A stretch of DNA of 64,000 bases from positions 62,001 to 126,000 of the forward strand of contig LNEC01000006.1 of the NCBI GenBank assembly GCA_001464035.1, read 5' to 3'. The notes beneath the pieces were generated by a model. That model saw only the letters and a program-made list of their open reading frames with translations, did not search any database and was not told the DNA's origin. Source of the stretch: Bradyrhizobiaceae bacterium Ga0074131 (GTDB lineage: Bacteria; Pseudomonadota; Alphaproteobacteria; Rhizobiales; Xanthobacteraceae). Made by a program: the position numbers and the translations under genes. Numbering within the stretch: the stretch's first letter is position 1; every line of letters starts with the position of its first letter. Shown in pieces: positions 1 through 64,000 of the stretch.

Positions 1-56
1 AATTCCCTCGCCATATCGCGAACCGCAATCTGGTCCTCGTTGAGAGCGAATTGCAT
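1..56 (-). CDS. acyl-CoA dehydrogenase (isobutyryl-CoA dehydrogenase-like), N-terminal fragment running off the window
   Basis: Reverse strand reads MQFALNEDQIAVRDMARE from 56 downward, a typical acyl-CoA dehydrogenase N-terminus, immediately downstream of mmsA. Confidence 0.7.
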   Translation of the reverse strand, partial: MQFALNEDQIAVRDMARE

Positions 57-68
57 CTGCTGACGGCG

Positions 69-1565
69 CTAATTCATCGTCGGAATCGAGAACTCCGCGC
101 CTTCCTTGACGCCGGAGGGCCAGCGCGCCGTCACCGTCTTGGTCTTGGTATAGAAGCGGATCGAATCCGGGCCGTGCTGGTTGAGATCGCCGAAGCCGGA
201 CTTCTTCCAGCCGCCGAAAGTGTAGTAAGCGATCGGCACCGGGATCGGCACATTGATGCCGACCATGCCGACGTTGACCTTGGCGGCGAAATCGCGCGCG
301 GCGTCTCCGTCGCGGGTGAAGATCGCAACCCCATTGCCGTAATCGTGATCGGACGGCAGCGCCAGCGCTTCCTGATAGTCATGGGCACGCACCACTGAGA
401 GCACGGGGCCAAAGATCTCTTCCTTGTAGATCCGCATGTCTTTCGTTACGTTGTCGAACAGGCAGCCGCCCATATAGAAACCGTTCTCATAGCCCTGCAT
501 CTTGAAGCCGCGGCCATCGACCGCAAGCGTGGCGCCTTCCTGGATGCCGATCTCGACGTAGTTCTTGACACGGTTGAGCGCCTCTCGGGTGACCAGCGGA
601 CCAAAATCCGCCGACGGATCGACCGATGTTCCGATCTTGAGGGACTCGACCCGCGGGATCAGTTTCTCCATCAGGCGGTCGGCGGTGGTCTTGCCGACGG
701 GCACCGCGACGGAGATCGCCATGCAGCGTTCGCCGGCCGAGCCGTAGCCGGCGCCGATCAGGGCGTCGACGGTCTGGTCCATGTCGGCATCCGGCATGAT
801 GATGGCGTGGTTCTTGGCCCCGCCGAAGCACTGGGCGCGCTTGCCGGTGGCGGCGGCGCGCTCATAGATATATTGCGCGATCGGCGAGGAGCCGACGAAG
901 CCCACCGCCTTGATATCGGGATCGTCGAGGATGGCGTCCACCGCTTCCTTGTCGCCGTTGACGACATTGAGGATGCCCGGCGGCAGGCCGGCCTCGATCA
1001 TCAGCGCCGCCAGCGCCATCGGCACGCCTGGATCGCGCTCTGAAGGCTTGAGCACGAACGCATTGCCGCAGGCGATCGCGGGCGCGAACTTCCACATCGG
1101 GATCATCGCCGGGAAGTTGAACGGGGTGATGCCGGCGACGACTCCCAGGGGTTGCCGCATCGAATAGATGTCGATGCCGGGGCCGGCGCCCTCGGTGTAT
1201 TCGCCCTTCATCAGATGCGGAATGCCGCAGGCGAATTCCACGACTTCGAGACCGCGCTGGATGTCGCCCTTGGCGTCGGGAACGGTCTTGCCGTGTTCGC
1301 GCGCCAGGAGATCGGCGAGCTTGTCGTAGTCGCGCTGCGCCAGTTCGAGGAACTTCATCATGATTCGGGCGCGGCGCTGGGGGTTGGTGGCGCCCCACTC
1401 CACTTGGGCTACTAAAGCGTTCTCGACCGCGGCCCGCATTTCGGCCTTGGAGGCTAGATCGACCTTGGCCTGGACCTCGCCCGTCATCGGCTCGAAAACG
1501 TCGGCCGTCCGTCCGGAGGTGCCCTTGACCTCACGGCCGCCAATGAAATGTCCGATTGTGCGCAT
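69..1565 (-). CDS. mmsA: CoA-acylating methylmalonate-semialdehyde dehydrogenase
   Basis: Start MRTIGHFIGGREV; FNFPAMIPMWKFAPAIACGNAFVLKPSE and SAGERCMAISVAV motifs; SD-like GGAGG upstream of 1565. Confidence 0.93.
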   Translation of the reverse strand: MRTIGHFIGGREVKGTSGRTADVFEPMTGEVQAKVDLASKAEMRAAVENALVAQVEWGATNPQRRARIMMKFLELAQRDYDKLADLLAREHGKTVPDAKGDIQRGLEVVEFACGIPHLMKGEYTEGAGPGIDIYSMRQPLGVVAGITPFNFPAMIPMWKFAPAIACGNAFVLKPSERDPGVPMALAALMIEAGLPPGILNVVNGDKEAVDAILDDPDIKAVGFVGSSPIAQYIYERAAATGKRAQCFGGAKNHAIIMPDADMDQTVDALIGAGYGSAGERCMAISVAVPVGKTTADRLMEKLIPRVESLKIGTSVDPSADFGPLVTREALNRVKNYVEIGIQEGATLAVDGRGFKMQGYENGFYMGGCLFDNVTKDMRIYKEEIFGPVLSVVRAHDYQEALALPSDHDYGNGVAIFTRDGDAARDFAAKVNVGMVGINVPIPVPIAYYTFGGWKKSGFGDLNQHGPDSIRFYTKTKTVTARWPSGVKEGAEFSIPTMN

Positions 1566-1724
1566 GCGTTCCTCCAGGGACCCGGTGCAGGTTTTGGCGG
1601 CATCTTGCAGTCTTTGGGCGGTTTGGAAAGGGCCTCCGCGCGCGGCCGATTTGCGGAAATGCCGGCCTGCGCCGCCTGACCGGGGCGTTCGACCCATATC
1701 GTATGGGAATGCCGGACCGCTGGC

Positions 1725-2363
1725 TCAGCGCCGGGCTGGAATTGAAGCCCCTCTGACGGGGGCTTTCTTCGCCGCTGACCTGGGCTGCGCCGCACGCCCC
1801 AGCGCGGCCTCGCGCCCCGCATCTAGAATTTCGTCGGACAACTGCCCGCTGCCGGCAATGCGGGCCAGCATCAGCGTTCCCACCATGGTCGCGGTCGCGG
1901 CCATCGCCTGTTTGCGGGCGGCCTTGCGCGGCAGTTCCGGAATCTGCTCCGCAAGCATGTCGACCATCTGCTCCAGCTTGGCCGCGAATGCCTTTCGGGT
2001 CTTCGGGCTCTCGCGGGAGACTTCGGCGCCCAACGCCGTGATGGCGCAGCCATGGCCGGGATCGTCACGATGCAGCGGTGTCAGGTAGTTTTCCACGATG
2101 GTCGCCATGCGATCTTTCGGCGGGGTGACCTCGGCCAGCTTGCGCCAGCGCTCGGTCGAGCGATCCATCGCATAGGCAAAGGCCTCGATCACCAGCGCTT
2201 CACGCGAGTCAAAATGCGCGTAAAATCCGCCATGGGTCAGGCCGGCCTCCTTCATCAGGTCGGCCACGCCGATGCCATGCGCGCCCTTCTCGCGAAGCCG
2301 CACCGAGGCCTTCTTCACGATCCGGGCGTGAGTCTCGAGCTTGTGCTCTTTAGAATAGCGCAT
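1725..2363 (-). CDS. TetR/AcrR family transcriptional regulator
   Basis: N-terminal HTH (RIVKKASVRLREKGAHGIGVADLMKEAGLTHGGFYAHFDSREAL). Confidence 0.9.
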   Translation of the reverse strand: MRYSKEHKLETHARIVKKASVRLREKGAHGIGVADLMKEAGLTHGGFYAHFDSREALVIEAFAYAMDRSTERWRKLAEVTPPKDRMATIVENYLTPLHRDDPGHGCAITALGAEVSRESPKTRKAFAAKLEQMVDMLAEQIPELPRKAARKQAMAATATMVGTLMLARIAGSGQLSDEILDAGREAALGRAAQPRSAAKKAPVRGASIPARR

Positions 2364-2375
2364 CGGCGCTCCATG

Positions 2376-2393
2376 ATATGTCTGCAGTCATAT
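2376..2393. promoter_or_regulatory. candidate TetR operator, ATATG-N8-CATAT
   Basis: ATATGTCTGCAGTCATAT, near-perfect palindrome 13 bp upstream of the tetR start; same architecture as 2995..3012. Confidence 0.6.
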
Positions 2394-2424
2394 AATAGCA
2401 GCTGCGGTTCAGGAAAGCTGCACC

Positions 2425-2982
2425 TTATTTCTCGCGCGGGGCTTCGCCGACCATCGAAAACGTCGCTGTCGCGTGCACCGCGAGATTGCCGGCCCCGTCG
2501 CGCACCCAGCCTTCGGCGTAGCTGGTCTGGCGGCCGAGTTTCATCACCTTTCCTTCCGCCGAGATCGTGCCTGACTTCACCGACAGCGGCCGCAGATAGG
2601 TCAGCTTGAGGTCGAGAGTCACCGCGCCCTGCCCCGCCGGCAGCATGGTCGAAATCGCGCAGCCCATGGCGGTGTCGAGCAGCGCCGCGGCGGTCGCGCC
2701 ATGCAGCAGCCCGATGGTGTTTTCCAGCCCTTCATGCGGCTCGAGTTCCATGACGATCCGGCCGGGTTCGGCGACGCTCAGCCGAAAATCGATCAATCGC
2801 GCCATCGGCGGTTCCGGCAGGACGCCGTCGCGAATCGCGCACATGACGTCCAGTCCGGACATCGCGGCGGCGGCCTTCGCCACCGGACCCGGCGCCTGCC
2901 AGTCCACCACCCGCTCGCGCCGCGATGCGGCGCCGAACAGGTCCGAGGTTTCCGCGATGGCGTTGCTGTCAGCAACGATCAT
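2425..2982 (-). CDS. PaaI-like hotdog thioesterase
   Basis: 185 aa, hotdog motif ENTIGLLHGATAAALLDTAMGCAI. Confidence 0.8.
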   Translation of the reverse strand: MIVADSNAIAETSDLFGAASRRERVVDWQAPGPVAKAAAAMSGLDVMCAIRDGVLPEPPMARLIDFRLSVAEPGRIVMELEPHEGLENTIGLLHGATAAALLDTAMGCAISTMLPAGQGAVTLDLKLTYLRPLSVKSGTISAEGKVMKLGRQTSYAEGWVRDGAGNLAVHATATFSMVGEAPREK

Positions 2983-2994
2983 GTGCCGGCTCCA

Positions 2995-3012
2995 ATATGA
3001 TGATCGTCATAT
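2995..3012. promoter_or_regulatory. candidate TetR operator, ATATG-N8-CATAT
   Basis: ATATGATGATCGTCATAT in the divergent intergenic region between thioesterase and enoyl-CoA hydratase. Confidence 0.6.
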
Positions 3013-3063
3013 TATCATGGCCGGCGTCGGCTTCGCAACGGTTGTCCGTCCCCCACACCCCAC

Positions 3064-3903
3064 TTGACAAAGCGGAGCTTTGCCCCGGAAGTGACCCGCC
3101 CCACGCGCACTCCAGGGAATTGCGAGACCGTCATGCAGATGCTCAATCCCCATTGCGGCGTCGACCGCGACAGCCGCGGCGTCGTTCGCCTGACCATCTG
3201 CAACGCCGGTCCGCTCAACATCCTCGGGACACCTGCGATAAACGGCGTCCGCGAAGGGCTGGAAACGCTCGCGAACGACAAACACATCCGCGTCCTCGTG
3301 ATCGCGGGTCAGAGCGAAAAGAGCCTGATCGGTGGCGCCGACATCAAGGAAATGGCGAAACTTGATCAGGCCTCGGCGGAAAAATTCATCACCGGCCTGC
3401 GCGATCTTTGCGAGGCCGCGCGCGCGTTCCCGGCGCCGGTGATCGCGCGGATGCCCGGCTGGTGCCTCGGCGGCGGCCTCGAATTCGCCGCCGCCTGCGA
3501 CTTCCGGGTCGCCGCGCATGACGCCCATTTCGGCATGCCCGAGGTCCGGGTCGGCATTCCCTCCGTCATTCACGCCGCGTTGTTGCCGCGGCTGATCGGC
3601 TGGGGCCGCGCCCGCTGGCTGGTCATGACGGCGGAAACTATCGACGCGCCCACCGCGCTGGCCTGGGGCCTGATCGACGTGGTCGCGCCGCCTGATGGCC
3701 TCGATGCCGCGGTCGAGAAGACCGTGGCGGCGCTGCTTCAATGCGGCCCCGAGGCGCTGCGTGCGCAAAAGGCCCTGCTCCGGCAATGGGAAGAGCTGCC
3801 GCTGAAGCAATCCGTCGACCTCTCGATTCCCGTGTTCGGGCAATCATTCCTGACTGGCGAGCCGCAGCGGCTGATGCAGGGATTTATCGACCGGAAGAGA
3901 TAA
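3064..3903 (+). CDS. enoyl-CoA hydratase/isomerase family protein (start may be 3133)
   Basis: Crotonase fold motifs SLIGGADIKEMAKL and ARMPGWCLGGGLEFAAACDFRVA. Confidence 0.88.
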   Translation: MTKRSFAPEVTRPTRTPGNCETVMQMLNPHCGVDRDSRGVVRLTICNAGPLNILGTPAINGVREGLETLANDKHIRVLVIAGQSEKSLIGGADIKEMAKLDQASAEKFITGLRDLCEAARAFPAPVIARMPGWCLGGGLEFAAACDFRVAAHDAHFGMPEVRVGIPSVIHAALLPRLIGWGRARWLVMTAETIDAPTALAWGLIDVVAPPDGLDAAVEKTVAALLQCGPEALRAQKALLRQWEELPLKQSVDLSIPVFGQSFLTGEPQRLMQGFIDRKR

Positions 3904-3913
3904 CGGAAAACCC

Positions 3914-5620
3914 ATGAGACCTGCCGGCAAAGGGCCACTCGATTCGCTCTACTTCCATTATCCGCACTTCCAGGCGCGGCACGTTCCCGAACTGGACGGC
4001 AACACAGCGCGGCACCCGGTGGTGATTGTCGGCGCCGGCCCGATCGGCCTGACCGCGGCATTGGTGCTGGCGCGGTACGGAATCCGCTGCGTGCTGCTCG
4101 ATCGCAAGGACACGTTTAACGACGGCAGCCGCGCGCTGTGCATCGCGCGGCCGAGCATGCATATCCTGGAGCGGATCGGGGCGGTCGCGCCGTTCCTGGA
4201 CAAGGCGCTGGGTTGGCGGTTCGGCCGCAGCTACTACCTTGGCGAACAGATTTTCCGGCTCGAAATGCCGCATCCCCCGGGCGAAAAATACCTGCCGATG
4301 TACAATCTGCAGCAGCAGTACATCGAGCAATATCTGCACGACGCGGTCGCGGCCTGTGAGCTCGTCGACATGCGCTGGCAGAGCGAGCTCACTGGCCTTG
4401 ATTGCGGCAATGACGGCGTCACGCTCAGCATCGCCTCGCCGGCCGGCGACTATCGCCTCGCGGCCGACTATGTGCTTGCCGCCGACGGCGCGCGCTCGCC
4501 GGTTCGCTCGCAGCTCGGTCTGCGCATGAAGGGCCAGAACTACGAAGGCAAATACGTCATCGCCGATATCCGCATGAACCATGATTTCCCGACCGAGCGC
4601 CGCGCCTTTTTCGAGCCGAGCGGCAATTCCGGCGGCACCGTGCTGATCCACAAGCAACCCGACAATATCTGGCGGGTGGACTATCAGCTCCGCGAAGGCG
4701 AGAGCGAGGACGAGGCCTTGCTCGAAGAAAACATCCGCGACCGGGTCGGCGCCATCCTTGGGGATATCGGCCACGATAAGCCGTGGGAACTGGAGTGGTG
4801 GAGCATCTATTCCGCCAACACGCTGTGCCTCGACGACTACCGCCATGGCCGGGTTTTCTTCATCGGCGATGCCGCGCATATTGTGCCGATTTTCGGCGTG
4901 CGCGGGCTCAATAACGGCTTGGCGGATGCCGACAATCTCGGTTGGAAGCTCGCGGCCGTGCTCAACGGCGAGGCGGATGAAGCACTGCTCGACAGCTATT
5001 CGCCGGAGCGTCGCGGCGCCACGCTCGACGTGTTCGCCAACGCGACCAAGAGCACCCGCTTCATGACCCCGCCGACGCGCGGCTGGCGGCTGGCCCGCGA
5101 AGCCGCGCTTTCGCTCAGCCTCAAGCATGAATTTCCGCGCGGCCTCGCCAATCCCCGGCAGATGCAGCCCTACACCTATTCGGAAAGCCCGCTGACGCCC
5201 TATCGGGATCGCGACGCCGATTTTACCGGCGGCCCGGCCATCGGCAGCGCCGCACCCAATGCCAGGCTCGGCGACGGCGGCTATCTCCTGGATCGCGCAG
5301 GCGACGGCATGACGGCAATACTGTTTTGCGATGGCGAGCCCGACGCCGAGCAGGCCGCGCTGCTGGCGCAGCTCGGCCCGATCGACCGGCGCTTTGTGGC
5401 CCTGCTGATTCAGTGCCGCGGTGCTTCGAGCAACGGTTCCGTGCCGACAGCGGCAGCGATCGCCGACGCGGATGGCGAAATCGCCCGCCTGTTCGATGCA
5501 CAGCCGGGCACGCTCTATCTCTTGCGCCCCGACCTGCACATTGCCGGACGCTGGAAGACCATCGTTTCCCACGAAATCCTGCGAACCGCCGGCCTTTGCC
5601 TGGGGAGAGCGATGCCATGA
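3914..5620 (+). CDS. FAD-dependent monooxygenase (aromatic hydroxylase family)
   Basis: VVIVGAGPIGLTAALVLARYG (GxGxxG) and GRVFFIGDAAHIVPIFGVRGLNNGLADADNLGWKLA. Confidence 0.88.
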   Translation: MRPAGKGPLDSLYFHYPHFQARHVPELDGNTARHPVVIVGAGPIGLTAALVLARYGIRCVLLDRKDTFNDGSRALCIARPSMHILERIGAVAPFLDKALGWRFGRSYYLGEQIFRLEMPHPPGEKYLPMYNLQQQYIEQYLHDAVAACELVDMRWQSELTGLDCGNDGVTLSIASPAGDYRLAADYVLAADGARSPVRSQLGLRMKGQNYEGKYVIADIRMNHDFPTERRAFFEPSGNSGGTVLIHKQPDNIWRVDYQLREGESEDEALLEENIRDRVGAILGDIGHDKPWELEWWSIYSANTLCLDDYRHGRVFFIGDAAHIVPIFGVRGLNNGLADADNLGWKLAAVLNGEADEALLDSYSPERRGATLDVFANATKSTRFMTPPTRGWRLAREAALSLSLKHEFPRGLANPRQMQPYTYSESPLTPYRDRDADFTGGPAIGSAAPNARLGDGGYLLDRAGDGMTAILFCDGEPDAEQAALLAQLGPIDRRFVALLIQCRGASSNGSVPTAAAIADADGEIARLFDAQPGTLYLLRPDLHIAGRWKTIVSHEILRTAGLCLGRAMP

Positions 5621-5805
5621 GCACGATGCCCTCCGAAGACTTCGAAGCGGCCTATGAGGCGCTGGCGATGGCGATCGATTCGGCCGGCCCACAGCGCGAA
5701 GCGCTGTTTCTGACCCGCCTCGCACTGGTGCTTGGGCATGCAGTCGGCGACATCGCCGCCTTCAGAAACGCGATCAGCATCGCACTCGAAGGTCTTGCGG
5801 ATTGA
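5617..5805 (+). CDS. DUF2783-like small protein
   Basis: 62 aa, MSTMPSEDFEAAYEALAMAIDSAGPQREALFLTRLALVLGHAVGD; ATGA overlap with the monooxygenase stop. Confidence 0.7.
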   Translation: MSTMPSEDFEAAYEALAMAIDSAGPQREALFLTRLALVLGHAVGDIAAFRNAISIALEGLAD

Positions 5806-5973
5806 GTGCTGTTGGCAAATCAATCACGCCAGATTTCTTCACGAACCCAGCATCGTGGGAACCAGGCATCGTTGAATCATGCGAATCTTCGATATAGGCT
5901 GGTACCTTGGGTCGATCCGTGCATCGGAATGGTGCTCACGGCACCCGCGATGTCCTGCAATAGGAAAAAGACC

Positions 5974-6309
5974 ATGGCTAATTGCATCGTTGTCGTTCAG
6001 TTCGATTTGCCGAAGCGCACCGAGGAGCAAGCGATCAGTGGCGGGACCTCGAGCGCGCCAACCTATCGCGATCTCGCCCGGCGAGGCTTGATACGCAAGG
6101 ATTACCTGAATGGCGAAGCCGGCACCGGCGGCGTCTATCTTTGGGACAGTCGTGCATCGGCAGAGGCATGGTTTACGGAGGAGCGGGTCACAGAATTAAC
6201 CAAGCGATTCGGCGTCCGGCCTCGCCTCACCTGGTACGATACGCACGTAACGGTCGACAACCTGAAGGGCGAAACCCGCATCAACGGCAAGTCGATTGAG
6301 ATGGCCTGA
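5974..6309 (+). CDS. YdhR-like putative monooxygenase (dimeric alpha-beta barrel)
   Basis: MANCIVVVQFDLPKRTEEQAISGGTSSAPTYRDLARRGLIRKDYLNGEAGTGGVYLWDSRASAEAWF. Confidence 0.65.
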   Translation: MANCIVVVQFDLPKRTEEQAISGGTSSAPTYRDLARRGLIRKDYLNGEAGTGGVYLWDSRASAEAWFTEERVTELTKRFGVRPRLTWYDTHVTVDNLKGETRINGKSIEMA

Positions 6310-6361
6310 CAATATCGGGCACCATTCGGCATCGACGCGCTCACCCCAAAGGGAGCGGGGG

Positions 6362-7921
6362 CTACGGCCTGATCGAGAAATTCGCCGGTGGGCCCGGCGT
6401 GCGCAGCGGTTCGGCGAGCCGTGCGAAATCGCACAGGAGTGATCGCGTCTTGCGCGGATCGACGACTTCCTCGACCCAGAATCGTTCGGCCGAGCGGAAC
6501 GGCGAGCGCAGCTTGTTGAGACGATCCTCGATCTCCTGCAGCTTGGCCTTCGGATCGTCCGCGGCGTCGATGTCGGCGCGATAGGCCGCCTCGATGCCGC
6601 CTTCCAGCGGCAGCGACCCCCAATAGGCTGACGGCCAGGCGTAACGCATCGAATAGCGGTTGGCGGGCTGATGCACGACGCCGGCGACGCCGAAGGCGTT
6701 GCGCACGATGATGGTGCACCAGGGCACGGTAGACTGGTTGACCGCGGCCATGGCGCGCACGCCGTGACGGATGGTAGCCGCCTTCTCGGCGTCGAGCCCG
6801 ATCATGAAACCCGGACAATCCATTAGATAGACCACCGGCAGGTGGAAGGTCTCGGCGAGGTCGACGAAGCGCACCACCTTCTGGCAAGCTTCCGCCGTCC
6901 ACGACCCGCCGTAGTGAAAGGGATCGCTAGCCAGCAGCATCACGGCGCGGCCGTCGAGCCGGGCGAAGCCGGCGATGATGGAGCGGCCGAAATTCGCGCC
7001 CATCTCGAAGAACGAATCCTTGTCGACCACCGCGTTGATGATGGGCCGCATCTTGTAGACCTGTCGGCGGTTGCGCGGCACCGCCTTCATCAGCGATTCC
7101 TCCGCGCGCTCTGGATCATCGTCACAGCCGATCGTCGGCGGCAGATCGAAAACCGACGACGGCAGATAAGAGAGAAAGCGCCTGGTGCAGGCAAACGCTT
7201 CCTCCTCGGTATCGACGGCATGATCAACGCCGCCGGCGCGGGTCTGGATATCGGCGCCGCCGAGTTCCCATTTGGTGAGATCCTGGCCGAGGCGCTTGAC
7301 GACGGGTGGACCCGCGACGAACATCGCCGAACTCTTGGTCATCACCGAATAATGGCTGGCAGCGAGCCGCGCTGCGCCGAGGCCCGCGACCGAACCGAGC
7401 CCGAGGCCGACCACCGGCACGCGGGCCATGTTCGCGATCGTGTACCAGTACCAGCGGGTGCCGCCGACGCCGCCGGGCAGATTGGCCGCCCCCTTGGTCT
7501 CGATGGTCTTCACCGAGCCGCCGCCGCCGGAGCCCTCGATGACGCGGATGATCGGCAGCCGGAAGTCGTGCGCCATCTCCTCGGCCATCAGCGGTTTCGT
7601 CGAGATCGACGCGTCGGCGGAGCCGCCGCGCACCGTGAAATCGTCGCCGACCACGACCACCGGCCGGCCGTCGATCCTGCCGCGGCCGAACACGCAGTTC
7701 GCAGGCGTCAAATGGGTAAGTTCTCCGCTTTCGCTGTATTCGGCAACTCCGGAAATCGCGCCGATCTCGTGGAAGCTGTTCTGATCGATCAGTCCGTCGA
7801 TGCGCTCGCGAACGGTAAGCCGGCCCTGGTCGCGCTGCCGCCTGACCTTGTCAACGCCTCCCATCTCGCGCGCGAACGCTTCGCGCCGGGCGAGCTCGTC
7901 GAGTTCCGGCTTCCAGGTCAT
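6362..7921 (-). CDS. biotin-dependent acyl-CoA carboxylase, carboxyltransferase (beta) subunit
   Basis: 519 aa; GGSADASISTKPLMAEEM, KTIETKGAANLPGGVGG, LMDCPGFMIGLDAEKAATIRHGVRA, SAYWGSLPLEGGIEAAYR. Confidence 0.9.
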   Translation of the reverse strand: MTWKPELDELARREAFAREMGGVDKVRRQRDQGRLTVRERIDGLIDQNSFHEIGAISGVAEYSESGELTHLTPANCVFGRGRIDGRPVVVVGDDFTVRGGSADASISTKPLMAEEMAHDFRLPIIRVIEGSGGGGSVKTIETKGAANLPGGVGGTRWYWYTIANMARVPVVGLGLGSVAGLGAARLAASHYSVMTKSSAMFVAGPPVVKRLGQDLTKWELGGADIQTRAGGVDHAVDTEEEAFACTRRFLSYLPSSVFDLPPTIGCDDDPERAEESLMKAVPRNRRQVYKMRPIINAVVDKDSFFEMGANFGRSIIAGFARLDGRAVMLLASDPFHYGGSWTAEACQKVVRFVDLAETFHLPVVYLMDCPGFMIGLDAEKAATIRHGVRAMAAVNQSTVPWCTIIVRNAFGVAGVVHQPANRYSMRYAWPSAYWGSLPLEGGIEAAYRADIDAADDPKAKLQEIEDRLNKLRSPFRSAERFWVEEVVDPRKTRSLLCDFARLAEPLRTPGPPANFSIRP

Positions 7922-8825
7922 TGCTTTCCTCCGATTTCAGGATCTTGTTGTTTTGGTTCGACACCGGAAGCGGTTTTCGGTCCAGCCGATTGCTGAAGAT
8001 GTCGCCCTCGGCGCCCTCGAGCATGCTGCCGACTGCCAAACCGAGATCGATCATTCGCGGGGCAACCTCCTTGTGCAGCCGTTTCTCGTCATACATCGCG
8101 GACAACAGGCCGATCGTCACCACCACGAAGGTCTGATACTGCGGCGACCAGATCGGCACCGCGAGACCGTTGATATGCGGGCTCCACAGACCGCAGGCAA
8201 CGACATAGCCGTGCTCTCCGAGGAAACGCCGGTTGGCTTCGATACGCGGCCGCAACACCTTGGCGCCGGCCGGAATCTCGCGCTCCATTTCGGCCAGCAG
8301 CGCGTCGCCGACATCAGCATCGAGCGCCGCCGTATAGGCATGGCCTGCCGCCGTGCTCGCCATCGCAATGCGGCTGCCGGTGCTTTCGTGCAGCCCCAGC
8401 GCATTGGCCGCTCGCGCGAACTCAAGATAAACGAGGTGGAAGCGATCGGGAATGACGAAGCCGACGGTGCCGGGCAACTGTTCGGCGACATCCTGCAGCC
8501 GCAGCCGGATCAGGTTGCGAAGCTGCAGGCCCCGCATCATCGAAGTGCTCATCGCCACGGCGCTGGGGCCGATGCGGTATTTCTGGTCGCGCGGCAGATA
8601 GACCAGCTGGCCCATCCGCGTCAGGGTGTGGGTCAGGCGCGACACCGTCGATCGCGGCAGCCCGCAGCGATTGGATATCTCGAGATTGCCGAGTCGCGCC
8701 TCGTGGCCCTCGAAACAGCGCAACACGTCGAACGCGCGCGACACCACCTGGATGACGTCGCCCTCGCCCGCGAGATCGCTGGCGAGCATTCCCTGCTTAC
8801 TGAGCCGTTCCGAGCGTCTTCCCAT
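7851..8825 (-). CDS. IclR family transcriptional regulator
   Basis: wHTH VVSRAFDVLRCFEGHEARLGNLEISNRCGLPRSTVSRLTHTLTRMGQL plus IclR effector domain; 3' end overlaps the carboxyltransferase start. Confidence 0.88.
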   Translation of the reverse strand: MGRRSERLSKQGMLASDLAGEGDVIQVVSRAFDVLRCFEGHEARLGNLEISNRCGLPRSTVSRLTHTLTRMGQLVYLPRDQKYRIGPSAVAMSTSMMRGLQLRNLIRLRLQDVAEQLPGTVGFVIPDRFHLVYLEFARAANALGLHESTGSRIAMASTAAGHAYTAALDADVGDALLAEMEREIPAGAKVLRPRIEANRRFLGEHGYVVACGLWSPHINGLAVPIWSPQYQTFVVVTIGLLSAMYDEKRLHKEVAPRMIDLGLAVGSMLEGAEGDIFSNRLDRKPLPVSNQNNKILKSEESNDLEAGTRRARPARSVRARDGRR

Positions 8826-8835
8826 GCGTTTTTCC

Positions 8836-8861
8836 ATTCCGTCAGGCGGAATAAAATTCCA
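8836..8861. promoter_or_regulatory. candidate IclR operator: ATTCCG-tcagg-CGGAAT-aaa-ATTCCA
   Basis: Three alternating ATTCC/GGAAT half-sites directly upstream of the iclR start. Confidence 0.5.
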
Positions 8862-8953
8862 CTTGCAGAACAAGCTACCCTAGGCAATCTGCGCCCACAA
8901 CAAAAAGCCGTTCGCAAGGGCATGTGTCCGTCAGACGGTCCCGGGAGAACGGA

Positions 8954-9175
8954 ATGCCAGACATCAAGATTGTGACCGAAGTGGCCGGACGCGTGTGCGC
9001 GCTTCCGGTTGAAATCGGCGGCAGCGTCGGCGACGGCGACGACGTTGCATTCGTCGAGGCCATGAAGATGGAAATTCCAGTTGCCTCACCTGCAGCGGGC
9101 AAACTTAAACTGATACTCGTCAACATTGACGAGGTGGTCGTCGAAGGCCAGGTGCTCGCGGTGATCGAGACGTAA
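8954..9175 (+). CDS. stand-alone biotin carboxyl carrier (biotinyl/lipoyl attachment) domain protein
   Basis: EAMKMEIPV biotinylation motif in a ~73 aa protein. Confidence 0.88.
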   Translation: MPDIKIVTEVAGRVCALPVEIGGSVGDGDDVAFVEAMKMEIPVASPAAGKLKLILVNIDEVVVEGQVLAVIET

Positions 9176-9292
9176 GCGCGGTCGCGCTTTGATCCGATGG
9201 TTCCGCGACAATCCGTTAGCTGCCGCTGAAAAAACCGCTGGACGTTGCCATCGCTATCGGGCGATGACATGATCCGGCCAACAAAAAACATC

Positions 9293-9307
9293 TTTCGCAT
9301 AGCGAAA
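9293..9307. promoter_or_regulatory. perfect palindrome TTTCGC-ATA-GCGAAA upstream of the TAXI gene
   Basis: Inverted repeat 16 bp upstream of ATG 9323. Confidence 0.4.
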
Positions 9308-9322
9308 ATACTGGAGGAAAAC

Positions 9323-10489
9323 ATGATCCATCGCCTGATGGCGCTCGCGCCCGTCGCTTTCGCCGGCATCTCGATGCTGGCGTTGCCTGAGGCCCGAGCT
9401 CAGGACGTCAAGCTGCCGCCGACCATGACGTTCACGGCCTACGACACCGGCACCGCCGGTTTCAACATCGCGGTGGCCGTCGGCAAGATGATGAAGGACA
9501 AGTACGGCACCGATCTGCGGGTGCTGCCTGCGGGCAACGACGTGGCGCGCCTCTCTCCCTTGCGCGCCGGTCGGGCGATGTCATCGGCGATGGGATCCGG
9601 CAGCTATTTCGCGCAGGAAGGCGTGTTCGAATTCGGCGCCAAGGAATGGGGGCCCCAGGCCCTCCAGCTGGTGCTGTCGACGGTCGACTGCAATGGCGCT
9701 TCGCTGGGCGTGGCGAAAGACACCGGCGTCAAGGAGGTCAAGGACCTGAAGGGCAAGCGCGTCGGCTTCGTCGTCGGCTCGCCGGCGCTGAACCAGAACT
9801 CGCTGGCCATCCTGGCATTCGGCGGTCTCAAGCAGAGCGACGTCAAGTCCGTCGAGTTCTCGAGCTACGGCGCGATGTGGAAGGGCCTCATCAACAACGA
9901 CGTCGACGCCGCCTTCGCAACCACGATCACCGGCCCCGCCAAGGAAGCCGAGACCTCGCCGCGCGGCCTGGTCTGGCCGCCGCTGCCGCACAGCGACAAC
10001 GCCGGATGGCAAAGGGTGCAGAAGGTCGGATCGTTCTTCTTCCGCCACATGGCGACCTGCGGCGCCGGCATTCCCAAGGACAAGCCGATCGAAATGGGAA
10101 CCTATCCGTATCCGATCTTCGTCGTTTACGGCACCCAGCCCGCCGACCAGGTCTATGCCGTCACCAAGGCGATGATCGTGGGCTACGATATGTACAAGGA
10201 TGCCGCCGCCGGCGCGAGCGGGCTCGCCGCCGACAAGCAGACCAAGAAGTGGGTAATACCGGTTCATCCCGGCGCGGTGAAGGCGCTCAAGGAAGCAGGC
10301 CAGTGGAGCGACGACCAGGAGGCGCACAATAACGCGCTGTTCAAGCGACAGGCGGTTCTGGCGGCGGCCTGGGCCGACTTCAACAAGGCGAGCCCGCCTT
10401 CCGACGACAAGGAATTCCTCGCGGCCTGGACCAAGGCACGAGGCGCAGCGCTGCAGAAGGCCGGCATGCCGAACGGGTTTGAGGATTGA
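9323..10489 (+). CDS. TAXI family TRAP transporter solute-binding protein
   Basis: Signal peptide MIHRLMALAPVAFAGISMLALPEARA; TAXI-like FTAYDTGTAGFNIAVAVGKMM; adjacent to fused TRAP permease. Confidence 0.85.
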   Translation: MIHRLMALAPVAFAGISMLALPEARAQDVKLPPTMTFTAYDTGTAGFNIAVAVGKMMKDKYGTDLRVLPAGNDVARLSPLRAGRAMSSAMGSGSYFAQEGVFEFGAKEWGPQALQLVLSTVDCNGASLGVAKDTGVKEVKDLKGKRVGFVVGSPALNQNSLAILAFGGLKQSDVKSVEFSSYGAMWKGLINNDVDAAFATTITGPAKEAETSPRGLVWPPLPHSDNAGWQRVQKVGSFFFRHMATCGAGIPKDKPIEMGTYPYPIFVVYGTQPADQVYAVTKAMIVGYDMYKDAAAGASGLAADKQTKKWVIPVHPGAVKALKEAGQWSDDQEAHNNALFKRQAVLAAAWADFNKASPPSDDKEFLAAWTKARGAALQKAGMPNGFED

Positions 10490-10527
10490 TCCGTTCCGCT
10501 TCTCGTTCTCCTTCGCTCAACTTCAAT

Positions 10528-10549
10528 GCCGGCGCGGCAACGCGCCGGC
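10528..10549 (+). terminator. intercistronic stem-loop (GCCGGCGCG-gcaa-CGCGCCGGC)
   Basis: 9-bp perfect stem with GCAA tetraloop, no T-tract, between TAXI SBP and TRAP permease. Confidence 0.5.
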
Positions 10550-10568
10550 TCACTTGACGGGATAGTTC

Positions 10569-12641
10569 ATGGCTGCCTCAACCTCCGCCGTTTCTGAACG
10601 ACCGGCGAAACGGATCGAGTTCGCCGATCCGCATGGCAGCCTCGCCAATCTGCAGGAGGCCGAAGTCTCGCGGGCGCGGACCCTGCGGGGCGGCTGGCGC
10701 TGGGCGCTGATCGTCGCCACCGCAGCGACGATCCTGTTGTGCATCAACCAGCAATTCGCGCTGCGGTTCTTCGTCGGCTACACCCAGCTCAACACCGAAT
10801 ATTTCTACCTGCTGATCGCGCTGATGCTGCCATTCACCTTCCTGATCTTTCCGGGGTCGGCACGCTCGCCGCTTGAGCGCGTCCCCTGGTACGACGTCCT
10901 GCTGTTCGTCGTGACCTTTGCCGCCGCCATCGTGCTGATGAACAGCGTCCGCAAGGCCGCCGAGGCTGGTTGGGAATTCGGCGGCGCGCCGATGCCGGTA
11001 ATCGTCGCCGGCCTGGTGATGTGGGCCGTGCTGATGGAAGCGCTGCGCCGCACCGGCGGCTGGAGCCTGCTGCTCAGCGTGCTTCCCTTCACCGTTTACC
11101 CGCTGTTCGCCGACGAAAAATGGCTCGGCCCTTTCCGCGGCACCCAGTCGACCCTCGAACAGGCAACTTCGTATCATGTGCTGTCGGGCGAGAGCCTGCT
11201 CGGCATTCCGATCCAGGCCTTCGCCGACACCGTGATCGGCTTTCTGGTGTTCGGCACCGCGCTGATGATGACCGGCGCCGGCAAGTTCTTCATCAATCTT
11301 TCGTTCGCGATGTGCGGTACGTTCCGCGGCGGCGCGGCAAAAGTATGCATCTTCGCCAGCGGCCTGCTCGGCATGATGTCCGGCTCGATCATTTCCAACG
11401 TGCTGACTGCCGGCACCATGACCATCCCTGTCATGAAAAAGAGCGGCTTCCGCGCCTCCTATGCCGCCGCGATCGAGGCCTGCGCGTCGACCGGCGCCGT
11501 GCTGGCGCCCCCGGTGATGGGCGCGACCGCATTCGTGATCGCGCAATTCCTCAACGTCAGTTACGCCGAAGTCGCGCTGGCCGCGATCATTCCCGCGGCG
11601 CTGTTCTATATCGGCCTGTTCATGCAGGTGGACTCCTACGCCGCCCGGCACGGCCTCGAGGGCATTCCGCGGTCCGAGTTGCCGAGATTGATCGATACGA
11701 TCAAGGACGGCTGGTACTACGTTTTCGTCATCGCGCTGCTGGTCGTCATGCTGCTGTATTTCAAGCGCGAGAGCCACGCGCCGTTCTTCGCCACCGCCCT
11801 GCTGCTGGTGCTGAACCAGCTGTTCTCCAAGGAGACCCGCTGGACCCCGACGACGATCAACAAGTTTCTCGAGGTCAACGGCCGTACCTTCGTCGAACTG
11901 GTCGGTATCCTCGCCGGCTGCGGCCTGCTGATCGGCGCATTCTCGATGACCGGGGTGGTCTCCAGCCTCGCCAACGACCTGTTGCGCATCGCCGGCGACA
12001 ACGCCTTCCTGCTGCTCGTGATGTGCGCGTTCACCAGCCTCGTACTCGGCCTCGGGCTGACGACGACCGCCTGCTACATCTTCCTCGCCATCCTGGTGGC
12101 GCCGGCGCTGGAAAAGCTCGGTCTCAACAAGATGGCGGTGCACATGTTCATTTTCTACTGGGGCATGCTGTCGTCGATCACGCCACCTGTCGCGATCGCC
12201 TCGTTCGCGGCGGCGGGCATAGCCGGCTCGCCGGCAATGCGAACGGGCTGGGAATCGATGTGGGTCGGCAGCATCATCTATTTCATTCCCTTCTTCTTTG
12301 TGCTGAACCCGGCACTGGTGCTGCAGGGCGCCAGCCCCTATTTTGAAGGGCTCGGCCTGATGGCGCTGGCCGCGTTCGGCACCCTGTTCATCTGCGGCGG
12401 CATCCAGGGCTATCAGGCCTTCGTCGGCGATCTTCGTCGCGCCGGGATGATGGAATGGCCGCTGCGGGTGTTGCTCGTGATCGGCGGTTTTGTCACCGCG
12501 ACGCCGGGCGGCGGCATCAACCCGCTCTCGCAAATCCAGATCACGAGCCTCGGGTTGGCGATCCTGATCCCGACGGTGCTGGTGGCGGTGCTGCTGATGC
12601 GCCGGCAGCCTCTCGCACCGAGCCGGTTGCGCGCGCGCTGA
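10569..12641 (+). CDS. TRAP transporter fused permease (4TM/12TM)
   Basis: 690 aa multi-TM; GGAAKVCIFASGLLGMMSGSIISNVLTAGTMTIPVMKKSGF; ACASTGAVLAPPVMGATAFVIAQFL. Confidence 0.92.
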   Translation: MAASTSAVSERPAKRIEFADPHGSLANLQEAEVSRARTLRGGWRWALIVATAATILLCINQQFALRFFVGYTQLNTEYFYLLIALMLPFTFLIFPGSARSPLERVPWYDVLLFVVTFAAAIVLMNSVRKAAEAGWEFGGAPMPVIVAGLVMWAVLMEALRRTGGWSLLLSVLPFTVYPLFADEKWLGPFRGTQSTLEQATSYHVLSGESLLGIPIQAFADTVIGFLVFGTALMMTGAGKFFINLSFAMCGTFRGGAAKVCIFASGLLGMMSGSIISNVLTAGTMTIPVMKKSGFRASYAAAIEACASTGAVLAPPVMGATAFVIAQFLNVSYAEVALAAIIPAALFYIGLFMQVDSYAARHGLEGIPRSELPRLIDTIKDGWYYVFVIALLVVMLLYFKRESHAPFFATALLLVLNQLFSKETRWTPTTINKFLEVNGRTFVELVGILAGCGLLIGAFSMTGVVSSLANDLLRIAGDNAFLLLVMCAFTSLVLGLGLTTTACYIFLAILVAPALEKLGLNKMAVHMFIFYWGMLSSITPPVAIASFAAAGIAGSPAMRTGWESMWVGSIIYFIPFFFVLNPALVLQGASPYFEGLGLMALAAFGTLFICGGIQGYQAFVGDLRRAGMMEWPLRVLLVIGGFVTATPGGGINPLSQIQITSLGLAILIPTVLVAVLLMRRQPLAPSRLRAR

Positions 12642-12685
12642 TTGCGCGGCAAGACTGGAGGCGATGAAACAGCCGCCTCCTGCCT

Positions 12686-12877
12686 TTGGCGCCGCGCCTA
12701 CTTCGTGGGCTGGCCGATGTCTCCGCCGCCGCCCACGAGATAAGCCTGCCGGATTTCGAACGCTTCCGCACGCAGCATCCGAGGGTCGGCGAATGGACCA
12801 TGCGCAACCTCGCGCGACTGCTGGCCGACCGCCTGATCGTCGCCGATACCAGGGTGGATCTGCTGACGGCTAACTGA
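12686..12877 (+). pseudogene. remnant of the C-terminal part of a cyclic-nucleotide-binding domain
   Basis: ISLPDFERFRTQHPRVGEWTMRNLARLLADRLIVADTRVDLL resembles the cNMP-BD end (LSxxxFxxLxxxHPxLxxxLLxNLAxxLxxRLR); no upstream beta-roll. Confidence 0.5.
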
Positions 12878-13397
12878 CCACTTCCGACACCGGCTGCAGA
12901 TCGATAGCAAACGTTTCCAGGAACTTCGACGTCATGATGTAGAAGCCGACCGAGAGCTGCAGTTCGACCAGCGCTGCCGGCGTCAGTTTTGCGGCGATCG
13001 CCTTGAAGGTCGCATCGGTAGGCTTGTGCATCCTGACGATCTCATCGGTAAAGGCGAGCGCGGCGCGTTGCACGTCGTTGAAACAGGTGGCGGATTGCCA
13101 GTCTTCCAGCGCTTCGTTCTGCTCGTCGGTCACTCCCACATTCCTGCCGATGCGCTTGTGGGCGACGATTTCATAGGGCGCTTCGCACAGGATTCCGGTG
13201 CGCGTGATCGCGAGTTCGCGCACCACCGGATCGAGCTCACCCTTGTGCCGGATCGCGCCGCCGAGCCGGCAATACTGTTCGAAATAGCTCGGCGAGTGCG
13301 CCATCATCCGGAAAATATTCGCGTTGCGGTTCTTGCCGAGAATTTCCCTGGTCCGCTCGTTCGATTTCGTGGTGTCGCAATAGTCGATGCGGGCCAT
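12870..13397 (-). CDS. carboxymuconolactone decarboxylase family protein
   Basis: MARIDYCDTTKSNERTREIL...VRELAITRTGILCEAPYEIVAHKRIGRNVGVTDEQ, CMD-like. Confidence 0.8.
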   Translation of the reverse strand: MARIDYCDTTKSNERTREILGKNRNANIFRMMAHSPSYFEQYCRLGGAIRHKGELDPVVRELAITRTGILCEAPYEIVAHKRIGRNVGVTDEQNEALEDWQSATCFNDVQRAALAFTDEIVRMHKPTDATFKAIAAKLTPAALVELQLSVGFYIMTSKFLETFAIDLQPVSEVVS

Positions 13398-13908
13398 GGT
13401 CCACCCTGGTGGTTTCGATTTTTTTTCAGGCTGCCCGATCGAGGGCAACTTTCGTCGACACTACCCGCCGTTTGAGGCGGTAGCAACAGTCTGTGCCGTC
13501 TCGCAAATCTGCGGCACTGCCAAATCCGTGCCAGGCCGACCACCGATTTTCATCAGCCATCCCGTTTGCAAATCCGGTCACGTTCGAGTCAAAAAGCCGC
13601 CGCATTACTGGACGACCTTGGCGCCGTCGATATTCGCTGAGTGGGGACTCAATCTGAAGCGAATACTCGCCGTGGGGTGTTCCGAGTAAGAAATATCTCA
13701 ACCGTCGAGCCTTCGCGGATAGCGATGACTCGCGCCCGGGTCCAGGAGACAGGCATGAAGGAAGCCACCAAAAGGGCGGCCTCGGAAGCGCTTGCGCAAA
13801 TGATGGCGGTGACGGCCATGCTGGTCATCGCCAGTTTTATCTTTTACTGGCGGTGATGGCCGTGTCGCCGGTGGTTCTTGCCCTGCCCTGGAGGGCAAGT
13901 AACTCGGC

Positions 13909-14268
13909 TCACTTCACCTTCTCGAAATACGGCACCAGCCGCCCGGCGAACGGCGCGAAATGCGCCGTGACCTTGTCGCCGATGGCAAGCTCATGGTCGC
14001 CATGGGCCATCATGCGAAAGCCCTCTATGGTATCGACCAGCACGAGGTTGTAGGGCACATGCGCTCGGGTCTCCGGCGTGGCGGCGCGGCACACCAGTGA
14101 GGTCGCGTACACCGTCCCCTGCCCGCTGGCGCGCTTCTCTACCAGATCCGGCGCGCCGCAGGCGACGCAGAAGCTGCGGCGGAAATACTGCAAGGTCCCG
14201 CAGGCGGCGCAGGATTGATAGACGATCGCTTCGGTGCCCGTGGTCCAGTCGGCGGGTTTCTCGCTCAT
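13909..14268 (-). CDS. DUF35 OB-fold/Zn-ribbon protein
   Basis: YQSCAACGTLQYFRRSFCVACG Zn-ribbon and GQGTVYATSLV OB-fold; ATGA overlap with upstream thiolase-like gene. Confidence 0.88.
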   Translation of the reverse strand: MSEKPADWTTGTEAIVYQSCAACGTLQYFRRSFCVACGAPDLVEKRASGQGTVYATSLVCRAATPETRAHVPYNLVLVDTIEGFRMMAHGDHELAIGDKVTAHFAPFAGRLVPYFEKVK

Positions 14269-15401
14269 CGCACACGCTCCAGGAACATGCTGACATGCGA
14301 CGACAGCACGCCGCCGTCGCCGTGCAGCAGCGCGACCGAGGCGTCGCGCACCTGGCGCGCTCCCGCCCGTCCCGTCATCTGCAGGTGGGTTTCGACCAGA
14401 TGCGCCATCGCGCCGCCGACACCGCAATGGCCGTAACTCAGGAGACCGCCATGGGTGTTGAGCGGCATCGCGCCGTCGCGCCCGAAATGTCCTGATCGTA
14501 CCCGCGCCGCCGCTTCGCCGCGCCCGGCGAGCCCGAGGTCCTCCAGCAGCATCGCCAGCGTGATGGTAAAGCTGTCATAGACCGCGGCATAGCGCACGTC
14601 GGATATCGCGACACCGGAGGCCTGCTTTGCGCGCGCGATCGATATCTCCGCGCCGAGTTCGCTCAAGGCAGGAGCCGCGGTGACGTGCTGATGGGTATGC
14701 GCCTGGGCGCAGCCCCGCACCCGCACGCCAGCCGCCCCGGTGCGCTCGCGACTGATCACGAACGCCGCACCGCCGTCGGACACCGGACAGCAATCCAGAA
14801 GTTTCAAGGGCATCGCCACCGGCTTCGAGGCCATCACGTCGGCGACGGTGATGGCGTCGTGGAATTGCGCGCCCGGATGGGTCAGCGCGTGCGTTCGCAT
14901 CAGCACCGCAAATTCGGCGAGGTCTTCCTGCGTCACGCTATATTCGTGCATGTAGCGCGAGGCGACGAGGCCGTAATAGGCCGGGATGGTTGGCCCCAGC
15001 GGCACCTCGTAGTCGGGATGGCCGACCTGCGCCAGCGCCAGGATCGAGGCGTCGCGGCTCTGCCCGGTCAACCGGTTCTCACCCGACACGACCAGCACAT
15101 GCCTGACAATCCCGGCCTCGACCAGATGATGCGCCAGCATGGTCATGGCCAACCCCGTGGCGCCGCCGACCTGCACGGCGTGAGCATAGGCCGGCTTGAT
15201 GCCGAAATGCTCGGCGAACACGGTCGCCAGCATGATGTGCGGCGAAACCGTCGAATAGCCGCAGAGCACGCCGTCGATCTCGCCGCGCTTCAGCCCGGCG
15301 TCCGATATCGCCAGCTGCGCCGCCTGGCTCATCAGGTCGAGTGAGGACGAGCCGTCGTGTTTGCCGTATGCCGTGAGGCCAACGCCGGTAATGAAGCTCA
15401 T
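14265..15401 (-). CDS. thiolase-like protein lacking the canonical nucleophilic Cys
   Basis: Thiolase fold (MSFITGVGLTAYGKHDG; NTHGGLLSYGHCGVGGAMAHLVE) with AVQVGGATG in place of NxCxSG. Confidence 0.85.
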   Translation of the reverse strand: MSFITGVGLTAYGKHDGSSSLDLMSQAAQLAISDAGLKRGEIDGVLCGYSTVSPHIMLATVFAEHFGIKPAYAHAVQVGGATGLAMTMLAHHLVEAGIVRHVLVVSGENRLTGQSRDASILALAQVGHPDYEVPLGPTIPAYYGLVASRYMHEYSVTQEDLAEFAVLMRTHALTHPGAQFHDAITVADVMASKPVAMPLKLLDCCPVSDGGAAFVISRERTGAAGVRVRGCAQAHTHQHVTAAPALSELGAEISIARAKQASGVAISDVRYAAVYDSFTITLAMLLEDLGLAGRGEAAARVRSGHFGRDGAMPLNTHGGLLSYGHCGVGGAMAHLVETHLQMTGRAGARQVRDASVALLHGDGGVLSSHVSMFLERVR

Positions 15402-15415
15402 GTCAGCCCTTCATC

Positions 15416-16582
15416 TCAATACGACTTCGGCATGCCCAGCACCTTCTCGGCGATGAAGCTGAGAACGAGCTGCGGGCTGATCGGGGCGATGCGCGGGATC
15501 AGAGATTCCCGCAAGTAACGCTCGACATGATACTCCTTGGCATAGCCGAATCCGCCATGGGTCATGACCGCCTGCTCGCAGGCCAGAAAACCGGCTTCCC
15601 CGGCGAGGTATTTCGCGGCATTGGCCGCCGGACCGCACGGCAGGCCCTGGTCGTACTGCCAGCCGGCTGACATCACCATCAGCCACGCCGCTTCCAATTC
15701 CATCCAGTTCTTCGCCAGGGGATGCTGGATCGCCTGGTTCTTGCCGATCGGACGGTTGAACACGATGCGGCTTTTCGCGTAATCCGTAGCTCGCTTCAGC
15801 GCGACCTTGCCGAGCCCGACCGCTTCGGCGGCGATCAGGATGCGCTCCGGATTCATCCCGTGCAGGATGTATTCGAAGCCGCGGCCTTCCTCGCCGATCC
15901 TGTCCTCGACCGGTATTTCGAAATTCTCAAAGAACAACTCGTTGGAGTCGACGGCCTTGCGGCCCATCTTCTCGATTTCGTGCACCGCGACGCGTTTCTT
16001 GTCGAAGTCGGTGTAGAACAGGCTGAGGCCGTGGGTCGGGTTCTTCACTTCCTCCAGCGGCGTGGTGCGCGCCAGTAGCAATATTTTGCTGGCGACCTGC
16101 GCCGTCGAGATCCAGACCTTTTGGCCGTTAACGACGTACTTGTCCCCCGACCGCACCGCACGGGTCTTCAACTGCGTGGTGTTCAGCCCGGTATTCGGTT
16201 CAGTAACGGCGAAACAAGACTTGTCGCTCCCATCGACGATCGGCGGCAGCATGCGGTGGCGCTGCTCGTCGGAGCCGAACACCACCACGGGATTGAGTCC
16301 GAACACGTTCATATGGACGGCGGAGGCGCCGGACATGCCGGCGCCGGATTCGGCAATTGTCCGCATCATGATCGCGGCATCGGTGATGCCCAGGCCCGAA
16401 CCGCCATACTCCTCGGGGATGCAGATGCCGAGCCAACCGGATTCCGCCAGCGCCCGATGGAAGTCGCCGGGGTAGCCGCCCTCCTTGTCCTTCTTCAGCC
16501 AATAGGCGTCGTCGAAACGGGTGCAGATCTTGCCGATCGCATCGCGGATCGATTCCTGGTTGGCGGTGAGTGCGAAATCCAT
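15416..16582 (-). CDS. acyl-CoA dehydrogenase
   Basis: MDFALTANQESIRDAIGKICTRFDDAYWLKKD; CFAVTEPNTGLNTTQLKTRA; QAVMTHGGFGYAKEYHVERYLRES. Confidence 0.92.
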   Translation of the reverse strand: MDFALTANQESIRDAIGKICTRFDDAYWLKKDKEGGYPGDFHRALAESGWLGICIPEEYGGSGLGITDAAIMMRTIAESGAGMSGASAVHMNVFGLNPVVVFGSDEQRHRMLPPIVDGSDKSCFAVTEPNTGLNTTQLKTRAVRSGDKYVVNGQKVWISTAQVASKILLLARTTPLEEVKNPTHGLSLFYTDFDKKRVAVHEIEKMGRKAVDSNELFFENFEIPVEDRIGEEGRGFEYILHGMNPERILIAAEAVGLGKVALKRATDYAKSRIVFNRPIGKNQAIQHPLAKNWMELEAAWLMVMSAGWQYDQGLPCGPAANAAKYLAGEAGFLACEQAVMTHGGFGYAKEYHVERYLRESLIPRIAPISPQLVLSFIAEKVLGMPKSY

Positions 16583-16586
16583 GGTC

Positions 16587-17798
16587 TCAACCCCTCGTGG
16601 CGCCGGGCGCCGCTATGGTCACGGCATCGCGCACCAACGCGGCGATCTCGTCGGCGGAGAAGCCGGCTTCTTGAAGAATTTCCTCGGCGTGTTCGTTCAG
16701 ACGCGGCGCCAGCCGCGCCGGTTCCGCTGCCGTGTCCGACCAGGTGGCGGAGACCTTCATGCTGCGGATTTTGCCCTCAGTCGGATGCTCGACCACGGGG
16801 AAGAAACCGGTCGCGACCAGATGCGGGTCCTGCAGAATGCTCTCGAGATCGTGCATCGGCATCACGGGCACGTCGGCCTTGACCAGCAACTCGGTCCATT
16901 CGGCGGTGGTCCGGGTCTCGAAGACGCGCGCAAGCTCAGCATAAACCGTGTTGATGTTGGTGGCGCGTCCGGCAAACGTCGCGAACTTCGGGTCGTTGCG
17001 CAGGTCGTCGCGGCCGGTCGCCTCGAAGAACGCGTTCCATTGCTTGTCGTTGTAGACGATCACGCAGATATAGCCGTCGGAGGTTTTGTATGGCCGCCGG
17101 TCGCGCGACAGGTGCCGCGCGTAGCCGCCCTTGTCGAGCGGCGGCTCGTAGGTCAGGCCGCCCATGTGATCGCCCATCACGAATCCCGCCATGGTCTCGA
17201 ACATCGGAATATCGACCCGCTGGCCGCGGCCGGTGCGGTCGCGATGCACCAGGCTGGCGCAGATCGCGCCGACTGCGGTCAGACCCACGATGCGGTCGAC
17301 CAGTGCGTTCGGCACATAGCGCGGCGTGTCGTCGCCGCCGACCGCCATCAGATGCGCCAGCGCCGATCCGCCCTGGATCAGGTCGTCATAGGCGGGTTTT
17401 GCGGCATAGGGCCCGTCCTGGCCAAAGCCGAACACGCCGGCATAGATCAGCCGCGGATTGATCTCCTCGACCACGTCATAGCCGAGTTGCAACCGCGCCA
17501 TCGCCTGCGGCCGGACGTTGTAGACCAGCACGTCGGCGGTCGCGATCAAGCGCAGCACGGCGTCGCGTCCCGCCGGCTTCTTCAGATCGAGGCAGATCGA
17601 GCGTTTGCTGCGGTTTGTGTTGAGAAATACCGGCCCCATGCCGGGATGCCGGGTCGGGCCGATCTGCCGCGTCACGTCGCCATCGGGTGTTTCGATCTTG
17701 ATGACGTCGGCGCCGTAGTCGCCGAGCATCTGGGTGGCATAGGGCCCCATCAGCACGGTCGTCATGTCGATGACCTTGATGCCCTCGAGTGGTCCCAT
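16587..17798 (-). CDS. CaiB/BaiF family CoA-transferase
   Basis: MGPLEGIKVIDMTTVLMGPYATQMLGDYGADVIKIETPDGD. Confidence 0.92.
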   Translation of the reverse strand: MGPLEGIKVIDMTTVLMGPYATQMLGDYGADVIKIETPDGDVTRQIGPTRHPGMGPVFLNTNRSKRSICLDLKKPAGRDAVLRLIATADVLVYNVRPQAMARLQLGYDVVEEINPRLIYAGVFGFGQDGPYAAKPAYDDLIQGGSALAHLMAVGGDDTPRYVPNALVDRIVGLTAVGAICASLVHRDRTGRGQRVDIPMFETMAGFVMGDHMGGLTYEPPLDKGGYARHLSRDRRPYKTSDGYICVIVYNDKQWNAFFEATGRDDLRNDPKFATFAGRATNINTVYAELARVFETRTTAEWTELLVKADVPVMPMHDLESILQDPHLVATGFFPVVEHPTEGKIRSMKVSATWSDTAAEPARLAPRLNEHAEEILQEAGFSADEIAALVRDAVTIAAPGATRG

Positions 17799-17932
17799 GG
17801 CGCGGTTTGCTCCCGATGCAACGGTTTTCACCGCGCGATTTCGTTTCTCGGGCCTAGTAACGGCAGCGCGTCGGGAAGATCAAGGGCGTGGCGCGTATGG
17901 GCGTATGCGCTGGTGAGCGAAAAGAACTCAGC

Positions 17933-18029
17933 CGTCATCGTCCGCGAAGGCGAACGATCCAGTAAGCGCTGGCGTCTCAAGGCCGACGGCGACCGCGGAA
18001 TACTGGGCGGCCTTCGCGGGGCATGACGG
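17933..18029. repeat. intergenic inverted-repeat element (cgtcatcgtccgcgaaggcgaacgatccagta ... tactgggcggccttcgcggggcatgacgg)
   Basis: Complementary ends in the gap between the CoA-transferase and thiolase genes. Confidence 0.6.
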
Positions 18030-18085
18030 TTGCGGTTGCCGCCTCACCCGCAGTTCCGTCGTCAATACCTCGCCGTAAACGTCGC

Positions 18086-19255
18086 TTACTTCGCAGGTTC
18101 CAGCACGGACACGTAATTGGCGACCGCCGCACCGCCCATGTTGAAGATGCCTGCGAGCTTTGCATTCTTGATCTGCATGCCCTCCGGCGCCTGGCCAACC
18201 AGCTGCATCGCGGTCATCACATGCATGGAGACGCCGGTGGCGCCGATCGGGTGGCCCTTGGACTTCAGGCCGCCTGACGGATTGACCGGCAGCTTGCCGT
18301 CCTTCTGGGTCCAGCCTTCCTTGATGGCGCGGGCGCCCTGCCCGCGCGGCGTCAGGCCCATCGCTTCATACTCGATCAGTTCGGCGACGGTGAAGCAGTC
18401 GTGGGTTTCGACAAAGGACAGATCGGACAACTTCACGCCGGCCGACTGCAGCGCGCGCTGCCACGCCACGGTGCAGCCTTCGAACTGCAGGATGTCACGC
18501 TTCGACATCGGCAGGAAATCCTGTGCATGGGCGGTGGCGCGGATGCTGACCGCCTTGCCCATCGTCTTGGCGGTCTCGGAATCGGTCAGCACCAGTGCCG
18601 CGGCGCCGTCCGACACCAGCGAGCAGTCGGTGCGCTTCAGAGGACCCGCGACGAACGGATTTTTCTCGCTCTCGGAGCGGCAGAACTCGTAGCCAAAATC
18701 CTTGCGCATCTGGGCATAGGGATTGGCGACGCCGTTCTTGTGGTTCTTGGCGGCGATCATCGCCAGCGCATCGGACTGGTCGCCATATTTCTGGAAATAG
18801 GCCTGCGCGATCTTGCCGAAAACGCCTGCAAAGCCGCCGGGGGTGTCGCCGTCCTCGGGCAGATAGGACGCGCGCAGCAGGTTGCGGCCGATTTCGGCCG
18901 GCGGCGTCCGCGTCATCTGTTCGACGCCGACCACCAGCACGATCTTGGCCGCGCCCGCGTCGATCGCCCGGATGCCCTGATGCACCGCGGCCGAACCGGT
19001 GGCGCAGGCATTCTCTACCCGCGTCGCCGGCTTGAACCGCAAGGCGGGGTCGGCCTGCAGTACCAGCGAGGCGGTGAAATCCTGCGGCGAGAAGCCGGCG
19101 TTGAAATGCCCGAGCACGATTTCATCGACATCGCCAGCGGAAATGCCGGCGTCGGCCAGCGCGTCGGTCGCGACCTTCACCACGAGGCTCTCAACGGTTT
19201 CGGTATCGAACTTGCCGAACGGCGTGTGCGCCCATCCGACGATGCTGGCTGTCAT
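18086..19255 (-). CDS. thiolase / acetyl-CoA acetyltransferase
   Basis: MTASIVGWAHTPFGKF; VENACATGSAA nucleophile motif; NPSGGLKSKGHPIGATGVSM. Confidence 0.9.
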   Translation of the reverse strand: MTASIVGWAHTPFGKFDTETVESLVVKVATDALADAGISAGDVDEIVLGHFNAGFSPQDFTASLVLQADPALRFKPATRVENACATGSAAVHQGIRAIDAGAAKIVLVVGVEQMTRTPPAEIGRNLLRASYLPEDGDTPGGFAGVFGKIAQAYFQKYGDQSDALAMIAAKNHKNGVANPYAQMRKDFGYEFCRSESEKNPFVAGPLKRTDCSLVSDGAAALVLTDSETAKTMGKAVSIRATAHAQDFLPMSKRDILQFEGCTVAWQRALQSAGVKLSDLSFVETHDCFTVAELIEYEAMGLTPRGQGARAIKEGWTQKDGKLPVNPSGGLKSKGHPIGATGVSMHVMTAMQLVGQAPEGMQIKNAKLAGIFNMGGAAVANYVSVLEPAK

Positions 19256-19504
19256 GGTCGTTCTCCCTGTCTTGCTCGGAGACTTTGTAGCCCATCGGCG
19301 GCCGGACTTCACGCCGGTTTCAGCGATTTCATGGCCCCGATCGCACATGGCCGTTATGCCGGTTCAGTTGACGGACCGATATCGGCGGCCGGGCACAGCC
19401 GGGAACTCGCCCGCCGCGAACACGGGCGGTGTCAGCGGTGTTTGTTTCATCCCTTCAGCGGCGGCCCCAAGAACGGTACGCCGCTCGCAATGATGAAGGC
19501 AGAC

Positions 19505-20491
19505 TCAGGCGACGAACTTGCCGCCCAGCTCGTCCTCGATGTGAATCCTGATGATGTCATCAAAAGTCTGTTCGGCGGTGGTGAAGCCGAGCTGGCGGGC
19601 CCTCTTGGCGTCGAAGTTACGCGGCCAGCCGGCGACAATGCTGATGATGAACGGATCGGGCTCGCGCTTGATCCGCGCCGCCACCTTGTCGCCCGCCACC
19701 CGCTTCAGCGCCGCGATCTCCTCGCCGACGGTCGCGGAGAGGCCGGGCATGGTGAGGTTGCGGCGCGCGCCGGCCGCGTCACTGTCCATCGTCGCCGCAT
19801 GCAGCAGGAAATTCACGGCGGAACGCGGCGAGGCATGCCAGTGGCGGACGTCTTCCGATACCGGCAGGACCGCTTCCTTGCCGGCCAGCGGCTCGCGCAA
19901 AATGTTGGAGAAGAACCCCGACGCCGCCTTGTTGGGCAGCCCAGGGCGAATGCAGATGGTCGGCAACCGGATGCCGATGCCGTCCAGGAAGCCGCGGCGC
20001 GAATAATCCGCCAGCAGCAGTTCGCCGATCGCCTTCTGGGTGCCGTAGCTTAGCAGCGGTGTGTGGAAGAACTCGTCGCCGATCGCGTCCGGAAACGGTG
20101 CGCCGAACACGGCGATCGACGAGGTGAAGACGATGCGGGGCTTGTAGCCGCCGCCAATCAGCCGGACGGCGTCGAACAGCATCCGCGTGCCGTCGAGATT
20201 GATGCGGTAGCCCTTGTCGAAATCGAGCTCGGCCTCGCCGGAAACGATCGCCGCGAGATGAAATATCACGTCGGGCCGGTCCGCCACCAGCGGCTCCGCG
20301 GCGCCCGGCACGGCGAAGTCGCAAGTGACGGTATCGACCGGAAAGCCAGGGTTCGCGGGCTTTGCCGGAGCGACCACGTCCTGCAGCGTCATGCGTGTGA
20401 TGTCGCGCTTGCCGAGGCGGCCATCGCGCAGCAGCCGCTCGGTCAGCTTGCGGCCGACCATGCCGGCGGCGCCCAGAACCAGAATGTGCAA
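19505..20491 (-). CDS. NAD-dependent epimerase/dehydratase, D-erythronate dehydrogenase (DenD)-like
   Basis: MHILVLGAAGMVGRKLTERLL; YGTQKAIGELLLADYSRRGFLDGIGIRLPTICIRPG. Confidence 0.8.
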   Translation of the reverse strand: MHILVLGAAGMVGRKLTERLLRDGRLGKRDITRMTLQDVVAPAKPANPGFPVDTVTCDFAVPGAAEPLVADRPDVIFHLAAIVSGEAELDFDKGYRINLDGTRMLFDAVRLIGGGYKPRIVFTSSIAVFGAPFPDAIGDEFFHTPLLSYGTQKAIGELLLADYSRRGFLDGIGIRLPTICIRPGLPNKAASGFFSNILREPLAGKEAVLPVSEDVRHWHASPRSAVNFLLHAATMDSDAAGARRNLTMPGLSATVGEEIAALKRVAGDKVAARIKREPDPFIISIVAGWPRNFDAKRARQLGFTTAEQTFDDIIRIHIEDELGGKFVA

Positions 20492-20594
20492 AACCCAACT
20501 CCTTCTTGTTATTGAAACCTGGACGTAAGCAGGGCCGTATCATCATGGAGCCGAGAAACGCACATGGTTCTCGTTCACGCATCGAGCGCGGTGG

Positions 20595-21686
<1,092 letters not shown>

Positions 21687-21762
21687 TGCCGCTCTCTGTC
21701 CCCAGTCGTCCAGTTTTGTTGTGCCTTGGTGGCTTACTCCCCTTGGTAAGGCACTTCGTCCG

Positions 21763-22614
21763 CTAACCCTTGACGCTCCCTGTCACGCCCGAAACGTATT
21801 GTTCGACGAAGAACGAGTAGGCAATGGCCACCGGAATCGAGCCGAACAGCGCGCCGGCCATCAGCGGTCCCCAGAAAAACACGTCGCCGCGCACGAGTTC
21901 GGAGATGACGCCGACCGGCACGGTCTTCTGCTCCGGACTCGACAGGAACACGAGGGCATAGATGAACTCGTTCCAACTGAGGGTAAACGCGAAGATCATG
22001 GCGGACAGGATGCCCGGCACCGCCACGGGGATAATGATGTACAGCATCGCCTGCCAGCGTGTGGCGCCGTCGATACGCGCGCACTCCTCCAGCTCCTTCG
22101 GAACGGATTTGAAGTAGCCCATCATCAACCAGGTGCAGAACGGGATGAGAAAGGTCGGATAGCTCAGGATCAGCGACCAGGGCGTGTCGCCGAGGCTATA
22201 GGTGCGGATGATCTCGGACAGCGGAATGAAAAGCAGCGTCTGCGGCACCAGGTAGGTGACGAAAATGGTCGTACCGAGCAGTGCCGCGCCCCTGAAATTC
22301 AGCCGCGACAGCGCATAGCCGGCGAGCACGCCGCAAAACAGCGAGATGGCGGTTGCGACCACGGCAATGAACGTGGTGTTCCACATCCAGATCGCGAAAG
22401 TGGTTTCGCCGAACAGATACTTGAGGTGCGCCGTGGTTGGATTCCATGTCCAGAACGGCTTGTAATTGGCCCGATACCAGGGGATGTAAAGCTCACCATC
22501 CGGCCGGAACGTCGTGATGATCATCCAATAGAACGGGAACAGCAGGAAGATCAGGAAGATCGCCATGGGCAGGCGAAAGAACACCCACCGGCGCCAGATT
22601 GCACCTTCGATCAT
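21763..22614 (-). CDS. carbohydrate ABC transporter permease
   Basis: Multi-TM; EAA-like loop ELEECARIDGATRWQAMLYIIIPVAVPG. Confidence 0.9.
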   Translation of the reverse strand: MIEGAIWRRWVFFRLPMAIFLIFLLFPFYWMIITTFRPDGELYIPWYRANYKPFWTWNPTTAHLKYLFGETTFAIWMWNTTFIAVVATAISLFCGVLAGYALSRLNFRGAALLGTTIFVTYLVPQTLLFIPLSEIIRTYSLGDTPWSLILSYPTFLIPFCTWLMMGYFKSVPKELEECARIDGATRWQAMLYIIIPVAVPGILSAMIFAFTLSWNEFIYALVFLSSPEQKTVPVGVISELVRGDVFFWGPLMAGALFGSIPVAIAYSFFVEQYVSGVTGSVKG

Positions 22615-22702
22615 GGGTGGGATTCCAGAAGTGCAAGTGGATGAACGGCTCCCGGGCGGAAAGCCGGAGAGAACGGTGGTGGAGAGATAAAGCGATTGCT
22701 CA

Positions 22703-23644
22703 TCACCGCGTCTCCACCCTCCGGATGTACATCAGCTGGAAGATCACGATGCCAAACAGCAGCGGGAACATGGCGAGCGATACGGCGGCGCCTTGACTGA
22801 GCAGGCCGGTGCCGACGCCGAGCTGGTAGGCATAGGTCGCGAAAAGGTGAGTCGCATTGGCCGGGCCACCGCCAGTCATGACATAAACGATCTGGAAGTC
22901 GGAGAAGGTTTGGATCACCGAGAACAGCACGACGACCATGGTTACCGGCATCAGCAGCGGCCAGGTAATGTACCAGAACCGCTGCAACGGCTTGGCGCCG
23001 TCGATCGCAGCGGCCTCACCAAGGTCGGGGCTGATGGTCTGCAGGCCCGCCATCAGCGAAATGGCAAAGAACGGCACGCCGCGCCAGATGTTGACGATCA
23101 TGATCGACAGCATCGCGAGATCGCCATCGCCGAGCCAGTTGACGCCCGCTCCCGCGGCGACCACCCCAAGCTTGAACAGCATCCAGTTCAGCACCGAGAA
23201 CGTCGGATCGAACATCCACTTCCAGGCAAAGCATGCGAGCACGGTCGGCACGATGAACGGCAGCAGGATAAAGGCGCGCGTGAATGCCTTGAACTTGAAA
23301 TCGCGATTGAGTAGCAAAGCGAGCCAGAGACCCAGGATAAGTTTGAACACCGTCGTTACAAACGTGTAGAGGAACGTGTTGTAAACGACGGCGTGGAAAA
23401 TCGGGTCCTTCAACAGGCGCGCGAAGTTCTCGAAACCGACGAAATCGCCGATTATGCCGACCTTCGAATTGGTAACGGCGAGCAAAATCCCGCGCATGAA
23501 CGGGTAGGCAATGAACATCAGCAGCAGCGCGATCGTCGGCAACAGGAGGAGCATCGCGAGGTTGCCCTCGCTCTCCAACGGTCGCCATTTCGGCTTGCCG
23601 ACGATGATACCGCCGTGCGGAACAGATCCTGCAGTCGTCGTCAT
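22703..23644 (-). CDS. sugar ABC transporter permease
   Basis: Multi-TM; LGEAAAIDGAKPLQRFWYITWPLLMP. Confidence 0.9.
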   Translation of the reverse strand: MTTTAGSVPHGGIIVGKPKWRPLESEGNLAMLLLLPTIALLLMFIAYPFMRGILLAVTNSKVGIIGDFVGFENFARLLKDPIFHAVVYNTFLYTFVTTVFKLILGLWLALLLNRDFKFKAFTRAFILLPFIVPTVLACFAWKWMFDPTFSVLNWMLFKLGVVAAGAGVNWLGDGDLAMLSIMIVNIWRGVPFFAISLMAGLQTISPDLGEAAAIDGAKPLQRFWYITWPLLMPVTMVVVLFSVIQTFSDFQIVYVMTGGGPANATHLFATYAYQLGVGTGLLSQGAAVSLAMFPLLFGIVIFQLMYIRRVETR

Positions 23645-23768
23645 TACATCAATCCAGGTGCGGACGCATGAAGCCAAGTCCTTTGTCGCCTATGGACGGC
23701 GTACAGAGAAAAACGGCAATGCGGCAATGCCCCTGTCACCACGAGCGGCGACAGGGGACGGCTCGCGT

Positions 23769-25070
23769 TCAGGCGCCGTAGATCGATTTCAGCTGGCCCT
23801 CGCACGCCTTAACGGCGTCCTCGGCCGACTGGCCCTTGACGGCCGCCGCAAACATGTTGCCGATCAGGTATTTCGACAACACTTCGGCGGCTTTGGCATT
23901 CGACTCGCCGGGGTATCCGGCTGCCAAGCCTGTCTTGCCGATCAACGCGAACGGCGCCATCACCGGGTTAGCCGCCCACATCTTGTGCGACTCCCATCCG
24001 GCCGAGGCCGGCGTGTAGAAGCCCTGGCCCGTCTCGAACCACTGCTCGTAGTTGGCCTTGGTGTGCATGAACCGGAGCAGATCCTTGGCAGCCTTCTGGT
24101 TCTTCGAATAGGTCGGGATGACGTGCGATTGGACAAGGTGCAGACCAAATGACCCTTTCGGCCCAGCCGGCAACGCCGCATGCAGGATATCGTCCTTGAG
24201 CGGCTTGCCGTCGGCCGTCTTGTACTGGTCGGGCTTGCGCGAAGCCTCGATGTAGATCGACGCCCCGTTCAGCGTCGAGCAGATGGTGCTGGCCAGGAAG
24301 GCGCGGTTGTTCGACGAGTCGTCCCAGGCGAGACCACCTTCGTCCATCGAGTCCTTCCAGAAGGCGGTCATGTACTTGACGGCCTCAATGGTCTCCTTAG
24401 AGTTGATGGCGACCTTGCCCTTGTCGTCGACCTCGGCCCCGCCCATCGACCACAGGAACGGATACGCGAACCCGACCGGATCGCCAAACGACTGGCCGAG
24501 CGACTGCCCGATCGGAAAGCCCTTGGCCTTCAATTTCTTGCCCGCGTCGCGATAGGCGTCCCAGGTCTTGGGGAATTCGGTCAGCCCGATATCCTTGAAC
24601 ATCGAGACGCGCCAGGCGTTCAAGCCACCGACATAGTCCATCGGCACGCCGAAGAATTTGCCCTCCGACGAGCAGTTGGCCAATGCGGCCTTGTACCAGT
24701 TGCCCTGATCCTTTGAGACTTCCGCCGCGATGTCGGACACGTCGACGAGGCTCGCCTTGTAGAGTTGAGGGTGATTGTTGTTCAGCATGATCACATCGGG
24801 GCCGGCGCCGGCCTGAATGCCCGACGTGATGCGTGCCTGCAGATCGTTGGCGTTGACAGTCTCGAACTTGACCTTGATGCCGAGCGCCTTTTCGGCCTCG
24901 GGGAACAGCTTGGTCTTGAGAATGGCATCGCAGGCCGGAACGAAGTCATTCCAGCGCAGAATGTGCACTTCCGTCGTGCCCTGCGCGATGGCCGGCATCT
25001 TGACGGACGCCAGGACGGCGGCCATGCCGCCCGTGGTCTTCAGGAACTTGCGTCGATTGATCTTGGTCAT
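23769..25070 (-). CDS. ABC transporter extracellular sugar-binding protein (Tat-like signal)
   Basis: MTKINRRKFLKTTGGMAAVLASVKMPAIAQG; family 1 extracellular binding protein features. Confidence 0.9.
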   Translation of the reverse strand: MTKINRRKFLKTTGGMAAVLASVKMPAIAQGTTEVHILRWNDFVPACDAILKTKLFPEAEKALGIKVKFETVNANDLQARITSGIQAGAGPDVIMLNNNHPQLYKASLVDVSDIAAEVSKDQGNWYKAALANCSSEGKFFGVPMDYVGGLNAWRVSMFKDIGLTEFPKTWDAYRDAGKKLKAKGFPIGQSLGQSFGDPVGFAYPFLWSMGGAEVDDKGKVAINSKETIEAVKYMTAFWKDSMDEGGLAWDDSSNNRAFLASTICSTLNGASIYIEASRKPDQYKTADGKPLKDDILHAALPAGPKGSFGLHLVQSHVIPTYSKNQKAAKDLLRFMHTKANYEQWFETGQGFYTPASAGWESHKMWAANPVMAPFALIGKTGLAAGYPGESNAKAAEVLSKYLIGNMFAAAVKGQSAEDAVKACEGQLKSIYGA

Positions 25071-25093
25071 AGACTCCCCTCCCTGGGAATTAA

Positions 25094-25109
25094 TGGTTAA
25101 GCGCTTCCA
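25094..25109. promoter_or_regulatory. possible LacI-type operator TGGTTAAGCGCTTCCA (weak)
   Basis: AAGCGCTT-centred inverted repeat upstream of the binding-protein start; arms are offset by one base. Confidence 0.3.
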
Positions 25110-25252
25110 AATCTGCGGCGTGGCTCTTAAGGCCCGTTGACCGAACAAAGATCGAATTCTGCCGGCGACGCCTGCACGAATGTATACATCGCCAGCCGGA
25201 AACTCCATCCAGATCTTGCCGCCAGCGAATGGAATGCCGTCCGGCGATCATT

Positions 25253-26320
<1,068 letters not shown>

Positions 26321-26445
26321 CCGCTCCCTCCCTGTTGCGCGGCACCATTCGGCGGAAGCCGTCGCTGCTTTGTTTCTCAACTTCGTTTGCCGAAGCTGAA
26401 CTCGATACGGCATTCTCCGCAATCCGACCACCATTATCAATCTTG

Positions 26446-26459
26446 TGGTAGCGCTGTCA
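26446..26459. promoter_or_regulatory. candidate LacI-type operator TGGTAGCGCTGTCA
   Basis: Lies between the divergent ATPase and lacI genes; shares TGGTAGCGCT with 27571..27582. Confidence 0.5.
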
Positions 26460-26501
26460 ACAGTTGTTCAACTGCCGGAATTGCTGTGATAAGACCGCAT
26501 C

Positions 26502-27533
26502 ATGGAACGGAAGCGAGCGAAGTCTGGCGAAATCCGGCTTACCGAAGTTGCCAAATTGGCGGGGGTGAGCCCGATCACCGCGTCGCGATTTTTTCGAAAT
26601 CCGCAAGCGCTGTCGCTGAGCAAACGGGAGCGCGTGGCGAGTGCCGCGAAAGAATTGGGCTATGTGCCGAACCTGGCGGCGCGCGCGCTCGCCTCGCAAC
26701 GAACCGAAGTGATCGGCGTCCTGATTCCGTCCCTGACCAACAACGTGTTCTCCGACGTGCTGCGCGGCATCTACGATGCCTCGGAGGGAAGCCGCTACAG
26801 CATCCAGCTCGCCAATACGCGCTACTCCATCCTGCAAGAAGAGCAGTTGCTGCGCCTGTTCCAGGCCCAGAAGCCGGCCGGACTGATCGTGACCGGCATT
26901 GACCAGACCGCGGAATCCCGCGCGGTCATGGAAGCCATGAACTGCCCGATCGCGCAGATCATGGAAATCGGCCCCGATCCGGTCGACATGATGGTGGGAT
27001 TTTCTCATTATGACGCTGCATTTGCAGCGGTTTCTCATCTTGTTGAGCAAGGGTTCAAACGCATCGGTTTCGTCGGCGCGCAAATGGATCCGCGAATGCA
27101 GCGAAGGTTCGGCGGCTACCGCGACGCGATGAAGGCCGCCTCGCTGTTCGCTCCGCGCCTCATTGTGACCACGCCGGTGCCGACCTCCATCACGTTGGGG
27201 GGATCCGTATTCTCCGACCTGCTTTCGAAGGCCCCTGACATCGACGCGGTCTGTTGCGGCAACGACGATCTGGCGCTCGGCGTGCTGTTTGAATGCCAGC
27301 GGCGGCATTTGTCGGTGCCCGAAGACATGGCGATTGTCGGCTTCAATGATCTCGAATTCATGGCTTCCGCCGTCCCTCCCCTCACCAGTGTGCGAACCAA
27401 CCGCTATGAGATGGGCCGCAGCGCCGTTACCATGGTAACGGCAGCGATCGAAGGTAATCGTCCACCGCAGCCTGTTCTCGACCTCGGTTTCCAGCTTATG
27501 ATCCGGGAAAGTTCGTCGCCTCGGCACAACTGA
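26502..27533 (+). CDS. LacI family transcriptional regulator
   Basis: RLTEVAKLAGVSPITASRFFRNPQALSLSKRERVASAAKELGYVPNLAARALASQRT. Confidence 0.93.
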   Translation: MERKRAKSGEIRLTEVAKLAGVSPITASRFFRNPQALSLSKRERVASAAKELGYVPNLAARALASQRTEVIGVLIPSLTNNVFSDVLRGIYDASEGSRYSIQLANTRYSILQEEQLLRLFQAQKPAGLIVTGIDQTAESRAVMEAMNCPIAQIMEIGPDPVDMMVGFSHYDAAFAAVSHLVEQGFKRIGFVGAQMDPRMQRRFGGYRDAMKAASLFAPRLIVTTPVPTSITLGGSVFSDLLSKAPDIDAVCCGNDDLALGVLFECQRRHLSVPEDMAIVGFNDLEFMASAVPPLTSVRTNRYEMGRSAVTMVTAAIEGNRPPQPVLDLGFQLMIRESSSPRHN

Positions 27534-27570
27534 CCGCCTGAGGTCCGATCAAATCGGTGTAGCAAAAATT

Positions 27571-27582
27571 GGTAGCGCTACC
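27571..27582. promoter_or_regulatory. candidate LacI-family operator GGTAGCGCTACC
   Basis: Perfect 12-bp palindrome within GCAAAAATTGGTAGCGCTACCTTTTGC, upstream of the dehydratase gene. Confidence 0.65.
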
Positions 27583-27719
27583 TTTTGCACGAGGCTAATA
27601 CTGAACAGTGCGACGGGGGACCAACCCCGGTCTGCAGAACCAGCATTTCTGAACGTGGCGAAAGCCGTGGCCGCGAGCTAGGCTCACGTGACAAGAAATG
27701 CCATGTGGGGGAAACAACA

Positions 27720-29528
27720 ATGAACAAGCCGCTTACCGGCGTCAGCAGGCGCAAGCTTCGCTCCAGCGAATGGTTCAACAACCCGCATAATCCGGGGATG
27801 ACTGCGCTCTATCTCGAGCGCTACCTCAATTACGGCCTGACCCGGCACGAGCTGCAGTCCGGCAAGCCGATCATCGGCATCGCGCAGACCGGCAACGACT
27901 TGTCGCCGTGCAACCGCCATCACCTGGAACTGGCGCACCGGGTGCGCGAAGGTATCCGCGCTGCCGGCGGCATCGCGATGGAATTTCCGGTGCACCCGAT
28001 CCAGGAAACCGGCAAGCGCCCGACCGCGGCGCTGGACCGCAACCTTGCCTATCTTGGCCTCGTCGAACTCCTGTTCGGCTACCCCCTCGACGGCGTGGTC
28101 CTGACCACCGGCTGCGACAAGACCACCCCCGCTTGCCTGATGGCGGCGGCCACCGTCAACATGCCGGCGATCGTGCTGTCGGGCGGCCCAATGCTGAACG
28201 GCTGGCACAAGGGCCTGCGCACCGGCTCGGGCACCGTGGTCTGGAAGGCGCGCGAGGAGCTCGCCGCCGGCGATATCGACTACGAGGAGTTCATGAATAT
28301 CGTGGCCTCGTCGGCGCCCTCGGTCGGCCACTGCAACACCATGGGCACCGCCTCGACCATGAACTCGCTGGCGGAAGCGCTCGGCATGTCGCTGCCGGGC
28401 TGCGCGGCGATCCCCGCCCCCTACCGCGAGCGCGGCCAGATCGCCTTTGAAACCGGCACCCGCATCGTCGGCATGGTCTGGGAGGACCTAAAACCCTCCG
28501 ACATCCTAACCCGCAAGGCGTTCGAAAACTGTATCGTCGTCAATTCGGCAATCGGCGGCTCGACCAACGCGCCGATCCATATCAATGCGCTCGCCCGCCA
28601 TATCGGCGTCGAGCTCTCGATCGACGACTGGCAGAAATACGGCCACGACGTGCCACTGCTGGTGAACATGCAGCCGGCGGGCTTCTATCTCGGCGAGGAG
28701 TATCATCGTGCCGGCGGCGTACCGGCGGTGGTGCGCGAATTGATGGCGCACAAGCGCATCCACGAAGACGCCCTCACCGTCAACGGCCACACCATGGGCG
28801 ACAACTGCCGCGAGGCGCCGCAGCCGGACGGCGACGTGATTTGGAACTACGACAAGCCGCTGGTGAAGGACGCCGGCTTCCTGGTGCTGCGCGGCAATCT
28901 GTTCGATTCCGCGATCATGAAGACCAGCGTGATCTCCAAGGAGTTCCGCGACCGCTATCTGATCAACCCGAAAGACCTCAACGCGTTCGAGGGCCGCGCG
29001 ATCGTGTTCGAGGGACCGGAGGATTACCACCACCGCATCGACGACGCCTCGCTCGGCATCGACGAGCACTGCATCCTGTTCGTGCGTGGCACCGGGCCGA
29101 TCGGCTATCCCGGCGGCGCCGAGGTCGTGAACATGCAGCCGCCCGCCGCCCTCATCAAGCGCGGCATCCTGTCCCTGCCCTGCATCGGCGATGGCCGCCA
29201 ATCCGGCACCTCGGGCTCGCCGTCGATCCTCAACGCCACGCCGGAAGCCGCCGCCGATGGCGGCCTCGCGATCCTCAAGACCGGCGACATGGTTCGTATC
29301 GATCTCAACAAGGGCAGCGCGAACATCCTGATCTCCGACGAGGAACTGAAGTCGCGCCGCGCCAAGCTCAAGGCCGATGGCGGCTTCAAATATCCCGCCA
29401 ACCAGACGCCGTGGCAGGAGCTCTATCGCTCCACCGTCGGCCAGCAGGCCACCGGCGCCTGCATGGAACTCGCGACCCACTACCAGGACATCGCCGGCCG
29501 CGTCGGCACGGCGCGCGACAATCATTAG
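27720..29528 (+). CDS. IlvD/Edd family dehydratase (sugar-acid dehydratase, arabonate/xylonate dehydratase-like)
   Basis: [69 protein letters not shown]. Confidence 0.9.
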
Positions 29529-29538
29529 ACGCCACCAT

Positions 29539-29620
29539 CATTGCGAGCGCAGCGAAGCGATCCAGCTTTGAGACGACAAGGCAGAAGCTGGATTGCGTCG
29601 TCGCTTCGCTCCTCGCAATA
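29539..29620. repeat. REP-like inverted repeat, copy A
   Basis: cattgcgagcgcagcgaagcgatccagctt ... aagctggattgcgtcgtcgcttcgctcctcgcaat. Confidence 0.75.
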
Positions 29621-29660
29621 AGGAGGTAGGAACCTCATGTTGATTTCCAGGGAGATTTGA

Positions 29661-30395
29661 ATGTCAGACCGCCTCAAGGGCAAGCGCGCCTTTGTCACCG
29701 CCGCCGCAGCCGGCATCGGCCGTGCCTCGGCCATCGCATTTGCGCGCGAGGGCGCCAGTGTCGTCGCCACCGACATCGACGAGAAGGGCCTCGTAGCGCT
29801 GAAGAGCCAAGGCATCTCTGAGATCGGAAAGCTCGACGCGCGCGACACCGCCGCCGTCAATGAAATGGCAAAACGCGCAGGCAGGATCGACATCCTGCTC
29901 AACGCCGCCGGCTTCGTGCACCACGGCACCGTGCTCGACTGCTCCGACGAGGACTGGGATTTTTCCTTCGACCTCAACGTCAAATCAATGCACCGGACCA
30001 TCCGGGCGTTCCTGCCGGGCATGCTGGAACGCGGCCAGGGGTCGATCGTCAACATTTCCTCCGCCGCCGGCGTGTTCAAGGCGGCTCCCAACCGCTACGT
30101 CTACGGGGCGACCAAGGCCGCCGTCGCGGCGCTGACCCGCGCGGTCGCGGTCGACTTCATCACCAAGGGCATCCGCTGCAACTGCATCTGCCCCGGCACC
30201 ATCGAGACGCCATCGATGCTGAACCGCGCCGCCGCGGCCGGTCCTCAGGGCCGCGAGATGTTCATCAGCCGGCAGCCGATGGGGCGGCTTGGCACCGCGG
30301 AGGAGATTGCCGCGCTCGCGGTCTATCTCGCCAGCGACGAAAGCGCATTCACGACCGGCGTCGCCCACATCATCGACGGCGGCTGGACGCTGTAG
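29661..30395 (+). CDS. SDR oxidoreductase (2-keto-3-deoxy-L-fuconate dehydrogenase/DHRS6-like)
   Basis: RAFVTAAAAGIGRASAIAFAREGASVVATDIDEK; NISSAAG; YGATKAAV; GTIETPSM. Confidence 0.85.
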   Translation: MSDRLKGKRAFVTAAAAGIGRASAIAFAREGASVVATDIDEKGLVALKSQGISEIGKLDARDTAAVNEMAKRAGRIDILLNAAGFVHHGTVLDCSDEDWDFSFDLNVKSMHRTIRAFLPGMLERGQGSIVNISSAAGVFKAAPNRYVYGATKAAVAALTRAVAVDFITKGIRCNCICPGTIETPSMLNRAAAAGPQGREMFISRQPMGRLGTAEEIAALAVYLASDESAFTTGVAHIIDGGWTL

Positions 30396-30412
30396 TAAGA
30401 AGGACTCACACC

Positions 30413-31159
30413 ATGAACAAGATCGATCTCAACGGCCGCACCGCCGTGGTCACCGGCGGCGCGCAGGGATTCGGGCGCGCCATCACCGAACGGTTTGTCG
30501 CCTCCGGCGCCAGGGTCGCGATCTGGGATCATGACCTGCCGTTCGCCGAGAAGACCGCCAGGGAAATCGGCCCGGCCGTCACCGCGATCAAGGTCGACGT
30601 CTCCGATCTCGCCGCGGTCGAGAAGGCGCGCGACGCCACGCTGACAGCCCTCGGCAAGATCGACATTCTCGTCAATAATGCCGGCATCGCCGGCATCAAC
30701 AAGACGGTGTGGGACACCGATCTCGAAGAATGGCGCAAGGTGTTGCGCATCAATCTCGACGGGCCGTTCATCTGCTGCAAGGCGATCGCGCCCACCATGA
30801 TCGCCCAGGGCTATGGCCGCATCGTCAACATCGCCTCGATCGCGGGCAAGGAAGGCAACCCCAACGCCGCGCATTACTCGGCCTCGAAGGCCGGCCTGAT
30901 CGCGCTGACAAAATCGCTCGGCAAGGAACTGGCGCAGCACGACATCCTCGTCAACGCGGTGACGCCGGCGGCAGCCAAGACCGCGATCTTCGACCAGATG
31001 ACGCAGCAGCACATCGACTTCATGCTGGCGAAAATCCCGAAGGGACGCTTTGTGCTGGTCGAAGAACTCGCGGCGATGGTGGCGTGGCTGGCCTCGGAAG
31101 ATTGCGCCTTCTCCACCGGCGCGGTGTTCGACATTTCCGGCGGGCGGGCGACGTATTGA
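30413..31159 (+). CDS. SDR oxidoreductase
   Basis: AVVTGGAQGFGRAITERF; NNAGIAG; YSASKAGLIALTKSLGKEL. Confidence 0.88.
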   Translation: MNKIDLNGRTAVVTGGAQGFGRAITERFVASGARVAIWDHDLPFAEKTAREIGPAVTAIKVDVSDLAAVEKARDATLTALGKIDILVNNAGIAGINKTVWDTDLEEWRKVLRINLDGPFICCKAIAPTMIAQGYGRIVNIASIAGKEGNPNAAHYSASKAGLIALTKSLGKELAQHDILVNAVTPAAAKTAIFDQMTQQHIDFMLAKIPKGRFVLVEELAAMVAWLASEDCAFSTGAVFDISGGRATY

Positions 31160-31199
31160 TGGGGCAGTCGAAGGCCTATCAATTGGCAGCGAAGATGCC

Positions 31200-31591
31200 A
31201 TGATTAGAGAAGGCGGATGCCTGTGCGGCGCGGTCCGGTTCCGGTGCGAGGGCGAACCAATCAACGTCCGCATCTGCCATTGCCGCAATTGCCAGAAGGC
31301 GATGGGTTCGCCGTTCTTCGCCCGCGCGCTGTTTCCGCAACAGGCGCTGTCGGTTGAAGGCGAAACCGCGCGCTATGCCTCATCGGCAACGATCGACCGG
31401 GTGTTCTGCAAGATCTGCGGAACGCGGCTGTTTTCCTGGCGGACCAACGGAACCGGCGCGGGCGTGGCGCTCGCAGCTTTCGACGACCGCAACGCCTTTG
31501 TGCCGACCGAACATATCTGGGTCGCCGAGAAGATGGATTGGGTGACCTCGACGACGGGCTGCCGCAGTATCCGCAAACGGTTCCGCAATGA
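31200..31591 (+). pseudogene. GFA family (Gfa-like/CENP-V domain) protein with an apparent 1-nt deletion near 31545
   Basis: MIREGGCLCGAVRFRCEGEPINVRICHCRNCQKAMGSPFFARALF...VFCKICGTRLF; the open frame then departs from DGLPQYPQTVPQ*, which lies in another frame and stops at 31589-31591; the open frame runs to 31703. Confidence 0.65.
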
Positions 31592-31699
31592 TAGGGTATG
31601 CAACCAGACCGATCCGGTCGGATGTGGCCTCGTGGTTCGAGACGGCGCAAGCGCGCCTCCGCTCCACGTGGGGCTAACTGAACCGAAACAGGACATCCA

Positions 31700-32380
31700 T
31701 TGAATATCTCCTTGTACGACGTCTCGGTCTGGGTCCTGCCGCTGATCATTGCCATCACCTTTCACGAGGCCGCGCACGCGTTCGTCGCGCACCGCCTCGG
31801 CGACAACACCGCCTTTGACCTCGGCCGCGTCAGTTTCAATCCGTTCCGGCACATCGACCCCTTCGGCACGGTGCTGCTGCCGGGGATCCTGCTGTTGTCC
31901 CACGCCCCGTTCCTGTTCGGCTACGCCAAGCCGGTGCCGGTGAATTTCGGCAATCTGAGTAATCCCCGGCTCGGCATGGTCTGGGTGGCGCTGGCGGGCC
32001 CCGCCACCAATATCGCGCTGGCCGTGGTGGCGGCGCTGGCGTTCCACGCCCTGCCCTTCGCGCCCGCCGATGCTGCGAAATGGCTCGCCGACAACCTCAA
32101 AAACGTGCTCATCATCAATGTGCTGCTGGCGGTCTTCAACATGCTGCCGATCCCGCCGCTGGACGGCGGGCGGGTCGCGGTCGGGCTGCTGCCGAACGTG
32201 CTGGCCTACCCGCTTTCCCGGCTGGAGCCCTGGGGCATGCTGATCCTGATCGCCATTCTGATCGTTCTGCCGCTGGCAGGTTCCCAGTTCGGTCTAAATC
32301 TTGATGTTATTTCAGGGATAGTGCGAACATCGACCGGCGCGGTGATCCGTTTGCTTCTCGTTTTGACCGGCAATGTGTAG
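31700..32380 (+). CDS. site-2 protease family (M50) membrane metalloprotease, TTG start
   Basis: HExxH in FHEAAHAFVAHRLGD; NMLPIPPLDGGRVAVGLLP. Confidence 0.9.
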   Translation: MNISLYDVSVWVLPLIIAITFHEAAHAFVAHRLGDNTAFDLGRVSFNPFRHIDPFGTVLLPGILLLSHAPFLFGYAKPVPVNFGNLSNPRLGMVWVALAGPATNIALAVVAALAFHALPFAPADAAKWLADNLKNVLIINVLLAVFNMLPIPPLDGGRVAVGLLPNVLAYPLSRLEPWGMLILIAILIVLPLAGSQFGLNLDVISGIVRTSTGAVIRLLLVLTGNV

Positions 32381-32442
32381 TCTAAGCTCCGAGAAGACTG
32401 CGAAAGAGACCCTGGAAACGCCGACAAAGGCCTGAGGCCAAT

Positions 32443-32865
32443 TTGATCAAAGCTGCGGATATGCTGATCGCGCGACGTGCCGACACCAGGGCGCGCGGCG
32501 ACTTTGCCACCTGGAAGATGCTGGCCAAGTTGAATGGCACCTCGTCATTGCCCGCGGAAGCCCAGAACTTCCTCGCCGGCTACAAGGCCCTGCTCGAGAA
32601 GACGCCGGAACCCGAGGCGTCGGAGGCCACCATCCATCTGATTTACCGCAGCTACTATGGCGAAATGGGCGGAGCGGGCGCACCGCCCGATATCAAGGCC
32701 CATTCGAACGGCCCGGTGACGGATAACGTCACGGCCTTCAAACGGCCGGCGCCGCAGCCGGCCAAAGCCGCCGGCGGTCCGCCGGCAAAACCCCGGCTTC
32801 CCGTGGCGCTGATTTTCATCTGCCTCGTCGTCGTCTATGCCGGCCTGCGTTACCTCTGGCCCTGA
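32443..32865 (+). CDS. hypothetical protein with one C-terminal TM segment
   Basis: 140 aa ORF, LPVALIFICLVVVYAGLRYLWP tail anchor, downstream of the M50 protease; TTG start. Confidence 0.6.
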   Translation: MIKAADMLIARRADTRARGDFATWKMLAKLNGTSSLPAEAQNFLAGYKALLEKTPEPEASEATIHLIYRSYYGEMGGAGAPPDIKAHSNGPVTDNVTAFKRPAPQPAKAAGGPPAKPRLPVALIFICLVVVYAGLRYLWP

Positions 32866-33021
32866 GGCCAACCGATACGCGCCGGCAATTCTCCGTGACA
32901 CGAAATATTCCCGCCCTGCCGACCCTGATTTCGCGGACGGCTATGCGCCCGGCGGAATGCGCGGCATAGTGCCGGCGCCGCGATGATCTCGCGTGAATTC
33001 AAACCTGCTATCGGAGGAATA

Positions 33022-34245
33022 ATGAAGAAGCGATCGATTGCTGCGCTGGTGTTGACCACAAGCCTGGTGCTTACAGGTAGTGCGTTTGCGCAAGCCAAGC
33101 TCGACAAGGTCGTCAAGGTCGGCAGCCTCGGCGACCAGTCCGGTCTCTACGCCGACATCGGCGGTCCCGGCTCGTCCGTCGCCGCCCAGATGGCGATCGA
33201 AGATTCCGGGCTGCTGGCCAAGGGCTGGAAGATCGACCTGGTCTCGGCCGACCATCAGAACAAGCCCGACGTCGGCGTCAACATCGGCAAGCAGTGGATC
33301 GATGTCGACAAGGTCGACGTGTTCGTCGATCTCGCCAGTTCCGGCGTCGGCCTCGCGATCGCCAACCTTGCCAAGGACAAGAACGTCGTCAACCTGAACT
33401 CCGGCTCGGCGTCGTCGGATCTCACTGGCGCGCAGTGCTCGCCCAACACGATCCACTGGGTCTACGACACCTGGATGCTCGCCAACGGCACCGGCAAGGC
33501 GCTGGTCAAATCCGGCGGCGACAGCTGGTTCTTCCTGACCGCCGACTACGCCTTCGGTCACGCGCTGGAGCGCGATACCGCCGCCGTGGTCACCGCCAAT
33601 GGCGGCAAGGTGCTTGGTAACGTCCGGCATCCGCTCAACAACGCCGACTTCTCCTCCTTTCTGCTGCAGGCGCAAAGCACCAAAGCCAAGATCATCGGTC
33701 TCGCTAATGCCGGCGGCGACACCACCAACTCGATCAAGCAGGCGGCGGAGTTCGGCATCGTCGCCGGCGGCCAGAAGCTCGCGGGCATGCTGTTGTTTAT
33801 CACCGACATCCATTCGCTCGGACTCAAGGTCGCGCAGGGCCTGAACTTCACCGAGACGTTCTATTGGGACGCCAACGACAAGACCCGCGCCTTCACCAAG
33901 CGATTCAACGAGAAATACAAGAAGGGCCCGCCGACCATGGTGCAGGCCGGCGTCTATTCCTCGCTGATCCATTACTTCAAGGCGCTGGAAGCGCTCGGCG
34001 GCAACCCGCATGACGGCCGCGCCGTGGTCGCCAAGATGAAGGAAATGCCGACCGACGACGACCTGTTCGGCAAGGGTTCGATCCGCGCCGACGGCCGCAA
34101 GATCCACCCGGCCTATCTGTTCGAGGTGAAGAAGCCGGCGGAATCAAAAGCGCCGTGGGACTACTACAAACTGGTGGCCACTATCCCGGCGGAAGAAGCT
34201 TTTATTCCGCTGGACAAGAGCGCGTGCCCGCTGGTGAAGAAGTAA
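33022..34245 (+). CDS. ABC transporter substrate-binding protein, branched-chain amino acid (LivK) type
   Basis: Signal peptide MKKRSIAALVLTTSLVLTGSAFAQA; VKVGSLGDQSGLYADIGGPGSSVAAQMAIEDSG. Confidence 0.9.
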   Translation: MKKRSIAALVLTTSLVLTGSAFAQAKLDKVVKVGSLGDQSGLYADIGGPGSSVAAQMAIEDSGLLAKGWKIDLVSADHQNKPDVGVNIGKQWIDVDKVDVFVDLASSGVGLAIANLAKDKNVVNLNSGSASSDLTGAQCSPNTIHWVYDTWMLANGTGKALVKSGGDSWFFLTADYAFGHALERDTAAVVTANGGKVLGNVRHPLNNADFSSFLLQAQSTKAKIIGLANAGGDTTNSIKQAAEFGIVAGGQKLAGMLLFITDIHSLGLKVAQGLNFTETFYWDANDKTRAFTKRFNEKYKKGPPTMVQAGVYSSLIHYFKALEALGGNPHDGRAVVAKMKEMPTDDDLFGKGSIRADGRKIHPAYLFEVKKPAESKAPWDYYKLVATIPAEEAFIPLDKSACPLVKK

Positions 34246-34273
34246 GCCGACGTTACGGCGTTATGCGAACAGG

Positions 34274-34310
34274 ATGCCCGGCGAACGATCGCCGGGCATT
34301 TCTTGTTTTT
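34274..34310 (+). terminator. Rho-independent terminator
   Basis: ATGCCCGGCG-aacgat-CGCCGGGCAT followed by ttcttgttttt. Confidence 0.8.
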
Positions 34311-34370
34311 GGGGCGGCCGTTGCTACGCGCGGAGAACATGTTCGCGCTATCGTTGAGAGCTGAAAACCT

Positions 34371-34451
34371 CGTCATTGCGAGCGAAGCGAAGCAATCCAT
34401 AGCGGTGGTGAGGCATGGATTGCTTCGTCGCAAGCGCTCCTCGCGATGACG
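34371..34451. repeat. REP-like inverted repeat, copy B
   Basis: cgtcattgcgagcgaagcgaagcaatccat ... atggattgcttcgtcgcaagcgctcctcgcgatgacg. Confidence 0.8.
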
Positions 34452-34483
34452 AACCCACAGCCCTGCCTCTCCCACCCCGCCCC

Positions 34484-35278
34484 TCAGCTCTTGCCCTTGA
34501 CCCGGAAAATCACCGGCAGGGTAAAACTCAAACCCTCGTCGGCAAGCAGCGGCGGCGGTTGCGGTACCGGGTCAGCGCGCTTCAGCATCGCCAACGCGGC
34601 TTCGTCGAAGGCGGTGTCGCCCGATCCCTTGACGATGCTGGCCGAGAGCACGCGGCCCATGCGGTCGAGCGCAAAGGAGACCATGATCTCGGCGCTCTTC
34701 TGCGAACGCAGCGCCGGATAACGCTTGTGCTTGTTGAGATGGGCCACCAGCTGCTTCTGCCAGGTCGCGCGCACCCGGCGCGCGGTTTCGCCACTGCCAA
34801 TCGCAGGTGCGACCGAACGCGGCCCTTCCGGGATCGCCTCCGAACTCGGCGTCGCGGTGGCCTCGGAGGCGACCGACTCGGTGGACGCCGACGACTGCAC
34901 CGCGGCGATTTTCGGATCGTCTTCCCTTGGCTTGTTCGACTCGTTGGGCGTCACCATCCGATCGGCCTCGTCGGTCTCGGTCGGGGTGTCCTTCGGCAGT
35001 TCGGTTTCCTTGACCTCGGCCTGCTGCTCGGCCAGCGTCGGCGACGCCACCGACGCATCGGTGTCCGGCCCCGGTGGCAGGTCGGTGGCTTCCCGGCGCA
35101 GTGATGCGAATTCGATGCCAACCTCGATCGCATTCGCGCCGAGTGCCTCCTCGGTTTCGGCTTCGCGCAAATGCGCGATCGCCAGCGCGCCGCAGCCAAG
35201 GTGAAGCGCAAATGCGGCTACCGCTGCCAGAATCCACAGCCGCGGGGACGGCCTTTGCTCGGTTTCGAGATCGCACAT
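34484..35278 (-). CDS. tonB: TonB family energy transducer
   Basis: N-terminal TM, acidic/Pro-containing linker, C-terminal HKRYPALRSQKSAEIMVSFALDRMGRVLSASIVKGSGDTAFDEAALAMLKRADP. Confidence 0.85.
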   Translation of the reverse strand: MCDLETEQRPSPRLWILAAVAAFALHLGCGALAIAHLREAETEEALGANAIEVGIEFASLRREATDLPPGPDTDASVASPTLAEQQAEVKETELPKDTPTETDEADRMVTPNESNKPREDDPKIAAVQSSASTESVASEATATPSSEAIPEGPRSVAPAIGSGETARRVRATWQKQLVAHLNKHKRYPALRSQKSAEIMVSFALDRMGRVLSASIVKGSGDTAFDEAALAMLKRADPVPQPPPLLADEGLSFTLPVIFRVKGKS

Positions 35279-35296
35279 CTCGGCGTCGTTCCCGCC

Positions 35297-35770
35297 TCAG
35301 GGTTTCGGGGCGTCGGCAGCCGCCGGCGGAACGGCGCTGCCGGGAACGCCCTCCAGCGCCACCAGCTTGATCCTGGAATAGCCGCCGGCGCGCAGCAGTT
35401 CGAGGACGTCCATCAGTTCGCCATAGGGCACCGCGCGATCGGCGCGCAGGAAGACAAAGCGATCCTTGCTGGCATCCGCCATCGCATCTAGCGAGCGCAC
35501 CAGGTCGACCCGCTTGACCAGGGTCTCCCCGATCGCCACTGCGAGGTCGGGCCTGATGCTGACATAGGTCGGCTTGTCCGGCTTCTTCTGTGGCGTCGCG
35601 GTCGAGGTCGGCAGGTCGATCGGCAGGTCGACGGTCGACAGCGGCGCCGCCACCATGAAGATGATCAACAGAACCAGGATGACGTCGATGAACGGCGTGA
35701 CGTTGATCTCGTGCGTCTCCGCGAAATCATTGTCGTCGTCGAGTTCGGTGTCGGTGAGCGAAACAGCCAT
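35297..35770 (-). CDS. exbD: ExbD/TolR biopolymer transport protein
   Basis: HEINVTPFIDVILVLLIIFMVAAPL. Confidence 0.92.
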   Translation of the reverse strand: MAVSLTDTELDDDNDFAETHEINVTPFIDVILVLLIIFMVAAPLSTVDLPIDLPTSTATPQKKPDKPTYVSIRPDLAVAIGETLVKRVDLVRSLDAMADASKDRFVFLRADRAVPYGELMDVLELLRAGGYSRIKLVALEGVPGSAVPPAAADAPKP

Positions 35771-35773
35771 CGC

Positions 35774-36667
35774 CTACTCCGCCGCGCGCGAATGCGCGCC
35801 GCCGACATGGGTGCGGTCGAGGTCGCGCGACAGCAGCCGCGCCGACGCGCCCGACGCGCGGCCGACGAGTTCGAGGTAACCCTTGGTGACGCGTGCGAAG
35901 TGATTGTAGATGATCACCGCCGGAATGGCCGCGACCAGGCCGAGCGCGGTGGCGAGCAGCGCTTCGGCGATGCCGGGCGCGACCACGGCGAGGTTGGTGG
36001 TCTGCGACTTGGAGATGCCGATGAAACTGTTCATGATGCCCCATACGGTGCCGAACAGCCCGACGAACGGCGAAGTCGCGCCGATGGTGGCGAGCAATCC
36101 CATGCCGAGCCTGATCCGCCGCGCCTCGGCGCGCACGATCTCGGCGAAGCTCGATGCCGCCCGTTCCTTGATGCCGGCGTCGCTGGAAATACCCGCCGAC
36201 AGCCGCGCCTCGCGCATCGCGGCCGCCAGCAGCGACGGCAACACGCCGTCCCTGGCGCCGAGCGCGAACTGCGCCTCGGCCAGCGATCTCGCTTCGCCGA
36301 TCCGACCGAGCGCGGCGCGAAGCCTGCGCCGGGCCAGCGACAGCTCGATCATCTTGGCGATCAGGATGGTCCAGGTCACGACCGAGGCGAAGGCAAGCCC
36401 GATCATCACGGCCTTGACCACCACGTCCGCCGACTGGAACATCGACCACGGCGACATGTCGCGCGGGACCCCCGCCGGATTCAACAATCTGCCCTCGGCC
36501 GGAATCGCGATGGCCCCACTCGCTGCAGGCGCGGAGGGAGCAGCCACCGAAGGCGCGGGCGCCTGCACCGGAGGCACCGCCTGCTGTTGCGCCTGACACA
36601 ACGGCACCGACGCCGTCGCCAATGCAATGGTCACGACAAAAGCGGTTCGAAGGGAGGACATCTTCAT
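35774..36667 (-). CDS. exbB: TonB-system energizer ExbB (MotA/TolQ/ExbB family)
   Basis: LGMGLLATIGATSPFVGLFGTVWGIMNSFIGISKSQTTNLAVVAPGIAEALLATALGL. Confidence 0.92.
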   Translation of the reverse strand: MKMSSLRTAFVVTIALATASVPLCQAQQQAVPPVQAPAPSVAAPSAPAASGAIAIPAEGRLLNPAGVPRDMSPWSMFQSADVVVKAVMIGLAFASVVTWTILIAKMIELSLARRRLRAALGRIGEARSLAEAQFALGARDGVLPSLLAAAMREARLSAGISSDAGIKERAASSFAEIVRAEARRIRLGMGLLATIGATSPFVGLFGTVWGIMNSFIGISKSQTTNLAVVAPGIAEALLATALGLVAAIPAVIIYNHFARVTKGYLELVGRASGASARLLSRDLDRTHVGGAHSRAAE

Positions 36668-36970
36668 GCTTCAGCCCGGCGCAGATAGATTGTGATCAGT
36701 ACCGGTCGATCATTTGACCGTTTCAGGGTCGTTCGTCCCAGCCACCCGCCAAGATCCTGGACCTCTCTGTCGAGATCGAGGATCGGGCCGCGGGTGTGGG
36801 CATGGCGTACCATGCCCTTCAGGCCAAAAAAAGATGCGCGGCGCGACACAATCTGGAACGAACCTCCGGGCGATTGCGAACAGGCGTGATGGCGGCGGAA
36901 CGAGCCGAGCGCCTTGACTTTGACCGTTCGAGGGCACATCCGAAGAGATGTTCCTCCCGGAGCCCGTTCG

Positions 36971-37543
36971 GTGAAAATTCCCGCAAAGACTGCGATCTGC
37001 GCCGCCATACTGGCGGTGGGAGCGATCGGGCTCAGCCACGCCCAGCAAGCCGCCAAGCCGAAGGCTGCGCCATCCGCGCCAGCAGCGACGCCGGCCACGC
37101 CCCAGGTCGATCCCGCACCCGCAACGCCCGCGGCATCGGCGGGTTGGGCCGCCCGATGCACCAGCATGAGCCGCAGCGCGCCGCTCGAATGCGCGATGGA
37201 GCAGACGGCGGTTCTCAGCAAGACCGGGCAGTTGATCGTCCTCGTCAACATCCGCATGCCCGCCGACACCCGTGCGCCGGTCGCGCTGGTGCAGTTGCCG
37301 CTCGGACTCAATCTGCCGGGCGGTGCGAAACTCCAGGTCGACGACGGCAACGCGACCGACCTGCAGATCCAGACCTGCGAAAACCGGGGCTGCTACGCCG
37401 GTTCCCCGATCGCGCCCGACCTGCTCGCCGCCCTGAGATCGGGCAAGCAGCTGAAGGTATCGTTCCAGAACCTCAGCAAGGAAACCATCACCATTCCGAT
37501 CCCGCTGGCCGATTTCGCCGCGGCTTACGACAAGATCAAGTAG
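36971..37543 (+). CDS. invasion-associated locus B (IalB) family protein
   Basis: Signal peptide and WAARCTSMSRSAPLECAMEQTAVLSKTGQLIVLVNI; probable GTG start. Confidence 0.75.
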   Translation: MKIPAKTAICAAILAVGAIGLSHAQQAAKPKAAPSAPAATPATPQVDPAPATPAASAGWAARCTSMSRSAPLECAMEQTAVLSKTGQLIVLVNIRMPADTRAPVALVQLPLGLNLPGGAKLQVDDGNATDLQIQTCENRGCYAGSPIAPDLLAALRSGKQLKVSFQNLSKETITIPIPLADFAAAYDKIK

Positions 37544-37613
37544 CAGATGGACTTACGTTTGACGCCTATCTCACTGCCTCGCCATTTTGGCGGCTGCCCG
37601 ACGGTCAGGCGGG

Positions 37614-38333
37614 CTAACCGGCCTTGACCCCGATGTATACGGTGTTGCTGGCGTCGTGATCCCCGAACGAATTGTCGAAGGTCACGACATGCGCGTCCGA
37701 CGCTGAAAAGACATCCGCGAGCACCGCGCTGAACGCCGCATCCGGCGCATCGTTCGACCACAGCGCGAACACGCCGCCGGGGTTGAGATGTTCGGCAAGC
37801 CTCGCAAGCCCCTCGCGCTGGTACAGCGCAGCGTGGCGCGGATGCAACCAATGTCGCGGGGAGTGATCGATGTCCACCAGCACCGCGTCGAAGCGCCGCC
37901 CGGGCGTCGCAGGATCGAAGCCCTCCGCCGAACCCGACATCGCAAAGAAGTCGCCATGGACCAGGCGGCAGCGCCGATCGCCGGTCAGGTGCTGGCCGAG
38001 CGGCAGCAACCCCTGCTCGTGCCATTCGATAACCTCGGCCAAGGCGTCGACCACGATGAGCGATTGCACCCGTGGGTTTTCCAGCGCGGCTTGCGCGGTG
38101 TAGCCGAGCCCGAGCCCGCCGACGACGACATCGAGATGTTCGCGCGTCAGCGCCGCCAGCCCGAGCCGCGCCAGTTCGATCTCGGCTGATGTGAACCGGC
38201 TCGACATCAGGTAGGCGTCGCCGAGCTTGATCTCGTAGATGTCGATGTCGGTGGCGGGCGGCCGGCGGCGTCGCAGGCTGAGCACCCCCATCGGCGTCGG
38301 GCGGAAATCCAGCTCTTCGAAATTCACGCTCAT
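37614..38333 (-). CDS. spermidine synthase-like methyltransferase-fold protein
   Basis: VVVGGLGLGYTAQAALENPRVQSLIVVDALAEVIEWH; FDAVLVDIDHSPRHWL. Confidence 0.8.
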   Translation of the reverse strand: MSVNFEELDFRPTPMGVLSLRRRRPPATDIDIYEIKLGDAYLMSSRFTSAEIELARLGLAALTREHLDVVVGGLGLGYTAQAALENPRVQSLIVVDALAEVIEWHEQGLLPLGQHLTGDRRCRLVHGDFFAMSGSAEGFDPATPGRRFDAVLVDIDHSPRHWLHPRHAALYQREGLARLAEHLNPGGVFALWSNDAPDAAFSAVLADVFSASDAHVVTFDNSFGDHDASNTVYIGVKAG

Positions 38334-38503
38334 TCGGCACCGGCCCTCACTACGGCTCGGGCCGCGCCTCCGAGTAGCCGCGGCTCAGACCGGCCCCCTC
38401 GCAACAAGCGCATCGCCGCGCGCTTGCCAAGCCCGTAACCTAGCGGGTAGAAGAACGCAGCCTTCGACGGGACGCGCCTGATCCGTCGCCTGAACTTCAA
38501 CAA
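38330..38503 (-). CDS. small Arg-rich ORF translationally coupled to the spermidine synthase-like gene
   Basis: ATGA overlap at 38330-38333; candidate TTG start at 38503, clear of the tRNA. Confidence 0.35.
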   Translation of the reverse strand: MLKFRRRIRRVPSKAAFFYPLGYGLGKRAAMRLLRGGRSEPRLLGGAARAVVRAGAE

Positions 38504-38527
38504 TATCTTATAAGCAATTGATTTTAT

Positions 38528-38601
38528 TGGGGAATGGTGTAACGGTAGCACAACAGACTCTGACTCTGTTTGTCTAGGTTCGAATCCTAGTTCCCCAGCC
38601 A
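38528..38601 (+). tRNA. tRNA-Gln (anticodon CTG), CCA encoded
   Basis: TGGGGAA...ACAGA-CTCTGAC-TCTGT...GGTTCGAATCC...TTCCCCA-G-CCA cloverleaf. Confidence 0.95.
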
Positions 38602-38683
38602 GCTACGTTGCATGGGGTTGTTTTCGCGATTTTGTAAAGGCGCTGCGCCGCGCCCGGAGGCCGGCCCCTAACGTACCCTCGTA

Positions 38684-39976
38684 TCACCGCGCATTCGCCG
38701 GCGCATGGACGTTCCACAGATCCGCGCGCCAGTGCAGGGCGATGGCCAGCATCAGCGCGATGCCGGCGGCGGCGTAGAGCGAGGCGGTGGCGGCAAATCC
38801 GATCTCGCCGATCAGGCTGCCGGCGGCCAGAAGGCCGATCGGCAGGCTGTAGATCGCGAGCATGCGCACGCCCATCACGCGGCCGCGGAGATGTTCGCTC
38901 GCGGCGCGCATCAGGATGACGGCGACCGAGATCATGGCGAGGCTCTGCATGAAGCCCGCCAGCACAAGGCAGGCGAGCGCGGCCGGCATGCTTTGTATCT
39001 GCGCGAACACCAGCAGGGTCGCGAACCACGCGATGGTGGAGCCAATCATCAGCCGCGCCACCCGGATGCCGCCGATCAGGCTCAATGAAACGGACCCGAT
39101 CAATGAGCCGAGCGCGAAGCTGGCCACCAGGTAGCCAAGCCCGGTCTGGTCGGTGCCGTAGATGTCGCGCGCGACATAGGGCAAGAGGCCGTTGGACAAC
39201 GGATAGGCGGTCAGGTTGACGAGGAAAGCGACCCAGATCGCGGCGCGCATCCGCGGCGTGGTCCAGACATAGGCGACGCCCTCCTTCAGGTCGCGCAGCG
39301 TCGAGCGCAGCGGCGCGCCCTCCGCCAGTTCGGCGACCGGGTGCGGCTTCGAAGGCGGCGCCACGACGCAGAGGGTCAGCAGCGTGGAGACGATGTAAAG
39401 GCAGACAATCGCGACATAGGCCGGTCCCATGCCGAGGGCTGCGAACAGGCCGGCGCCGCTCAGCGCGCCCGCGAACCTTGCGGTGTCCATCGTGGTCCTT
39501 GAGATGCTGATGGCACCGATCAGCTGATCGTGCGGCATGATGGTGGCGACCAGCGCGCCGCGGACGCCGAGGTCCGACGGCCGGACCAGGCCCATGACCG
39601 CCACGATGATAAGGACATAGACCGGCGTGAGATGGCCCGTCAGCGCCAGCGTCATCAGGATGAGCGCCTGTACCGCATAAAAGGCCCGCATCATGGCGAG
39701 CAGGTCGCGGTGGCCGATGCGGTCGCCGACCACGCCGAACATCGGGGCAATCAGCGTGCCGACAAAACTGAGCGATGCGAACACCGTCAGCAGCAATACC
39801 GAACCGGTCTCGACCAGCACATACCAACCGAGAATCAGCGCCTCCATCTCGAGCGCCCAGGAGGTGAGCAGGTCGGCGGGCCACTGAAAACGGTAATTCC
39901 TGATACGGAAGGGTGCGAGCGCGGATGGCCGCGTGAACTCGCTCAAATCCCGGTGCCGCGGTTCATCGCGTTCCAC
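38684..39976 (-). CDS. MFS transporter
   Basis: Multi-TM; FGVVGDRIGHRDLLAMMRAFYAVQALILMTLAL; probable GTG start. Confidence 0.85.
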   Translation of the reverse strand: MERDEPRHRDLSEFTRPSALAPFRIRNYRFQWPADLLTSWALEMEALILGWYVLVETGSVLLLTVFASLSFVGTLIAPMFGVVGDRIGHRDLLAMMRAFYAVQALILMTLALTGHLTPVYVLIIVAVMGLVRPSDLGVRGALVATIMPHDQLIGAISISRTTMDTARFAGALSGAGLFAALGMGPAYVAIVCLYIVSTLLTLCVVAPPSKPHPVAELAEGAPLRSTLRDLKEGVAYVWTTPRMRAAIWVAFLVNLTAYPLSNGLLPYVARDIYGTDQTGLGYLVASFALGSLIGSVSLSLIGGIRVARLMIGSTIAWFATLLVFAQIQSMPAALACLVLAGFMQSLAMISVAVILMRAASEHLRGRVMGVRMLAIYSLPIGLLAAGSLIGEIGFAATASLYAAAGIALMLAIALHWRADLWNVHAPANAR

Positions 39977-40123
39977 CCTGCCCTGTTTCTTGTTAGTCCG
40001 GGGACAGCCGATTTCCCTGGGGCGGAAATCACGTCCTGGAAGTTGGACACAGGGTAGCGTTGCTATCGCCTGTGTCAATCACGCCGAACATTTGCGGCAG
40101 GACCTGCCGCCATCTGCATGGAG

Positions 40124-40372
40124 CTATTTGCCGTCGACCACACGACGGCAGCCGTCGTGGCGACAGGCGACCGCTTCCCGCAGCGCCTTCATAAAGGCGT
40201 CGCGATCGACGCGATGCTCGCCGCAGGCGTCGCCCACGGTGTGGAAACAGGCGATCGGGCAACCGACGCATCCCATCCTGAAATCGAGAAAGACACGGAT
40301 GGTCGCCGGCCGGTCGTTCATGACGTCGTGCACCAAATCGTCGAAACCGATCGGCATGCGTACCTCCATCAT
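40124..40372 (-). CDS. DUF1858 domain protein with CxxC motif
   Basis: MPIGFDDLVHDVMNDRPATIRVFLDFRMGCVGCPIACFHTVGDACGEH. Confidence 0.75.
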   Translation of the reverse strand: MMEVRMPIGFDDLVHDVMNDRPATIRVFLDFRMGCVGCPIACFHTVGDACGEHRVDRDAFMKALREAVACRHDGCRRVVDGK

Positions 40373-40759
40373 GAATCAAGGCCATGGCGGGCCGATTCCG
40401 TCTTTGCTCAGGCGCAACCTTCACGGCGATGGGCTGGAACCAGACGCCGCCGGCAGTCACCGCCGGGCCACATGGCGCCTGCTCCACCCCGATTGCGAAG
40501 CGGGGCTCCGGCGGAGTTCGCAAGCCTGCGTCTGATGCCTTGGTGAACGAGGTGTTAAGCCGCAAACGCCGCCGACCCCCGGCACGAGCGCGAATAACCT
40601 CCATTTTCGTGCACAATCCAGCGATGCGAGCGGGCCGGGCCGGTTCACAAGACGAAATCGTCACCAACATGCCGCGGATTTAATCGACCCGGAATTCCCG
40701 ACGCTTAACCGTTTCTCCAGCCCGCGATTGCATAGTGACGTCCATATCAGATTCACGAC

Positions 40760-42526
40760 ATGCAAGGTTCAAAGACTGTGACATCCTTCGGACGTGTGAT
40801 TTCGGTGCGCGGATCCCTCGCCCGGGTCGGGTTGCTGGCGTCGAGCCAGCTGGCCGTCTCGGCGGTCAGGGCGACCGTCGGTCGGTTCGTCAGCGTCCGC
40901 TGCACCAATTCCACCATCGTCGCCATGATCACGGATGTAACCTGCGAGGACCTCCCGTCCTCCGACTCCTACATCGCCAGCGCCGGCGTCGATCTGCTCG
41001 GCGAAATCCTCGGCGGTCCGGAGCGCCCCAAGTTCCAGCGCGGCGTCACCAATTATCCGACCATCGGCGACGCCGTCGACCTGATCACCAATCAGGAGCT
41101 TCGCACCGTCTACGCCCCGACCGGATCGGATCAGATCAACGTCGGCACCCTGCAGCAGGATTCGTCGGTCATCGCCTATGTCGATGTCGAGGAAATGCTT
41201 TCCAAGCACTTTGCGGTGCTGGGCTCCACCGGCGTCGGCAAATCCAGCGGCGTATCGCTGCTTCTCAACGAAATCCTGAAGTCGCGGCCTACTTTGCGTG
41301 TCTTCCTGCTCGACGTTCACAACGAGTATGGCCGCTGTTTCGGCGACCGCGCGCTGGTGCTCAATCCGCGCAACCTGAAGCTGCCGTTCTGGCTGTTCAA
41401 TTTCGAAGAAATCGTCGATGTGCTGTTCGCCGGCCGGCCCGGGGTGCCCGAGGAACTCGACATCCTCGCCGAGGTCATTCCGATGGCGAAGGGCATCTAT
41501 ACGCAATACCAGAACGCCGACCGGCTCGGACTGAAGCGCATCGATCCCAAGGCGGTGGGCTACACCGTCGACACCCCGGTTCCCTACCGGCTGGTCGACC
41601 TGATCTCGCTGATCGACGAACGCATGGGCAAGCTCGAAAACCGCTCGTCGCGCATCATCTATCACAAGCTGATTTCGCGGATCGAGACCGTGCGCAACGA
41701 TCCACGCTACGCCTTCATGTTCGACAACGCCAATGTCGGCGGCGATACCATGGCGGAAGTGATCAGCCATCTGTTCCGGCTACCAGCCAACGGCCGTCCG
41801 ATGACCATCATGCAGCTCGCTGGCTTCCCCGCCGAAGTCGTCGATTCCGTGGTGTCGGTGCTGTGCCGGATGGCGTTCGATTTCGGGCTGTGGAGCGACG
41901 GCGTCTCGCCGCTGCTGTTCGTCTGCGAAGAGGCGCACCGATATGCGTCCGCCGACCGCAACATCGGTTTCGGCCCGACCCGCAAGGCAGTCTCGCGCAT
42001 TGCCAAGGAAGGCCGCAAATACGGCGTATATCTCGGCCTCGTTACCCAGCGCCCCGCCGAACTCGACGCCACCATTATTTCCCAGTGCAACACGCTGTTC
42101 GCCATGCGGCTCGCCAACGACCGCGACCAGGCGCTGCTGCGCTCGGCGGTCTCGGACGCCGCGGCGAACCTGCTGTCATTCGTGCCCTCGCTCGGCACCC
42201 GCGAGGTGCTGGCGTTCGGGGAAGGCGTCGCCCTGCCGACGCGGCTGCGATTCAAGGAAGTGCCGATCCATCAATTGCCGCGCAGCGAAGCCACCATCTC
42301 GACGGTGCCCTCGGTCGCCGCCGGCCACGACATGCACTTCGTCAGCGCCGTGCTGGAGCGCTGGCGCGGCGCCACCTCGCATCGCGACGTTCCCAACGAT
42401 CCCGCCATCAACGACCGTCCGGCCGCCCGCGCCATGGAACCGCGCACGGTGGAAGCGCCGATGCTGCAGCCGTCGATGGGACTCGATCCCGACCGCTTCT
42501 CGCTTTTGAAGAAGCCGCTGCGCTGA
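40760..42526 (+). CDS. HerA/DUF87-type ATPase
   Basis: HFAVLGSTGVGKSSGVSLLLNEIL Walker A; PLLFVCEEAHRYA Walker B; GLVTQRPAELDATIISQCNTLFAMRLANDRDQ. Confidence 0.88.
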   Translation: MQGSKTVTSFGRVISVRGSLARVGLLASSQLAVSAVRATVGRFVSVRCTNSTIVAMITDVTCEDLPSSDSYIASAGVDLLGEILGGPERPKFQRGVTNYPTIGDAVDLITNQELRTVYAPTGSDQINVGTLQQDSSVIAYVDVEEMLSKHFAVLGSTGVGKSSGVSLLLNEILKSRPTLRVFLLDVHNEYGRCFGDRALVLNPRNLKLPFWLFNFEEIVDVLFAGRPGVPEELDILAEVIPMAKGIYTQYQNADRLGLKRIDPKAVGYTVDTPVPYRLVDLISLIDERMGKLENRSSRIIYHKLISRIETVRNDPRYAFMFDNANVGGDTMAEVISHLFRLPANGRPMTIMQLAGFPAEVVDSVVSVLCRMAFDFGLWSDGVSPLLFVCEEAHRYASADRNIGFGPTRKAVSRIAKEGRKYGVYLGLVTQRPAELDATIISQCNTLFAMRLANDRDQALLRSAVSDAAANLLSFVPSLGTREVLAFGEGVALPTRLRFKEVPIHQLPRSEATISTVPSVAAGHDMHFVSAVLERWRGATSHRDVPNDPAINDRPAARAMEPRTVEAPMLQPSMGLDPDRFSLLKKPLR

Positions 42527-42629
42527 CGCGGTTGCGGCGGCCTGTCGGGACGACGGGCCCTGCCTTGCGCTGACCCAAGCATGCACTATGGTTCCGGCCG
42601 ACGCGTCTTCCGTGAGCCGAAAGTTCCCC

Positions 42630-43208
42630 ATGACCCAGCCCGCACCAAAGCGCTTCCGCGCTCCCGCCATCGACACCCTGCCCGACGATATCCGCAGCCG
42701 CCTGCTCGCAGTGCAAGAAAAATCCGGTTTCGTGCCGAACGTGTTCCTGACGCTGGCTTACCGTCCCGATGAATTCCGGGCGTTCTTTGCCTATCACGAC
42801 GCGCTGATGGAGAAGGATGGCGGCCTCACCAAGGCCGAGCGCGAGATGATCGTGGTGGCGACCTCCAGCGCCAACCAGTGCCAGTACTGCGTGATCGCGC
42901 ATGGCGCGATCCTGCGCATCCGCGCCAAAAACCCGCAGCTCGCCGACCAGATCGCGGTCAATTACCGCAAGGCCGACATCACGCCGCGCCAGCGCGCCAT
43001 GCTCGACTTCGCGATGAAGGTGAGCGCCGAGGCGCACCGGGTTTCGGAAACGGACTTTGAGGCGATCGCAGGCCACGGTTTCAGCGACGACGACATCTGG
43101 GATATCGCCGCGATCTCCGCGTTCTTTGCGCTGTCGAACCGGATGGCGAACGTCACCGCGATGCGCCCGAACGACGAGTTCTATTTGATGGGACGGCTGC
43201 CGAAATAA
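42630..43208 (+). CDS. peroxidase-related (AhpD/CMD-like) protein
   Basis: KAEREMIVVATSSANQCQYCVIAHGAILRI (CxxC...H motif). Confidence 0.88.
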   Translation: MTQPAPKRFRAPAIDTLPDDIRSRLLAVQEKSGFVPNVFLTLAYRPDEFRAFFAYHDALMEKDGGLTKAEREMIVVATSSANQCQYCVIAHGAILRIRAKNPQLADQIAVNYRKADITPRQRAMLDFAMKVSAEAHRVSETDFEAIAGHGFSDDDIWDIAAISAFFALSNRMANVTAMRPNDEFYLMGRLPK

Positions 43209-43223
43209 ATGCTCCCCGGCATG

Positions 43224-43244
43224 GGCCGCGGACGATCCGCGGCC
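43224..43244 (+). terminator. terminator-like hairpin
   Basis: GGCCGCGGA-cga-TCCGCGGCC, 9-bp perfect stem just after the AhpD-like gene; no T-tract. Confidence 0.4.
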
Positions 43245-43328
43245 GGGTTCCAGCGGTGGATTAACGCATCCGTGCCATGTAAAATTTCCTGCCAGCATCT
43301 TCTGTGAGAGCCATCGCGGTCGTGCTAA

Positions 43329-43712
43329 ATGGGTCGGCATTTCCCGGAGCTGGCAGCAGTGAAAACCCGGCAGTCCACACCTTCGGATGACGAGCATCGC
43401 GTACTCAAGTTCCGGCCGCGCACGCTGGCGCATCCGCCTGGTCCGCGTGGCGAACAGGTCCGGCACGAGGACAACCGGCAGCAGCAGCCGCAGGATCCGG
43501 TTCGGGATCTGGCGCGCTTCGAGCGGAGCCGGGAGGAACCGGACGATTTCCGGCATCGCACGCTGGCGAACCTCGCAGCCCTCGCTTTCACCGTCGCGCT
43601 GACGGCGATCGGAATATGGCTTGCGATGAGCATTGCCGATGTGCGCAAGACCCAGGATTGCGTGCTGATGGGACGGCGCGACTGCGCCAACATTGCGACG
43701 CCGCGCAGCTAG
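43329..43712 (+). CDS. hypothetical protein with one TM segment
   Basis: 127 aa; HRTLANLAALAFTVALTAIGIWLAMSIADVRKTQDCVLMGRRDCANI. Confidence 0.6.
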   Translation: MGRHFPELAAVKTRQSTPSDDEHRVLKFRPRTLAHPPGPRGEQVRHEDNRQQQPQDPVRDLARFERSREEPDDFRHRTLANLAALAFTVALTAIGIWLAMSIADVRKTQDCVLMGRRDCANIATPRS

Positions 43713-43902
43713 CGTTTTCAGGCGAATCGAGCCGTTTCGCGGGCAAATCCGACACTTTCTGGCGGACCGCCTCCATTGAACTCGGAGGCTCGCTCCGATA
43801 TACGGGCACTCAACTCCGGCTGGGGGATCAGGCATTCCGGAGCGCTGCGCCCCGATCACGCGCCTCCATCGGACTTATCTCCAATATTTCAAAGGCTTAA
43901 TG

Positions 43903-44190
43903 ATGTCTTCTACATTCGATCAGATCGCCACGATCATCGCTGAAACCTGCGACATTCCGCGCGACACGATCACGCCGGAGAGCCACGCCATCGACGATCT
44001 GGGCATCGACAGCCTCGATTTTCTCGACATCGCGTTTGCCATCGACAAGGCGTTCGGAATCAAGATGCCCCTTGAGAAGTGGACCCAGGAGGTCAACGAC
44101 GGCAAGGCGACCACCGAGCAGTATTTCGTCCTGAAGAACCTCGCCGCCCGCATCGACGAACTGGTCGCGGCCAAGAACGCGGGCGCCTAA
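43903..44190 (+). CDS. acpXL: acyl carrier protein AcpXL
   Basis: [26 protein letters not shown] phosphopantetheine motif; heads the VLCFA cluster. Confidence 0.9.
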
Positions 44191-44199
44191 TCGCCCGCC

Positions 44200-44670
44200 A
44201 TGCAACTTGATTATTTTCAGCTGATTGATCGCATTGTCGACCTCAACCTCGACGAGAAGACGATCACCGTCGAGGCCCAGGTGCCCGAGCGCCACACCAT
44301 TTTCGAGGGGCACTTCCCGGGCTTCCCGATCATGCCCGGCGTGTTGCTGACCGAAGCGATGGCGCAGAGTTCCGGCTGGCTGTTGCTCGGCGTGACGAAG
44401 TTCGAGCGCATGCCATTCCTGGCGATGGTGAAGGAAGCCAAGATGCGGCGGTTCGTCAGTCCCGGCCAGTTGTTGACGATCGATGCGAGGATTGAGCACG
44501 AAGGCTCGGGATTTGCCGTTACCTCGGCCAGGGCACGCGTCGGCACCGAACTGAAGTGCAGCGCCGACCTCACCTTCCGCCACGTCCCCTTCCCCGACCC
44601 ATCCTTGCGCGTCCACATGGACGCGATGGCCCACAAGATCGGCTTCCCGCTGCAGGCCATGACGCCATGA
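44200..44670 (+). CDS. 3-hydroxyacyl-ACP dehydratase, FabZ-like (FabZXL)
   Basis: EGHFPGFPIMPGVLLTEAMAQSSGWLLL. Confidence 0.88.
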   Translation: MQLDYFQLIDRIVDLNLDEKTITVEAQVPERHTIFEGHFPGFPIMPGVLLTEAMAQSSGWLLLGVTKFERMPFLAMVKEAKMRRFVSPGQLLTIDARIEHEGSGFAVTSARARVGTELKCSADLTFRHVPFPDPSLRVHMDAMAHKIGFPLQAMTP

Positions 44671-45854
44671 CCGAGCCGAAGGAAGCCTGGATCACAGGTA
44701 TCGGAATCGTATCGTCGCTCGGCGAAGGGCTGGACGAGCATTGGGATGCGCTGAATGCACGTCGCATCAACGTCGATGAGAAGCGCTTTGCACCCTACAT
44801 CGTCCACCCGCTGGCACCAGTCAGCTTCGACGCGCAGATCCCGAAAAAGGGCGATCAGCGCCAGATGGAAGCCTGGCAGCGCATCGGTACCTATGCCGCC
44901 GGGCTCGCGCTGGATTCCGCCGGCGTCAAGGGCAATCAGGAAATCCTCGGCCGGATGGACATGATCGTCGCGGCCGGCGGCGGCGAGCGCGACCTCGCGG
45001 TCGACATAGCCATTCTCAATGCCGATGCGAAGGGTAACACCGCGCCCAACTTCCTCAACGAACGGTTGATGAACGACCTGCGGCCGACGCTGTTCCTGGC
45101 TCAGCTATCCAACCTGCTGGCCGGCAATATCGCCATCGTTCACGGCGTTTCCGGCACCTCGCGAACGTTCATGGGCGAGGAAGCGGCGAGCATCGACGCG
45201 GCGCGGATCGCGCTTGCGCGGATCGCATCGGGTCAGAGCGACATCACCCTGGTCGGCGCCGCTCACAACGGCGAGCGGCAAGACCTGCTAGTGCTGTACG
45301 AGTTCGGCGACTTCAACCTGACGGACAAGTTTACGCCGGTGTGGGCGCGGCGCGAGAACAGCGGCTTTGCCCTCGGCTCGGCCGGTGTCTTTCTGGTCAT
45401 CGAATCCAGGGAGCACGCCGAGGCGCGGGGCGCCACGCCTTACGCGAGGCTGACCAACGTGGTCGCAGACCTCGCGCAACGCAAGCAGCCCGGGGCAGTG
45501 ACGAAATCGCTGGAAGCGCTGTGGTCGAAACTCGGCCCGCCGGGTGACAATTGCGCCCTGATCACCGGCGCGACGGGTATCGAACCGGTCACGTCGGAGG
45601 AACGAGCATTTCTGACTGCGCACGCCGGTTGTGCCGTGCGCGCAACCGGAACGTCGTTCGGCCACACACTGGAGACCCAGTTTCCTTTGGGATTGGCGCT
45701 GGCGGCGCTGTCGATCTCGCGCGGCGGGCTGTTCCCACCCAACGACCCTACCGGGCTGGAAGTTGAAATGTCGGGACCTCCGAGCCAAATTGTGGTGGTG
45801 GGGGCCGGTCACTGGCAGGGCGAGGGCATGGCGATGGTCGAGGCCATCACGTAG
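44667..45854 (+). CDS. beta-ketoacyl-ACP synthase-like protein (FabF2XL position) lacking the catalytic Cys
   Basis: KS fold (AWITGIGIVSSLGEGLDEHW; ATGTSFGHTLETQFPLGLALAAL) with VHGVSGTSRT at the nucleophile position; ATGA overlap with fabZ-like gene. Confidence 0.85.
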   Translation: MTEPKEAWITGIGIVSSLGEGLDEHWDALNARRINVDEKRFAPYIVHPLAPVSFDAQIPKKGDQRQMEAWQRIGTYAAGLALDSAGVKGNQEILGRMDMIVAAGGGERDLAVDIAILNADAKGNTAPNFLNERLMNDLRPTLFLAQLSNLLAGNIAIVHGVSGTSRTFMGEEAASIDAARIALARIASGQSDITLVGAAHNGERQDLLVLYEFGDFNLTDKFTPVWARRENSGFALGSAGVFLVIESREHAEARGATPYARLTNVVADLAQRKQPGAVTKSLEALWSKLGPPGDNCALITGATGIEPVTSEERAFLTAHAGCAVRATGTSFGHTLETQFPLGLALAALSISRGGLFPPNDPTGLEVEMSGPPSQIVVVGAGHWQGEGMAMVEAIT

Positions 45855-45881
45855 AGACGGCGCGGGATCGACGGGGACATC

Positions 45882-47159
45882 ATGACATCACCACGCGATA
45901 AGTTCGGCAGACCGATCGTCGTTGTTACCGGAATGGGCATCGTCACGTCGCTCGGCGCCGGCAAGATCGACAACTGGAAGAGACTGACCGCGGGCGAATC
46001 CGGCATCCGGACCGTCACGCGCTTTCCAGTCGACGGCCTGAAGTCGACAATGGCCGGAACGGTCGATTTCGTGAGCGTCGATCCGTTCTCGTCGACCGGC
46101 CTCACCGAACGGCTCGCCGATATTGCCGCCGAAGAAGCTCTCGGGCAGTCAGGTATCGGGAGCAAGGGTGATTTCCCGGGACCGCTGTTTCTCGCCGTGG
46201 CGCCGGTCGAGGTCGAGTGGCCGCAGCGGCTCGAAGTCGGCCGCGCGGTCGGCAAGCCTGATTTCGATTATCCGGACATCTTGCGCGTCAGCGGCGGCGG
46301 AAAATTCGGTCAGTATCATCATCGCTTCATGTTCGGTTCGGTGGCGGGCCACCTGGCCGAGACGTTCGGCACCAAGGGGTCGCCGATTTCGCTTTCGACC
46401 GCTTGCGCGTCGGGCGCAACCGCCATTCAGCTTGGCGTCGAAGCCATTCGCCGCGGCGAAACCGACGCTGCGCTGTGCATCGCCACCGATGGCTCGGTCA
46501 ATCCGGAAGCCCTGGTGCGCTTCTCTCTGCTGTCGGCATTGTCGACCCAGAACGATCCGCCACAGGCGGCATCCAAGCCTTTCTCGAAGAACCGTGACGG
46601 GTTCGTGATGGCGGAGGGTGCCGGCGCGCTCGTGCTTGAAAGCTACGAAGCGGCAGTGGCCCGCGGCGCGACGATCCTGGGAGTCGTAGCCGGTTGCGGT
46701 GAGTTGACTGATTCGTTTCACCGCACCCGCTCCAGCCCCGACGGCAAACCGATTATCGGCTGCGTGCGCAAGACGCTGGCCGATGCCGGCATGACGCCCG
46801 AACAAGTCGATCACATCAATGCGCATGGCACCGCCACGCCGGAAAATGACAAGATGGAGTATCTTGGGATCTCGGCCGTATTCGGCGAGCGTGCCAAGCA
46901 GATTCCAGTGTCTTCGAACAAATCGATGATCGGCCATACCATCTCGGCCGCAGGTGCGGTCGAAGCGATCATTTCATTGCTGACGCTCGAGCATCAGCGG
47001 ATTCCGCCGACCATCAATTACCACATTCCGGACCCCGCGATTCCATTCGACGTGGTTCCGAACGTCGCCCGCGACGCGCGCGTCACCGCCGTGATGTCTA
47101 ACTCGTTCGGATTCGGCGGCCAGAATGCTTCGCTGATTCTGACGCGTGAACCGATCTAA
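45882..47159 (+). CDS. beta-ketoacyl-ACP synthase (FabF1XL position), catalytically complete
   Basis: STACASGATAIQLG; INAHGTATPENDKMEY; SNKSMIGHTISAAGAVEA. Confidence 0.92.
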   Translation: MTSPRDKFGRPIVVVTGMGIVTSLGAGKIDNWKRLTAGESGIRTVTRFPVDGLKSTMAGTVDFVSVDPFSSTGLTERLADIAAEEALGQSGIGSKGDFPGPLFLAVAPVEVEWPQRLEVGRAVGKPDFDYPDILRVSGGGKFGQYHHRFMFGSVAGHLAETFGTKGSPISLSTACASGATAIQLGVEAIRRGETDAALCIATDGSVNPEALVRFSLLSALSTQNDPPQAASKPFSKNRDGFVMAEGAGALVLESYEAAVARGATILGVVAGCGELTDSFHRTRSSPDGKPIIGCVRKTLADAGMTPEQVDHINAHGTATPENDKMEYLGISAVFGERAKQIPVSSNKSMIGHTISAAGAVEAIISLLTLEHQRIPPTINYHIPDPAIPFDVVPNVARDARVTAVMSNSFGFGGQNASLILTREPI

Positions 47160-47179
47160 CGGCCGGCCACCTAGTTCCG

Positions 47180-48112
47180 ATGAGCCATTTGGTCCTTCGC
47201 ACCAAACTTCGCCTCCGCAACTCGGCCAAGGCGCTCGGTGACGCCGCCGTCGGCGCGTTGACAATCGGGATGCTGCGCACCACCCGCTTCTTCGACCCGG
47301 TCAAGACCGCGAACAGGTTCGGCCGCGCGTTGCGATTTATCGGACCGCGGCTGCGCGAAGACCGGATCGGCCGCGAAAATCTCATGGCCGCTTTCCCCGA
47401 AAAATCCCCGGAGGAGATCGAGAAAATCCTGACGGGCGTCTGGGACAATCTCGGCCGCATCGGCGCCGAATTCGCCCATCTCGACCACATCTGGGATTAC
47501 GACATCAACTCCCCCGAGAAAAGCCGTGTCGAAATCCCCAAGCGAACCCACGAATTGTTCGCCCAGCTCAAGAATGACGGCAAGCCGGCCCTGATCTTCG
47601 CGAGTCATCTCGGCAATTGGGAATTGCCGGCGCTGGCCGCGGTGGCGCATGGGCTGGATGCCGCAATCCTGTTCCGGCGCCCGAACAGCCAGTCCGCCGA
47701 CCGCGCCATCGAGCGGATCCGCACGGTGAAAATGGGCACACTGATTCCGGCGGGACGCGAGGCGCCGCTGAAGCTGGCCGAGGCCCTGCAAAAGGGCCAG
47801 CACGTCGCCATGCTGGTCGACCAGTACCTCACGAATGGCGTCGAGGTCACCTTCTTCGGCCGCAAGACCAGGGCCAACCCGATGCTGGCGCGGTTGCTGC
47901 GCCAGGTCGACTGCCCGATCCACGGCACCCGCATCATCCGCCTTCCCGGCAACCGCTTTCGCGCCGAACTCTCCGAAGAGGTAATGCCAGTGCGCGACGC
48001 CGCCGGCCAGATCGATATTCAGGGCACAATGCAAGCGGTCACCTCGGTGGTCGAGGGTTGGGTTCGCGAGTATCCGGACCAGTGGCTGTGGCTGCATCGC
48101 CGATGGCGCTGA
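47180..48112 (+). CDS. lpxXL: lipid A acyltransferase (LpxL/HtrB family, LpxXL)
   Basis: LIFASHLGNWELPALAA (HxxxxE); QYPDQWLWLHRRWR-like C-terminus (REYPDQWLWLHRRWR). Confidence 0.85.
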   Translation: MSHLVLRTKLRLRNSAKALGDAAVGALTIGMLRTTRFFDPVKTANRFGRALRFIGPRLREDRIGRENLMAAFPEKSPEEIEKILTGVWDNLGRIGAEFAHLDHIWDYDINSPEKSRVEIPKRTHELFAQLKNDGKPALIFASHLGNWELPALAAVAHGLDAAILFRRPNSQSADRAIERIRTVKMGTLIPAGREAPLKLAEALQKGQHVAMLVDQYLTNGVEVTFFGRKTRANPMLARLLRQVDCPIHGTRIIRLPGNRFRAELSEEVMPVRDAAGQIDIQGTMQAVTSVVEGWVREYPDQWLWLHRRWR

Positions 48113-48120
48113 CGGTTTAA

Positions 48121-48214
48121 CCTCATGATGAGGAGCTCGTCTTCGCGCGTGTCGAACCTCGAAAATCCGACACGACCCTTCTGGACGGCGGCTACGTGCC
48201 TTCGCGGGATGAGG
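48121..48214. repeat. possible degenerate intergenic repeat (cctcatgatgaggagctcgtcttcgcgcgtgtcgaacctcg ... ttcgcgggatgaggg)
   Basis: Resembles intergenic repeats recalled from Bradyrhizobium-type genomes; no second copy in this window. Confidence 0.3.
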
Positions 48215-48218
48215 GAAA

Positions 48219-49331
48219 CTACCTCCCCGTCTTCACCCTGGTCCAGAGCCGGTTGATGACGCGCTGGGTCGCCGGATCGCGTGCGGTGATCACGAACAGT
48301 TTCCCGATGGTGGCTTCGTCTGGATAGATGTTCTTGTCATTGAAAATCTTCGGGTCGATCAGCTTCTGGCTCGCCAGATTGCCGTTGGCGTAAGACAGGA
48401 AATCGGAATTTCGCGCGGCGACCTCGGGCCGGTAGAGATAGTTGATCAACTCATAGGCCTCCGCGACGTTTTTCGCATCGGCAGGAATCGCGAGATTATC
48501 GAAGAACATCTGCGCGCCCTCCTTCGGGATCGCATAACCGATCTCGATACCGTTCTTGGCCTCCGCAGCGCGGCTTCGCGCCTGCATGATGTCGCCCGAC
48601 CATCCCACCACGAAGCAGATTTCGCCGCTGGCCAGCGCGCCGAGATACTCCGAGGAATGAAATTTTCGGACAAGGGGCCTGATTTTGCTGACGAGATCGG
48701 CGGCCTTTTCGAGATCGGCACTTTTGGTCGAGTTGGGGTCGAGCCCGAGATAGCCCAGGGCGGCCGGGAGAATATCATCGGCGGAATCCAGCATGTGAAT
48801 CCCGCAATCCTTGAATTTCGCCAGATTCTCCGGCTTAAAGACGATATCCCAACTGTCGATCTTCGCGTCGGGCCCAAGATGCTTTTGCGCCATCTTGACG
48901 TTGTAGCCGATGCCGGTGGTGCCCCACATGTAGTTGGCGCCGTAGCTGTTGTCGGCGTCGTATCTGGCGAGCCGTTCGGTCACCATTGGCCAGGCGTTCG
49001 CGAGGTTCGGCAGCTTCGACTTGTCGAGCTTCGCGAAAACTTTCGCCGTGATCTGCCGTTGCAGGAAATAGCCGGTGGGAACGACCACGTCGTAACCGGA
49101 TTTTCCAGCCAGCAACTTCGTCTCCAGGGTCTCGTTGGCGTCGAAGGTGTCGTAGACGACCTTGATGCCGGTATCCCTGGTGAAGTCCTCGAGCACCCCA
49201 GGCGCCATATAGTTCGACCAGTTGTAGAAATTGACGGTGCGCTGCTGCGATTTCGCGGGCAGCGACCACAACGCCAGCGCCGCGGCTATCGCCGCGGCGA
49301 ACTGAACGCAAGGGCGGTTGCGGTGGCGCAT
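48219..49331 (-). CDS. spermidine/putrescine ABC transporter substrate-binding protein (PotF/PotD type)
   Basis: VNFYNWSNYMAPGVLEDFTRDTGIKVVYDTFDANETLETKLLAGKSGYDVVVPT. Confidence 0.88.
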   Translation of the reverse strand: MRHRNRPCVQFAAAIAAALALWSLPAKSQQRTVNFYNWSNYMAPGVLEDFTRDTGIKVVYDTFDANETLETKLLAGKSGYDVVVPTGYFLQRQITAKVFAKLDKSKLPNLANAWPMVTERLARYDADNSYGANYMWGTTGIGYNVKMAQKHLGPDAKIDSWDIVFKPENLAKFKDCGIHMLDSADDILPAALGYLGLDPNSTKSADLEKAADLVSKIRPLVRKFHSSEYLGALASGEICFVVGWSGDIMQARSRAAEAKNGIEIGYAIPKEGAQMFFDNLAIPADAKNVAEAYELINYLYRPEVAARNSDFLSYANGNLASQKLIDPKIFNDKNIYPDEATIGKLFVITARDPATQRVINRLWTRVKTGR

Positions 49332-49344
49332 TCCGGCCTTCCCC

Positions 49345-50508
49345 TTAGCGGCGATGCACAGCATCCGACAGGCGTTCCAGCGCGGTGTCGAGGATTGCAT
49401 CGTTCTTGGCAAAACAGAACCGCACGACCGAGGTCACGGGATTGTCTTCATAGAAGGCCGACACCGGTATCGCGGCCACCTTGTAGTCGGTGACGATGCG
49501 CTTGCAGAACGCCTCGTCGGTCTCGTTGAGTCCCAGCGGCGAAAGGTCGACCGTGAGAAAATACGTGCCCTGCGACTTGAGAACCGGAAAGCCGATGCTT
49601 TCCAGGCCACTGGTGAGGCGGTCGCGGCTACGCGCCAGCTCCTTGCGCATCTCGAGAAAATAATCCGCCGGCTTGCCGAGACCGTAGGCGACCGCGACCT
49701 GCAGATTGGGCGCGGTGGTGAAGGTGAGAAACTGGTGCACCTTGGCGGCGACGCGCAATAGCGGGGGTGCTGCGCATACAAAACCGATCTTCCAGCCGGT
49801 CAGCGAAAAAATCTTGCCGGCGGAGCCGACCTTGATGGTGCGGTCGCGCATGCCCGGAATGGCAATCAGCGGGATGTGTTCGCGGCCGTCGAAGATCACG
49901 TGTTCCCAGACCTCGTCGCAGATCGCAACTGTGTCGAACTCCTGACAGAAGCGTGCCAGCAATTCCAGGTCTTCGCGCGGATAGACCACGGCTGCGGGAT
50001 TGAGCGGGTTGTTGAACAGGACGGCTTTGGTCTTGTGGTTGAAGACGCCCCGCAGCGCCTCTTCGGTCAGCCGCCAATGCGGCGGCTCGAGCCGCACGGG
50101 GCGCGGAATACCGCCAGCCTGGCGAATGATCGGCAAATACGAGTCGTACACCGGCTGGAAAACCACCACCTCGTCGCCGGGTTCAACCACGGCCAGAATG
50201 GCCGACGTCAGCGCCTCGGTGCCGCCGGAGGTGACCATCACTTCGGTCGCGGGATCCAGGGCAAGGCCGTGCCACCGCCCGTAATGGGCCGCGATCGCCT
50301 GCCGCAGTTCCGGAAGGCCCATCATCGACGGATATTGGTTGTAGCCGTCCATCACCGCGTCCGCCGCCGCCCGCCTGATATCCTCAGGTCCCGGATGGTC
50401 GGGAAAGCCCTGGCCGAGATTGATGGCGTTGTTGTCGCGGGCCAGCTGCGACATCGCCTCGAAGATCGTGACGGGGAGATTCGCAAATACCTTGTTCATG
50501 GACGTCAT
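49345..50508 (-). CDS. PLP-dependent aminotransferase, class I/II
   Basis: NAINLGQGFPDHPGPEDIRRAAADAV; VGSAGKIFSLTGWKIGFV. Confidence 0.92.
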   Translation of the reverse strand: MTSMNKVFANLPVTIFEAMSQLARDNNAINLGQGFPDHPGPEDIRRAAADAVMDGYNQYPSMMGLPELRQAIAAHYGRWHGLALDPATEVMVTSGGTEALTSAILAVVEPGDEVVVFQPVYDSYLPIIRQAGGIPRPVRLEPPHWRLTEEALRGVFNHKTKAVLFNNPLNPAAVVYPREDLELLARFCQEFDTVAICDEVWEHVIFDGREHIPLIAIPGMRDRTIKVGSAGKIFSLTGWKIGFVCAAPPLLRVAAKVHQFLTFTTAPNLQVAVAYGLGKPADYFLEMRKELARSRDRLTSGLESIGFPVLKSQGTYFLTVDLSPLGLNETDEAFCKRIVTDYKVAAIPVSAFYEDNPVTSVVRFCFAKNDAILDTALERLSDAVHRR

Positions 50509-50516
50509 GGGAAAGG

Positions 50517-50897
50517 TCAGCCGCCGCTCTTGGTCGGCAATCCCGCGGCCTTCCAGCCCAATATCCCCCCCGCGAGATGCTTGTCGTAGGCAAAACCTGC
50601 AGCCTGCGCCGCCATCGAGGCCGTCACCGATCGCTTGCCGGAGCGGCAGGCGAATACCACCTGCTTGCCTCGAGGGTTAGGAATATCCTTGGGATCGAAG
50701 GTCGAAAGCGGAACGACAACCGCGCCCGGGTAGGCTTCGGCTGCGATCTCGTTCAGTTCGCGAACGTCGACCAGGAGATAGCGGCCCTCCGCCATTCCCT
50801 TCGACACGTCTTCCGGCATCAAATCGCGCACCCGATGACCCTGATCCGCCACTGCAATCCCCCCAAAGTGACCGTTACGAGCGAATTCAGCTGACAT
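50517..50897 (-). CDS. rhodanese-like domain protein
   Basis: YLLVDVRELNEIAAEAYPGAVVVPL; VVFACRSGKRSVTAS. Confidence 0.88.
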   Translation of the reverse strand: MSAEFARNGHFGGIAVADQGHRVRDLMPEDVSKGMAEGRYLLVDVRELNEIAAEAYPGAVVVPLSTFDPKDIPNPRGKQVVFACRSGKRSVTASMAAQAAGFAYDKHLAGGILGWKAAGLPTKSGG

Positions 50898-50993
50898 CGA
50901 TCGGTCGCCCCTTCGCACCAAAGTCGCCTCTGGCGCTTCGAAAATCAAGCGCCCGAGGCCATTTTGAGAGAAACCTGAGCTGGACAGGACGAG

Positions 50994-52895
50994 CTAGATG
51001 ATGACCTGAGTTCCTACCTCGACCACGCGCCCGGTCGGAATCTGGAAATAGTCGGTGGCATCGTTGGCCGACCGGCTCAGCGCGATGAAAAGGTGATCCT
51101 GCCATAGCGGCATTCCGGACTGCGCGGACGGCTTCAGCGAGCGCCGCGAGACGAAGAAGGACGTCGCCATGATATCGAACTGCCAGCCGAGCTTGCGTGC
51201 GATCACCAGCGCCTTCGGCACGTTCGGCGACTCCATGAAACCGAAGCGCAGCCGGACGGTCGAGAATTTTTCGCTGATCTTTTCCATCCGGACGCGCTCG
51301 GCGACGTCGACGCGCGGTGTCTGCGCGGTCTCGATGGTCAGGATCACATTGTGCTCGTGCAGCACCTTGTTGTGCTTGAGATTATGCAGCAGCGCGGTCG
51401 GCACGAAACTGGGGTCGCTGGTGAGAAACACCGCGGTGCCCTTGACGATGTGGGGCGGACGCTTTTCCAGGCTCTTGATCAAGTCATTGAGCGGCACCTC
51501 GATGCGCCGCGTCTTCAACACGAGGATCGCGGCGCCGCGACGCCAGGTCCAGATCATGACCGCCATGACAATGCCGAACAGCAGCGGTACCCAGGCACCT
51601 TCAAGCAGCTTCAGCAGATTGGCACTGAAAAAAGTCATGTCGACGATAACGAACGGCGCGACCACCGCGGCGGCTGTGGCCGCGCGCCAGTTCCACAACT
51701 TCCAGATCACAACGAAACCCATGATGCCGTCGACGACCATGGTCGTGGAGACGGCGATGCCATAGGCTGAGGCCAATCCGCTCGAGCTACGGAACAGCAG
51801 CACCAGCATCAATACGCCGATCAGCAACAGCCGGTTCACGCGCGGCAGATAGATTTGCCCGGCGTGGGTCTCTGAGGTGTAGCGGACCTCGAAGCGCGGC
51901 AGCAGGCCGAGCTGAACCGCTTGGCGGACCAGCGAAAAGGCCCCCGTGATCACGGCCTGGCTCGCAATGACCGTCGCCGCGGTCGCCAGCACGACCAGCG
52001 GTATCAACAGCATTTCCGGAACCAGCCGGTAGAATGAGTTTTCAATCGCGGCAGGATTGGCAAGCACCAATGCTCCTTGGCCGAAGTAGTTGATCAGCAG
52101 CGCGGGCAACACGAAGTAGAACCATCCGGCCTGGATCGGCTTGCGCCCAAAGTGCCCAAGATCCGCATACAGCGCCTCGCCGCCGGTCACCGCGAGAAAA
52201 ACCAGCCCCAGCGTCACCAGGCCGACGGTTCCGTGCGAGAGCATGAATTGGATCGCATACCAGGGATTGATCGCCGCCAGCACCGAGGGATCGTCGCTGA
52301 TATGGATCAGCCCCAGTACCGCCAGGGTGGCGAACCAGATCACCATGACCGGCCCAAAAGCCGCCGCGACGCGGGCGGTACCGCTGCTTTGAACCGAGAA
52401 CAGCACGACGAGAATGAAAACCGTCAGCGGCACCACGTAAGGTTCAAGCGCCGGCGCTGCGAGCTTGAGACCTTCGACCGCCGACAATACCGAAATTGCC
52501 GGCGTGATCATGCAGTCGCCGAGGAACATCGAAGCGCCGATCACGCCCAGCGCCAGCAATGGCCAGCTTCGGCGGCCGAGCGCACGATGACCCAGCGCCA
52601 TCAACGAAAGCGTGCCGCCTTCGCCGTTGTTGTCGGCGCGCAGCAACAGCAGCACGTACTTTGCGGTGACGACGATAAACAGCGACCACAAGATCAGCGA
52701 CAAGACACCGAGCACGATCTCTCGCGTTACCGGTCCGCCATGCGCCGCGGCGTGGACAGCCTCGCGAAACGCATACAGCGGCGAGGTACCGATATCGCCG
52801 AACACCACGCCGATACTTCCCAGCGTCAGGGCCCAGAAGCGGGTGGTGGCTGGCGGGGCCTCATGGGCTTCGGATGATGGAACGCTGGAAGCCAT
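50994..52895 (-). CDS. kup: KUP/HAK/KT family potassium transporter
   Basis: [47 protein letters not shown]. Confidence 0.95.
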
Positions 52896-53142
52896 GATGC
52901 CTGAAAACGCTTTGTCGGTTGAGGTACCCCGGGCCGGCTATCGACGCCTTCTTAGAAAGCTTGTCAACCGATTCACCCCGGAGCTTGTCGGTTGTGACTG
53001 AATTGAACCCGGCTCTGGTCATTTGTCCTGACGCGTTCTCTTTACACGAACCCGCATCCGCGTGGTGGAAAACGCTATGGCAGCGCTTGCATGCGGAACC
53101 TGGCCGCAACGTAGGAATACGGTATCCTGGTAATCCGGGTGG

Positions 53143-53970
53143 CTATGGCTTCAGGCCGGGGGGTAGCGGGGGGTCCTCACGCATCAGCGTGATGGTCACG
53201 CGGCGGTTTGCCGACAGCGTCGGATCGTCGGGAAACAGCGGCTGACTATCCGCCCTTCCCGAGACGGCAAAGATGTGAGCAGACGGCACGCCTTCCCATT
53301 CGAGGATCTGGCGCACGGCGTTGGCACGGTCCGCCGAAAGATCGAACGGCCCATACTCGTTTCGTGACGGCACGAAGCCGGCCGCGGTGTGCCCGACAAT
53401 CGAGATGCGAAGCGGCGTCGCCTTGAGCGGTCCCGCAAGCTTCTGGATCAGCCGCCGGGTGCGGTCATATGGCGCCTTGGAGCCGTCGGCGAACATCGAC
53501 CTTCCGTCCTGGTCGACGATTTCCAGGTTAAGGCCTGCATTGGTTTCCTCAAACATGATGTGTTTGGATATTTCGGTCAGCTCCGGCATGTCCTGCAACG
53601 CCTGCCGCAGCGAAGCCGAGGCCAGCGCGAATTCGCGGTCGACCTTCAGCTTGGCGCCAGCGATCCGGTTGCGATCCTGCTGGTCCGGGGTCGGCGTATT
53701 GGAGGCTTCCTCAGGGGGGATATGCGCGCTGTTCTTCAATTTCGCTCGGGTCGGCAGCCCGTCGGATTCGATGACTCCGGAATAGCGCGCCTCGGTCTGC
53801 ACGCCGAATGCGTCGCGCATCGAACCGGCGACGATCTTGAGCTTGTCCTGATCCTGATTTGAGAACGCCACCAGCATCACGAAAAATGCCAGCAGCAAGG
53901 CCATCAGATCGGCAAAGGTCACGAACCAGCCGTGCCCGCCATGTGCTTCTTCGCGTTTTTTCTTGGCCAT
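53143..53970 (-). CDS. motB: MotB-like flagellar motor/OmpA domain protein
   Basis: HGGHGWFVTFADLMALLLAFFVMLVAFSNQDQDKL; C-terminal OmpA domain LSADRANAVRQILEWEGV. Confidence 0.88.
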   Translation of the reverse strand: MAKKKREEAHGGHGWFVTFADLMALLLAFFVMLVAFSNQDQDKLKIVAGSMRDAFGVQTEARYSGVIESDGLPTRAKLKNSAHIPPEEASNTPTPDQQDRNRIAGAKLKVDREFALASASLRQALQDMPELTEISKHIMFEETNAGLNLEIVDQDGRSMFADGSKAPYDRTRRLIQKLAGPLKATPLRISIVGHTAAGFVPSRNEYGPFDLSADRANAVRQILEWEGVPSAHIFAVSGRADSQPLFPDDPTLSANRRVTITLMREDPPLPPGLKP

Positions 53971-54000
53971 GCTATGTCCGCGCCTATATTTCGCTGTCGA

Positions 54001-54774
54001 TCAAGCAGCAACCAGTTCGCCTTCTTCGTGGCGATGTTTTTCGGGCAGATAGGCCAGCAGCATTTCACGCACCAGGGTCGGGCTCTTGGAATCGCGGATC
54101 ATCAGGATGCCATCGATGATCAACGTGCGGTTGGTTTCCTCGTCGATCAGCTTGCCATGCAGTTTGTCAGCGATCGGCAGGCAGATCAGGTTTGCCACGA
54201 GCGCACCGTAAAGCGTCGCCAGCAGAGCCACCGCCATGAAGGGTCCGAGCTTGGAGGGGTCCGACATGTTCGAGAACATCTGCACCATGCCGAGCAGCGT
54301 GCCGATCATGCCGAAAGCCGGCGCGCAGTCGCCGATGGCGCGATAGATCTTCGACCCTTCATTCAGATGCAGCAGGAAATTGTCGCGGTCGCGCTCGAGA
54401 TTGTCGCGGATGAACTCCAGATCGTAGCCGTCGGCCACGTAGCGAATCCCCTTGGCGAGGAACGGCTCAGAGGTTTCGACCTTTTCAAGGCCGACCGGAC
54501 CCTGCTTGCGCGCGATCTCCGCGATGCGGGCCAGTTCGTCGACCAGGTCGCGCGCCGAGAGACTGCTCAGCGTAAAGGCGAATTTGGCGCCGAGCGGCAG
54601 GCCATGGAGCATCGCCGACATCGGGAACCGGATCAGCGTCGCGGCAAACGAGCCGCCGAAGATGATGATGACGGCATGGATGTCATAAAACATCCGAAAG
54701 TCGCCGCCCATTAGGATGAGCGTGCACAGTACGATCGCGCCGGCGATCAGGCCAAGCAGGGTGGCGATATCCAT
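54001..54774 (-). CDS. motA: MotA-like proton-channel protein
   Basis: MDIATLLGLIAGAIVLCTLILMGGDFRMFYDIHAVIIIFGGSFAATLI; CAPAFGMIGTLLGMVQMF. Confidence 0.88.
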   Translation of the reverse strand: MDIATLLGLIAGAIVLCTLILMGGDFRMFYDIHAVIIIFGGSFAATLIRFPMSAMLHGLPLGAKFAFTLSSLSARDLVDELARIAEIARKQGPVGLEKVETSEPFLAKGIRYVADGYDLEFIRDNLERDRDNFLLHLNEGSKIYRAIGDCAPAFGMIGTLLGMVQMFSNMSDPSKLGPFMAVALLATLYGALVANLICLPIADKLHGKLIDEETNRTLIIDGILMIRDSKSPTLVREMLLAYLPEKHRHEEGELVAA

Positions 54775-55288
54775 CTTATACTCCGACGCGTACGCAAACG
54801 ACCGGCCATTCTGGGCGGTGGCGCGGCCCATCCGGAGCCGCGCAACACGAACCCTACGTCGCTGCCATTAAAGACGCGTAAAGGATAAGCTCCCGAACGA
54901 CCGCAATGAAGGAACGGGCCAACCATCAACGCTTTGCTAACCATCATGGCCAGCGCGAGCCCGGACCCCGACTGGCCGCATCGCTGAGCCGGGCCCGCGG
55001 CGCGCCGGTCGCCCCTCGCGCGTACCGGTCGGCGCGGCAGTTCCGCCTGCATCATCAGGCCTTGAACCCCGAAGCGCTCTCGAAAAATGAAAAGCGGGCC
55101 AGCTTGTATGCCTGGACTTCAGATGCCAAAGACCGGCAAGGCTGGGTTGACAAAATAACCGTCGAGGATCTCGATCAAAACAGGACAGGCGTCATCGCGA
55201 GTTCTTCAACGGACGCGATGAACCTTGGACACATCACACAAAGCTGGCCGAGCAACATGGCGCGGCCGCAATTTTAATTGAGTGATGA

Positions 55289-55323
55289 GGGGCCGCCGGA
55301 TTTCAGACTCAACAGGCGGCCCC
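55289..55323. repeat. strong inverted repeat GGGGCCGCC-N17-GGCGGCCCC
   Basis: 9-bp perfect arms in the gap before hsp20. Confidence 0.5.
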
Positions 55324-55555
55324 AACCTTAGCTTCTTCCTGATTGATCAGCGCCCCAAAGGTCTGGCGACGACGCGCTTCATCGGTGACCTCTCCAGACG
55401 AGCGCGGCACATCGCTATTCTCAAGGAATATCCGATATGTCCGGCGCCCGACTCGAGGAGGTGAATTTGAAGCTGGCCCATTCTTGATCCATATCAATGA
55501 ACTTCGCGTCACGCGGTGGTGCATTTTTTGATTGGAGCGGGATCGCGCCCCGACG

Positions 55556-55614
55556 GTTGATCTTGCTCCGGATCAACGCCTGCCCGGTTTGCGGGCATCC
55601 TAGTGTACAGGAGG
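55556..55614 (+). promoter_or_regulatory. candidate multi-hairpin 5' leader of hsp20, possible RNA thermometer
   Basis: GTTGATC-N8-GATCAAC, TGCCCG-N5-CGGGCA, then TCCT-N7-AGGA overlapping the SD AGGAGG. Confidence 0.4.
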
Positions 55615-55623
55615 ACTTTCCCC

Positions 55624-56160
55624 ATGGCCGAAGTTGCAACCAAATTACCCGTGAAGACCGAGGAAAAGCAAACCGAAGCCAACGCGATCCAGGCATGGCA
55701 GCCGTTCGAAAGCCTGCGTCGCGAGGTCGAGCGGCTTTTCGATAGTTTCGACCGGGACCTTTGGCGGTCTCCGTTCAGCCGCTCGGCTTTCGACATCGCG
55801 CCGCACTGGCGGCGTGAATTGACGGCGACGAGTCCCGCTATCGACATCGTCGAGAAAGAAAATGCCTACGAAGTCACCGCCGAACTGCCGGGAATGGACG
55901 AGAAGAACATCGAGGTAAAGCTCGGCGATGGCGGCTTGACGATCAAGGGCGAGAAACAGGAAGAGAAGGAAGAGAAACGAAAGGGCTATCATCTCCAGGA
56001 ACGTCGCTTCGGCTCGTTCCAGCGCTACTTCGCCGTACCGGAGAGCGTTGACACCGGCAAGATCGAGGCAAACTTCAAGAAGGGCGTGCTGACGGTGACG
56101 CTGCCGAAGAAGCCCGAGGCGCAGAAGCCGGCCAAGAAGATCGACGTCAAGGCAAGTTGA
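55624..56160 (+). CDS. Hsp20/alpha-crystallin small heat shock protein
   Basis: IDIVEKENAYEVTAELPGMDEKNIEVKLGDGGLTIKGEK...FKKGVLTVTLPKK. Confidence 0.95.
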   Translation: MAEVATKLPVKTEEKQTEANAIQAWQPFESLRREVERLFDSFDRDLWRSPFSRSAFDIAPHWRRELTATSPAIDIVEKENAYEVTAELPGMDEKNIEVKLGDGGLTIKGEKQEEKEEKRKGYHLQERRFGSFQRYFAVPESVDTGKIEANFKKGVLTVTLPKKPEAQKPAKKIDVKAS

Positions 56161-56302
56161 GGCCAACGCGGTCTACCAAATGCTTCCGGGTCGCAGGCAT
56201 TCACCGGCCCGGAAGCGGCCCTCAAGCGCGGAGCGGCTGAGGCCGGTCGAGCCGGTCAACACCATCTTGCCGTCCGTCCTCATGCCGACGTCGGCAAAGC
56301 CG

Positions 56303-57052
56303 TCAGTGAATTTCCGCCGATCGTTTCAGCGCCGCCTTTAGTTTCTCCAGCGTAAAATCCTTGCTGCGCGCGATCTCAAGAATCGGCGTTTCGCGGCGGG
56401 CGCAGAGTTCGCAGGCATCCGGCACCTTGGCGGCGATATCGTGCGGGATCACGATCGCACCGTGACTGTCGGCGTGAATGAGATCGTCGGAGCGCACCGT
56501 CATGCCGGCGACGCGGACTTCGCCGCCAAAGCTTTCGGCGTGAACCCAGGCATGCGATGGGCCGATCGAGCCTGCCAGCGCCTGGAAGCCCGGCGCCCAC
56601 TGCGGGATGTCGCGGATCGATCCGTCGGTGACGACGCCGAGACAGCCTAGCGCCTTGTGCACGTTGCTTTGCACCTCGCCCCAGAAAGCGCCGTATCCGG
56701 CGTCGGGGCCGTCAATATCCTGGATCACGGTGATGCGCGGGCCGTGGCCGGTGCCGACATATTCGTAGTAGTCGATGCGCCGTTTGGACTGCTCGTCCGC
56801 AGGCAGGCCTGATTTCACGACCGAGCGGATCGTCACCGTGCGGGCATAACCGACCATCGGCGGCAAATCGGGGAACGGACAGACCAGCGGTTTGGTGGTG
56901 TAGCCGATCAGGCGGCGTTCGGGTGCGACGATTTCCATCGCATTGCAGATGGTCGGGGTGTCGTAGCGCGCCAGTGCCTCGAGCACGGATGCCGGCAGCG
57001 GCGCGGATGCGGATTTCGTCACGTCGTTTCTCTCCAGATTTTGCAGGGCCAT
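56303..57052 (-). CDS. RraA family protein (demethylmenaquinone methyltransferase/HMG aldolase-like)
   Basis: YDTPTICNAMEIVAPE; AFWGEVQSNVHKALGCLGVVTDGSIRDI; DLIHADSHGAIVIPHDIA. Confidence 0.85.
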   Translation of the reverse strand: MALQNLERNDVTKSASAPLPASVLEALARYDTPTICNAMEIVAPERRLIGYTTKPLVCPFPDLPPMVGYARTVTIRSVVKSGLPADEQSKRRIDYYEYVGTGHGPRITVIQDIDGPDAGYGAFWGEVQSNVHKALGCLGVVTDGSIRDIPQWAPGFQALAGSIGPSHAWVHAESFGGEVRVAGMTVRSDDLIHADSHGAIVIPHDIAAKVPDACELCARRETPILEIARSKDFTLEKLKAALKRSAEIH

Positions 57053-57236
57053 ATGAAGCAGCCCATTGATCTGCCTATAGCCGAGATTGGAACCGAACCC
57101 AACTCGGCGGCTCATGTTAAATGTCCCAACGCGCTTTCCAGCGAAGCAGGGAGCCGATTGGCGGATGGGTACCGGTTCGCCTGCAGGAAACGCGTCGAGC
57201 CGGGAGCAGAGAAGTCGCCGACCGCAGGCGGCCGGA

Positions 57237-58127
57237 TCAGTTCAGCCGGGTCGGACGGTCATCCCGATCCGGCTCGGCGACCGGGGATCCGAACGGCGCC
57301 GCGGCAGGATCTGACGGGGCGACATCGGCCGGGGGTACTGCCGCCAGCGCCGCCGCGGCGCGTTGATGGCCGCGATACGCCTTCCAACCCCACGGCAGGC
57401 TGAGAAGATAAAGCACCGAGCCTGTCGATAGAATATGCCAGGGATAACCGATCAGCAGCGCCACGAAGAAAATCACGGAGACGAAAACCGGCAGCACCAT
57501 CTCCGGCGGCACCCGCAAACGCACGGTCTTGCCCGAAAACACCGGCAGGCGCGACACCATCAGGATGGCGATCAAAAGCGTATAGGCGGCGGTCAACATC
57601 ACGGGTGGCGTCGGAACGCCCAAAAATCCGAGGTAGATCGGAAGCAGCACCAGTATCGCACCGGCGGGGGCAGGAACGCCGGTGAAGAAATTCGCCGCAA
57701 AGACCGGCTTGTTCGGATCGTCCATGGTGGCGTTGAAGCGCGCCAGCCGCAGCCCGCCCGAGATCGCGAACACCATCGCGGCGATCCAGCCGACATTGTT
57801 CAGATCGTGCAGGGTCCAGGAATACAGGATTAGACCCGGGGCGACTCCAAAATTGACGAAATCGGCGAGGCTGTCGAGCTCGGCGCCGAACTTCGACTGT
57901 CCCTTGATCATGCGGGCGACGCGGCCATCCACGCCATCGAGCACGGCGGCGAACACGATCGCCGCCACGGCCAGTTCCATTCGCCCTTCAGTGGACAGCC
58001 GGATCGCGGTCAGCCCTGCGCAGATCGCGAGCAGTGTGATGACGTTAGGCACCAGCATCCGCACCGGAATCGGGCGAAATCGGCGGCGGCGCAACTCAGG
58101 GGATTTGGGATCGACGGGTGTCGGCAT
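57237..58127 (-). CDS. pssA: CDP-diacylglycerol-serine O-phosphatidyltransferase
   Basis: CDP-alcohol phosphatidyltransferase motif DGVDGRVARMIKGQSKFGAELDSLADFVNFGVAP; next to psd. Confidence 0.92.
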   Translation of the reverse strand: MPTPVDPKSPELRRRRFRPIPVRMLVPNVITLLAICAGLTAIRLSTEGRMELAVAAIVFAAVLDGVDGRVARMIKGQSKFGAELDSLADFVNFGVAPGLILYSWTLHDLNNVGWIAAMVFAISGGLRLARFNATMDDPNKPVFAANFFTGVPAPAGAILVLLPIYLGFLGVPTPPVMLTAAYTLLIAILMVSRLPVFSGKTVRLRVPPEMVLPVFVSVIFFVALLIGYPWHILSTGSVLYLLSLPWGWKAYRGHQRAAAALAAVPPADVAPSDPAAAPFGSPVAEPDRDDRPTRLN

Positions 58128-58201
58128 CGGTCACATATAGCAAGCGGCAGGCGTCAGCGCCATTGTGGCGGCCGGCCAAGTCAAGCTGCTGGCTGCAACG
58201 G

Positions 58202-58900
58202 TTAATCGGTGCGCCAGGTCCGGCCACCGTCGCCGAGCCTTAAATCGGCCAGGACGGTCTCCCCTGCCACTGCGGTCTGGCCCTCCGCAACCAGCGCCTT
58301 GCTGCCCTCAGGCAGATAGACGTCCAACCGCGAGCCGAAGCGGATCAATCCGAACCGCTCACCGGCGCCGATCGACTGCCCTTCTCGGACGAACGAGACG
58401 ATTCGCCGCGCCACCAGGCCTGCGATCTGGATCACGCCGATGCGGCCGTCCGGGGTCGAGATGACGAGCGAATTGCGCTCATTATCTTCGCTCGCCTTGT
58501 CGAGCTCGGCATTGATGAAGGCGCCCGGCCGGTAGGCGATCCGCTCAATCCTGCCGGTCACCGGGCTGCGGTTCACGTGACAGTTGAACACGCTCATGAA
58601 GACCGAAATGCGCAGCAGCGGCTTGTCGCCGAGACCGAGTTCGGCCGGCGGCATCACCATCGATATCAAGGACACTCGCCCGTCGGCCGGCGACACCACG
58701 ACGCCCTCGCGCAGCGGTGTCACCCGCACCGGATCGCGGAAAAACAGCGCACACCAGACGGTCAGCAGCGTGCCTATCCAGCCCAGCGGCGTCCAGATCC
58801 AGAACAGCAGCAGGCTTGCAAGGGCAAAGCCGCCGATAAACGGATAGCCCTCGGGATGAATAGGTGGAATCTGAGCGCGGATGGAATTGGCGATGGACAT
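58202..58900 (-). CDS. psd: phosphatidylserine decarboxylase
   Basis: [32 protein letters not shown] near the C-terminus. Confidence 0.93.
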
Positions 58901-58947
58901 CTATGCGTTCACTGTCGGTTGCCCCTCTCCCGTTGCGGAAGATGGGA

Positions 58948-60930
58948 TCAGATTTCGGTCAGTTCCGGCCTGCCCGGCGTCACCAGCGCGTCGTCGACCG
59001 ACGGCGGGATACGGTTCGGCGCCTCGTTGTCGTCGGCAATGCGCGCCAGACGTTCCCGCGCCTCCTGGGCTTCGCGCTGCCTGTTCCACATACTGGCATA
59101 AAGTCCGCCCGATGCCAAAAGCTGGGAGTGCGTGCCGCGTTCGGCGATGCGGCCCTGATCCAGCACGATGATTTCGTCTGCGCCCACGATGGTGGACAGC
59201 CGGTGCGCGATGACCAGCGAGGTGCGGTTGCGCGATACACGCTCCAGCGCATCCTGAATTTCCTGCTCGGTATGGCTGTCGAGCGCCGAGGTCGCCTCGT
59301 CGAGCACCAGGATCGGCGGCGCCTTCAGCACCGTGCGTGCGATCGCGACGCGCTGCTTCTCGCCGCCCGACAATTTCAGGCCGCGTTCGCCGACCTGGGT
59401 CTCGTACCCCTTCGGCGACATCCGGATGAAGCCGTCGATCTGGGCGAGTTGCGCCGCCTCTTCCACTTCGGCATCGGTGGCGTCCCAGCGGCCGTAGCGG
59501 ATGTTGTAACGGATGGTGTCGTTGAACAGCACGGTGTCCTGCGGCACCATGCCGATCGAGGCCCGCAGCGAGGACTGCGTGACCTTCCTGATATCCTGGC
59601 CGTCGATCAGGATCTTCCCGCCTGAGACGTCGTAGAGCCGGAACAACAGCCTCGAGATGGTCGATTTGCCGGCGCCGGAGGGACCCACGATCGCAACCGT
59701 CTTGCCCGCCGGCACCTCGAAGCTCAGTCCCTTGAGTATCTGGCGGTCGGGATCGTAGGAAAACTTCACATCGTCGAAACGCACGCTGCCCGTGGTCACG
59801 ATCAGCGGCTGGGCGTCGGGAACATCCTTGATCTCGGGATTGCGCGACAGCACGCTGAACATCTTCTCGATGTCGATCACGGCCTGCTTGATCTCGCGAT
59901 AAACCATGCCCATGAAATTGAGCGGCTGGTAAAGCTGGATCATCATGGCGTTGATCATGACGAAATCGCCGACCGTATTGGTGCCGTTGCGGACCCCGAC
60001 CGCGCACATCAGCATGGTCGCGGTGAGGCCCGCGGTAAAGATGATTGCCTGTCCGGTATTAAGAACCGCCAGCGAGGTATAGGTCTTCACGCTGTTGCGC
60101 TCGTAGCCTTCCATCGAACGGTCGTAGCGGCTGGCCTCGCGCTGCTCGGCGCTGAAATACTTCACCGTCTCGTAGTTCAGGAGCGAGTCGATCGCCTTGG
60201 TGTTGGCCTCGGTGTCGGACTCGTTCATCTTGCGGCGGATCTCGATCCGCCATTCGGTCGCGACGTAGGTGTAGTACATGAAGATCACGACGGTGATCAT
60301 GGTGACCAGCACGTAGCGCCAGTCGAACTGCCACAGCAGCACGGCCATCAGCAGCGCGACCTCGACCACGGTCGGAACCAGTTGCAGGATTACCATCCGC
60401 ACGATGACTTCGATGCCGGAGCGACCGCGCTCCAGCACCCGCGTCAGCCCGCCGGTCTTGCGCTCCAGGTGAAAGCGCAGCGACAGCTCATGCATGTGGA
60501 CAAAGGTGAGATAGGCAAGCTTGCGCACCGCATGCATCGCCACCCGCGCGAAGATTCCGTCGCGCCACTGTGTCAGCACCGCCATCAGCACGCGCAACCC
60601 GCCGTAGCTGGCGGTCATGATCAGCGGCGAAGCGATCAGCCATAGCATCCAGTTCGAGGCCTGCACCGGCGCGGTATCGGCGCCGGTCAACGCATCGATC
60701 GCCCACTTGAAGGTGAACGGCACTGTCAGCGTCGCGAGCTTCGCGACCAGCAGCAGCACCATCGACCAGATCACGCGCATCTTCAGGTCGGCGCGGTCGC
60801 CGGGCCAGATGTACGGCCACAGATGCGCCAGCGTCCCCATCAGGGTCGCCTGTTCGATCGACTTGTCTCCGGAAGTTCCGTGGGAGGGCGGCACTGCGCC
60901 GGCGCCGGTTTGCGAATCAGCGTGGGCCAT
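58948..60930 (-). CDS. ABC exporter (fused TMD-NBD), Atm1/HMT family
   Basis: TMD with DSLLNYETVKYFSAEQREASRYDRSMEGYE, Walker A VGPSGAGKSTI, LSGGEKQRVAIARTVLKAPPILVLDEATSALD. Confidence 0.92.
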   Translation of the reverse strand: MAHADSQTGAGAVPPSHGTSGDKSIEQATLMGTLAHLWPYIWPGDRADLKMRVIWSMVLLLVAKLATLTVPFTFKWAIDALTGADTAPVQASNWMLWLIASPLIMTASYGGLRVLMAVLTQWRDGIFARVAMHAVRKLAYLTFVHMHELSLRFHLERKTGGLTRVLERGRSGIEVIVRMVILQLVPTVVEVALLMAVLLWQFDWRYVLVTMITVVIFMYYTYVATEWRIEIRRKMNESDTEANTKAIDSLLNYETVKYFSAEQREASRYDRSMEGYERNSVKTYTSLAVLNTGQAIIFTAGLTATMLMCAVGVRNGTNTVGDFVMINAMMIQLYQPLNFMGMVYREIKQAVIDIEKMFSVLSRNPEIKDVPDAQPLIVTTGSVRFDDVKFSYDPDRQILKGLSFEVPAGKTVAIVGPSGAGKSTISRLLFRLYDVSGGKILIDGQDIRKVTQSSLRASIGMVPQDTVLFNDTIRYNIRYGRWDATDAEVEEAAQLAQIDGFIRMSPKGYETQVGERGLKLSGGEKQRVAIARTVLKAPPILVLDEATSALDSHTEQEIQDALERVSRNRTSLVIAHRLSTIVGADEIIVLDQGRIAERGTHSQLLASGGLYASMWNRQREAQEARERLARIADDNEAPNRIPPSVDDALVTPGRPELTEI

Positions 60931-61135
60931 CAAGAAAGACCTGAGGCAGAACGCTCCGCCGATTCGTCGTCGCACCTGATTTTTGGTTCTTCTGCATTCT
61001 GCGTCATATAGAACAATTGCACGCCGCATGCACCCTCAAGGGCATCAATTCTTTGACGATTTGCCCTGTTTGCGGTTCGATTCCCATCGACCTTGTGAAT
61101 CCGGGAGGCTTGACGCCCTTACGTTGCAGTGCCAC

Positions 61136-61750
61136 ATGCCCGACATGAACACGATCAGAACCGTTTGTGTCTATTGCGGCTCCGGCCCCGGCACAAACCC
61201 CCGCTTCGTCGAATCCGCCATCGCATTCGGAAGGACCCTTGCCGAGGACGGCATCCGCCTCGTCTATGGCGGCGGCTCGATCGGGCTAATGGGCGCCGTC
61301 GCCAAGTCGGTGCTCGATCACGGCGGCGCAGTGACCGGCATCATACCCGAATTCCTTACCGTCCGTGAGAACGCGCTCAAGCGCGTTCAGGAACTGATCG
61401 TCACGCCTGATATGCACGAGCGCAAGCGGCTGATGTTCGAGCGCTCCGACGCCTTCGTGGCGCTACCCGGCGGCATCGGCACGCTGGAGGAACTGGTGGA
61501 GCAACTGACCTGGCAGCAACTAGGCCGCCACGCCAAGCCGGTGCTGCTCGCCAACATCGACGGCTTCTGGGAACCGCTGCTCGCCCTGCTCGCGCATATG
61601 CGGGAAACCGAATTTATCCGGCCCACTCTGTCGGTCGACATTCTCAAGGCCGAGTGCGTCGAGGATATCCTGCCGCGCCTGCGCGCGGCCGCCGCGCGCG
61701 TGCCAGAAGGGGCAGAGGTACTGACGCCCGAGCTGGCAAGAAGGCTTTAG
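61136..61750 (+). CDS. LOG family protein (TIGR00730-type Rossmann)
   Basis: VCVYCGSGPGTNP; VYGGGSIGLMGAVA; LPGGIGTLEELVEQLTWQQLG. Confidence 0.93.
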   Translation: MPDMNTIRTVCVYCGSGPGTNPRFVESAIAFGRTLAEDGIRLVYGGGSIGLMGAVAKSVLDHGGAVTGIIPEFLTVRENALKRVQELIVTPDMHERKRLMFERSDAFVALPGGIGTLEELVEQLTWQQLGRHAKPVLLANIDGFWEPLLALLAHMRETEFIRPTLSVDILKAECVEDILPRLRAAAARVPEGAEVLTPELARRL

Positions 61751-61775
61751 GGCCCGACCGAGCCTCGGTATCGCC

Positions 61776-62147
61776 TTATGGGAACGTCACTGCCTCGACC
61801 CGATTTCCGTCGGGATCGATGATGAACGCCGCGTAGTACTTCACGCGATCGTGCGGACGCAGTCCCGGCGCGCCTTCGGAACGGCCGCCAGCCTGCAGCG
61901 CCGCCGCATGGAACGCTTCGACATCGGCGGCCGCCTTAGCGCGGAGGCAGACATGCACGCCGCTTTCCGGCGCGACCTCTGCCATGCCGGCGCGCAGGTT
62001 GATCCAGAACTCGGGATAGGACTTGCCGAAGCCGACCGTCGCAGGCCGCGTCACCAGCCGCGAAAGCCCGAGCGGCGCCAGTGCTGCTTCATAGAAGCCC
62101 GTGGCGCGTTCGAGATCGCTGACACCGACGGAGATGTGGTCGATCAT
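61776..62147 (-). CDS. VOC/glyoxalase family protein
   Basis: MIDHISVGVSDLERATGFYEAALAPLGL; AAFIIDPDGNRVEAVTFP. Confidence 0.88.
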   Translation of the reverse strand: MIDHISVGVSDLERATGFYEAALAPLGLSRLVTRPATVGFGKSYPEFWINLRAGMAEVAPESGVHVCLRAKAAADVEAFHAAALQAGGRSEGAPGLRPHDRVKYYAAFIIDPDGNRVEAVTFP

Positions 62148-62174
62148 TGGAAGAACACCTACGCAAACACACCA

Positions 62175-62260
62175 TCATTGCCAGAAACGCATGCGAAGAA
62201 GCAATCCAGCTTTCTTCGCGCCAAGCCGCGAGATGGATTGCTTCGCTTCGCTCGCAATGA
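62175..62260. repeat. REP-like inverted repeat, copy C
   Basis: tcattgccagaaacgcatgcgaagaagcaatccag ... atggattgcttcgcttcgctcgcaatga. Confidence 0.75.
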
Positions 62261-62288
62261 CCACCAACATTATTCGCGCACCCGGCGC

Positions 62289-63887
62289 TCACACCGGCGC
62301 GCCTGATTTCACCAACTTGTAGATCACCGAGTCCATCAGCGCCTGAAACGAGGCGTCGATGATATTGGGCGACACGCCGATCGTGGTCCAGCGCTCGCCC
62401 TCCTCGTCTTCGCTCTCGATCAGCACCCGCGTCACCGCCTCGGTGCCGCCATTGAGGATACGCACGCGATAGTCGATCAGCTTGAGGCCTTCGATGTACT
62501 TCTGATATTTGCCGAGGTCCTTGCGCAGCGCGACATCGAGCGCATTGACCGGGCCGTTTCCCTCGGCTGCCGAGATCAGCCGCTCGCCCGCGACATCGAC
62601 CTTCACCACCGCCAGCGCCACCGTGATGCGCTGGCCGTTGGCGTTGTAGCGCTGCTCGACATTGACGTCGAACTGCTCGACCCGGAAGTATTCCGGCACC
62701 TTGCCGAGTGTGCGCCGCGCCAGCAGGTCGAACGACGCGTTGGCCGACTCGTAGGCATAGCCGGCAGCCTCGCGCTCCTTCAACTCCTCTACCAGCCGCG
62801 CCAGTTTTGGATCGTTCTTTTCGTAGCTGACGCCCGCGCGATCGAGCTCGGCGATCACGTTGGAGCGGCCGGCCTGGTCGGACACCAGCACTTTGCGATG
62901 ATTGCCGACCGTCTCCGGCGAGACATGTTCGTAGGTGTGCGGATCCTTCAGCACCGCCGAAGCATGAATGCCGGTCTTGGTCACGAATGCGCTTTCGCCG
63001 ACATAAGGCGCGTGGCGGTTAGGCGCACGATTGAGCATGTCGTCCAGCGTCCGCGACACCTTCATGAGGGTGGCCATTTTTTCGTCGGATACGCCGATCT
63101 CGACGGCGTTGGAAAATTCGGACTTCAGCCGCAGCGTCGGGATCAACGAGCACAAATTGGCATTGCCGCAACGCTCGCCGAGCCCGTTCAGCGTCCCCTG
63201 AATTTGCCGCACCCCCGCACGCACCGCGGCCAGCGAATTGGCCACGGCCTGCTCGGTGTCGTTATGGGCGTGAATGCCGACATGATCGCCGGGAATCTGT
63301 TTCGTCACTTCCGTGACGATGCTTTCGACTTCATGCGGCATGGTGCCGCCATTGGTATCGCACAGCACCACCCACCGCGCGCCGGAGTCATAAGCAGCTC
63401 TGGCGCAGGCCAGCGCGAATTCCGGATTCTCCTTGTAGCCGTCGAAAAAATGCTCGCAGTCGAGCATGACCTCGCGGCCGGCGGCCTTCGCCGCCTTCAC
63501 GCTGTCGCGGATCGAGGCGAGATTTTCCTCATTGGTGGTCTCCAGCGCCACCCGCACCTGATAGGCCGACGCCTTCGCGACAAAGCATATCGCATCCGCC
63601 CTGGCTTCCAGCAGCGCCGCCAAACCCGGATCGTTCGAGGCCGAACGGCCGGGACGCCGCGTCATCCCGAAGGCGGTGAATCTTGCGTTTTTGAGCTTGG
63701 GCTTCTCGGCAAAAAACTCGGTGTCGGTCGGATTGGCGCCGGGATAGCCGCCCTCGATATAGTCGATGCCGAGTTCGTCCAGCATCTGCGCGATGATCCG
63801 CTTGTCATGCAGCGTGAAATCGACGCCATTGGTCTGCGCGCCGTCGCGCAGCGTGGTGTCGAACAGGTAAAGGCGTTCGCGACTCAT
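62289..63887 (-). CDS. cimA: (R)-citramalate synthase
   Basis: LYLFDTTLRDGAQTNGVDFTLHDKRIIAQMLDELGIDYIEGGYPGANPTD; GIHAHNDTEQAVANSLAAVRAG. Confidence 0.92.
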   Translation of the reverse strand: MSRERLYLFDTTLRDGAQTNGVDFTLHDKRIIAQMLDELGIDYIEGGYPGANPTDTEFFAEKPKLKNARFTAFGMTRRPGRSASNDPGLAALLEARADAICFVAKASAYQVRVALETTNEENLASIRDSVKAAKAAGREVMLDCEHFFDGYKENPEFALACARAAYDSGARWVVLCDTNGGTMPHEVESIVTEVTKQIPGDHVGIHAHNDTEQAVANSLAAVRAGVRQIQGTLNGLGERCGNANLCSLIPTLRLKSEFSNAVEIGVSDEKMATLMKVSRTLDDMLNRAPNRHAPYVGESAFVTKTGIHASAVLKDPHTYEHVSPETVGNHRKVLVSDQAGRSNVIAELDRAGVSYEKNDPKLARLVEELKEREAAGYAYESANASFDLLARRTLGKVPEYFRVEQFDVNVEQRYNANGQRITVALAVVKVDVAGERLISAAEGNGPVNALDVALRKDLGKYQKYIEGLKLIDYRVRILNGGTEAVTRVLIESEDEEGERWTTIGVSPNIIDASFQALMDSVIYKLVKSGAPV

Positions 63888-64000
63888 GGGATAACTCCGG
63901 GCGCAGCGCCATCGCCAAGCGGCTTCTGCATCGTTGTGTTGGCCAACCACTCGCCGTTGACGGTCACGGTGTTGCGCTGCTTGCCGACGTAACCGCGCTT
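63884..64000 (-). CDS. C-terminal fragment of an upstream gene, product not recognised
   Basis: Open reverse frame KRGYVGKQRNTVTVNGEWLANTTMQKPLGDGAAPGVIP* overlapping the cimA ATG (ATGA). Confidence 0.5.
   Translation of the reverse strand, partial: KRGYVGKQRNTVTVNGEWLANTTMQKPLGDGAAPGVIP

Follow-up and report, generated by a model that had tools for sequence, protein, structure and literature searches.

Many bacterial proteins are called thiolases or acetyl-CoA acetyltransferases from their fold alone. Among the closest described relatives of the protein studied here, the aldolase CtSal has a glycine at the position of the thiolase nucleophile and uses Tyr302 of a YDCY motif as the base that opens the β-hydroxyl, the corresponding base of Ltp2 is Tyr294 of YDHF, and the C304S variant of CtSal is inactive (PMC12329534). 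TbSLP, which also lacks the cysteine and carries YDCF, decarboxylates malonyl-CoA very slowly (0.005 per s), an activity that CtSal does not have (PMC12329534). In the ibuprofen pathway, a transposon mutant of ipfD does not grow on ibuprofen (PMC9195938), and release of propionyl-CoA has been assigned to IpfDE (PMC9195938; PMC11347016), which we ourselves read as retro-aldol chemistry. Inspection of IpfD on plasmid pIBU218 (L296:13639-14826) showed that it too is without the cysteine and carries YDAF. Elsewhere on this plasmid (L296:938-4556), a second ‘lipid-transfer protein’ has YDHF, and its neighbours encode an OB-fold protein, an enoyl-CoA hydratase and CaiB.

Here we analysed a thiolase-fold protein, THL2, and its DUF35 partner, encoded in a 64,000-nucleotide stretch of DNA (the window) from Bradyrhizobiaceae bacterium Ga0074131. 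The reading frames bear out the gene coordinates and the ATGA overlap given in the first-pass annotation of the window: the DUF35 gene starts at 14268 (ATG AGC GAG) and shares ATGA with the stop of THL2.

Table 1 Features of the THL2–DUF35 locus (window coordinates)
Feature	Position	Strand	Evidence
THL2, Cys-less SCP2-thiolase-fold protein, 378 aa, predicted C–C lyase subunit	14265..15401	-	Pfam, AlphaFold2 and Foldseek, motif, tree
DUF35 partner, zinc ribbon and OB fold, 119 aa	13909..14268	-	Pfam zf-ChsH2, OB_ChsH2_C; reading frame
Codon of Gly80, aligned with the nucleophilic Cys of thiolases	15162..15164	-	Alignment with THL1 and solved thiolases
YDSF motif (Tyr275–Phe278) in place of HDCF	14568..14579	-	Alignment; role of Tyr275 as base by analogy (PMC12329534)
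His325, retained GHP-type His, predicted proton donor	14427..14429	-	Invariant in 29 orthologues; role inferred
DUF35 zinc ribbon, C-x2-C-x10-C-x2-C	14158..14211	-	Sequence
CaiB, CoA-transferase family III, probable CoA-activation step	16587..17831	-	Pfam CoA_transf_3; census 54/55
ACAD, acyl-CoA dehydrogenase, optional member	15416..16582	-	Census 16/55
THL1, canonical SCP2-type thiolase, Cys and HDCF	18086..19255	-	NCBIfam PRK07516, 704.8 bits; census 53/55

THL2 has the SCP2-thiolase fold by Pfam, AlphaFold2 and Foldseek. It matched Thiolase_C_1 (E=2.6e-47) and Thiolase_N (E=2e-11), and its partner matched OB_ChsH2_C and zf-ChsH2. The AlphaFold2 model, for which the input was an alignment of THL2 with 28 related loci, reached a pLDDT of 85.8 and a pTM of 0.89, with residues 113–137 poorly ordered. 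The structural comparison with Ltp2 and SCP2-type thiolases that had been proposed for this protein placed it among these folds: the best Foldseek matches in the PDB included 6esq, 9myr (Sal), 4u4e, TbSLP and 6ok1 (Ltp2), with TMq of about 0.83–0.90, and BbsAB (7pxp) was also among these SCP2-type and DUF35-linked neighbours. By sequence, the nearest solved chain was 4u4e (~35%).

The active site of THL2 departs from that of an active SCP2-type thiolase at two places. The residue aligned to the nucleophile is Gly80, in AVQV-G79-G80-ATG, so that the cysteine whose presence the first-pass annotation had named as grounds for rejection is indeed missing, and HDCF is replaced by YDSF. The His of the GHP position is kept as His325. 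The change from HDCF to YDSF, which is linked to the loss of the cysteine and had been overlooked in that annotation, is a more telling feature than the loss alone. Across 29 orthologues, reaching down to 54% identity, Gly79 and Gly80 never vary, indicating that the loss did not arise by chance; Tyr275, Ser277, His325 and numerous further polar positions are equally invariant in this set, which argues that THL2 is not a decayed enzyme. The same invariance makes it very unlikely that THL2 is without catalysis of its own and only binds CoA esters or serves the neighbouring enzymes as a scaffold, a role with which the absent nucleophile would agree. A thiolase using another cysteine as its nucleophile (C204, C205 or C326, all present in THL2) is extremely improbable: PRK06158, ‘acetyl-CoA acetyltransferase’, is the top NCBIfam hit, with 280 bits that fall short of the cut-off of 421, but all three cysteines lie off the nucleophile position, C326 is Ser in several relatives and the DCC pair also occurs in the aldolase Ltp2. 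The true thiolase of the neighbourhood is THL1, which has the normal NACATG noted for it earlier and, in addition, HDCF and GHP.

We then followed both sites across the family, using members from the collected loci, among them all Thiolase_C_1 proteins from nine whole genomes, reduced at 85% identity and aligned with six solved sequences (141 sequences in all, a sample that leans towards relatives of THL2). The cysteine occurred together with HDx in 25/141 and its absence together with YDx in 113/141; among these aligned homologues, none combined the cysteine with Tyr and none without the cysteine kept the His of HDx. Three sequences fell outside both patterns, two of them divergent and the third a type-1 thiolase (NEAF). 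The 141 sequences are not independent, and on the tree the state of the cysteine has a parsimony minimum of 3 changes. Among members with enough flanking sequence, a DUF35 gene adjoined 99 of 101 Cys-less Tyr proteins as against 4 of 20 with the cysteine. The GHP-position His was kept in 81 of the 85 Cys-less members with Ser or Ala in YDxF, and Tyr took its place in all four Cys-less YDHF members. The window's own genome holds three DUF35 genes, each beside one of three YDxF thiolase-fold proteins, and no DUF35 gene was found beside the Cys-type paralogues inspected in it. The two further Cys-less YDxF/DUF35 pairs of this genome (L227, G000:C6:386092; L234, G000:C17:80326) have a Cys one residue past the nucleophile position (GGCSF and GGCSY, respectively). 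By a two-residue rule (no Cys and YDxF, with a DUF35 neighbour), likely C–C lyases can be told apart from thiolases in any genome.

In a quick maximum-likelihood tree of 62 sequences, calculated with the trait columns left out, Sal, Ltp2, 4u4e and THL2 fell into one Cys-less clade (SH-aLRT 99). THL2 formed its own group there (10 rows, SH-aLRT 99), apart from Sal, Ltp2 and 4u4e, and is therefore neither Sal nor Ltp2. It nevertheless shares with the Sal/Ltp2/IpfD group the Gly coupled to the Tyr of YDxF and the adjoining DUF35 gene, besides the clade with Sal and Ltp2. No steroid degradation genes were recognised among the labelled ORFs of the window neighbours and 100 related loci. Literature searches on the clade of THL2, on DUF35–CaiB in Bradyrhizobium and on operons of OB-fold and thiolase genes returned nothing on the function of the clade, and we know of no activity for any YDSF member. 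Identities of about 30-35% to the characterised members are too low for carrying their reactions over to THL2.

Because Gly and Tyr are common to Sal, Ltp2 and IpfD, a retro-aldol lyase is the best reading of THL2. Biochemical or genetic evidence exists for these three proteins: they cleave a C–C bond instead of carrying out ordinary thiolysis, and the residue that they have in common is the Tyr, not the residue two positions on (Cys, His or Ala), which argues for a lyase despite the Ser of THL2. From this sequence logic, and by analogy, we consider it likely that THL2–DUF35 is a thiolase-fold lyase for the retro-aldol cleavage of a β-hydroxyacyl-CoA. The first-pass annotation had suggested a C–C lyase of the aldolase type that works with DUF35 and has a CoA thioester as substrate; that part of the suggestion holds up as a sequence-based prediction, but the steroid analogy behind it proved too narrow, as IpfDE acts outside steroid degradation.

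In the mechanism that we propose, an imported carboxylic acid would be converted to its CoA thioester by CaiB, or by an ADP-forming acyl-CoA synthetase in relatives, and an acid without a β-hydroxyl would receive one from an acyl-CoA dehydrogenase and a hydratase. Tyr275 would remove the β-hydroxyl proton, the C–C bond would break and the resulting acyl-CoA enolate would be protonated, most likely by His325, as opposed to Cys in Sal or the second Tyr in Ltp2. This would release a short acyl-CoA, either acetyl- or propionyl-CoA, together with a ketone or aldehyde. DUF35 would close and shape the substrate cleft, and THL1 would act as a true thiolase at a different step. Since CtSal C304S is inactive, Ser277 would not take the role of the Cys, and the proton donor of THL2 must differ; the His kept in Ser/Ala YDxF members, as against the Tyr of YDHF, points to His325, and our assignment of it as the acid is a guess from conservation.

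Two other reactions would suit a thiolase fold without its cysteine. THL2 might be a retro-Claisen hydrolase, with Tyr275 and His325 activating water to split a β-ketoacyl-CoA into a carboxylic acid and an acyl-CoA; the lost Cys with a kept GHP His would allow this, and THL1 points to β-ketoacyl-CoAs in the pathway. We regard it as unlikely, because the Tyr switch fits known aldolases and we know of no characterised thiolase-fold member that does so. Decarboxylation of a malonyl-CoA-type substrate has a precedent of the same fold in the Cys-less TbSLP (PMC12329534), but the rate of that enzyme is very low, CtSal is without the activity and the CoA-activation genes for imported acids do not call for it, leaving it a very small probability.

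Orthologues of THL2 (87-93% identity) were present in 57 of 61 Bradyrhizobium genomes, the window's own included, and occurred patchily elsewhere, in Tardiphaga, Methylobacterium, Comamonadaceae, Alcaligenaceae, Rhodobacterales and on an actinobacterial plasmid. A synteny census (same strand, up to about 5 kb) covered 55 Bradyrhizobium loci and 43 clade loci from outside the genus that had 3.5 kb or more of downstream sequence; for the latter, the THL1 count was set aside as cross-matching. The Bradyrhizobium loci had DUF35 in 55, CaiB in 54, THL1 in 53, ACAD in 16, an AMP-type ligase in 5 and an ADP-forming acyl-CoA synthetase in 1, and the other loci had DUF35 in 42, the ADP-forming synthetase in 33, a TctC-type binding protein in 21, an IclR regulator in 21 and CaiB in 2. 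With CaiB in one group and the ADP-forming synthetase in the other, the steady partner of THL2 is the formation of a CoA thioester. The synthetase had not been foreseen in the first-pass annotation; none is encoded in the window, and a search of the window's genome found no orthologue (best 31-35%).

The fullest arrangement, in Tardiphaga and one genome of the same family, comprises DenD, KdgK, Eda, THL1, AMP ligase, CaiB, ACAD, THL2 and the ADP-forming synthetase, of which the window gene set looks like a reduced form. We take DenD, KdgK and Eda, with the sugar ABC genes, to be a separate sugar-acid unit, not part of the THL2 route. At 18086-20491 of the window, DenD directly precedes THL1: KdgK (PfkB kinase) and Eda (KDPG aldolase), which nearly all of 18 other Bradyrhizobium loci have between these two genes, are missing. 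The window (12641-12870) is also without a conserved glutaminase/STAS/cNMP-type ORF (~620 aa) that stands between TRAP and CMD in 18/18 of those loci.

A single pathway of CaiB, ACAD, thiolase and TRAP genes, together with a carboxylase, had been envisaged for the window. CaiB and THL1 are conserved in Bradyrhizobium, but ACAD is optional, and the TRAP genes, found in 10/18 Bradyrhizobium stretches of 20 kb, have no conserved operon link. The carboxylase, like TRAP, proved more loosely attached than had been described: the window encodes a lone acyl-CoA carboxyltransferase subunit beyond the TRAP genes, and it too shows no conserved operon link. The synteny census thus led us to drop ACAD, TRAP, carboxylase and THL2 as one pathway. 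In Bordetella and Achromobacter, paired biotin carboxylase and carboxyltransferase genes occur near THL2; these resemble a separate cluster for methylcrotonyl-CoA carboxylase (leucine), and their match to the window subunit is only ~29%. The window subunit lies with an IclR regulator at 6362-8873, with no biotin carboxylase alongside, and a FAD-dependent aromatic-type hydroxylase is encoded at 3914-5620.

More distant family members adjoin genes for MaoC and enoyl-CoA hydratase, just as Sal has Shy for a neighbour; no hydratase gene was linked to THL2 in the Bradyrhizobium loci. The core is small, with activation, lyase and DUF35 but neither a dehydrogenase nor a hydratase conserved, which suggests that the acid already bears a β-hydroxyl in many hosts. 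In several Burkholderiales (L162-L172, L103), genes for SDR, ACAD, an APH-type phosphotransferase and an AMP ligase come after THL2, DUF35 and the synthetase, a combination reminiscent of 4-hydroxyacyl-CoA catabolism. Near THL2 in Methylobacterium and Burkholderiales (L147, L143, L212, L102, L103), genes of the AtuA family, of the cyclase family (PF04199) and of PRISE-like type recur, although not constantly, a hint, and only a lead, towards cyclic or terpenoid acids as substrates.

THL2 probably belongs to an unmapped route of carboxylic-acid degradation. It is quite possible, if short of likely, that THL2–DUF35 represents a third, undescribed catalytic type of thiolase-fold C–C lyase, with a Tyr base and, instead of Cys or a second Tyr, the kept thiolase His as acid. 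It would then be central to an unrecognised CoA-dependent route in which acid activation leads straight to retro-aldol cleavage, a route that nearly all Bradyrhizobium share and that has a patchy presence in Burkholderiales and other bacteria. Should the two-residue rule be correct, a class of annotations would be mended, new CoA-ester aldolases would become available for biocatalysis and a conserved, unnamed degradation step of soil and root-nodule bacteria would become directly testable.

Compared with the known systems, THL2 shares with CtSal–CtShy(DUF35) (9myr) the fold, the Gly, the Tyr base in YDxF and the DUF35 partner, but the two are ~32% identical, CtSal has YDCY with catalytic Cys304 and Gln352 in place of Ser277 and His325, the zinc site of the pair is C3H1 instead of the C4 of the THL2 partner, and CtSal belongs to a steroid context and a separate clade; Ser277 in place of the catalytic Cys rules out THL2 as Sal, the bile acid C5 side-chain aldolase. 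Ltp2–ChsH2(DUF35) (6ok1), the steroid C3 side-chain aldolase, has in common the fold, the Gly, the Tyr base and a C4-type DUF35 partner, but at ~33% identity it differs in YDHF and a second Tyr (Tyr344) at the place of His325, in steroid context and in clade, and YDSF with His325 likewise rules out this identity. IpfD–IpfE is also Cys-less with YDxF and an adjoining OB-fold gene, and IpfD is genetically required; it is ~30% identical, acts on an aromatic substrate and has no kept His in a GHP-like motif. The putative thiolase 4u4e of Sphaerobacter thermophilus resembles THL2 in lacking the Cys, in YDSF and in the kept His, but falls in a different YDSF/YDAF clade. The archaeal acetoacetyl-CoA thiolase–DUF35 complex (6esq) shares the fold and the DUF35 partner, but is a thiolase, with both Cys and HDCF in place, and the likeness to the benzoylsuccinyl-CoA thiolase BbsAB lies in the fold and the DUF35 partner. 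THL2 is an uncharacterised branch of the known Cys-less lyase group, not a new class of system.
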